A stretch of 35,740 nt of DNA. Source: Desulfobacterales bacterium (GTDB taxonomy: Bacteria; Desulfobacterota; Desulfobacteria; Desulfobacterales; B30-G6). Below are positions 1 through 35,740 of this stretch, piece after piece. The stretch's first letter is position 1, and every line of letters begins with the position of its first letter. A program made the position numbers and the translations under genes. The DNA lies in NCBI GenBank assembly GCA_029940035.1, contig JAOZRT010000001.1:2189-37928 (forward strand), in the 5' to 3' direction. The notes below the pieces were generated by a model, which saw nothing but the letters and a program-made list of their open reading frames with translations, was not told the DNA's origin and searched no databases.

Positions 1-503
1 ACAAGAAAATCATGATCGTGCTGGTTTCCCTGGGATTGATGCTGGCCCTGCACCAGTTTGTAACGCGCACCAAATATGGCATGGCCATGCGCGCCATGGC
101 CTATGATTACCTGGTCATCCCCTTGATGGGGGTGTCCATAAATCGTGTGGCTGCCATGACCTTTGCCATCGGGTCTGCCCTGGCGGCGGCAGCGGGCATC
201 CTGTTCGGCCTGGCATACCCGGTTCTGGATCCCTACATGGGTGTCAGTTTCGGCTGGAAAGCTTTTGTAGCGGCGATTCTCGGGGGACGCGGATCCATCA
301 TGGGAGCCTGTATTGCAGGATTCATGCTGGGGTTCATCGAAATTATGACCGTGCCGGCCATCCAGATTGTGAACCGGTTGTTCGAGTTAAACATCGGCTC
401 GAATCTGCGCGACCTGATTGCCTATTCCATTGTGTTGCTGATCCTCATCTTCAGACCGCACGGGTTGTTCGGTGAGGCCTACAGCTCTAAATTGCGCCTC
501 TAA
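1..503 (+). CDS. livH: Branched-chain amino acid ABC transporter permease LivH (C-terminal part)
   Basis: Inner-membrane permease subunit of a high-affinity branched-chain amino-acid importer. The frame is open through the left edge of the window, so the N-terminus is missing and the ATG at 12 is internal. About 163 residues are visible. They are strongly hydrophobic and carry the family segment YGMAMRAMAYD followed by MGVSINRVAAMTF, the usual cytoplasmic loop of LivH that contacts the ATPases, and then the FVAAILGGRGSIMGA helix. The C-terminus ends in the common RPHGLFGEAY-type motif. It is followed by livM, livG and livF in the same direction, which is the standard order. No substrate-binding protein is in the window; it may lie upstream. 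Identity is seen clearly; substrate is inferred from the family. Confidence 0.93.
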   Translation, partial: KKIMIVLVSLGLMLALHQFVTRTKYGMAMRAMAYDYLVIPLMGVSINRVAAMTFAIGSALAAAAGILFGLAYPVLDPYMGVSFGWKAFVAAILGGRGSIMGACIAGFMLGFIEIMTVPAIQIVNRLFELNIGSNLRDLIAYSIVLLILIFRPHGLFGEAYSSKLRL

Positions 504-504
504 C

Positions 505-547
505 ATTTAAATTCACCCCGCACCTTCGGAGCGGGGTGAATTTAAAT
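505..547. terminator. Perfect 17-bp inverted repeat between livH and livM
   Basis: Arms 505-521 and 531-547 are exact reverse complements with a 9-nt loop whose centre can pair further (CC-TTC-GG). The hairpin starts one base after the livH stop codon. No long T-run follows, so it could attenuate transcription, protect an mRNA 3' end, or be a partial terminator inside the liv operon. The ATG at 546 lies in the right arm, which argues against that codon as the livM start. Confidence 0.6.
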
Positions 548-620
548 GATGATTAGGCGTTCAGCAATTGGCAGTAAGTTAAAAGCGTTGAAGCGGTTTA
601 GAAAGCTAGGGGAAACATAT

Positions 621-1964
621 ATGGCTGTGACAACTGAAACGAAGCAACCAAATGGCATCAAGGGCCTTTATTACCGGTTTTACGGCAATGCTCCACTCTT
701 GGGAATCCTTATGGGGTTCCTGGTCTGCACCCTTTGGGAAATGATCATCGGCAAGGCCTTGGCGTCCTTGTTGCTGTTGCCCAAAATGCCCATCCTTTTC
801 GGCCTGGTAACCATGTCCAAAGTGTTTGCCGGATTGATCAATCTGGCCATCAAGGGCACCCCCTTTGAATGGTCCACCCTGATCCATGTGCCCATGGCAT
901 TAATCTATTTCAGCATCATTTATGCCGTCCCTTTGGCCGTGGTGATCCGTTTGTCGGCTAAACCGGCCAATGCCATCGCCCGTTTTCTGCAGCAGCTGCC
1001 GTTGATCGTGACAGCCCTGGTGCATCTGGGGTTCATGTACGCCATCTTTCACTTCTGGGCGGAGTTGAGCGACTACCGGCTGATTTCATTGAAGCTGACC
1101 CTCATCGCGGTGCTGCTCACCCTCAGCCTGAACATCATCAATGGCTACATGGGTGAATTTTCCTGTTCCCATCCGGGTTTCATGGCGGTGGGGGCGTATA
1201 TGTCATCTTTCTTTACGGTGGGCCTGTTTGTGAACGACAAGGTGTTGGGGGATGCATTGCTGGGAATCCCTTTGGCATTTCTGAGCTTTCCGCTGGCATT
1301 GGTTTTCGGCGGGTTGTGTGCATCCGCAAGTGCTCTGATCGTTGCCATACCGTCCTTCAGAACCCGGGGTGATTATCTGGCCATTATCAGCCTGGCATTT
1401 TTGTTTATCATTAAGAGCTTCTTCGAAAATATGCAGTCCCTGGGCGGTTCCCGGGGCATCATGGGGCAACCCGACTGGGCAACCCTGCCGGTTATTTTCA
1501 TGGTTGTGGTCATCGGCGTGTGGGCCATCAATAATTTTGTGAACTCGACGCTCGGCAAGGCACTGAACGCTGTCCGGGACGATGAAATGGCGGCCGATGC
1601 CATGACGGTTGACACCCGCAAAACCAAGATGGTGGCCTTTCTTTTCGGCGCTTTCTGGGCGGGATTGGCAGGGGGGTTGCTCGCGCACGTGCTGCGGTTC
1701 ATCAACCCGGCCATGTTCGGCATTCAAAAACTGGCGGAAGTCCTGGCCATGGTTTATTTCGGTGGTCTAAATTCGGTTTACGGCTCCATCGTGGGGGCCG
1801 TCTCCATCAGTCTCTTGGGTGAGGTACTGCGGCCGCTCGAGATCCTGAAATGGATTTTCATCCCCTTGTTGCTCATTCTGGTGATGATTTACCGGCCCAC
1901 GGGCCTGGTCGCATTCAAGGAGTTCAATGTGCGCAAGGCATTCGGACCCAAGGAGGTGGACTAA
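621..1964 (+). CDS. livM: Branched-chain amino acid ABC transporter permease LivM
   Basis: Second membrane subunit of the Liv importer. I chose ATG 621 because AGGGGAA lies at 608-614 with good spacing; the longer frame opens at 546 inside a hairpin. The protein is about 447 residues. The LivM core begins near residue 165 with LTLSLNIINGYMGEFSCSHPGF, a divergent form of the usual LNI..GYAGQ.SLGH segment, and continues with FRTRGDYLAIISLAF and the loop LGKALNAVRDDEMAADAM. It ends YRPTGLVAF. The roughly 150 residues before the core add extra hydrophobic helices, as in other long LivM proteins. livG follows after one base, so translational coupling is likely. Confidence 0.93.
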   Translation: MAVTTETKQPNGIKGLYYRFYGNAPLLGILMGFLVCTLWEMIIGKALASLLLLPKMPILFGLVTMSKVFAGLINLAIKGTPFEWSTLIHVPMALIYFSIIYAVPLAVVIRLSAKPANAIARFLQQLPLIVTALVHLGFMYAIFHFWAELSDYRLISLKLTLIAVLLTLSLNIINGYMGEFSCSHPGFMAVGAYMSSFFTVGLFVNDKVLGDALLGIPLAFLSFPLALVFGGLCASASALIVAIPSFRTRGDYLAIISLAFLFIIKSFFENMQSLGGSRGIMGQPDWATLPVIFMVVVIGVWAINNFVNSTLGKALNAVRDDEMAADAMTVDTRKTKMVAFLFGAFWAGLAGGLLAHVLRFINPAMFGIQKLAEVLAMVYFGGLNSVYGSIVGAVSISLLGEVLRPLEILKWIFIPLLLILVMIYRPTGLVAFKEFNVRKAFGPKEVD

Positions 1965-1965
1965 G

Positions 1966-2739
1966 ATGCCGTTGCTCGAAGTCATTGAAATGAGTCATTC
2001 TTTCGGCGGCCTCCAGGCCGTGTCCAAATATAACCTGAGTCTGGAGCCCGGCCAGATCACGGGGTTGATTGGCCCCAACGGCGCCGGCAAAACTACCATT
2101 TTTAATCTGATTACAGGTATTTATAAACCAGACGAAGGCGAGGTGCGCTTGCAGGGCACCGACGTCGTGGGCCGGCGCTCCAACCAGATTGCCGCTTTGG
2201 GCATCGGGCGGACTTTCCAGGAGATGCGTCTCTGGCGGCACATGACCGTACTGGAGCATGTCAAAATGGCCCGCTATTCCAAGCTGTCCTACGGCCTGTT
2301 CGGAGCCTTTTTGGACAGCCCCAAACGGCGGATGGAAGAGGAAGCGTTAACGGAGCTGGCCATGGAGTACATGCAGTTGTTCGGTGTGGATCAGTTTGCC
2401 GACCAGCTGGTGGTCAACCTGCCCTACGGCGCTCAGCGCCGCGTGGAAATGGCCCGGGCCCTGGCCATGGAGCCCAAGGTGCTGCTGCTCGATGAGCCCA
2501 CCGTGGGCATGACCCCCGAGGAAATGGAGGACATGATCATGGTGGTACGCAAGGCCTATGAGCGATTCAATTTGGCCATTTTTTTGATCGAGCACCGCCT
2601 GCGCGTGGTGCGGGAGTTGTGCCAGCATGTCCAGGCACTGGTGTTCGGGGAGGTGCTGGTGGAAGGCACACCCGATGAAGTTCAAAATCATCCCAAAGTC
2701 ATTGAAGCGTATATCGGTGAACAGGAGATAGACTTCTAA
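1966..2739 (+). CDS. livG: Branched-chain amino acid ABC transporter ATP-binding protein LivG
   Basis: Cytoplasmic ATPase subunit that powers LivHM. ATG 1966 was chosen for the strong AAGGAGG at 1950-1956; a GTG further upstream lies within livM. The protein is 257 residues: Walker A GPNGAGKT near residue 38, Q-loop region in IGRTFQEMRL, the LivG-type signature LPYGAQRRVEMARAL in place of LSGGQ, Walker B VLLLDEPTVGM, and the switch His in LIEHRLRVV. The stop codon overlaps the livF ATG by one base (TAATG), so the two ATPases should be made in equal amounts. Confidence 0.95.
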   Translation: MPLLEVIEMSHSFGGLQAVSKYNLSLEPGQITGLIGPNGAGKTTIFNLITGIYKPDEGEVRLQGTDVVGRRSNQIAALGIGRTFQEMRLWRHMTVLEHVKMARYSKLSYGLFGAFLDSPKRRMEEEALTELAMEYMQLFGVDQFADQLVVNLPYGAQRRVEMARALAMEPKVLLLDEPTVGMTPEEMEDMIMVVRKAYERFNLAIFLIEHRLRVVRELCQHVQALVFGEVLVEGTPDEVQNHPKVIEAYIGEQEIDF

Positions 2740-3455
2740 TGCTGCTAGATGTAAAAAACCTCCGGGTTGCCTATGGCAGGATCAAGGCGCTGCACGGCAT
2801 CGACTTTACTATAGAGGAAGGCGAGATCGTTACCATTATCGGGGCCAACGGTGCCGGGAAAAGCTCCACCCTGCGGGCTATCTCACGATTGGTGCCCTCC
2901 GGGGCGGATACGCAGATGACCTTTGCGGGAAACGATCTGCTGAAGTACCCCCCGGAGAAAGTGGTCAGTGAACTGGGCATTTCCCATGTTCCCGAGGGCC
3001 GGCGGTTGTTCGGCAACCTGACGGTATTGGAGAACCTGAAACTGGCCGCCTTTGCCCGTAAGGACAAGGACAATGTGGAAAAGGATATCGAGCGGGTCTT
3101 TGCCATCTTTACCCGTCTGGATGAACGTAAGACCCAGAAAGCCGGCACCATGTCGGGCGGTGAGCAGCAGATGCTGGCCGTGGGGCGCGCCTTTATATCA
3201 GCACGCCGTCTCATGCTCCTGGATGAGCCCTCCATGGGGCTGTCGCCGCTTTTGATGAAACGCGTCTTCTTGTCCTTGAAAGAGATCAACCAGTCCGAGG
3301 GGACCGCCATCCTGCTGGTGGAACAGAATGCGCGCCTGGCCTTGAAATTCGCCCGGCGGGGCTATGTGCTGGAAAACGGCAATATGGTGCTGTATGGGGA
3401 TTCTGCTGATCTCCTGGACAACGAGGATGTTAAGAAGGCCTATCTCGGTGGTTAA
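2739..3455 (+). CDS. livF: Branched-chain amino acid ABC transporter ATP-binding protein LivF
   Basis: Second ATPase of the Liv importer, 238 residues, normal length for LivF. It shows Walker A GANGAGKSS, the LivF hallmark ISHVPEGRRLFGNLTV, ABC signature TMSGGEQQML, Walker B LMLLDEPSMGLSPLL and the switch LLVEQNARLAL. It is the last gene of the liv operon; the DNA after it turns repetitive and I see no strong terminator immediately downstream. Confidence 0.95.
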   Translation: MLLDVKNLRVAYGRIKALHGIDFTIEEGEIVTIIGANGAGKSSTLRAISRLVPSGADTQMTFAGNDLLKYPPEKVVSELGISHVPEGRRLFGNLTVLENLKLAAFARKDKDNVEKDIERVFAIFTRLDERKTQKAGTMSGGEQQMLAVGRAFISARRLMLLDEPSMGLSPLLMKRVFLSLKEINQSEGTAILLVEQNARLALKFARRGYVLENGNMVLYGDSADLLDNEDVKKAYLGG

Positions 3456-3481
3456 TTTGTCTCGCCCGCTAATGCTCGAGT

Positions 3482-3567
3482 GCACAGAGAACACAGAGAA
3501 TTAATTGTATTCTATAAAGAAACGGAAAAAGCTCTGTGAACTCAACGAGCTCAGCGAGAAATATATT
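3482..3567. repeat. Nine-base-period CACAGAGAA / CTCTGTGAA repeat
   Basis: CACAGAGAA occurs twice in tandem (3482-3499), and after a short spacer CTCTGTGAA, CTCAACGAG and CTCAGCGAG follow in register (3532-3558). The two halves are roughly inverted. This pattern covers the TTG-start N-terminus of the small ORF that follows. Related nine-base arrays occur near 5794 and 18285. Confidence 0.55.
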
Positions 3568-3588
3568 TTGTCTAGGCAGACAGCGATC

Positions 3589-3810
3589 ATGTATGAATAT
3601 AAACAGCTATTCTCCCAGATTGGCTCTAAGAACGAATACATCAAAATAGCGGTTTTTCTGATCTTTGTGGCCTTTCTCCTGTTCCCTGTACTCGGGAAAA
3701 AGGCGGCTGTTATCGTCGGGGTCGTGGCCTTCCTGTTTTTCTGCCTGGGAGTTGCTTTCTGGCTGAAAGCGATCTTTTTCAGCCGTGACAAGAATGATAA
3801 AATACGTTGA
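3589..3810 (+). CDS. Small two-helix membrane protein, unknown function
   Basis: I do not recognise a family. From ATG 3589 the product is 73 residues: a short polar N-terminus, helix one about residues 17-36 (IAVFLIFVAFLLFPVLG), a tight turn, helix two about 38-64 (VIVGVVAFLFFCLGVAFWL), and a Lys/Asp-rich tail. The frame stays open upstream to a TTG at 3505, but that part is the translation of a nine-base-period intergenic repeat, so I prefer the ATG. No good ribosome-binding site is seen for either start. It stands alone after livF. Coding status is likely but unproven. Confidence 0.5.
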   Translation: MYEYKQLFSQIGSKNEYIKIAVFLIFVAFLLFPVLGKKAAVIVGVVAFLFFCLGVAFWLKAIFFSRDKNDKIR

Positions 3811-3902
3811 CGATTGTTGGTCCAATCCGGCATATGTCGATTATCTACCGAAGTGCTATACCCGAGAAATATTTTATAATATCGAAAAGTTAATCACCTG
3901 TC

Positions 3903-3922
3903 ATTCCCGCGAAAGCGGGAAT
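3903..3922. repeat. REP-like hairpin ATTCCCGC-GAAA-GCGGGAAT
   Basis: A perfect 8-bp stem closed by a GAAA tetraloop, in the context TCATTCCCGCGAAAGCGGGA followed by ATCCAGG. The same family occurs inverted at 10941-10960. Such ATTCCCGC palindromes are dispersed extragenic repeats in many proteobacteria. Confidence 0.65.
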
Positions 3923-4083
3923 CCAGGGCTTCCTACTTGACTCCTGCTTTTGCGTGAGTGACGATAATTTTTTAAACCACTTCTAACCAATACCACCCTG
4001 AAAATAGCGTAATTTGCATCTCCTGCTTTCAATTTACACCTTTTTATGTGAGGATGAACGAGTTCTTCCGCAACTCGCTTCAG

Positions 4084-4186
4084 CAGGGATAAATTCCCGC
4101 GCTACAATAGCATGATGTTACCGATTATATAATAATATTTGAATAATCAGACTGTTGGCAATGTAGTTCAGGGCTTCAGCCCTGAA
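4084..4186. repeat. Dispersed two-hairpin repeat, copy 1
   Basis: Two short hairpins face each other: CAGGGATAAATTCCCGCGCT at 4084-4103 followed by ACA, and ATGTAGTTCAGGGCTTCAGC at 4161-4180 followed by CCTGAA. CTACA in the first pairs with TGTAG in the second, so the unit can fold as one cruciform. A second copy with nearly the same ends but a shorter centre is at 18073-18141. The 3811-4255 spacer holds only this element, the hairpin at 3903 and a CGAGTT/AACTCG stem near 4070. Confidence 0.6.
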
Positions 4187-4255
4187 AAATCGAATGCGGG
4201 CCGCTAATAGAGATATTATCAAGCAGCCTGTAAAACAACGCATAAGGTGGGTCTA

Positions 4256-4768
4256 ATGATGATCATCCGTAAAAGCATGTGGTTTCCCATTGTAATCATT
4301 ATTCTTTTTAGCATTGCAATATCAGATACATATGCCGGTCCTTTTGAAAAAGGCAGCAGCCGGGTATCTGTTGTGGTTGGTTCGGGATATACGTTGAATG
4401 AAAACTATGTCATTCTCGGGCTCGGCGCCGGGTATTTTGTGCTCAAGGGCCTGGAACTCGGCCTGGACGGCCAGGCCTGGGTGGGCGGGGATCCGGATAT
4501 TTATAAACTGATCCCGAAGGCCACCTATATACTGCCCATACAATCTCGAATACGTCCCTATGCCGGTGCTTTCTACAGCCGTATATTTATTGATGGGTTC
4601 GACGATCAGGACACGGCTGGTGCGCGGGGAGGTGTTTATTTCACTTCAGATCAAAAATGGTTCATGGGTATTGGTGCGGTCTATGAATCCTATCTGAATT
4701 GCGATAAAGATGTATACTCATCGTGTGACGATGTTTATCCGGAGATCTCTTTTTCTGTCAGCTTTTGA
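4256..4768 (+). CDS. Outer-membrane beta-barrel protein, unknown function
   Basis: About 170 residues. ATG 4256 is preceded by AAGGTGG at 4244-4250; a GTG nine bases earlier overlaps that site. Residues 1-27 form a Sec signal peptide (KSMWFPIVIIILFSIAISDTY, cleavage near YA-G). The mature part alternates polar and aromatic residues in beta-strand fashion with short Gly/Asp turns, and the protein ends ISFSVSF with a C-terminal Phe, the usual signal for the BAM machinery. The size fits an 8-strand barrel. Two Cys pairs near the C-terminus (NCDKD, SSCDD) may form a disulfide. No specific family is recognised. Confidence 0.65.
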   Translation: MMIIRKSMWFPIVIIILFSIAISDTYAGPFEKGSSRVSVVVGSGYTLNENYVILGLGAGYFVLKGLELGLDGQAWVGGDPDIYKLIPKATYILPIQSRIRPYAGAFYSRIFIDGFDDQDTAGARGGVYFTSDQKWFMGIGAVYESYLNCDKDVYSSCDDVYPEISFSVSF

Positions 4769-4797
4769 CAGCCAGGGCTACTGGATGAAGGCATTCT

Positions 4798-5193
4798 CTA
4801 TGACAGGATCAACTTGTCGATCTGATCGACGCTTTCAAAATGATGATCACGGGTCAGTAACGTGCCACCGACTTCCATGCAGCAGGCGGCAATCCAGACA
4901 TCATTAAGCGGAATTTTTCTTCCGTTGCGGACCAGTGACAGATAAATCAGACCATATTTGGAGGCCACGGATCGGGTAATGTCAATAGTCTGCATTTCCA
5001 GCAATTGGATGATTTCGTCAAGTTTTTGCTCGTTGGCGATCCTTTGGCTGCCTTTACGAAAACCATATGAAAGTTCGCCGATAACAACGGAAGGTATATA
5101 CAGATGTTGTCCCATGTCTGCCAGGATGCCTACTGTTTTGGGAACGCCTTCGGCAAAGTCACAATAGATGTTGGTGTCGATAACCGGGTTCAC
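4798..5193 (-). CDS. VapC-type PIN-domain ribonuclease toxin
   Basis: Toxin half of a toxin-antitoxin pair; PIN proteins are Mg2+-dependent RNases. I chose GTG 5193, which overlaps the antitoxin TGA by four bases (GTGA) with GAGGA just upstream; a TTG six bases earlier is less likely. The product is 131 residues. The four acidic PIN residues are present: Asp6 in VIDTN, Glu40 in VIGELSYG, Asp98 in PLNDVWIAA and Asp116 in LTRDHHF. Normal length for VapC. It is co-transcribed with, and read after, the antitoxin. Confidence 0.9.
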   Translation of the reverse strand: MNPVIDTNIYCDFAEGVPKTVGILADMGQHLYIPSVVIGELSYGFRKGSQRIANEQKLDEIIQLLEMQTIDITRSVASKYGLIYLSLVRNGRKIPLNDVWIAACCMEVGGTLLTRDHHFESVDQIDKLILS

Positions 5194-5429
5194 TTCCAAT
5201 CCTCGTCATCGACCGTGTTGAATTCGGTCACTGCTTCACGAAGCTCATTGCATTCCGTTTTCGGCATCCATCCGGACAATTCACGGATGAGCTGGGAGCG
5301 ATCTTTTTCAGGACGGTATTTTTCATTAAAGGCTTCCATGATCAGCGCTGATTTGGTTTTTCCGGTTTTCTGGGCCAACGAATTAAGGCGGTCCCCGGTT
5401 TTAGGGGGAACTCTTAAACTGACTTGCAT
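5190..5429 (-). CDS. Ribbon-helix-helix antitoxin partner of the PIN toxin
   Basis: 79 residues. The N-terminal QVSLRVPPKTGDRLNSLAQ strand-helix and the following helix form a ribbon-helix-helix DNA-binding fold. The acidic C-terminal tail (EFNTVDDEDW) is the part expected to wrap and block the toxin. ATG 5429 is preceded on its strand by GGAGG. Directly upstream is a promoter whose -10 box lies in a perfect inverted repeat, matching autorepression by the antitoxin or the complex. The pairing with a VapC-like toxin is certain by position; the exact antitoxin subfamily is not. Confidence 0.85.
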   Translation of the reverse strand: MQVSLRVPPKTGDRLNSLAQKTGKTKSALIMEAFNEKYRPEKDRSQLIRELSGWMPKTECNELREAVTEFNTVDDEDWK

Positions 5430-5440
5430 GTTATGCCTCC

Positions 5441-5493
5441 ATATCTGTATTACAATTTGTAACGATTGTAATACAGATATGCTGTATTGTCAA
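5441..5493 (-). promoter_or_regulatory. Promoter and operator palindrome of the toxin-antitoxin operon
   Basis: Arms 5441-5456 and 5465-5480 (ATATCTGTATTACAAT and its complement) are a perfect 16-bp inverted repeat with an 8-nt spacer. Read on the minus strand, TTGACA (5493-5488), a 17-nt spacer and TACAAT (5470-5465) form a near-consensus sigma-70 promoter. The right arm covers the -10 box and most of the spacer, so a bound ribbon-helix-helix protein would block RNA polymerase. Confidence 0.8.
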
Positions 5494-5532
5494 TTGCTGT
5501 AATTGGAATTAAAAAGATCGATTTTACACTCA

Positions 5533-5624
5533 CATTAGAAACATGGTTCAGCACAAATAGCGTTTAGTGGCCAAGCTATTGGGATAGGAAAAATATTCTC
5601 AGTTACGACTGGCTGTTTCTAATG
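5533..5624. repeat. 92-nt segment bounded by CATTAGAAACA inverted repeats
   Basis: CATTAGAAACA (5533-5543) and TGTTTCTAATG (5614-5624) are exact complements. The interior has a smaller AATAGC/GCTATT stem. A segment of similar size bounded by nearly the same ends lies at 9863-9951. It sits upstream of the antitoxin promoter. Nature unknown; a structured RNA or a tiny non-autonomous element are possible. Confidence 0.4.
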
Positions 5625-5725
5625 AAAAAGATCGGCTCCCGCTATGCCGAGCGGAAGCCTTGAAGGAGGTTTGAGGACGGTAATGGAATTATTCGGCATA
5701 TATCCTCAGTCTGTAATATTACTAC

Positions 5726-5744
5726 ATTGTGGTAGTTTGTCAAG
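5726..5744. repeat. Direct repeat, left copy, flanking the DUF3795 gene
   Basis: The 19 bases ATTGTGGTAGTTTGTCAAG match 17 of 19 positions of 6618-6636. The two copies bracket the gene at 5940-6461. The rest of the 5430-5939 spacer holds the antitoxin operator, the 92-nt inverted-repeat segment and a nine-base-period ATCACGAAA array near 5794-5820. Confidence 0.45.
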
Positions 5745-5793
5745 GCCTGACAACAATGCAACCCGGAAAAAGCAGAAAAGACCTCTATCACGA

Positions 5794-5820
5794 AATCACG
5801 AAAGTTGAAAATCACGAAAA
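5794..5820. repeat. Nine-base-period ATCACGAAA array
   Basis: ATCACGAAA and TCACGAAAG, then TTGAAAATC and ACGAAAAA, follow one another at about nine bases. The same unit occurs at 18285-18303. It lies in the leader region of the DUF3795 gene. Confidence 0.45.
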
Positions 5821-5939
5821 AATGAAAAAAATAATTAGGATATTAGAACAAAAAATAGTGCTATCGGTACGATATTGTACATAATGACAACTCATTATCT
5901 ATACTTTGCCATGTTGTTTATGCAACTATGGGGGAAATT

Positions 5940-6461
5940 ATGAAGGGATGGACAGAAGAGGAAATCAGAAACAAAGATCTGATGGCTCCCTGCGGCCTGT
6001 ATTGCGGCGCGTGCGGTGTGTACCTGGCAACGCGGGACAATAACGCAAAGTTCAAGAAGATCATGGGCGGGCTGTATGGCACAGAGCCGGAGGAGACGGA
6101 GTGTCTTGGTTGCATGCAGGCGGATCCGCCCCGTAACCTGTACGGGTTTTGTCAACACTGCAAGCTCAGGGATTGCGTAAAATCAAAGGGCTATTATTCC
6201 TGCCATCAATGCGACGAGTGGCCATGTGACAAGGTTAAAAAATTCGGGCTGGCCACTGGCAGGCGCGTTATGGAACGGGCAATACCAATATGGCGTGAGA
6301 AGGTTGCCGAACTCGGGGACGAGGAGGGCAGCGTTGCCTGGGCAAGAGCAGAGTGTGAACGCTATCACTGCCCGGAATGCGGCAGCCCGCTTTTCAGGGG
6401 AGCGCAGCGCTGCCGGGCATGCAAAAAAGACGTGGCCGAGGAATTGGACGGCTCACTTTAG
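5940..6461 (+). CDS. DUF3795-type cysteine-rich protein
   Basis: Soluble protein of 173 residues from ATG 5940, preceded by GGGGGAA at 5930-5936; an ATG at 5928 in the same frame has no such site. The N-terminal APCGLYCGACGVYLATRD and the later ECLGC, CQHCKLRDCV and YSCHQCDEWPC blocks are the cysteine pattern of DUF3795 proteins. A C-terminal ribbon-like pair follows (YHCPECGSPLF and CRACKKDV). The many CxxC pairs suggest metal or Fe-S binding; the function of the family is not known to me. The gene is alone, with a hairpin terminator after it and matching 19-nt repeats on both sides. Confidence 0.8.
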   Translation: MKGWTEEEIRNKDLMAPCGLYCGACGVYLATRDNNAKFKKIMGGLYGTEPEETECLGCMQADPPRNLYGFCQHCKLRDCVKSKGYYSCHQCDEWPCDKVKKFGLATGRRVMERAIPIWREKVAELGDEEGSVAWARAECERYHCPECGSPLFRGAQRCRACKKDVAEELDGSL

Positions 6462-6514
6462 GCATGGCCTGCGGAAACTGTATTAATGCTTGGTGTGTTT
6501 TGCCAAAAAGAAGT

Positions 6515-6539
6515 GGCCCCTGACGGCAGATCAGGGGCC
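6515..6539. terminator. Bidirectional hairpin terminator
   Basis: GGCCCCTGA (6515-6523) pairs perfectly with TCAGGGGCC (6531-6539) around a 7-nt loop, and outer CCAAA/TTTGG bases can extend it. It lies between convergent genes. Read on the minus strand it is followed shortly by CTTCTTTTT, a good U-tract for the lipoprotein gene; on the plus strand the T-run is short. Confidence 0.65.
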
Positions 6540-6617
6540 TTTGGTAAGGTGAAAGGAGAATTAGAGCGGAGGTGTTATTTGGAACCTCTGCCCAATTATC
6601 GGGTACCATGATATCAC

Positions 6618-6636
6618 AATGTGGTAATTTGTCAAG
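6618..6636. repeat. Direct repeat, right copy, flanking the DUF3795 gene
   Basis: AATGTGGTAATTTGTCAAG matches 5726-5744 at 17 of 19 positions in the same orientation. It touches the stop codon of the minus-strand lipoprotein gene. Confidence 0.45.
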
Positions 6637-7138
6637 CATTTTTATGTTTATCTATCAAAATTTGATCGATCTGTTCGCTGATCTCCTTAAATGTCACATC
6701 TTCATTTTCCACAACCGAGGCGGAGGTGATCGCATCAACGCCTTGATAACTGTAGGCCCAGTCCGGGTCTCCGGCTGTCATGAACACAACAACATTCTCT
6801 TTTTGTTCATTATTTTCGAGAAACGTATTTAATGCCGGGTTGAACCCCGACCAGGCCAGGCATGTATCTATGATCAGAACCACGTCATATTCCATTGGAT
6901 CTATTTCATTCAGTTTCTTGATATTGACGATCTCGATGCTTGCCGCGTGTCGATATTTATCGATTACCCGTTCGCGAATACTGTCTTTGAATTCCGATGA
7001 ATCACTGGCGATAATCATGCTGAACAGGCGGTCTTCGTTTGGCAGCCGTGTCTCCTGGACCCCGCGCGTGCAGGAATAAAAGGAGAGGAAGATATGTGCA
7101 AGAACCAGAAACCAGGTTATTGATGAGCTATTTTTCAT
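6632..7138 (-). CDS. Predicted lipoprotein, unknown function
   Basis: 168 residues. Hydrophobic residues 8-20 followed by FYSC with Cys23 form a lipoprotein signal peptide. The mature protein shows alternating strands and helices: LFSMIIASDS, SIEIVNIKKL, YDVVLIIDTC, NVVVFMTAGDPDW. This resembles a flavodoxin-like Rossmann layout, and the DTCLAWSGFNPAL loop would sit where a cofactor or phosphate could bind; that is inference. ATG 7138 has no strong ribosome-binding site. A terminator lies beyond the stop. No family recognised. Confidence 0.6.
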   Translation of the reverse strand: MKNSSSITWFLVLAHIFLSFYSCTRGVQETRLPNEDRLFSMIIASDSSEFKDSIRERVIDKYRHAASIEIVNIKKLNEIDPMEYDVVLIIDTCLAWSGFNPALNTFLENNEQKENVVVFMTAGDPDWAYSYQGVDAITSASVVENEDVTFKEISEQIDQILIDKHKNA

Positions 7139-7261
7139 AATCAGATTCTGTATTTTTCCGGATAGCGCAAAGGCTTCAATTTATGTCCCACCTTCACGAA
7201 AATAACACTTTTAGCAAAATCGGGTAAGGGCGTATTAAAGAGCCGAGCTATATTTGGCTTT

Positions 7262-7381
7262 TTAATTAACGATAAACACGGATACGTTGTCAACATGGTT
7301 TATTACCTTCTGGGTCGTTCCCCCGAACAGGAAATCCTTTGAGAAGAGATTCTGCCTTTGTTGGGTTATTGGGATTGAAAC
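7262..7381 (-). pseudogene. C-terminal remnant of a universal stress protein
   Basis: On the minus strand a frame of about 39 codons ends FLFGGTTQKVINHVDNVSVF followed by IVN and a stop. This fits the C-terminal UspA pattern in which a GS.T..V loop precedes a [HR]..CPVLVV strand. The frame is closed upstream by a stop at 7384-7382 and no matching N-terminal part is seen in the other frames, so this looks like the tail of a decayed gene. The rest of the 7139-7709 spacer holds only the inverted-repeat segment at 7549-7642. Confidence 0.45.
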
Positions 7382-7548
7382 TTATCCCTGTACGTCAACG
7401 CCGAGGTCACAGCCAAGGGACGGATCCGGGTTTTCGCATTCAAAGTTGAAGTGGCGTGTATCTACATGGCCTTGAGTAAAAATATACAAAAGAAAATCGC
7501 TTCTCAATTTTCTTTTGGTTGATTCCTGGATGGGGCATGTTTATGTTT

Positions 7549-7642
7549 ATAGCGTTTGGCAGAATAACGATCCGAAAATTAAACTGATATACGTTACTGG
7601 TTGCAACTTGAAATATCTAAAACAGTTCGCTCCAAACGCTAT
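7549..7642. repeat. 94-nt segment bounded by ATAGCGTTTGG inverted repeats
   Basis: ATAGCGTTTGG (7549-7559) and CCAAACGCTAT (7632-7642) are exact complements at the ends of an otherwise unremarkable AT-rich segment. It lies upstream of the thioesterase gene. Similar in size, but not in arm sequence, to the segments at 5533-5624 and 9863-9951. Confidence 0.4.
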
Positions 7643-7709
7643 TATATTAGCCTTAGGATAACCGCCAATAGGCTTTTATCGAAACAGAATTATAACAACC
7701 GGTATAACC

Positions 7710-8123
7710 ATGACTTTCAGATCAAAACAAAAAATCCGGTTTGGTGACATTGACCGCGCTGGTATTGTTTATTATCCCAGGTTTTTGCACTATTTTCACG
7801 TGGCCCTGGAAGAATTTTTTGATGAATCGCTCGGCATTGAATATCCGACCGTGATCAATCACCACCGCGTTGGGTTGCCCACGGTCCATCTTGAGACCGA
7901 TTTTCAAGGGCCGTTGAAGTACGGCGACAATATAGAGGTGGAGGTCACGGTACTTACCCTGGGGAGCACCTCCATCAAGTTCGGCTACCAGGTGTTCAGA
8001 AAAGGTGAAGACTCTCCCCGCGTTACTGGGCACAACGTTACCGTCTGCGTGGACATGAATACCTTTGAAAAGAAAAGCATTCCCGAGTTTTTACGAGATC
8101 GCCTGGCGAAGCACCTCAATTGA
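7710..8123 (+). CDS. Acyl-CoA thioesterase, 4-hydroxybenzoyl-CoA thioesterase / YbgC type
   Basis: Hotdog-fold enzyme of 137 residues that hydrolyses acyl-CoA or acyl-ACP thioesters in the cytoplasm. The family active-site block RFGDIDRAGIVYYPRFLHYF is complete, with the catalytic Asp and the G..Y..Y pattern. The central LPTVHLETDFQGPLKYGD and the CVDMNTFEKKSIPEFLR tail are also typical. Length is normal. It stands alone, about 180 bases before an MFS gene. The preferred acyl group cannot be read from the sequence. No strong ribosome-binding site precedes ATG 7710. Confidence 0.88.
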   Translation: MTFRSKQKIRFGDIDRAGIVYYPRFLHYFHVALEEFFDESLGIEYPTVINHHRVGLPTVHLETDFQGPLKYGDNIEVEVTVLTLGSTSIKFGYQVFRKGEDSPRVTGHNVTVCVDMNTFEKKSIPEFLRDRLAKHLN

Positions 8124-8190
8124 CTTATCCAACCTTCAGCTAAGCTGGAGATCCAAGCCTTGCTATGCGAATGGGTGAGTGAATATATTT

Positions 8191-8243
8191 CACCACCCGT
8201 TCACTTCGTTCACGCGAGCGTAGCGGGTGGTGTAAGATCTTAC
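8191..8243. terminator. Hairpins after the thioesterase gene
   Basis: CACCACCCG (8191-8199) pairs with CGGGTGGTG (8224-8232). The loop holds TTCACTTCGTTCAC, a motif seen in many dispersed extragenic repeats. It is followed directly by the palindrome GTAAGATCTTAC (8232-8243) and ATTTTTA, so transcription may end here. Confidence 0.45.
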
Positions 8244-8307
8244 ATTTTTATTCCATAGTAGTAATTATCAACAAATGCACTTAGGTTTATAAAGGATATA
8301 CAGCATC

Positions 8308-9711
8308 GTGCCAACCCCATCCTCCCCTTATGCCATCCCCAACGTACGGACGTTCATCGCCTTCAAATGTTTCTTCAATGCCAGGTTCTACTATCCGATC
8401 TTCACCATTCTTTTTCTTGATTTTGGATTGACGGTTTCCCAGTTTGCGCTCCTCAACGCGGTGTGGGCGGCAACCATCGTGATCATGGAAGTCCCTTCGG
8501 GCGCCCTGGCGGATATCTGGGGGCGGCGCAATCTGCTCATCCTGGCCGGTGGGCTGATGGTGTTCGAAATACTGATCCTTTGTCTGGCACCCCGCAACCG
8601 CCTGGATCTGTTGTTTGGTTTGTTTATCCTCAACCGCGTGTTGAGCGGGATAGCCGAGGCTGCGGCCAGCGGAGCCGACGAAGCCATGGCTTTCGATGCG
8701 CTGAAACAGGCAGGTCAAGAGGAAGAGTGGGGCAGGGTATTGTCCACCCAGATGCGCCTCCAATCCCTGGCCTACATCGTAGCCATGAGCCTGGGGGCGG
8801 CTGTTTACGACCCCGTGTTCATGCAGCGTGTTTTCGATGCTTTGGGGATCGGCATTACCTTTTCCCGCGACATCACCATCCGGATTCCGCTGGTACTGAC
8901 ATTTATGATGTCCCTGCTGACGTTTATGACGACCCTGCGGATGCAGGACGACCGTATTTCCGATGAGGAGTGCGGTGTCGTTGAGCAATGCAGTGCTTCT
9001 GCCAAGAATATATGGATCCAGACCATTGATGCCGGAAAATGGATCGTTCGGACCCCCTTTGCCCTGGTGATTATCTGTGCCGGGCTTCTTTTTGACGGCA
9101 TTATCCGCATGGTGATTACCCTGAGCAGCCAGTATTATCGCGTCATCGAAATTCCGGAAGCAGTTTTCGGCCTGATCGGGGCAGGGATTGCCGGACTGGG
9201 GCTCTTTCTGCCGCACATGGCCTTGAAGATGTCTGAACAATACACACCCCGTTTTAACTTATCAATGTTGGCGGTCATGACCATCACCGGCCTCTACGGT
9301 ATGTCTCTTTTTATTCCCATTGCCGGTCTGGTGCCGGCGGTTGTTCTCTTCAGCGCCATGTACATGACCGGCTTTTTCGTGAGCAATTACCTGAACCGGA
9401 TTACCGCATCGAGCCGCAGGGCCACCGTCTTGAGCTTTAAGGGTCTCTCTTTCAACCTGTCATACGGCCTGCTCGGCATCCTGTACTCCGTCCTCCTGGC
9501 AGGCATGCGCCCTGAAATTGCGGCCAATCATTCAGATGTCCAACCGCTCATTCTGGAAAATATGGTGTTCATGGGGTCTTTTAAATGGTTTTTGTGGGCA
9601 TTCTTGGGAGGGCTGGTCGTGTTCCTGGTATTTTCGGTTGTCAAACTGAAATCGACAAACGTTCATCAACAGGTAGCCCCTGAGAAACACAAGCATACTG
9701 ACGGCATGTGA
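8308..9711 (+). CDS. Major facilitator superfamily transporter
   Basis: Inner-membrane secondary transporter of 467 residues with about 12 hydrophobic helices. Start GTG 8308 follows AAAGGA with somewhat long spacing; no in-frame ATG lies close by. The motif A loop between helices 2 and 3 is present as GALADIWGRRN (residues 65-75). A polar loop at about residues 210-235 (MQDDRISDEECGVVEQC) separates the two six-helix halves. The C-terminus is a short His/Lys-rich tail. Drug or metabolite export is possible, but the substrate cannot be inferred from sequence or neighbours. Confidence 0.85.
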   Translation: MPTPSSPYAIPNVRTFIAFKCFFNARFYYPIFTILFLDFGLTVSQFALLNAVWAATIVIMEVPSGALADIWGRRNLLILAGGLMVFEILILCLAPRNRLDLLFGLFILNRVLSGIAEAAASGADEAMAFDALKQAGQEEEWGRVLSTQMRLQSLAYIVAMSLGAAVYDPVFMQRVFDALGIGITFSRDITIRIPLVLTFMMSLLTFMTTLRMQDDRISDEECGVVEQCSASAKNIWIQTIDAGKWIVRTPFALVIICAGLLFDGIIRMVITLSSQYYRVIEIPEAVFGLIGAGIAGLGLFLPHMALKMSEQYTPRFNLSMLAVMTITGLYGMSLFIPIAGLVPAVVLFSAMYMTGFFVSNYLNRITASSRRATVLSFKGLSFNLSYGLLGILYSVLLAGMRPEIAANHSDVQPLILENMVFMGSFKWFLWAFLGGLVVFLVFSVVKLKSTNVHQQVAPEKHKHTDGM

Positions 9712-9862
9712 TACAACGGTTGCACGATAACCGGTTGCCATGCCCTGGTGAATCTTGCATGATTCAGGTATGAACTTCACACTTGACCCTGCACACCAAT
9801 ACATGCGAAACTATTTCATCATGCGTTGCCTCAATTTTCAAACTTCCTTAAACTTTTTTCCA

Positions 9863-9951
9863 CATTAGAAATACTTGCTGTATTGATTCTAATTCAGGAT
9901 TAGATGATTGCCGAAACATATAGAGGTTTGAATGGTTATTTGTTTCTAATG
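9863..9951. repeat. 89-nt segment bounded by CATTAGAAA/TTTCTAATG, upstream of the GGDEF gene
   Basis: CATTAGAAATA (9863-9873) faces TGTTTCTAATG (9941-9951), pairing over nine bases. The same ends in the same arrangement bound 5533-5624. The right arm ends just before the GGAGGA ribosome-binding site of the diguanylate cyclase, so the fold could affect its expression. Confidence 0.4.
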
Positions 9952-9968
9952 TTTCAGGAGGAAGACCC

Positions 9969-10781
9969 ATGCTCCAGATAAGAGAAGCCGTGCTGACCTG
10001 CCTGAATCAGGCTGAAAATGACGAGAAACTGATTATTGCGTTAAACAGCATCGCAGGGCAAGCCGGTGTTGAAGCCTATCAGATCATTCTGCATGTACTG
10101 ACCCATCTGGATCTGGATCATCAGAAAGCAGAAACTTCCTGGAAAGAAATTATCACCCTGCAGGCTGATATGACCGAAGCGCTGGGCCGGCCGATCAGCT
10201 TGAGGACGGCCATCTGTGATTATTTCTGTTCGGTTCATAAATCATTGAAGAACCCGAAAGTCGTCGAGATCCATGTCTTTGAAAGGACGCTGAAAAACAG
10301 CAAGTACGACAGCCTGACCAATATGCTTAACCGCCAGGCCCTGGATGAGCTGTTGAACAATGAGCTGAACCGTGCCAGGCGGCATAAGCTGGACCTTTCC
10401 ATTATTTTTTTTGATATCGACAATTTCAAGAGCGTCAACGATATACACGGCCACCAGGCGGGCGATGAAGCCTTGCGGCGTATAGCCGGGATCATTCTAC
10501 ATGAAAAGCGCCAGGAGGACATCGCCGGACGCTACGGCGGGGAAGAGCTGCTGCTGGTTTTGCCGGAAACCAGCAAACAAAATTCCAATATCATTGGCGA
10601 GCGCATTCGCGCGAGCGTTGAAAACATGGCCTTCACCTGGGAAGGCAAAGAGGTCAAGCTGACCCTGAGCGGCGGTATTGCCTCTTTCGGCGAAGAAACT
10701 GCCGACGTCCTCACCCTGGTTCGGAAGGCCGACAATGCGGTTTATAAGGCCAAGGGACAGGGCAAGAACCGCATCCTCTGA
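9969..10781 (+). CDS. Diguanylate cyclase (GGDEF domain)
   Basis: Makes c-di-GMP from two GTP. 270 residues, with GGAGGA just before ATG 9969. Residues 1-105 are a helical N-terminal domain of no family known to me, and likely the sensory part. The GGDEF domain runs from SLTNMLNRQAL (about 115) to the end: FFDIDNFKSVND with metal-binding Asp149, the active loop RYGGEELLLVLPE with G190-G-E-E-L, and the inhibitory I-site R181-x-x-D184 at the correct five-residue spacing. The enzyme should therefore be active and feedback-inhibited. There is no signal peptide or membrane helix. Single gene. Confidence 0.93.
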   Translation: MLQIREAVLTCLNQAENDEKLIIALNSIAGQAGVEAYQIILHVLTHLDLDHQKAETSWKEIITLQADMTEALGRPISLRTAICDYFCSVHKSLKNPKVVEIHVFERTLKNSKYDSLTNMLNRQALDELLNNELNRARRHKLDLSIIFFDIDNFKSVNDIHGHQAGDEALRRIAGIILHEKRQEDIAGRYGGEELLLVLPETSKQNSNIIGERIRASVENMAFTWEGKEVKLTLSGGIASFGEETADVLTLVRKADNAVYKAKGQGKNRIL

Positions 10782-10793
10782 GGTTTCATTCTC

Positions 10794-10890
10794 CTACTGC
10801 TGTTTAAGTGCGTCGATAAAACACCCCCCACCCCCGCCGCCACTGGATGAACCTGCCACGTGTGTCGTTTCTTCCTGCGCAGGCGGGACA
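10794..10890 (-). pseudogene. Possible Gly-rich/Cys C-terminal tail of a lost surface protein
   Basis: One minus-strand frame reads AGSSSGGGGGGCFIDALKQQ and then stops. A run of glycines followed by CFI near the C-terminus resembles the GGGGGCFIATA-type tails of exported proteins in this group. Upstream the frame runs into a REP-like palindrome and no protein body is seen. It could be chance from a G-rich tract. Confidence 0.3.
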
Positions 10891-10940
10891 CGTAGTGAAG
10901 CGGCAGCGCTATCCAGAAAGCGGATAGCAGAATGCTCTGG

Positions 10941-10960
10941 ATCCCCGCCAGCGCGGGGAT
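10941..10960. repeat. REP-like hairpin ATCCCCGC-CAGC-GCGGGGAT
   Basis: An 8-bp perfect stem with the flanks CTGG and GACG, the inverted relative of the 3903-3922 hairpin (TCATTCCCGC...CCAG). Confidence 0.6.
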
Positions 10961-11042
10961 GACGTTAAAAAACACCCCGATGGCTCAAATAACCACTCCC
11001 TTCCAGGGAGAAACCAGTGCCGGGCCCTCTGGACCCGGACAT

Positions 11043-11345
11043 CTACTTTGGAGCCGACGACCTTGAACACCTGCTTTTCCTTGACTCCGGCACGGCGCTG
11101 CCAACGGTTTCATTGACGGCAGCCATGATGCTGCCGGTTTCGGTTTCAAACAGGCGTAAAGACACCTGGGTGTGGGGGCCGGAATAGACAATGGTTCCGG
11201 ATGCGATCAGGCGGGCGGCCATGAGTTTGCCGACAGCCAGGGCGGTGCGGCGGTCGGCAAGTTCGGAGGAGTCCAATTTGAGTTCGCCGAGCAGTTTGTC
11301 CAAAAGGGCCTGTTCCTTCTGGGAGGGGTCGGGGCCAACAAGCGG
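11043..11345 (-). pseudogene. Fragment of a CsgG/FlgO-like surface-assembly lipoprotein
   Basis: The minus-strand frame reads VGPDPSQKEQALLDKLLGEL, then LADRRTALAVGKLMAARLI, SGTIVYSGPHTQVSLRLFET and ETGSIMAAVNETVGSAVP. The VGK...A..I..G.I...RL...ETG pattern is that of CsgG/FlgO-like proteins. The reading is closed upstream by a stop near 11345. After GSAVP the frame changes: the next frame gives KEKQVFKVVGSKVDVRVQ, so a frameshift or small deletion is likely. No start codon or signal peptide remains. The damage adjoins the transposase remnant. Confidence 0.55.
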
Positions 11346-11402
11346 TCAAGGTGATGTGACCTTAAGATATGTAGTAGCCGCGTGCGGCAAGGCGTAGTCT
11401 AA

Positions 11403-11789
11403 GGCACTTCACAATCTGTCTACTTGAAGAAACCGGTCTACTCGACATCAGAGGCTAAAGGTTTTGCATGGTTTGGTAAATACTGGGATAAACTTTTTGC
11501 CGATCCAAAAACTGTAGATACCCCAAACGGCCAAATTACGATCCAGCCCCAACGCACAAATAACATTCTGGAACGATTTTTCCGGGATTTAAAACGCAGC
11601 AACCGGAAGAAAAGCGGTACGATATCTTTAAACAAAACGCTCAAATCTATTATTTGCTATAATAGCAAAATAGTGCCACTAAAGGAACTTATACATTCCA
11701 AAGTCAATTGTCTTTTGTATCATTCTAAAGTCTCGCAGGTTTTGGGTGACAATCACGGCACCTATCTGGTGAGCAAGGGCCGCTCGTAG
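11403..11789 (+). mobile_element. C-terminal remnant of a transposase
   Basis: An open stretch from 11403 (internal TTG at 11424) encodes about 121 residues with RTNNILERFFRDLKRSNRKK, which resembles the TNN..EQFFR..KR..R..G block near the C-terminus of DDE-type transposases of several IS groups. The N-terminal catalytic part is missing and I see no terminal inverted repeats, so the IS family is not assigned. The 3' end overlaps the end of the minus-strand SPOR gene by 28 bases, suggesting the element once inserted there. The segment is more A/T-rich than its neighbours. Confidence 0.6.
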
Positions 11790-13240
11790 TTGGCCACATA
11801 AAAGTCGTCGATGATGCCCTTGGCTTTGAGCTCTTCGCCGTAGACGCGGGCGGCGTCTTTTGTGGGAAAATGGGATATGCGCACCTGGTACCAGTGTGAT
11901 TTTGCGCTTTTGGCTTGGGTATAATAGGCGTCCAGGTCCAGGTCTTTCAAGGTCGCCACGTATTTTTCGGCGTGTTCGACCTTGAGGTAGGCTGCTACTT
12001 GCAGCGTGAAAGGATCAATGATGATAGTTTCCGCTGGTTGTTCTTCAGGAGCCGGCTCGAACGGGGGGGGGGCTTTGGCTGGGATCAGGTGGACAGCCGT
12101 GTTGATCACCAGAACCGCAAGCCCGCAGCCGGCCATTCCAAGAGCGGTCCATTTCAATACAGTCCGTGTATTTTTATGTTTTTTAACCTGAATGAAAAGG
12201 GATATGCTGTCCCTGCCTGCGGCACTGATGGCATTAAAAAGTCCTGTTATCAATGCAGATGATACAGATGCCAGGGACTGCCAGACTGTTTTGAGATATT
12301 CTTTTTGTGGGGCTTTCCCGGGTTTTGCCTCTGGGGCATGCGGGGCGGCAAACTCTTGTTCCAATTTGGCAAGGGTGTCTTTATCGATTCCTGATAGAAG
12401 TTTTCCGACGTCCTTGTAAGGGCGTGATGCCCGGTCATTGGCGGAAGACCGCTGCATACAGGCGGCCATGCCTTTGAGCAACCAGGTTTTTTTTCGATCC
12501 GCCTTGAATGCCGAAAGAAAGGCTTTAAGGGCCCAGCGGTCTGCCCTGCGGTCCTTGAAAAACCGTACCGCGATAGCATCGATGATGTTGCGGTCACCGG
12601 GTATGGGATCTTGGATAATCCGTTGGTACGCTTTAAGCGCCGGAAAGTCGATGCGTTCCGCAAGAAGGCAGGCCCGCACAAGCAACCGTTGCAGGCTTTG
12701 GTTTTCAGGCTGGGCCTCGCCAATTTTAAAGGCCAGATCATCATTTTCGTGCAAACACAGTTCCTCGAGATCGGCTTTGTGAAGCCAAGCGTCGCTCACC
12801 TCTTCATCTCCCGGATACCGGTGGAGATAGGCCATGATAAACGTATCGGCGGTTGGTCCCGTGCCTTCACGGGAAAGATAAAAGCGCACCATACGGGCTG
12901 AGAGCTGCTGGGATTTTTCCTGCCTGACCAGGGGCGATATCAGAAAGCTGTCAAAAATGGCCACAGCCTTTTTAAAACGGATTTCAGATTGCCTGAAATT
13001 GCCTGCGCGTTCCCAGATGCCGGCTTCACGCATGAGTTGATCCACCCAGCGCATGCCCAGGGTGTTGCCGAACCAGCCGGTTATAAAAAAGAAGACCACA
13101 AAGCATGCCAGGACAGCCCAAAAAGCAACCATTAAACCCAGTGCTTCCCCTAGTAAAGGGAACCCCAGCAATACCACCAGGCTGCCTGCCAGCAGGCTAA
13201 CCCAGAATCGGATGGTAAAGTGGCGCAGAAGGTGGATCAT
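11762..13240 (-). CDS. Membrane-anchored SPOR-domain protein with helical repeats
   Basis: 492 residues. Two N-terminal membrane helices (about 8-29 and 32-54), a long cytoplasmic helical region (about 60-360) with TPR-like spacing, a third helix (about 366-387), a Pro-rich linker, and a C-terminal SPOR domain (about 411-486: FTLQVAAYLKVEHAEKYVAT to RVYGEELKAKG). SPOR domains bind glycan strands stripped of stem peptides at division sites. ATG 13240 follows GAGGA. It lies 23 bases after the penicillin-binding protein gene on the same strand, so the pair likely acts together in wall assembly. The last residues (PLLTR) may have been altered by the adjacent transposon scar. Confidence 0.75.
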   Translation of the reverse strand: MIHLLRHFTIRFWVSLLAGSLVVLLGFPLLGEALGLMVAFWAVLACFVVFFFITGWFGNTLGMRWVDQLMREAGIWERAGNFRQSEIRFKKAVAIFDSFLISPLVRQEKSQQLSARMVRFYLSREGTGPTADTFIMAYLHRYPGDEEVSDAWLHKADLEELCLHENDDLAFKIGEAQPENQSLQRLLVRACLLAERIDFPALKAYQRIIQDPIPGDRNIIDAIAVRFFKDRRADRWALKAFLSAFKADRKKTWLLKGMAACMQRSSANDRASRPYKDVGKLLSGIDKDTLAKLEQEFAAPHAPEAKPGKAPQKEYLKTVWQSLASVSSALITGLFNAISAAGRDSISLFIQVKKHKNTRTVLKWTALGMAGCGLAVLVINTAVHLIPAKAPPPFEPAPEEQPAETIIIDPFTLQVAAYLKVEHAEKYVATLKDLDLDAYYTQAKSAKSHWYQVRISHFPTKDAARVYGEELKAKGIIDDFYVANYERPLLTR

Positions 13241-13263
13241 ATAAATAGATTTATCCTCTATAT

Positions 13264-15291
13264 TTATTTAAGATTCAAATCATCGATATTCCCTGCCAGG
13301 GTCTGCCCGTTCCTGAGGGCCACCTGCATGGGCTTTTCGGTGAAATAGCCAGCTGGCCGGCCGGTAGTTGCATTGACATTTATTAGGCGTATACCTGCCG
13401 GGATGCTGAATTCCCGGGCAGGTTCATTGGCCAGTGCTTTTTTCATGAAATCCGTCCAGATGGGCACCGCTCCCCTGCCGCCGGTGATACCGATATTGCG
13501 GCTGTCCCGCAACCCGGTATCCCGGTCAAAGCCCACCCACACGGAGGTGCAGAGGGTAGGCGTAAAGCCGGTGAACCAGGCATCTTTATAACGATTCGTA
13601 GTACCGGTTTTGCCTGCCGCCGGCAGGTTGAATCCCAGGCGCCGCACGGACGACCCCGAGCCTTCATCCACAACGCCGCGCATCATGTCCACTACCTGGT
13701 ACACCATGGCCGGGTCCAGTGATCTTTGGCCGCTGACGATTTTTTCTTCCAGAACCCTCCCAAAGGAATCCTCCACTCTCCAGATGAAAAACGGTTCATG
13801 GTGAATACCGCCTGTGGCAAAGGTTGCAAAGGCCGAGGCCATTTCAAGGGGACTGACACCCGATGTGCCCAGGGCCACAGAATATACGGGCGACAGGGGA
13901 CTTTTAATGCCGAAGCGCTTGGCCGTGGCGATGACATCCTCCGGGCCGGTTTGCTCCACCAATTGGGCCGCGATCGTATTGACCGAATCCTGGAAGGCCT
14001 GTTTCAAGATCATGGGGCCGCTGAAGTCACGGGAAAAATTTTTGGGTGACCATTTGGGGGCGCCTGCCGGGGATATGGTTATGGGCTCGTCTATGTAAAC
14101 AGTGGCCGGATGTGCATCGAGCTTTTCAAAGGCTGTGTAATAGAGAAACGGTTTGAACCCTGAACCAGGAAGACGATTGTTTTGAATGGCGCGGTTGTAT
14201 TCCGATTCCGAATAATTCCTGCCGCCCACCAATGCCTTTACCGCACCTGAGTTGGCTTGGATGGCCACCAGCGCCCCTTGCGGCAACTGGGCAGTATCCA
14301 GGTCATAGGATTCGAATTCGTCGGAAAGACCCATACTCCGATCGAGTTTCTGCAATCCCGCCTGTACGGACTGAGCTGCCCAGGCTTGTATTTGGGGATC
14401 CAGGGTAGTGGTAACCTTGAGCCCGCCGTGAAATACAACTTCAGTTCCGTAACGTTTTTCAAGGCGCTTGATCACCGTGTCCAGGTAATAGCTGCCGGTG
14501 CGCGCCCTTGACGGTAGCGGTTTGAGCTGCAGCTTGGCCTGCGAGGCAATGTCTGCTTCCTGCTGGGAAACAAAACTGACCGTCGCCATCCTCAGCAGTA
14601 CAACCCGCTGCCGCTTTTTAGCCCGCTCCAAATGAAGATAGGGATTGTAGCGGGTGGGTGATTTGGGAAGGCCGGCTAAAAGGGCGGACTCTTCCAGGTT
14701 GAGTTCGGATGCCGGTTTTCCGAAAAAGGTCTGAGCGGCATTCTCGATGCCGTATGCCCCCACCCCAAAGGGGATCTGGTTGACATAGGCTTCCAGAATA
14801 TCGTCTTTGCTGTAACGGGATTCGATCTGCAGGGATACCATCAGTTCCTGAAGTTTGCGTAGATAAGAGCGCTTGAAGCTGAAAAAGAGGTTTTTGGCCA
14901 GCTGCTGGGTAATGGTGGAGGCGCCTTGAATTTTTCCAGGCACAAACAGGGTAATGACCATGGCTTTGAGCGTGCGCAGCTTGTCCACACCGTGGTGATG
15001 CGGGAATCTGTGATCTTCGGTGGCCAGGATGGCCCTGATGAAGTGGGGTGACACCCGGCTCAGGGGGATGGCTTCGCGGCCGCCCATCAGCAAGATTCTT
15101 TCCCCTGTGGCAGCAAATATTTCGGTGGGTTCGGTTTCAATGATACGACTCAGCGGTTCGGGAACCCGGGGCAGGTCTTTCACGAGATAAAATACCATGC
15201 CGACAACTACAAGGGCGCCTATACCGGCTACTGATGCAGCCAGGTAAAACAGGGTTGTCAGGGCTTTCAATATTTTGGTTGTTGTGGTCAT
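13264..15291 (-). CDS. Class A penicillin-binding protein (PBP1A-like)
   Basis: Bifunctional peptidoglycan synthase, 675 residues, one N-terminal membrane helix (about 14-36). Glycosyltransferase GT51 motifs: catalytic Glu92 in ATEDHRF, GASTITQQLAKN (123-134), RKLQE and the KDDILEAYVNQIPFG block. Transpeptidase motifs: SxxK as SGFK (377-380), SxN as SVN (436-438) and KTG at 561-563 in AAGKTGTTNRYKDAWF. All key residues are present. It is shorter than E. coli PBP1A and ends soon after the transpeptidase domain. No Shine-Dalgarno precedes ATG 15291; instead a heptameric GGTATNN array starts 10 bases upstream. Confidence 0.92.
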   Translation of the reverse strand: MTTTTKILKALTTLFYLAASVAGIGALVVVGMVFYLVKDLPRVPEPLSRIIETEPTEIFAATGERILLMGGREAIPLSRVSPHFIRAILATEDHRFPHHHGVDKLRTLKAMVITLFVPGKIQGASTITQQLAKNLFFSFKRSYLRKLQELMVSLQIESRYSKDDILEAYVNQIPFGVGAYGIENAAQTFFGKPASELNLEESALLAGLPKSPTRYNPYLHLERAKKRQRVVLLRMATVSFVSQQEADIASQAKLQLKPLPSRARTGSYYLDTVIKRLEKRYGTEVVFHGGLKVTTTLDPQIQAWAAQSVQAGLQKLDRSMGLSDEFESYDLDTAQLPQGALVAIQANSGAVKALVGGRNYSESEYNRAIQNNRLPGSGFKPFLYYTAFEKLDAHPATVYIDEPITISPAGAPKWSPKNFSRDFSGPMILKQAFQDSVNTIAAQLVEQTGPEDVIATAKRFGIKSPLSPVYSVALGTSGVSPLEMASAFATFATGGIHHEPFFIWRVEDSFGRVLEEKIVSGQRSLDPAMVYQVVDMMRGVVDEGSGSSVRRLGFNLPAAGKTGTTNRYKDAWFTGFTPTLCTSVWVGFDRDTGLRDSRNIGITGGRGAVPIWTDFMKKALANEPAREFSIPAGIRLINVNATTGRPAGYFTEKPMQVALRNGQTLAGNIDDLNLK

Positions 15292-15301
15292 GGATATTTA
15301 T

Positions 15302-15365
15302 GGTAAACGGTATAAGGTATCAGGTATACGGTATTAAGGTATACGGTATCAGGTATAGGGTGAAG
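15302..15365. repeat. Heptameric GGTATNN array upstream of the PBP gene
   Basis: Nine consecutive units at 7-nt spacing (one is 8): GGTAAAC, GGTATAA, GGTATCA, GGTATAC, GGTATTAA, GGTATAC, GGTATCA, GGTATAG, GGTGAAG. On the coding (minus) strand this is an A/C/T-rich leader of TATACC-type units ending 10 bases before the start codon. A shorter array of the same unit is at 19245-19279. Confidence 0.8.
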
Positions 15366-15412
15366 CCTTCTCTCTGAATACTGAACACCCTGTTAGAGTA
15401 GTTGATATTCAT

Positions 15413-15475
15413 CGGTTTCGGGTGTCAGGTTGTCAAGGGCTTGTCAAGTCCTGATCAAAAGTTGTCTCTTTTTTT
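15413..15475. repeat. Repeat block ending TGATCAAAAGTTGTC, copy 1
   Basis: The segment runs from GGTTTCGGGTGTCAGG to TCAAGTCCTGATCAAAAGTT and GTC. It matches 17985-18036, where the end reads TCAAGTCTTGATTAAAAGTT. Both copies lie in spacers of the minus-strand gene block and both begin in heptad sequence. Confidence 0.5.
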
Positions 15476-15518
15476 AGATTTTTATCAACCTGTCTTCCAT
15501 ATTTGTTTTCCCAGAAAT

Positions 15519-15705
15519 GAACATCGAACATCCAACTTCCAACGTCGAATGTGGTTTCTCAGCTTATTGAATTCAGTTTGTCTGGGCATTCAGCAAAGAG
15601 CAAAGGGCCAAAGTTCGATGTTCAGTGTTCGATGTTGGACGTTAATGTTTCTGTCCTTTGTTATCCGTCCTCTGTCATCTGTCCTCTGCCTTCCGACCTC
15701 TGGGG
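15519..15705. repeat. Three heptad arrays: GAACATC, GTTCGAT and TCTGTCC units
   Basis: 15519-15553 reads GAACATC, GAACATC, CAACTTC, CAACGTC, GAATGTG. 15613-15647 reads GTTCGAT, GTTCAGT, GTTCGAT, GTTGGAC, GTTAATG, roughly the inverted complement of the first. 15650-15705 reads TCTGTCC, TTTGTTA, TCCGTCC, TCTGTCA, TCTGTCC, TCTGCCT, TCCGACC, TCTGGGG. All keep a 7-base register. With 15302-15475 they fill the whole 15292-15730 spacer; no gene is supported there. Confidence 0.65.
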
Positions 15706-15730
15706 CTCTGGTTCTCGGGCCTCCGGCCTT

Positions 15731-16642
15731 TCACCGCCCCTCGTTCCGGTGCCGTATGAGACTCCGTCCGTCCAGTTTGGACCGCAACTGCAGGACGGCG
15801 TTCTTATGCCCGTTCATCAGGATGACGATGCGTTGCGTTGCGCTCTCGATTTCAAATCCCAGTTCCATGAACCCGGATAAATCCTGGCCTGATATGCCCA
15901 CGCGGTTGATCCGCCCCGGATAACGCAGCAGTTGATCGGGTTGGAGAATGACATCCTTCCTGACAGTTTCACCAAGGCGGTCCAGGGCCTGGAAAAAGCG
16001 GTCGGCAGGATAAATCCGGTTGTCGAATTGAAGCATGTCATTGAGAGACTGATCCATTTCCACCTGGCTCTCACCCATGCCGTAGAGCAGACCCGGGGGA
16101 ATGGTCAACTGCTGCAGAACACGGTTTTCCGTGTCCAGAAGGTATATGGTGAGCCCATCCCCGTCTTTTTCAAAATAGGTCCGGTCCCAATGCTCACGAT
16201 TGATGAGTTGCACGAGATCAAAGCTCGATATGATCTTGGCGGCGGTTTTCGGGTTGAGCTTAAGGTAAAGCCGGCGGAACTGATCCGGAGATATCATGAC
16301 CCATTGATCCGGCAGGATGGTGGCGGCAATCTCCTTAAAACTTTCCGCCTGCCTGGTTTCCTGCTGAGATGTCTGGCGGTCGGACACGATCTGGTCAAGG
16401 GACTTCCGGGCCTGGCGGGTTTGCCGGCCGGTTTCCCATATGGTACCGGTTTCCGGGCGCCGGCTGTTGGTGGCGACCAGGAAAGCGCCCATGGTCCGTT
16501 CCACCCAGTCAAAACGCAGCTCGGATATCACAAGTGCTAAAAAAATAAGGCACACCAGAAGAGGACGGATCGCAAAAACCCGTTTAAACCATTCATTGAG
16601 ATCTCCTGGTTCGCTCCAATTGTAATTTTTTGTTTTATCCAT
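15731..16642 (-). CDS. Single-pass inner-membrane protein, unknown function
   Basis: 303 residues; I do not recognise a family. Residues 25-41 (IRPLLVCLIFLALVIS) form one membrane helix after a short cytoplasmic N-terminus. Then a Gln/Arg-rich helical stretch (about 58-105, RQTRQARKSLDQIVSDRQTS) could be a coiled coil. The rest is a mixed alpha/beta periplasmic domain with YFEKDGDGLTIYLLDTENRV. It precedes the penicillin-binding protein on the same strand, but about 440 bases of heptad repeats separate them. A role in the envelope is inferred from location only. Confidence 0.6.
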   Translation of the reverse strand: MDKTKNYNWSEPGDLNEWFKRVFAIRPLLVCLIFLALVISELRFDWVERTMGAFLVATNSRRPETGTIWETGRQTRQARKSLDQIVSDRQTSQQETRQAESFKEIAATILPDQWVMISPDQFRRLYLKLNPKTAAKIISSFDLVQLINREHWDRTYFEKDGDGLTIYLLDTENRVLQQLTIPPGLLYGMGESQVEMDQSLNDMLQFDNRIYPADRFFQALDRLGETVRKDVILQPDQLLRYPGRINRVGISGQDLSGFMELGFEIESATQRIVILMNGHKNAVLQLRSKLDGRSLIRHRNEGR

Positions 16643-16822
16643 GTAATCTTATTTTGATTCTATCCTGCAGTGTTTTTCAGACAATATTCCATCATCAAAC
16701 ACAACCAAAAAATTATTGTAATTTTTTGCCTTTTCCATTGGAAATTGGATATTGATCGTTGGATGTTCAATCTCGATTCATCAGGGTTTGAAAAAAGCTT
16801 TATATTCAACCCCCCTTTTTTG

Positions 16823-17950
16823 CTATCCTATCCCCAACATCTTGTTCAGTGTATCCACCAGATCATTCCGGCCGCGTTCCTTCAGTAGAGGGATTAGTTC
16901 TTCGTAGAAGGGTTCCCTGACCCGGATGCGGATATTGTAACTGGCCAACAGTTCCGGGTCCAGGTCATCCTCGACAAATGCCCTGGTCTGGTGGAGTTTA
17001 TCAATGGCCACCAGCCCTGCCATGGTACGCACACATTTCTCGCACTTCCCGCAGTTCAACCGGTCTTTGACATTGGCCAGGCAAACCCTGAAATTTTGAA
17101 AAGCCACATCCCAGTCAGCCACTATTTTGAGCTTCTCAACCCGCGAGAGGTGCAGGTCCCGATGCCGTATCCTCAGGTTGTAGCTTGAAAATTCAGGGTC
17201 CAGCAGGGGGTGCGAACCACAGGGGTGTATGTTGGGAAGGTCGTAGGACGATCCGATGTAAACAAGATTGGTGCGCGGGACAAAGGTGTGGGCCACGGCC
17301 GTCAGCACGGCGCCGAAGAACTTGTCCAGCCACAAGTCCCTTTCGTCGCAGAGATGACGGATGTTGGTATAGACGGGTATGAGATTCACACCTGCATCTT
17401 CGGCCACATCTGCCAGGGCGGCTTTGGCACGATCGAACACGTGGTATTTCATGCCCCTGGCCTGCACGCCGCCGATATCGAATCCATGTACGAGAAAGCA
17501 GTCTTTGATGGATCCCGGATGGCTGTCCGGGTAGGTCAGGCGGTTGAGGCGCAAGGCGGCCAGGGAGTCGAATCCGCCGGACAGAAATAGTCCGGCCTGC
17601 CGTTGGATATGCTGAAAGGGATCCATGGAGGCGGTGCCGGCTTCGATCTTTAAGGGGGCGTAGGCACCATCCGACCACAAATGCATCAACGCCATGACCA
17701 GGTCCAGACCCTCCCTTAAAAAGGGGCAGATATCGGCTTCTATTTTCAGGCGCTCCTCTCCGAAATGCATGGCCGGGATGATGCAGCCCACCACAAAGGC
17801 ATGCGGGTTGCAGGAGAAGCTTTCGGCAAAATCCGCTTCGGTTTCAATGTAAATGTCCTTGTCCGGTTCCTTACAGGTTTCCCACTTGACCGTGGCGACG
17901 GCCCGTATAAGCCCGGGGGAACTTTCCATTCTGAGATTTTCAATGCGCAT
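16823..17950 (-). CDS. QueC-like PP-loop ATPase with Cys4 zinc site
   Basis: 375 residues. An N-terminal domain of about 115 residues of unknown type precedes an ATP-pyrophosphatase (adenine nucleotide alpha-hydrolase) domain with the PP-loop SGGFDS at 124-129. A C-terminal C290-x9-C300-GK-C303-EK-C306 cluster closely resembles the zinc site of the 7-cyano-7-deazaguanine synthase QueC (C-x8-C-x2-C-x2-C). Such enzymes activate a carboxylate or carbonyl with ATP. The long N-terminal extension and the IGSSYDLPNIHPCGSHPLL loop make true QueC unlikely. The next gene upstream in transcription is a RimK-like ligase, so an amide-forming modification system is plausible. ATG 17950 has no Shine-Dalgarno and a heptad array directly upstream. 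Confidence 0.72.
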   Translation of the reverse strand: MRIENLRMESSPGLIRAVATVKWETCKEPDKDIYIETEADFAESFSCNPHAFVVGCIIPAMHFGEERLKIEADICPFLREGLDLVMALMHLWSDGAYAPLKIEAGTASMDPFQHIQRQAGLFLSGGFDSLAALRLNRLTYPDSHPGSIKDCFLVHGFDIGGVQARGMKYHVFDRAKAALADVAEDAGVNLIPVYTNIRHLCDERDLWLDKFFGAVLTAVAHTFVPRTNLVYIGSSYDLPNIHPCGSHPLLDPEFSSYNLRIRHRDLHLSRVEKLKIVADWDVAFQNFRVCLANVKDRLNCGKCEKCVRTMAGLVAIDKLHQTRAFVEDDLDPELLASYNIRIRVREPFYEELIPLLKERGRNDLVDTLNKMLGIG

Positions 17951-17956
17951 TTTTTT

Positions 17957-18019
17957 GTATTTTGTATTTGGTGTTTAGTATTTAGTGTTTCGGGTTTCAG
18001 GTGTCGGGTTTCAGGTCAA
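17957..18019. repeat. Heptameric GTRTTTN/GGGTTTC array upstream of the PP-loop gene
   Basis: Nine units at exact 7-nt spacing: GTATTTT, GTATTTG, GTGTTTA, GTATTTA, GTGTTTC, GGGTTTC, AGGTGTC, GGGTTTC, AGGTCAA. The array begins 6 bases (a T run) from the PP-loop start codon and runs into repeat block copy 2 (to about 18036). Confidence 0.75.
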
Positions 18020-18072
18020 GTCTTGATTAAAAGTTGTCACGTTGATGTTTATTATCTGCAATCTGCTTCTGG

Positions 18073-18141
18073 CAGGGATAAATCCCTGCGCTACATAGTT
18101 GTTTCGAAGAATGGGCATGTAGGCCAGGGCTTCAGCCCTGA
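18073..18141. repeat. Dispersed two-hairpin repeat, copy 2
   Basis: CAGGGATAAATCCCTGCGCT then ACA (18073-18095) and ATGTAGGCCAGGGCTTCAGC then CCTGA (18117-18141) repeat the ends of 4084-4186 with a shorter centre. Each half is a 6-bp hairpin, and CTACA/TGTAG join them. Confidence 0.6.
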
Positions 18142-18143
18142 GT

Positions 18144-18231
18144 ACTGACCACTGACTACCGACAACCGCTTACCTGCTCACCCTTTGAGGTTCTGCAGCT
18201 CCGACCTCCGAGCTCCGTCCTCCACTCTCCG
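18144..18231. repeat. Heptad arrays of ACTGACC and AGCTCCG units
   Basis: 18144-18185 reads ACTGACC, ACTGACT, ACCGACA, ACCGCTT, ACCTGCT, CACCCTT. 18197-18231 reads AGCTCCG, ACCTCCG, AGCTCCG, TCCTCCA, CTCTCCG. The units differ but the 7-base period is constant. With the neighbouring repeats they explain almost all of the 17951-18355 spacer. Confidence 0.65.
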
Positions 18232-18284
18232 GTTCCTAACTCAACCGCCTGTTTCGCTAATGCCAAGTTCGTAAAAAAATACTT

Positions 18285-18357
18285 AATCACGAAAGCACGA
18301 AAAATGAAAACCGCGAAATATAATGATCTTCTTTGTGTCCTTTGTGCCTTTGTGGTT
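18285..18357. repeat. Nine-base-period ATCACGAAA / CTTTGTGTC repeat
   Basis: ATCACGAAA and GCACGAAAA (from 18286) are followed after about 25 bases by CTTTGTGTC, CTTTGTGCC, TTTGTGGTT, the approximate inverse. The array touches the stop codon of the RimK-like gene. Confidence 0.55.
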
Positions 18358-19237
18358 AAGTTCCGGACTTTTCGATCGCACAATCGATCATTAATCCGGC
18401 AATATCCAGGCCGGTAGCCTTTTCGAGCCCCTTGAACCCAGGCGCATAGTTCACTTCGATCAGGTACATGTCTTTGTGCCTGTCCACAACCATATCCACG
18501 CCTGCGATGTCAAGGCCGACGGCCCCGGCGGCTTTGACAGCTAATTTTTCAATCGACGCCGTCATCTCCAAGGGCCGGCTCTCACGGGTCAGGTGAAAAT
18601 TGGCCCGGAAATCACCTTCCACGGGTGTCATCTGCATGGCGCCTACAACCTTTCCGCTGATCACCATGACCCGGATGTCCTGTCGGCCCGGTGTCGGCAT
18701 GTAGCGTTGCACCAGGATCCCAATACGCGGGTCCATGTGGCTGTGGGTGATGGTTTCAGCCTGCTGCTTTGTTTCTACCAGGAAAATGCCGGCACCCTGG
18801 CGCCCGCTCACCTGTTTGACCACCACCGGGTAATCACCCACCAGGGGCACAGCCCTCGCGAACCCGTCCTCAGAATTGACGAACAGGGTGTCCGGAACAG
18901 GCAGGTTGCCCGCGGCAAGCGTCTGCAGGGTCATGATCTGGCTGCGCGTGGTACAGACGGCATCGAAACCGTTGACCAATGGCATCCCCATGCGGCTGAA
19001 ATGGTGGAGGAGGGTCAGGCTCGAATCCCCGATGGTTGCTCCCTGGCGGGGCATGACCACATCCAGGGCCTGCACATCCGCATTGCCCTCAAAACCGAGG
19101 CCTTTACCGGTAGTGCTCGGCCACACCCGGTAGGGGTGGATCAGCCGTGCCTGGTGCCCCTTTTCGTCTGCGGCTGTGATGAGCCTCCCATTGGGGTGGT
19201 AGTTTTTATCTCTGGCGGTGATGATTCCAATATTCAT
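18356..19237 (-). CDS. RimK-family ATP-grasp ligase
   Basis: 293 residues from ATG 19237 (a GTG six bases earlier is in frame). The protein follows E. coli RimK along its length: DVVMPRQGATIG, then the ATP-grasp core with PVVVKQVSGRQGAGIFLVET, ILVQRYMP, DIRVMVISGKVVGAMQ and the metal-binding Glu/Asn of LIEVNYAPGFKGLEKATGLD followed by IAG. RimK adds glutamates to the C-terminus of ribosomal protein S6. Relatives ligate amino acids to coenzymes or carrier proteins, and the substrate here is not known. Neighbours on the same strand are a QueC-like ATPase and a GNAT protein. No Shine-Dalgarno; a GGTATAA heptad array lies 8 bases upstream. Confidence 0.85.
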   Translation of the reverse strand: MNIGIITARDKNYHPNGRLITAADEKGHQARLIHPYRVWPSTTGKGLGFEGNADVQALDVVMPRQGATIGDSSLTLLHHFSRMGMPLVNGFDAVCTTRSQIMTLQTLAAGNLPVPDTLFVNSEDGFARAVPLVGDYPVVVKQVSGRQGAGIFLVETKQQAETITHSHMDPRIGILVQRYMPTPGRQDIRVMVISGKVVGAMQMTPVEGDFRANFHLTRESRPLEMTASIEKLAVKAAGAVGLDIAGVDMVVDRHKDMYLIEVNYAPGFKGLEKATGLDIAGLMIDCAIEKSGT

Positions 19238-19244
19238 GATCACA

Positions 19245-19279
19245 GGTATAAGGTTAAAGGTATAAGGTATAAGGTAAAG
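19245..19279. repeat. Heptameric GGTATAA array upstream of the RimK-like gene
   Basis: Five units at exact 7-nt spacing: GGTATAA, GGTTAAA, GGTATAA, GGTATAA, GGTAAAG. Same unit as 15302-15365 and the same position relative to a minus-strand start codon. Confidence 0.75.
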
Positions 19280-19434
19280 GCATTGAAACTAACGTACGAT
19301 ATTGGCTTTGTTTTCCTAATCCAATCCTTCTCCCAAGGAGAGGGATACTGCCGTATATTACGGGAACTAATCAAAATTAAATAGCGGCGACCTGTCCGGC
19401 GAAGCTCGCAGAGCGAAGACGGAAGCCGCGTACA

Positions 19435-19481
19435 GTAAAGGATTAGGCCTTCAATCTCCAATTGAAGGCCTAATCCTTTAC
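19435..19481. terminator. Perfect 21-bp inverted repeat containing the GNAT stop codon
   Basis: Arms 19435-19455 and 19461-19481 are exact complements around a 5-nt loop. The right arm encodes the last codons and stop of the minus-strand GNAT gene, so the repeat could form in the mRNA as the ribosome finishes. No U-run follows. Confidence 0.6.
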
Positions 19482-20582
19482 CCACACGCCCACCTGTTTG
19501 CCGGTTTTTTGGCTGAAAAAGGTGGTCAGTTTGCGGGTCCTGTTCCGAATGGCAATTTTCTGGGTTGCCAGGTTGTCTTCTGAAATAATCGAATAAAGCT
19601 TTCTTCCTTGTGTCCGTTTGGTCAGGCCTTCCAGAAGTCTCGTTCCAATGCCCACGCCCCTGTATTCCGGCCTGACCGACGTGTAGCCCCGCTCGAGAAA
19701 ACCGTTGAAATCGAGCCCGGTGTTTTGGTTCAGGGATTCAACATATTCCGGCCTGGGCTGCTTGAGGCTTGAATTGCCGACAATGAGGCCGAATTCCAAA
19801 GCATAGCCGATGAGAAACGCACGTTCAAGATTGTAACGTACTTTTTGCATGTTCACCGAGCCGCCGGATTCCACCATGCGGCAGATTTCTTCAAAAAAAC
19901 CTGATGGGAGTTCAGCCGGGCGTGAATAATGATACTGGATGGATTTGCCCAGACAAAGAACTTCGTTCGTATTTTCCATCACCAGCCATTTTTGAACCTC
20001 TTGCAGGCCGAATGAGTTCAGAAGGCACAACAACTGATCAGGCGTTTGCATTTTCTTCCAGATGGGGACACCCGGGAGCGGTTCGACCTTGATATATCCC
20101 GGCAGGGATTCGACAATGGGGGCAATGGTTTCAGGCGGCAAAACGATGGATCGATCGTCAAAGCTGTATGAATGGACAATGTTGGGGTTGTTCAAGGCAA
20201 ACCCAAGCAGGCCGGTGTCAATCGCTTCCCGCTTAATTGGAAATATCAGGTGGTTCCATATGCCGGCCCTGCTCGATATCCACAATGTCTGTTTTTGTAC
20301 ATCTGTCCGGGTGGCGCCTGGTTTCCAAAGCACCAGTTTTACACGCTTGTCGAAAAGGGTGGCCATATCAGCGGCAATAATCGGTTGACCCGGGTCCATC
20401 TTCAGGCCGATGGATTGCAGTTGAGAAGATTCCCGGCCTTTGGATGGCAGGGAATCCATGGCACTATCGAGCCCGCCATTTTGTATCAAAACACATTCCC
20501 GGCTTTCTGCGGCAGCAGCTTTTTTGAGCGTTGCCAGGTCAAGGGGATACGTGGGTGTTGCCATGGTTGCTGTGGTCGCCAT
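19470..20582 (-). CDS. GNAT-family N-acetyltransferase with a long N-terminal domain
   Basis: About 370 residues from ATG 20582; an ATG at 20564 and a TTG at 20618 are alternatives and none has a clear ribosome-binding site. The C-terminal 110 residues are a GNAT domain: motif A YTSVRPEYRGVGIGTRLLEG binds acetyl-CoA, followed by KLYSIISEDNLATQKIAIRN. The preceding 240 residues match nothing I know and may bind the substrate; NLERAFLIGYALEFGLIVGN forms strand and helix just before the GNAT core. It is probably the first gene of the minus-strand block with RimK and the QueC-like ATPase, divergent from the FGE-fold gene 190 bases away. Confidence 0.7.
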   Translation of the reverse strand: MATTATMATPTYPLDLATLKKAAAAESRECVLIQNGGLDSAMDSLPSKGRESSQLQSIGLKMDPGQPIIAADMATLFDKRVKLVLWKPGATRTDVQKQTLWISSRAGIWNHLIFPIKREAIDTGLLGFALNNPNIVHSYSFDDRSIVLPPETIAPIVESLPGYIKVEPLPGVPIWKKMQTPDQLLCLLNSFGLQEVQKWLVMENTNEVLCLGKSIQYHYSRPAELPSGFFEEICRMVESGGSVNMQKVRYNLERAFLIGYALEFGLIVGNSSLKQPRPEYVESLNQNTGLDFNGFLERGYTSVRPEYRGVGIGTRLLEGLTKRTQGRKLYSIISEDNLATQKIAIRNRTRKLTTFFSQKTGKQVGVWVKD

Positions 20583-20770
20583 GCGAGAAAATCTATAAAA
20601 AAGAGCGTTTCCTGTCAAACGATTTCACTTTAAATGCGTGTTTCAACCTATAAGAATTATTTGAATTATATATGAAAAAAAGTTGGCTGCGGTTTAATTG
20701 TCCGCTGATATGTGATACGAAAGAGCTAAGCTTGATTCTGTTCTTACTATGTCACACCAGGGGGTATGGT

Positions 20771-21607
20771 ATGCCAAAAATAAGCCACTCAGATCGTGCG
20801 CCGTTGTATTTATTGATTATTGTTTTCATGGCCATGTTTCTTCCGCAGACAGGCCAATCCGCTGAACCAACCTTTCGTAACACCATCGGCATGGAGTTCG
20901 CCCTGATTCCGGCCGGGAGTTTTGTGATGGGCAGCCCTGAAAATGAAAAGGGCCGGGACAGCGGCGGTCGGGAGAAGCAGCACACGGTTATCCTGACCAA
21001 ACCGGTTTACATGCAGACCACCGAGGTGACTGTGGCCCAATGGGAAAGCATCATGGGCAAAAAGCTTATCGGGTGGCGCAGAGGCGCCAAGGATCACCCC
21101 ATCATCCGCGTGTCATGGAAAGACTGCCAGAAATTCATTAAAAAACTGAACGCCAGGGGGGAGGGTGTGTACCGGTTGCCTACGGAAGCGGAATGGGAAT
21201 ATGCCTGCCGGGCGGGCAGTAAGACCGCCTATGTATGGGGGGATGCCATCGACTGCAGCAAGGCCATGTATGGCAACAAGGAACGGTCCGGCACATGCCA
21301 GCTCTACCTCCAGTCCCTCAATATTCCGTCTGGAAAGCCAGCACCCGTTAAAACCTTTGCGCCCAATCGATGGGGACTTTTTGACATGCACGGCAACGTG
21401 TGGGAGTGGTGCCAGGACCGGTATGGCGAATACAATAAAGAACGCGCCAAAGACCCCATCGGCCCCCTGAAAGGGAGCAGCCGTGTACGGCGCGGTGGGA
21501 GCTGGATTTCAAAGGATTATGACTGCCGCTCTGCCAACCGGGCCTGGGCTCATCCTTCCAACAGGACCGATATTACCGGATTCAGGCTGGTGAGGGAGGC
21601 GCTTTAG
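20771..21607 (+). CDS. Secreted FGE/SUMF1-fold protein
   Basis: About 278 residues from ATG 20771, which follows AGGGGG with 6-base spacing; an upstream in-frame ATG at 20672 lacks a site. A signal peptide (residues 8-30, LYLLIIVFMAMFLPQTGQSA) sends it to the periplasm. The FGE-sulfatase domain is complete: MEFALIPAGSFVMGSP, TEVTVAQWE, YRLPTEAEWEYACRAGS, FDMHGNVWEWCQDRYG, VRRGGSWISKDYDCRSANRA, GFRLVR. In true formylglycine-generating enzymes two Cys follow the GGS; here the first is Ser and only the second remains. Oxidase activity is thus doubtful, and a binding or structural role is more likely. It starts the plus-strand block. Confidence 0.85.
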   Translation: MPKISHSDRAPLYLLIIVFMAMFLPQTGQSAEPTFRNTIGMEFALIPAGSFVMGSPENEKGRDSGGREKQHTVILTKPVYMQTTEVTVAQWESIMGKKLIGWRRGAKDHPIIRVSWKDCQKFIKKLNARGEGVYRLPTEAEWEYACRAGSKTAYVWGDAIDCSKAMYGNKERSGTCQLYLQSLNIPSGKPAPVKTFAPNRWGLFDMHGNVWEWCQDRYGEYNKERAKDPIGPLKGSSRVRRGGSWISKDYDCRSANRAWAHPSNRTDITGFRLVREAL

Positions 21608-21653
21608 GTGTTGTATCCTCTGACCGCCTGATAAATAAGGTACCTTAATATTA

Positions 21654-24600
21654 ATGAACCGCTTGCGTAGCTGGCTGAATATTTATGAGGACGAAACAGG
21701 GCTGTTTTTCTGGACCCTGGTATTCCGTTTTCTGGTGGTGGGCGCCTTTGTAATTTTGAACAACTACGCGGACACGACCTTTCTGGCGCGGTATGATGTG
21801 CAAAAGCTGCCCTTCATCGTGTTCATCAATGCCATCCTGGCTGTGGTCATTGTCAGCATCCTGACCGGGTTCATGGCACGCATGCCCAGTACGCGCCTCT
21901 TGACCATCATCTTTATTTTCTGCGGTGTGACCATAGGCATCATCCGGTTTTTAATCCCCCTGGGGTTCGATTTGATCTATCCGGTGCTGTATGTTTTGAA
22001 AACCCAGTTCGAGTCCGTGATCACCCTATTGTATCTCAATTTGACCAACGACCTTTTCAATGTCCGTCAATCCAAGCGGCTATTTCCATTGATTTCAGCC
22101 GGGGCCATCGTGGGGCAGATCGGATTGAGCTTCGGCACGCCCTTCATGGCCAAAACCATCACCATGGACAATCTCCTTTTGATCTATTTTGTAATCATGA
22201 TGCTGGGGGCAGTGGTCGTGAAGCAGATCGGTACCCGTTTCCCGACTCTCTTGGTGACGAAAAAGAAAACCGGCAAGAAAAAAAAGAAACCCGGGTTTTT
22301 TCACCAGTTCAAACAGGTAAGGCCCATGGTCAAGGGATCCCTGCTGATCAAGATCATGATCCTGCTCTTTCTGGTGCCCAATATCGTTTTGCCGATCATG
22401 AATTTTCAGTTTAATGTGGTTATTGACGACAGTTTTCAATCAGAAGGTTCAAAACTGCGCATCTTGAGCTACTTCCGGGGCGCCATGAGCGTCATCAGCC
22501 TGGTGATATTGCTGTTTGTGAGCAGGATATACGGCCGTTGGGGACTGCCCACGGCCTTGATGTTCCACCCGGTGAATTATATCCTGGCTTTTGTGTCGCT
22601 GCTCGTGCGGTTTGACCAATATGCGGCGTTCTATGCCCGTTTGACCACAAATGTTCTGAAGTCCACCATCCACCTGCCGGCCAGAGCGGTCCTGACCGGG
22701 CTGCTACCGTCTGATCAAAGGGCTGTCATTTTGCCTTTTTTAAGGGGGTATGCCATCAAAGCAGGGATGCTTACCGGGGCTGTGATCATGGTGATTTTCA
22801 ACCAACTGTTTCACCCCCGCTACCTGTCCCTGGTGGCATTGCCTTTTGTGGTGGCCATGGCGATCACCCCCTATATTCTTAAACGCAATTACTCTAAAAT
22901 CCTGCTGGACCTGATATCCAAAAAAATGCTGGACTTGAAATCCATGGAAAAGAGCGATGTGGATGAGCTTTTCCGGAATAAAGCCATCCGCGAACAGCTG
23001 ATCAATACTTTCCGTTCGACCCAGGGCAAAGAGAGCTTGTGGTATGCCGGCTTGTTGAAATCACTGGCTTTTGAGGAACTGGATGCCAACATCCTGAACA
23101 TGTTGAAGGACCAGGACGACCGGACTCGCATCGGACTTCTGTCACTGCTTTCCTCGGCACCGGAGTCCGAAGCTGCATCAGTGTTCTCGGAGCTGATAGA
23201 CCACAGGAAACCCCCTTTGATGGCAGCCATCATTACCGCTGCCAATCGGTTGGAACTGGAATATTCACCCCAGCTCAACCGGGAAGCCTATGAAAAAGCT
23301 GGTACGCCCGAGGTGCGGGGGCTTGCCGTGGCCGGACTTTATCGGAACGACCCGGGAAAATACCGCAAACTGATCGATGCCTGGCTGGATTCGACCTCGT
23401 GGGATGATCGCATGGCCGGGGTTATCGCCGCCGGGGCATCCGGCGAAACCGGTTTTGAGGATAAACTGAAAGCATGTTTGCATGAAGAGGGCAATCAATC
23501 CCTGCTTCATTTGATTATCGACAGCCTGCGTGAGTTGCAGGCACCTGGTATGGATGCCATTGTGGCGCCTTTTCTAAACCACGCAGAAGTGGATGTACGG
23601 AGGGCTGCACTGGAAACGCTCAGCCTGGGGGATGAAGATGCGTTGCGGCTCACGGTGGCCATGATGGGCGATCCATCTGCAAGCATTAACGACCTGGCCA
23701 GGGAAAAGATAAAAACAGCTGACTATCAGAACGGCCGGGTGCTGATCGAATCCCTCAACATACCCCGCCGCAAGATTCGCGAGGGGGTGTTCAATCTGTT
23801 GGAAGAATTGAACATCGGCGATATCGAGGCGTATCGTTTCGCCCGCACCCAGCTCGGTGAGAGCTACGCCTATCTCACGGCCCTGCAATACATCAAGACG
23901 TTTCCTGAAAGTGAGGCCAGGGACCTGCTGCTGGATCACCTGGAGCAGAAAAGCCGGCTGGAGCTGGATAATGTGCTGCGCGTGCTGGCCCTCCAGGACA
24001 AGTCCGGGCAGATGAAGATCATCAGCCGGGGTCTTTCTTCGGCGGATAGCCTGCAGCGGGCCAACAGCATGGAGGCCCTGGACGACCTGCTGGATCGGTC
24101 GCTTACCAAGATCCTGCTGCCGCTTCTGGGGGGGGCGCCCTTGTCCGAAAAGGTGGCCGTGGGTCGCAAAAACTTCAAACTTTCGGGATTCGGCAAGGGT
24201 AATGAAAGTTATTTGATCTGGTTGATCGGGAAACAGAAAAAGCTGTCTATTGTGTTGCTGCTGAACCTGCTGGCGCACGAAGGACCGGATGAACGGGATG
24301 TCGAGGCAATTATCGAACTCGAAGCATCTGCAGAGGAGACGGTCCGGAAATTGGCTTGGCAGGTTTTGATGAAAACCGGACAACACCCATTGCAAAAGGA
24401 GAATGTCATGACCGCGGAAGTCGTCATAACCGATAAAATACTGCTGCTGAAAAAGATCGAGATGTTCGAGGGGCTCACCGTGTCGGAGCTCGCAGCAGTA
24501 GGGTCCGTGACCGAGGAGGTGCAGTTTCAGCCCGGGGAGGTCGTCATTAAAAGGGGTGAGATGGGTGAAACCATGTATCTGATGATCGGTGGAGAAGTGT

Positions 24601-24863
24601 CCGTTCATATAGGTGACCAGGACGGCAACGAAATCGAAGTGGACCGCATCAAAGCAGGTGATTATTTTGGCGAGATGGCCCTTTTTGAAGATGTGCCCCG
24701 GTCAGCAACCATCATGACGGAAGCCGAATCCCGCCTGTTGGTTTTGCACAAACAGGAATTCAACGAAATCGTGCGGGAGTACCCGCAGATAGCGCTCACC
24801 ATCTGCAAGATACTGAGCAGCCGCATTCGCACCCTGCATGAAAAGATAAAACAAGGATCCTAA
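21654..24863 (+). CDS. Nucleotide-translocase-like membrane protein fused to HEAT repeats and a cyclic-nucleotide-binding domain
   Basis: 1069 residues. Residues 1-430 hold about 12 hydrophobic helices resembling ATP/ADP translocase (Npt/NTT) or MFS proteins, with a Lys-rich loop near 205-215 (KKKTGKKKKK). About 430-920 are helical HEAT-like repeats (PLMAAIITAANRLELEY, VRRAALETLSLGDEDALRL). From about 929 to the end is a CRP-type cyclic-nucleotide-binding domain with the phosphate-binding cassette DYFGEMALFEDVPRSATI at about 1003-1020, including the key Glu and Arg. The natural reading is a transporter or sensor gated by cAMP or cGMP. It lies between the FGE-fold and GshB-like genes, same strand. 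Transported substrate unknown. Confidence 0.8.
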   Translation: MNRLRSWLNIYEDETGLFFWTLVFRFLVVGAFVILNNYADTTFLARYDVQKLPFIVFINAILAVVIVSILTGFMARMPSTRLLTIIFIFCGVTIGIIRFLIPLGFDLIYPVLYVLKTQFESVITLLYLNLTNDLFNVRQSKRLFPLISAGAIVGQIGLSFGTPFMAKTITMDNLLLIYFVIMMLGAVVVKQIGTRFPTLLVTKKKTGKKKKKPGFFHQFKQVRPMVKGSLLIKIMILLFLVPNIVLPIMNFQFNVVIDDSFQSEGSKLRILSYFRGAMSVISLVILLFVSRIYGRWGLPTALMFHPVNYILAFVSLLVRFDQYAAFYARLTTNVLKSTIHLPARAVLTGLLPSDQRAVILPFLRGYAIKAGMLTGAVIMVIFNQLFHPRYLSLVALPFVVAMAITPYILKRNYSKILLDLISKKMLDLKSMEKSDVDELFRNKAIREQLINTFRSTQGKESLWYAGLLKSLAFEELDANILNMLKDQDDRTRIGLLSLLSSAPESEAASVFSELIDHRKPPLMAAIITAANRLELEYSPQLNREAYEKAGTPEVRGLAVAGLYRNDPGKYRKLIDAWLDSTSWDDRMAGVIAAGASGETGFEDKLKACLHEEGNQSLLHLIIDSLRELQAPGMDAIVAPFLNHAEVDVRRAALETLSLGDEDALRLTVAMMGDPSASINDLAREKIKTADYQNGRVLIESLNIPRRKIREGVFNLLEELNIGDIEAYRFARTQLGESYAYLTALQYIKTFPESEARDLLLDHLEQKSRLELDNVLRVLALQDKSGQMKIISRGLSSADSLQRANSMEALDDLLDRSLTKILLPLLGGAPLSEKVAVGRKNFKLSGFGKGNESYLIWLIGKQKKLSIVLLLNLLAHEGPDERDVEAIIELEASAEETVRKLAWQVLMKTGQHPLQKENVMTAEVVITDKILLLKKIEMFEGLTVSELAAVGSVTEEVQFQPGEVVIKRGEMGETMYLMIGGEVSVHIGDQDGNEIEVDRIKAGDYFGEMALFEDVPRSATIMTEAESRLLVLHKQEFNEIVREYPQIALTICKILSSRIRTLHEKIKQGS

Positions 24864-24951
24864 ATGAACAACGCGGCCTATTTGCAAATTGTAATTTATC
24901 CTGAAGCCGGGTATGGTTCGGGATTATATTTTTATGCTCCGTGAGGGTTTA

Positions 24952-25965
24952 ATGGATATTGCCTTTTTAATGGACGGTCTGGAATCGATCGATCCGAGTT
25001 GGGAAACCACCAGCTACCTGATGTACGAATGCAATCAGCGTGGTCATACGGTGTATTTTCTCGAACCCCATGACGTCTACATTCGTAACAACAGGGTCGT
25101 TGCCCGGATGTGGAACATAACCGTTCCTCGCGACCTGGGCCTGGCCGAATACTGGAAGTGTCTGATCCAGTGCCTCAAAAAAGATGATCTCATTTTTGAA
25201 ACCCTGACAGACTTGGATGCCCTGTTTTTGAGAAAGAACCCTCCCTTGAATTACCAGGTCATGGAACTCCTGGCGCCGGTCAATGACCAGGTGTTCATGA
25301 TTAACAGTACCAGTGGGCAGATCCTGGGCAACAGTAAACTGTACATCCTCAACTTTCCGGATATTATCCCCGAGACCCACGTTTCCCGCGACCCGATCCG
25401 TTTGAAGAAGATTATCGATGATTTCGGTGGTGCAATGGTGGTCAAACCCCTGCAGCGCTTCGGGGGAGAAGGGGTCATCAAGGTGAGCAACCGGGATCAG
25501 GAAAACCTGAATTCTTTGATCAATTATTATGTAAAGGATAGCAAGCGCTACCCTGAACGCGAGCAGATCATGGTGCAGGAGTATGTCAACAGTATCAAGA
25601 CAAAGGGTGATGTCAGGATACTGTTGCTGAATGGGGAAATAATGGGGGCTTACCGACGCACACCCAAAGAGGGGGATTTCAGAACCAATGTGCACGCCGG
25701 CGCGACCGTGCATAGGCACACGGTAACCGAAGTTGAAAAGAACCTGTGCCTGGCGATCAAGGGCAGGCTCATAGAAGACGGCCTCTATTTTGTGGGTATC
25801 GATGTGATTGGTGACAAGCTAATGGAGATCAATTGCGTCAGTCCCGGCGGTATTCCCAGGATCAACCGCCTTGGTGACGTAAAACTGGAATCGAACGTGA
25901 TCGATTTTATTGAACTGAAAGTGACAGAGTGGAAGAATGAAAATAAAAACACGTTTTCAGGTTAA
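24952..25965 (+). CDS. GshB-like ATP-grasp ligase
   Basis: 337 residues from ATG 24952, preceded by GAGGG; an ATG-like start at 24913 is less good. The layout follows prokaryotic glutathione synthetase: N-terminal domain IAFLMDGLESIDPSWETTSY and NQRGHTVYFLEPHDVYIRNN, linker LFLRKNPPLNYQVMELL, then ATP-grasp with VVKPLQRFGGEGVIKV, IMVQEYVNSIKTKGDVRILL, YRRTPKEGDFRTNVHAGA and metal-binding LMEINCVSPGG. No GshA lies in the window, so glutathione synthesis is not shown; another gamma-peptide or amino-acid ligation is possible. Its end overlaps the substrate-binding-protein gene of a peptide importer by 29 bases. Confidence 0.8.
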   Translation: MDIAFLMDGLESIDPSWETTSYLMYECNQRGHTVYFLEPHDVYIRNNRVVARMWNITVPRDLGLAEYWKCLIQCLKKDDLIFETLTDLDALFLRKNPPLNYQVMELLAPVNDQVFMINSTSGQILGNSKLYILNFPDIIPETHVSRDPIRLKKIIDDFGGAMVVKPLQRFGGEGVIKVSNRDQENLNSLINYYVKDSKRYPEREQIMVQEYVNSIKTKGDVRILLLNGEIMGAYRRTPKEGDFRTNVHAGATVHRHTVTEVEKNLCLAIKGRLIEDGLYFVGIDVIGDKLMEINCVSPGGIPRINRLGDVKLESNVIDFIELKVTEWKNENKNTFSG

Positions 25966-27679
25966 AATGCATGCAGGCGTCAGATGGGCGGCATTGTTGG
26001 TGTGCGCCCTGCTTTTTAGCGCTCTTGTTGCATGCCAGGTTGAAACCCCGAAAAGCCTTCTGCGCATCGGTCTTCCCGAAGAGCCGAGAACCCTCAACGT
26101 CTGGCTGGCCAGCGACGCTAACTCGCGGAAAATCCTGACCCAGATTTATCAACCCCTCTACATCCGCCATCCTCAAACACTGAAGCTGATTCCCTGGCTG
26201 GCTGCCGAGGATCCGATCTATGACGAGGAAAAAATTTCCTATACCGTCAAACTGAGGCATGCCAAATGGGCGGATGGGTCGGATTTTACCGCCGATGACG
26301 TGGTGTTTACGGGAAAAATCATTAAAGAGTTCAAGGTACCCAGGTATTCGAGCAAGTGGAAGGCCATCAAGGAGATTGAAACACCGGACGCCCACACGGT
26401 GATTTTTTATTTAAAAAAACCCACGGCTGTATTCTTGTCCAGGGCCTTGACCGCACCCATGGTATCACGCAATGAGTGGGAGGCGGTTGCCCTGGCGGCT
26501 CAAAAGAAAGAAAAACCTCTGCGGTCACTTCAAAACTATGAGGTCAGTAACCCTTTGGGCACAGGCCCTTATGTGGTCAAGGCCTACAAGAGCGGCTCCT
26601 ATCTCCACATGGAGAAGAATCCGCATTTTTTTGGTTCAGGGCAACACATCGCCGGCCATTTGCTGGGCCCTTATATCGAGGGGATCCTGTTTAAGTTCTA
26701 CGGTACGTCGGATGTGGCCATCCTGGCCCTGAAAAAGGGAAATATCGACATGTTCTGGTGGGGCCTGCAACCGGGTTATCTCGAGGACCTCGGAAAAGAG
26801 GCAGGTATCCAGGTTTTTCACAATCAGAAAAGCGCTCTGTACTACATGGGCTTCAATCTCAGGAAACCGCCGTTTGACGACGTGGTTTTAAGGCAGGCCA
26901 TTGCCACCATCATCGACAAGGAATTTATCATATCGCGTATCCTGCAGGGGTATGGAACGGTCTTGCACTCGGTGGTCCCCCCGGGAAATGCATTTTGGCA
27001 CAACCCCCAGGTACCCCATTATGGCGACGGGTTGAGCCATGAACAGCGCCTTAAAATAGCCTACGATATGCTGAAAGAGGCCGGTTATTCCTGGACGGAA
27101 CCGCCGGTGGGTGCCGACGGCAAGGTGAAAAAGGGCAGGGAACTGCAGCTACCCGATGGAAAACCCATGCAGCGCTTCACTATTCTGACGCCCCCGGCTG
27201 ATTACGACCCCCGCCGGGCATTTGCAGGTCTGATGATTCAGGAGTGGCTGCGCGACATGGGGATGCCGGCCTTTGCGCGCCCCATGGCCTTCAGCGCGCT
27301 TTTGCAACAGGTAAAAGGCAAACGGGATTTTGATGCCTTTATCCTGGGGTATGGGAAACTCAACCTGGATCCGGATTACGTGGGTACCTTCTTCTATTCC
27401 AAACAGGATAAGGAACGCGGTTGGAACATGAGCGGCTACAGGAACAAGGCCTTTGACAAACTCAGAAACAAGCAGCGCGGCGAAATGGATCAGGACAAGC
27501 GCCGGGAAATTCTGTGGGAAATGCAGCGAATCCTTCTGGGAGATGTTCCCTACATACCCCTCTACAACCCCAACGTGCTGGAAGCTGCCCGTATTGACCG
27601 TTTTACCGGGTGGGTGGAGCAGGTCGGAGGCATCGGGAACATCTGGTCTTTTTGTGCTGTCAAGCCTGTCGAAGGATGA
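25937..27679 (+). CDS. Peptide ABC transporter substrate-binding lipoprotein (SBP_bac_5)
   Basis: 580 residues, periplasmic, membrane-anchored by a lipobox: hydrophobic ALLVCALLFSALVAC with Cys near residue 33. ATG 25937 overlaps the ligase gene; ATG 25967, right after the ligase stop, would give a 23-residue signal and is a good alternative. The DppA/OppA fold is clear: RIGLPEEPRTLNVWLASDAN, VKLRHAKWADGSDFTADDVV, NPLGTGPYVVKAYKSGSYLH, FDDVVLRQAIATIIDKEFII. It captures dipeptides or oligopeptides for the permease encoded next. Coupling to the GshB-like gene hints at a special peptide ligand; that is inference. Confidence 0.9.
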   Translation: MKIKTRFQVKMHAGVRWAALLVCALLFSALVACQVETPKSLLRIGLPEEPRTLNVWLASDANSRKILTQIYQPLYIRHPQTLKLIPWLAAEDPIYDEEKISYTVKLRHAKWADGSDFTADDVVFTGKIIKEFKVPRYSSKWKAIKEIETPDAHTVIFYLKKPTAVFLSRALTAPMVSRNEWEAVALAAQKKEKPLRSLQNYEVSNPLGTGPYVVKAYKSGSYLHMEKNPHFFGSGQHIAGHLLGPYIEGILFKFYGTSDVAILALKKGNIDMFWWGLQPGYLEDLGKEAGIQVFHNQKSALYYMGFNLRKPPFDDVVLRQAIATIIDKEFIISRILQGYGTVLHSVVPPGNAFWHNPQVPHYGDGLSHEQRLKIAYDMLKEAGYSWTEPPVGADGKVKKGRELQLPDGKPMQRFTILTPPADYDPRRAFAGLMIQEWLRDMGMPAFARPMAFSALLQQVKGKRDFDAFILGYGKLNLDPDYVGTFFYSKQDKERGWNMSGYRNKAFDKLRNKQRGEMDQDKRREILWEMQRILLGDVPYIPLYNPNVLEAARIDRFTGWVEQVGGIGNIWSFCAVKPVEG

Positions 27680-27753
27680 TTGTCGCGATACGGTTGATTG
27701 GATTGGCAACGTAAAATTAATTATTTCCAACAGACTGACAAGGGTAAAAAAAT

Positions 27754-28731
27754 ATGGAAATAAATAAATTCATTCTCAGGCGACTGGTGGAGATCGCCAT
27801 CATCTTTTTCTTGATTATGACGATTCTGTTTGTGCTGTTCCGCATAGCGCCCGGTGATCCGGTTTCACGGATGGTCGATCCCATGTGGACACCCGAAGAA
27901 GTGGAGCACGTCATGTCCCAGTTGGGGTTGGATCAGCCCATATGGACTCAATATCTGTATTATCTGAAAAATTTTTTCAGCGGCAATTTCGGTGTGTCGT
28001 TTCACTACGGCGAGCCTGTTCAGAATATTATCTGGAAACGTCTGCCCAACACCATCCTGTTGTTCACGACCTCCACGATCCTGGCAGCCCTGGCCGGTGT
28101 GTTTTTCGGCAAAATTGCCGCCTGGAGGAAGGGCCGGAAAAGCGACACCTGGATGACCATCAGTGCCTTGGTCTGCCATACGCTTTTTGTGCCCTGGTTT
28201 GGCCTGATGCTGGTGTGGATCCTGGGGTACAAAGTGGGGTGGTTTCCTTTGAACGGCATTATTTCTCCAGAAGTGTGGGTGCATGAAAACACCAACTTCC
28301 TGGTCAAGGCCCTGGACGTGATACATCATATGCTGCTGCCCCTGATGACCCTGTTTGTTGTCCAGATGGGATCTTACCTGTTGCTGATGCGCAGCAGCAT
28401 GCTGGGAACGCTCAAAGAGGACTATATCGTTACGGCCCGGGCAAAAGGACTGACGGAGAAGGCGGTGCGGAACCATCACGCCGCCAGGAATGCGGCCTTG
28501 CCGGTAATCACCAGTATCGGATTGAGCCTGGCATTTTCCATCAACGGCGGGGCCTTGACCGAAACGGTGTTTACATGGCCGGGCATCGGCAAAGAACTGG
28601 TGTTTGCCGTAAGCAACAATGACTACCCCCTGGCCCAGGCCTGCTTTTTGTTGATTGCCGCCGTTGTTTTAACGGCCAACCTGATTGTGGACGTGCTTTA
28701 CGCGTATCTGGATCCGCGCATTCGCTACTGA
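27754..28731 (+). CDS. Peptide ABC transporter permease, DppB type
   Basis: 325 residues, six membrane helices, inner membrane. The N-terminal FILRRLVEIAIIFFLIMTIL and FRIAPGDPV are the DppB/OppB signature. The EAA loop that contacts the ATPases reads VTARAKGLTEKAVRNHHAAR, and YAYLDPRIRY closes the protein. AAGGG lies before ATG 27754. It follows the binding protein after 74 bases. Confidence 0.92.
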   Translation: MEINKFILRRLVEIAIIFFLIMTILFVLFRIAPGDPVSRMVDPMWTPEEVEHVMSQLGLDQPIWTQYLYYLKNFFSGNFGVSFHYGEPVQNIIWKRLPNTILLFTTSTILAALAGVFFGKIAAWRKGRKSDTWMTISALVCHTLFVPWFGLMLVWILGYKVGWFPLNGIISPEVWVHENTNFLVKALDVIHHMLLPLMTLFVVQMGSYLLLMRSSMLGTLKEDYIVTARAKGLTEKAVRNHHAARNAALPVITSIGLSLAFSINGGALTETVFTWPGIGKELVFAVSNNDYPLAQACFLLIAAVVLTANLIVDVLYAYLDPRIRY

Positions 28732-28768
28732 TAAATACCGTGTATTTTTTAGAGTCAGTGGAGATTAA

Positions 28769-29677
28769 ATGAACACACCATCTGAGAGAATTCATCTGTT
28801 TAACCGGTTTGCCAAGGGATGGGGGGTTTTCAGGAAAAATATGCTGGGCAGGATAGGGCTGACCCTCATGATTATTTTTGCCCTCATGGCTCTGGCCAGT
28901 TTTTTCACCCCGCTCCTTGGTCCTGCGTATGATCCCATGACCGGTGTGGACCCGGAGATATCCCATGCCACTGGACCTAGTTGGCGTCACTGGCTGGGAA
29001 CCGATTTCATCGGGCGGGACATCTTCACCCAGCTTCTGGAAGGCGCCAAGATCGCTTTCATGGTGGGCCTGTCAGCGGCTTTCATCAGTATCGTACTGGG
29101 TACGATTGTCGGCATGGTTGCAGGTTACATGGGCAGCGTGGTGGATACCCTGCTCATGCGTCTGGCCGATATGATTATGGTCATGCCGTCTCTGTTGATT
29201 CTGCTTCTTCTATCAGCCCTTTTCGGACAGCTCAATATCTGGCTGATCGTTCTGCTGATAGCGCTGTTGAGATGGCCGGGGGTGTCCAGGATCATCCGTG
29301 CTCAGACATTGACGCTGAAACAACGGCCCTTTATCGAAGCAGCCAAGGTGGCCGGGGCTTCACATCTGCGGATCATATTTCATCACATTATGCCCAATGT
29401 CCTGCCCCTGTCATTTCTCTACATGACGTTTAGGGTGACATCCGCCATTTTGGTGGAGGCGGCCCTGGCGTTCCTGGGGTTCGGAGATCCCAGTCAGGTA
29501 AGTTGGGGGATGATGCTGCAATGGGTCTGGAAGACAGGACATATGTTTCAAGCACCATACTGGCTGTTGCCGCCCGGGATCTGCATATCCCTGCTCACCC
29601 TTTCTTTTTACATGCTGGGGCGAGCCATGGATGAGGTCCTCGACCCGAGATTGAGGAAAGAGGAGCATTCGGATTAA
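28769..29677 (+). CDS. Peptide ABC transporter permease, DppC type
   Basis: 302 residues. The N-terminal cytoplasmic segment and first helix (MLGRIGLTLMIIFALMALAS) are followed by the DppC hallmark HWLGTDFIGRDIFTQLLEGA. The EAA loop is EAAKVAGASHLRIIFHHIMP and the end LDPRLRKEEH is typical. It pairs with the DppB-type protein as the second half of the pore. The stop codon is one base from the next ATG. Confidence 0.92.
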   Translation: MNTPSERIHLFNRFAKGWGVFRKNMLGRIGLTLMIIFALMALASFFTPLLGPAYDPMTGVDPEISHATGPSWRHWLGTDFIGRDIFTQLLEGAKIAFMVGLSAAFISIVLGTIVGMVAGYMGSVVDTLLMRLADMIMVMPSLLILLLLSALFGQLNIWLIVLLIALLRWPGVSRIIRAQTLTLKQRPFIEAAKVAGASHLRIIFHHIMPNVLPLSFLYMTFRVTSAILVEAALAFLGFGDPSQVSWGMMLQWVWKTGHMFQAPYWLLPPGICISLLTLSFYMLGRAMDEVLDPRLRKEEHSD

Positions 29678-29678
29678 T

Positions 29679-30635
29679 ATGACATTGTTATCGGTTGAAA
29701 ATTTGTGTGTTGGCTACCAGACGAAAAACGGTGTGTTGAAAGCGGTGGATAATATTTCATTTCATCTGGAAGAGGGGCGTTCACTGGGGTTCGTTGGCGA
29801 GTCCGGTTGCGGAAAAACCACTGTCGGCATGGCGTTGATGGGTCTTTTACCGGAAAATGGAAAAATAGCCCAGGGACGGATTCTCTTTGATGGCCGGGAC
29901 CTTGTGCAACTGTCGGATGAGGCCATGCGCGCGGTGCGCTGGAATGATATCGCCATGATATTCCAGGCCGCCATGAATGCGCTGAATCCCGTCCATCGTG
30001 TACAGGAACAGATCCGGGAAGCCATTGTGGCGCATCATCCGGAAACGCCCCAGGGGGAGTTGCAGCGGCGGGTCGAGATGCTTTTCGATCTCGTGGAGAT
30101 ACCCAGAGACCGCATGCAGGATTTTCCCCATCAATTCAGCGGTGGCATGAAACAGCGGGCGATTATTGCCATGGCCCTGGCCTGCGACCCCAGGCTGGTT
30201 ATCGCGGACGAACCCACCACGGCTCTGGACGTCATTGTTCAGGATCAGATTCTGCAGGAGATAAAGATCATTCAGGACCAGATGAACATCAGTGTCCTCT
30301 TCATTTCCCACGACATCGCCGTGGTGGCCGATGTCTGTCATGACATTGCAGTGATGTTTGCCGGGCAGATCGTGGAATTCGGTTCGCGGGAGGAGGTCTT
30401 TGAAACACCCATCCACCCTTACACACGCTTACTGCTTTCCTCTTACCTGACACTGGATGGTGATAAACCGGAACCCTTGGCCTTCTCTGGGAAAACCCCC
30501 AATTTGATCAGACCTCCGTTGGGTTGCCGGTTTTACGAACAGTGCTCTCAGGCGACGACAGCATGTGAGAACAATGTGCCGGAATTTCGACAGGTATCGC
30601 CGACGCACAGAGCCTTATGCAACGTGATCCCTTAG
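29679..30635 (+). CDS. Peptide ABC transporter ATP-binding protein, DppD type
   Basis: 318 residues. Walker A GESGCGKTT, Q-loop in AMIFQAAMNALNPVHRVQEQ, signature FSGGMKQRAIIAMAL, Walker B LVIADEPTTALDV, switch ISHDIAVVADV. The C-terminal oligopeptide-transporter extension carries four Cys (GCRFYEQCS, TACE, RALC), the pattern known in this subunit class and, in a mycobacterial OppD, shown to hold an Fe-S cluster. It forms a heterodimer with the DppF-type ATPase. Confidence 0.92.
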   Translation: MTLLSVENLCVGYQTKNGVLKAVDNISFHLEEGRSLGFVGESGCGKTTVGMALMGLLPENGKIAQGRILFDGRDLVQLSDEAMRAVRWNDIAMIFQAAMNALNPVHRVQEQIREAIVAHHPETPQGELQRRVEMLFDLVEIPRDRMQDFPHQFSGGMKQRAIIAMALACDPRLVIADEPTTALDVIVQDQILQEIKIIQDQMNISVLFISHDIAVVADVCHDIAVMFAGQIVEFGSREEVFETPIHPYTRLLLSSYLTLDGDKPEPLAFSGKTPNLIRPPLGCRFYEQCSQATTACENNVPEFRQVSPTHRALCNVIP

Positions 30636-30734
30636 TTGCGACAGGTAACGAGGCCGTTGGCTTACAGCCTTGGAACATTTTTCACCTGTTTTGAACGCTC
30701 ATTATAAGTTTCAGCAAACAAAAGGACAGGCAAC

Positions 30735-31565
30735 ATGGTGGAAGTGGAAAACAGACCGATCGTACAGCTGAACAATATATCAAAGTATTACAAATCACGG
30801 GCCAGTTTTTTTAAAGCGTCCGTAGAAAATGTCACTGCCTTGAAGAAGATATCCCTGGAGATATTCAAAGGCGAAATATTCGGTCTGGTGGGCCAGAGTG
30901 GCAGCGGCAAGACAACCATGGGGCGTTTGATCGTGAAATTAGAAAATCCTGACGAGGGCAGCATCCAACTTGAAGGACAAAAGATAAATCATCTTAAAAG
31001 GCAAGCCCTAAAGGACTTCCGCATGAAAGTCCAGATGATTTTTCAGGACCCTTACCAGTCGCTCAATCCGCACCTGTCGATTTCTGACACCATTCTGGAG
31101 CCGTTGACCATCCACGGCGTCGCCACGCGGCAGGAAAGGCAGGCGAAGGTTATTAAATCACTGGAATCGGTGGGTTTGTCACCGGCCACCGACTATATGA
31201 ACCGTTACCCCCACCAGCTCAGCGGCGGCCAACGGCAACGGGTGGCCATTGCCCGCGCCATGGTATTGAAACCGGAATTCGTGGTTGCCGATGAACCCAC
31301 TTCCATGCTGGACGCCACCATCGCCATTCAGTTGTTCCGGTTGCTGTTGGATATTCGTGATCGTTTCGGCGTGACGTTTCTGTTCATCACCCACAATCTG
31401 GCAGCAGCCCGCTTTCTGTGTGACCGGCTTGCCGTGATCCAGCAGGGCGAGATCGTCGAAAGCGGCACGACCGAGAAGATTATCCGCGAACCGCAGCATG
31501 ACTACACGCGCAAATTGATTGCAGCTCAGCCTAAATTCACTTACGGTGGTCCCAACGCCCAGTGA
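30735..31565 (+). CDS. Peptide ABC transporter ATP-binding protein, DppF type
   Basis: 276 residues; AAAGGAC precedes ATG 30735. Walker A GQSGSGKTT, Q-loop MIFQDPYQSLNPHLSI, signature LSGGQRQRVAIARAM, Walker B FVVADEPTSMLDA, switch ITHNLAAARFL. It stops soon after the HDYTRKLI motif and lacks the C-terminal Cys-containing extension of longer DppF/OppF proteins, so only the DppD partner could hold a cluster. Last gene of the importer operon. Confidence 0.92.
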   Translation: MVEVENRPIVQLNNISKYYKSRASFFKASVENVTALKKISLEIFKGEIFGLVGQSGSGKTTMGRLIVKLENPDEGSIQLEGQKINHLKRQALKDFRMKVQMIFQDPYQSLNPHLSISDTILEPLTIHGVATRQERQAKVIKSLESVGLSPATDYMNRYPHQLSGGQRQRVAIARAMVLKPEFVVADEPTSMLDATIAIQLFRLLLDIRDRFGVTFLFITHNLAAARFLCDRLAVIQQGEIVESGTTEKIIREPQHDYTRKLIAAQPKFTYGGPNAQ

Positions 31566-31768
31566 AAAAGATAACATAATAAACGCATTCCTGCTCATAT
31601 AGCGCTTGCCGTGTTCCATTACTTTCAACTCCTCTATTGGGGACAACGGTACAACCATTACTATTATTCAATGCACCTGAGAATTGGTTTGCTGGATAAG
31701 AGCAAAAGAAGGGAGACTTCCTTGTTTTTTTGAAGGCAATAGTCAATATTTGTATGAGAATAAGATAG

Positions 31769-31797
31769 TTGACAATTAGAGTACAATATAATATTTT
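31769..31797 (+). promoter_or_regulatory. Possible sigma-70 promoter of the type VI secretion operon
   Basis: In the AT-rich 31566-31945 spacer TTGACA (31769-31774) is followed after 17 bases by TATTTT (31792-31797); a better TATAAT at 31787-31792 is too close. About 150 bases separate it from the first gene of the operon. Nothing else is recognised in this spacer. Confidence 0.35.
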
Positions 31798-31945
31798 CTA
31801 ATTCAGTGTCTAATTTATTGTTGGCTAAATAATTCGACAATCAGTCATTTATCATCTGCGAAATAAATCAATAAGCTTTAATGGCTATCTAGCGGCTTAG
31901 CTGAATGACCCGTTATTATGCAGCACCCGGGAAGGAGAATACGGG

Positions 31946-34153
31946 GTGATAGAGACACACAATACAGCGTCATTACTTCCATATTTCAACAAACAGCGCG
32001 CCTTATCAATTCAACCCGACCTCGCTGCTTCCAAATCTGCGTGTCAAGGGGGATCCTCTGTACCTTTTTTGGTGATGAGTGAGTCTGATCCCATGACACG
32101 TCTACTCAAGGCAAAGATTGTTACTCAGGCAGATAGCGAAATCCAATCAGTTTTTCTTCTATTACAAAGGGATCAGTATAGCATACTTCAGGATAGTATG
32201 TGGCCTTTAAACAACAGGGATGTTGAAGCTGCCTGGCAAAGCTCTTTTGCTAATTTCACGAGTGGGAGTCACATATCAGCACCAATATTGCTGAAAGAAC
32301 AAATCCATACGGATGATGCGCTTTTGCCCATGGGTTCCACTTTTTACTGTCAAGCAAAACAGGTTTTTTTTGATCCATCCTGCCCGGCATGCGCTCAGCC
32401 ATTGGTGTTATGCACTGATGACGCGTTTTTGGAAGCGAATGGACTTCAGCCGTACACAACCTCACTTACGAGATATTTGTATTGTAAATCCTGCGCTCAG
32501 ATGAATCAGAGTCCTATTTGTTACGTGCCTTCCCAGGAGGGATGTTACCAGGAAAACATAAAAGATATGCGTCAATGGCTGGAGGCGTATAAAACGGCTG
32601 TTATCAATAAGACTATCAGATCAAGCGACCCTTGCTCAACATGCCAGGATATTAACCTGTGTTATGGTTCGGATGATTTGGCAAAATCCAGAGTCATTCC
32701 ATTCTCCTTTTTCCCGAATTATATGCTGATGTTCCCTGCGCCAACCATAGCTGCGGTTGATTTTCTACGGCTGGTGTCAGGGGCGCCGCTCGAAACTATA
32801 GCTCATCGAAATGCAGTGGGACGAGCTCCAGGCAGATTGAAATGCCTTTCTAACATGACTGAACGCTTTTCTGATAGCCAGTTTTTTCTGTTTGAAAATA
32901 ATGACAAGCAATTTCTGGAAATTCTATATTTAAAACTTTCTTTTCTATCAGAGTTGGTCCATGGCTGCTTTTCCAGTCCGGTCAATGAAAGGTTTTCTGA
33001 TATAGGATTTTCGATAGATCGAATATGGGTTAGCTTGGCAGAACAGAATCGTTATCTTCCGCTTCTATGGAATTTTAAAGCCGAGCATATCGGTGTCGGG
33101 CCATCCATGGCAATTATGCCTAAATTTCCAAAACACATCGCATTGAATGTCCTGCATTTTTTAGGATCCGCATGGTTCTATGCACTGCTTGTAAATCAAT
33201 CTCAGAATGTCGAGATGGTATTCGATGGTATTGGCAGCATGCTCCAAGATATTTCCAGCATCAATTTGGAATCTGCCGATTTCAAAGGGAAATTAGCCGG
33301 ATACCTTTTTCTAAAACCGCAAAATATTTTTTGGGATCCGGCGGCACTAAGAATTGATCCTGCCTGGGAAGCATTGTGGGAACGATCGCTCGGATTAGGT
33401 TTTTTATTTCTGCAATGCGGTCTTGAAAAAGATTCACCCACATCTATCAATACATTTTTTCAATCTATAGATCGGTTGAGAACCCAAGTAAAGAAAATGA
33501 TGTTTCAAACCGGGGAGGTGCAAGCAAGGCAAGCATTTGAAATGGCTCCCCATAAGCAGGAAGTGCATGAGATACTATCCCACATATTGAAAAAATGGCA
33601 AGCCGCCCACCCGGTCGTTGATCAAACGCGACAGTCGGTTTCAGCGCCGTCTCCTACCCGGGTAGAGACGATGGATAACAATAGTGTCAGTCCGGATGAA
33701 GATGACGCCATCTATGAAACTGTGATAATTTCGGCTAACAAATTTAGAAACCATGAACCTAACAAAGAGTCACTGCCCAATATTCCAAAAACAACTAAAT
33801 TTACATTGGATTATCCTGAAAAACCGACTGAGAATTTGGAAACAGAAGTTTCAGAGGGAATAGAGACACAGGAAACCATTATCGTACTATCTCAGGGCGG
33901 GAACGCTGATGCGCCCGTTCCGCATGGGGAAAAAGATGCGGATCTCCCAAAAACCATGATAATTTCAAGCGGTAAACAGGCGGGAAAACCCTCTCCCTTT
34001 GATCAGCAAATCATAAGTGATAGTGAGTCGACTGCGAGTACAGAGCAAGATGTCGATGCGCATACGGGGAAGCAGGAAGGTAAAGACAGTTACCACGAGG
34101 ATGATTTGTTGGAAAAAACCATCATACAGCATCGTGGAAATAAGGCTAAATAA
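31946..34153 (+). CDS. T6SS-linked protein with Cys-ribbons and a Thr-motif tail, unknown family
   Basis: 735 residues from GTG 31946, preceded by AAGGAG. I do not recognise the family. The N-terminal third has Cys pairs typical of zinc ribbons: C146-PA-C149, C156, C180-KS-C183, C230-ST-C233, C239. The middle (about 245-550) is a soluble mixed region with hydrophobic patches (NVLHFLGSAWFYALLVNQ). From about 560 the chain is acidic and disordered-looking and holds four similar motifs, YETVIIS (Thr592), QETIIVLS (Thr644), PKTMIIS (Thr670) and EKTIIQ (Thr725). They resemble phosphothreonine sites read by FHA domains; that is inference. Codon use looks more A/T-rich than upstream genes. It starts the operon and lies 4 bases from the next gene. 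Confidence 0.65.
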   Translation: MIETHNTASLLPYFNKQRALSIQPDLAASKSACQGGSSVPFLVMSESDPMTRLLKAKIVTQADSEIQSVFLLLQRDQYSILQDSMWPLNNRDVEAAWQSSFANFTSGSHISAPILLKEQIHTDDALLPMGSTFYCQAKQVFFDPSCPACAQPLVLCTDDAFLEANGLQPYTTSLTRYLYCKSCAQMNQSPICYVPSQEGCYQENIKDMRQWLEAYKTAVINKTIRSSDPCSTCQDINLCYGSDDLAKSRVIPFSFFPNYMLMFPAPTIAAVDFLRLVSGAPLETIAHRNAVGRAPGRLKCLSNMTERFSDSQFFLFENNDKQFLEILYLKLSFLSELVHGCFSSPVNERFSDIGFSIDRIWVSLAEQNRYLPLLWNFKAEHIGVGPSMAIMPKFPKHIALNVLHFLGSAWFYALLVNQSQNVEMVFDGIGSMLQDISSINLESADFKGKLAGYLFLKPQNIFWDPAALRIDPAWEALWERSLGLGFLFLQCGLEKDSPTSINTFFQSIDRLRTQVKKMMFQTGEVQARQAFEMAPHKQEVHEILSHILKKWQAAHPVVDQTRQSVSAPSPTRVETMDNNSVSPDEDDAIYETVIISANKFRNHEPNKESLPNIPKTTKFTLDYPEKPTENLETEVSEGIETQETIIVLSQGGNADAPVPHGEKDADLPKTMIISSGKQAGKPSPFDQQIISDSESTASTEQDVDAHTGKQEGKDSYHEDDLLEKTIIQHRGNKAK

Positions 34154-34157
34154 GGGT

Positions 34158-34904
34158 ATGGCACATAGCGTCGATCACGAACAATTGCTGGTTGAGATAG
34201 AAAATCTTTATGCATCTGCTCCTTCCAGTGCCGAAAAGTTAATCGAGGCTTATCTTGAAAACCGGTTGAGTTCACTAGAAGCAACTGAAAGACTGACATG
34301 CCTGAAAAAATTGACAGCTGAGACCGGGCAAGGGCAACAGAAGGCCGCAGCGCCGGCGGTGGGACAGGTGGAATCTCTGTCCAGGCTTTTCTCACTTCTG
34401 TTGAGCAAGACCGTATCTGTTGCCGACTTGACATCCGGGGAGATGACGGATCGGTTGCTGGATTCCTTTAACACGGTTTTCGATAATCTCAACCGCCTGA
34501 TCGGCAGCATCAACACCACCCTGTTCGGCGAGGGAGCCGGCGATAAAACCATCCGCCACATGATCGGGGAGCATATAGACGGCGATGCTGAAAAAAAATC
34601 ACTGGAAAGCTATATTGGCCAGATTGACAGGGCTTTCCTGGTCACGCACCAGGCTTTCCAGGGGGCTGTCAGGCAAATCGTATCCCAGATCCTGGAAGAA
34701 CTGGACCCCGAGGCCATTGTTTCGGCCGGATCTGGTGGATTGAAGCTAGGGGTTGTTAAACGAGCCGAGTTTTTTGACAGCTATAAAGATAAGTATGCCG
34801 TGGTTTGCAAGTGGTCTGAATCGGATAGATTCAGAGACCGGCTGCTGCGAGAATTTGAGAAAAAATGTCGTCAACTTTCTGATAACGGGGAGGAACAACG
34901 TTGA
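34158..34904 (+). CDS. TagH-like T6SS protein lacking the FHA domain
   Basis: 248 residues from ATG 34158; the frame is open further upstream but that part overlaps the preceding gene. The region around RLLDSFNTVFDNLNRLIGSI, YIGQIDRAFLVTHQAFQGAV, EELDPEAIV and FFDSYKDKYAVVC matches the C-terminal domain of TagH, the FHA protein of type VI secretion. The N-terminal FHA fold (G.P..S..H..I) is absent; instead there are about 80 residues of helical sequence. The position directly before tssJ and tssK is the usual one for tagH. TTGA overlap with tssJ implies coupled translation. Confidence 0.7.
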   Translation: MAHSVDHEQLLVEIENLYASAPSSAEKLIEAYLENRLSSLEATERLTCLKKLTAETGQGQQKAAAPAVGQVESLSRLFSLLLSKTVSVADLTSGEMTDRLLDSFNTVFDNLNRLIGSINTTLFGEGAGDKTIRHMIGEHIDGDAEKKSLESYIGQIDRAFLVTHQAFQGAVRQIVSQILEELDPEAIVSAGSGGLKLGVVKRAEFFDSYKDKYAVVCKWSESDRFRDRLLREFEKKCRQLSDNGEEQR

Positions 34905-35437
34905 ATCGAAAATTTTGCTCGATTGTGGTACTCATATGTGTTCTGTCAATTGTTGCCTGTGCAGCCCAGAAACCAACGCCGCCCCAGTGGGCCTACGGTC
35001 CTGAAGAAATTTCGCTGCTGCTGAGAAATGACGGTCAGCTCAACCTGATGGAAGGCATGCCACACACGCTGTTATTGTGTGCCTATCAGCTTAAGGATCC
35101 CAATACCTTCAACCAGATGTCGGAGGAGACCCAGGGCCTCCAGGAACTCCTGGAATGCGAGCTATATGATGGAAGCGTGGCTAGTGCCAGAAAAATAATC
35201 GCCTATCCCGGGCAGGACCAGACCTTTGTGCTGGATCGGGCCGAAGGGGCCAAATATGTGGCCATTGTTGCCGGCTATTACTTGTTGGTGAAGGAGCGTG
35301 TTGTGCGTGTGTTCGATGTTCCCGTGGTGATCGACAAAAAGGGTTTTTTTAAAAAGACCCTGACCAGTAAACCAGCACCATTGAACCTGGTGGTCACCCT
35401 AGGTCCCAAACAAATCCAAATGGTGGAAGGAAACTAG
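34901..35437 (+). CDS. tssJ: Type VI secretion outer-membrane lipoprotein TssJ
   Basis: 178 residues. The start is TTG 34901, overlapping the previous TGA and preceded by GGGGAGG at 34887-34893. Residues 1-19 are a lipoprotein signal with the lipobox SIVAC (Cys20). The mature part is a beta-sandwich typical of TssJ/VasD: GPEEISLLLRNDGQLNLMEG, HTLLLCAYQLKDPNTFNQM, LECELYDGSVASARKIIAYPG and YVAIVAGYYLL. TssJ anchors the TssLM membrane complex to the outer membrane through TssM. tssK follows after 5 bases. Confidence 0.9.
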   Translation: MNRKFCSIVVLICVLSIVACAAQKPTPPQWAYGPEEISLLLRNDGQLNLMEGMPHTLLLCAYQLKDPNTFNQMSEETQGLQELLECELYDGSVASARKIIAYPGQDQTFVLDRAEGAKYVAIVAGYYLLVKERVVRVFDVPVVIDKKGFFKKTLTSKPAPLNLVVTLGPKQIQMVEGN

Positions 35438-35442
35438 TCTCC

Positions 35443-35740
35443 ATGGAAAGACCTCTATTCTGGCATCAAGGCCTCTTTCTGCAACCCCAACACCTGCAGC
35501 TGAACGACCGCTACCATCAAACCCTGATGACGCCTCTGGTGCAATCTTTGACCCCCCATTTCTGGGGTGCCATAAAATTCGATATCCAGGAAGCTTCTCT
35601 GGGCAGCCGCAATTTCAATCTGGTCAGCGGTGAGATGGTATTCCCCGACATGACCCATGTGTCTTTTCCGGGCAATGCTCTGATTTCCGCCAGGTCATTT
35701 GAAGACGACTGGGTGGAGGGTGGCAAACCCTTGGGTGTGT
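35443..35740 (+). CDS. tssK: Type VI secretion baseplate protein TssK (N-terminal part)
   Basis: About 99 residues are visible before the window ends. The opening FWHQGLFLQPQHLQLNDRYH is the hallmark of TssK, the trimeric baseplate protein that links the tail to the TssJLM membrane complex. The following HFWGAIKFDIQEASLGSRNF and LVSGEMVFPD fit the shoulder domain. The order tagH-like, tssJ, tssK is standard; tssL and tssM would be expected to the right. Confidence 0.93.
   Translation, partial: MERPLFWHQGLFLQPQHLQLNDRYHQTLMTPLVQSLTPHFWGAIKFDIQEASLGSRNFNLVSGEMVFPDMTHVSFPGNALISARSFEDDWVEGGKPLGV

Follow-up and report, generated by a model that had tools for sequence, protein, structure and literature searches.

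The window, that is, the whole 35,740-nucleotide stretch of Desulfobacterales DNA analysed here, closes on the beginning of a T6SS cluster (Table 1), whose tssK gene runs on past its end. Beyond the window, the same contig continues downstream of TssK with TssL, TssM, TagF, TssA, TssB, TssC, Hcp, TssE, TssF, TssG, ClpV and VgrG; TssJ, TssK and TssM were identified by family models, and the remaining T6SS genes were named by gene order and similarity. TssJ is preceded by a TagH devoid of an FHA domain, hereafter TagH-C, and this in turn by a 735-residue protein, hereafter X. The original prediction had singled out X as a protein with Cys-ribbons and a disordered tail carrying candidate phosphothreonine motifs at Thr592, 644, 670 and 725, and inspection of the codons placed all four threonines exactly there. 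Ahead of X, the same strand carries oligopeptide-type ABC transporter genes (window positions 28769-31565) that are apparently unrelated to the T6SS.

Table 1. Features of the T6SS-associated end of the window (window positions).
Feature	Position	Strand	Basis
X, putative 735-aa scaffold protein of a split-FHA T6SS	31946..34153	+	ORF, GTG start
X folded core, residues 1-551, Cys-rich	31946..33598	+	AlphaFold2 model with 65 relatives
X Cys clusters C135, C146, C149, C156, C180, C183, C230, C233, C239 (probable metal sites)	32348..32662	+	conservation in 65 relatives
X acidic disordered tail with four T-x-x-hydrophobic type motifs	33599..34153	+	pLDDT, motif statistics
Thr592 codon, motif YETVIIS	33719..33721	+	invariant in six-sequence alignment
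Thr644 codon, motif QETIIVLS	33875..33877	+	
Thr670 codon, motif PKTMIIS	33953..33955	+	
Thr725 codon, last motif EKTIIQ, 11 residues before the C-terminus	34118..34120	+	
TagH-C, FHA-less TagH, 248 aa	34158..34904	+	C-terminal PF20232 match
TssJ lipoprotein	34901..35437	+	PF12790, TIGR03352
TssK, N-terminal part, gene runs on past the window	35443..35740	+	PF05936; full gene TIGR03353

TagH-C starts at the ATG at 34158, 4 bp past the stop codon of X, and not at 34017. Its match to T6SS_FHA_C (PF20232) is weak and partial, covering only the C-terminal part of the model (positions 100-175 of 180) with 23.8 bits against a cut-off of 23.7, and its score with TIGR03354 is 17.4 bits for a cut-off of 120. 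Since profile searches found no FHA domain either in the N-terminus of TagH-C or in X, the proposal that the tagH position encodes the C-terminal domain alone holds for the window, and it extends to every X-type relative of TagH-C, all of them short and FHA-less. These proteins share with the TagH/Fha family (TIGR03354, COG3456, PF20232) the C-terminal domain and the place beside tssJ-tssK, but differ from it in having no FHA domain and in their ORFs of about 240 aa, as compared with the 404-516 aa of canonical TagH in the same order, which occurs as a separate gene in four genomes of our class sample. In the window's genome PF20232 was found only in the window copy, and no canonical FHA-TagH was detected elsewhere. 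We found no previous description of an FHA-less TagH or a split Fha in such bacteria in the open-access literature.

X matched no family in Pfam or NCBIfam, with nothing above noise in Pfam for any of 65 members, and a profile search with its core against the PDB gave no match; judged from its sequence, X is an undescribed protein family. A scan of GTDB genomes yielded 68 X loci, mainly in Desulfobacterota, together with some in Desulfuromonadales and Nitrospirota and in single MAGs bearing other labels. Cultured environmental strains with X include Desulfosarcina widdelii (L070), D. alkanivorans (L071), Desulfospira joergensenii (L084) and the Desulfuromonadales member Geobacter sp. OR-1 (L086). 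Wherever the contig runs on past X, which is the case in about 70 relatives with sufficient sequence, an FHA-less TagH lies directly downstream of it; the four loci that show none (L081, L085, L087 and L092) are those whose contig ends inside or right after X. Within the class sample of 241 genomes, X and TagH-C were each detected in 45 and both in 42, and the distribution of X is patchy (26 of 110 genera); what is probably a new T6SS component with a predicted partner has no Pfam or NCBIfam model despite its presence in 45 of these genomes. Kinase genes are located immediately upstream of X in several lineages.

The disorder proposed for the tail of X was recovered as pLDDT values below 50 at residues 523-623 and 628-735, in an AlphaFold run with six sequences that was poor overall, the core values being taken from the run with 65 relatives. 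Together, 70 X tails contain 307 T-hydrophobic(3) motifs, whereas shuffling that preserves composition gives 13.2 ± 3.7, so the motifs are not due to chance; for this count the start of the tail was defined by a pattern, with an effect on a few proteins. Each tail carries from zero to nine motifs, repeated in most tails; with the tail cut used, two of the 70 have none, and in 65 of the 68 motif-bearing tails the last one is found 8-22 residues before the C-terminus. One genome (G142) has upstream of TagH-C only a short ORF without motifs. The consensus, D-D-x-L-E-E-T-V-I-L-S-P, consists of an acidic run, Leu/Ile, two Glu, the Thr, Val, Ile, Leu/Ile, Ser and Pro. Position +3 is L, I, M, V or F in 287 of the 307 motifs, and Gln, as in the fourth motif of the window, in 18. 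The motifs first noticed in the window are thus conserved among orthologues, and they are specific for Thr: with the flanking pattern fixed, Thr occupies the central position 247 times, Ser, Val and Ile never, and every other residue at most three times. FHA domains recognise pThr strictly, with a preference for pTxx[ILV] or pTxx[ED] (PMC8786283), and the Fha of Agrobacterium binds the TssL phosphopeptide DLPpTVVEI and not its unphosphorylated form (PMC3953482); the X motif D-L-E-E-T-V-I-L is close to this peptide.

It could be argued that the motifs are short linear motifs acting independently of phosphorylation, for instance as a hydrophobic strand that joins onto a subunit of the T6SS, in which the Thr is purely structural. 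The E-T-V-I-L pattern is indeed strongly strand-like and hydrophobic, and one genome has the X core and TagH-C without a tail (G050, described below). However, a strand motif should accept Val, Ile or Ser in place of Thr, yet none of these was seen against 247 Thr, and X is accompanied by genes for an FHA protein, kinases and PP2C phosphatases, which makes this explanation unlikely in our view.

The original prediction had envisaged a free FHA protein, encoded elsewhere, that docks on the tail. A candidate for such a reader is a protein of ~310 aa with two FHA domains, which we call dFHA. In an alignment of 12 copies, the pThr-pocket residues (G-R, S-R-x-H and N-G) are intact in FHA1, including that of the window's genome, whereas FHA2 lacks them. 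Full-length or near full-length dFHA was detected in 40 genomes with at least 166 bits, the next FHA protein scoring 65 bits. It occurs in 38 of the 48 genomes with X or TagH-C versus 2 of the 193 without them (Fisher p = 1.6e-32, a value that overstates independence because the genomes are related). In one of the dFHA-bearing exceptions (G051), a short contig carries dFHA right after TssG-ClpV. Conversely, dFHA was not detected in ten of the 48, several of which are incomplete and two of which (G148 and G151) have a canonical FHA-TagH; one X/TagH-C genome (G081) gave no FHA match at all.

The gene neighbourhoods of dFHA also point to the T6SS. It lies directly upstream of X at four Desulfuromonadales loci (L059, L086, L095 and L098), where the FHA identity was established by Pfam in three cases and by alignment in the fourth, while in ten genomes 7-44 kb separate it from X, and in two more 94 and 411 kb; in G043 it adjoins TssC, and kinase and PP2C genes adjoin it in several relatives. 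The best evidence that dFHA performs the FHA half of the work of TagH is a swap between two related modules. In G221 the module comprises a kinase, a cache-domain membrane protein, two lipoproteins and dFHA, while G148, whose genes are 72-84% identical to those of this module, has a canonical FHA-TagH at the place of dFHA; dFHA is absent and canonical FHA-TagH present both in G148 and in its relative G151. A recurrent module beside dFHA or canonical FHA-TagH encodes a cache-domain membrane protein, a kinase, a lipoprotein with a polysaccharide-deacetylase domain and a TPR lipoprotein (L181:1-5610; L182:11129-17903; L184, L186 and L189). This module resembles an input that senses the envelope and takes a position like that of TagQRST.

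In the window's own genome a kinase, a phosphatase and a free FHA protein are all encoded, but on another contig and not within the T6SS cluster: the 68-kb T6SS contig (C24) contains no FHA or kinase domain, the seven FHA and seven kinase matches all lying off it, although these genes are linked to the cluster in many relatives. The dFHA copy (G000:C267:9690-10619, minus strand) shares 4 bp with the gene downstream of it, which encodes a VipA-VipB (TssB-TssC-like) sheath fusion, and diverges from a PP2C gene and a kinase gene, the latter encoding a functional-looking protein with HRDIKPSN and DFG. As the assembly is fragmented (581 contigs, 4.8% estimated contamination) and may contain foreign contigs, the placement of dFHA in the source organism rests on orthology with relatives. 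The sheath-like fusion itself (G000:C267, L012:8116-9693, minus strand, 525 aa) is unusual beside a signalling gene, and relatives of it occur near dFHA in L177, L187 and L189.

Another kinase/PP2C/FHA locus of this genome, on contig C243, initially seemed the likely module and was dropped in favour of the C267 dFHA, which has a T6SS link. The tail might nevertheless be phosphorylated and read by other FHA proteins, namely a VWA-FHA protein on C3 and an FHA-FHA protein on C243, with dFHA having a different T6SS target. The kinases and FHA proteins of both contigs bear Thr motifs similar to those of X, but, in contrast to dFHA, these FHA proteins have no evident tie to the T6SS, and we regard this assignment as very unlikely. 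Outside X, about 395,000 residues contain 25 occurrences of a stricter version of the motif, of which three belong to the second half of a split X and five fall in the kinases and FHA proteins of C3 and C243. The five matches (KTIMI, ETVMI, KTVVV, KTMVM and ETMVF) are situated in linkers or at the C-termini of four proteins (L009:7995-9311, L009:11448-12707, L010:9536-10279 and L010:11237-13783), where the chance expectation is well below one. These Thr motifs suggest that there may be a kinase/FHA code spanning the genome.

The Cys-ribbons read in X correspond to real Cys clusters: C135, C146, C149, C180, C183, C230, C233 and C239 are invariant among 65 X sequences and C156 is nearly so. They belong to a core whose AlphaFold2 model, built with 65 relatives, reaches a pLDDT of 85.9 and a pTM of 0.88. 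That this core is a catalytically dead pseudokinase sensing a ligand, with the tail as a secondary regulator, was raised by reading of the sequence and by the top Foldseek matches of the model, largely protein kinases, but appears unlikely, as neither the Foldseek E-values (best 0.06, none significant) nor hhalign against kinases (probability 0.1, no profile similarity) supports such an identity and some X proteins have kept the tail and lost the core in part or entirely. X occurs as core plus tail, as an N-terminal Cys-rich part plus tail (family f57 and G102) or as a tail with a short helix (G016). Members of f57 lack the C-terminal half of the core and keep the motifs; likewise, the 246-aa X of G016 (L112:7580-8320, minus strand), just upstream of TagH-C, has no core and consists of the tail, motifs included, and a short conserved helix. 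The tail is thus the part of X that persists most, with the exception of G050 (L034:8259-10067, minus strand), in which the X core is fused to TagH-C in one chain and the motif tail has been lost. This fusion suggests that the core and TagH-C may act together.

In many sulfate-reducing and related bacteria, a T6SS control protein appears to have been cut into a scaffold, an FHA reader and a TagH remnant. We consider it probable that the T6SS described here carries a split version of the PpkA-PppA-Fha threonine-phosphorylation switch, with X as a multivalent pThr scaffold. A Ser/Thr kinase would phosphorylate the repeated E-T-V-I-(L/I) motifs of the disordered tail, and dFHA would read the resulting marks through its intact FHA1. 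X would associate with TagH-C via its core or the conserved short helix preceding the tail, and TagH-C could join through X or, once dFHA has bound, through dFHA, which in this scheme would bridge to TagH-C rather than act on another partner. The clustering of dFHA and TagH-C on X would rebuild in trans the canonical single-chain Fha/TagH, after which the membrane complex or the baseplate might be licensed and T6SS assembly promoted, until a PP2C phosphatase removes the marks and resets the switch.

As in the known PpkA-PppA-Fha pathway (PMC10482370) of the P. aeruginosa H1-T6SS, Serratia and Agrobacterium, a Ser/Thr kinase, a PP2C phosphatase, an FHA reader and the TagH C-terminal domain accompany the T6SS genes, and TagF is present too. 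The arrangement differs in that FHA and TagH-C reside on separate proteins and in that X bears numerous presumed pThr sites, in place of Fha1 Thr362 or TssL Thr14. The closest parallel is the Agrobacterium TssL Thr14/Fha pair (PMC3953482), with which X shares a Thr-Val-Val/Ile peptide after an acidic-Leu stretch and an expected recruitment of FHA to the membrane complex, whereas here the site is on X and repeated and the cognate TssL has no N-terminal extension. X-type TssL proteins begin at the DotU domain, while two canonical TssL proteins compared have about 50 extra N-terminal residues; where the ORF list gives an X-type TssL an apparent extension, this extension stops at the common M-R-L start and was read as upstream frame. 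Given this missing N-terminal peptide, we infer that the pThr-bearing role played by TssL in Agrobacterium may have moved to X.

In model T6SSs the interplay of Fha, its pThr ligand and the C-terminal domain of TagH is hard to make out, because one chain holds both FHA and TagH-C and the phosphosite varies among species. If evolution has separated the reader (dFHA), the tag carrier (X) and the effector domain (TagH-C), the sequence of events can be tested directly, part by part. More tentatively, X might represent a new kind of T6SS assembly hub, in which the multivalent pThr tail, with several copies of a motif similar to the one found once on TssL elsewhere, gathers TagH-C and several dFHA molecules, the cluster sets where and when the machine assembles and the number of sites tunes the threshold. 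Finally, in one genome (G211, L111:821-7442) a kinase, X and TagH-C lie directly upstream of a T6SS cluster that has a canonical FHA-TagH, and the tail of this X is degenerate, as though two systems had merged.
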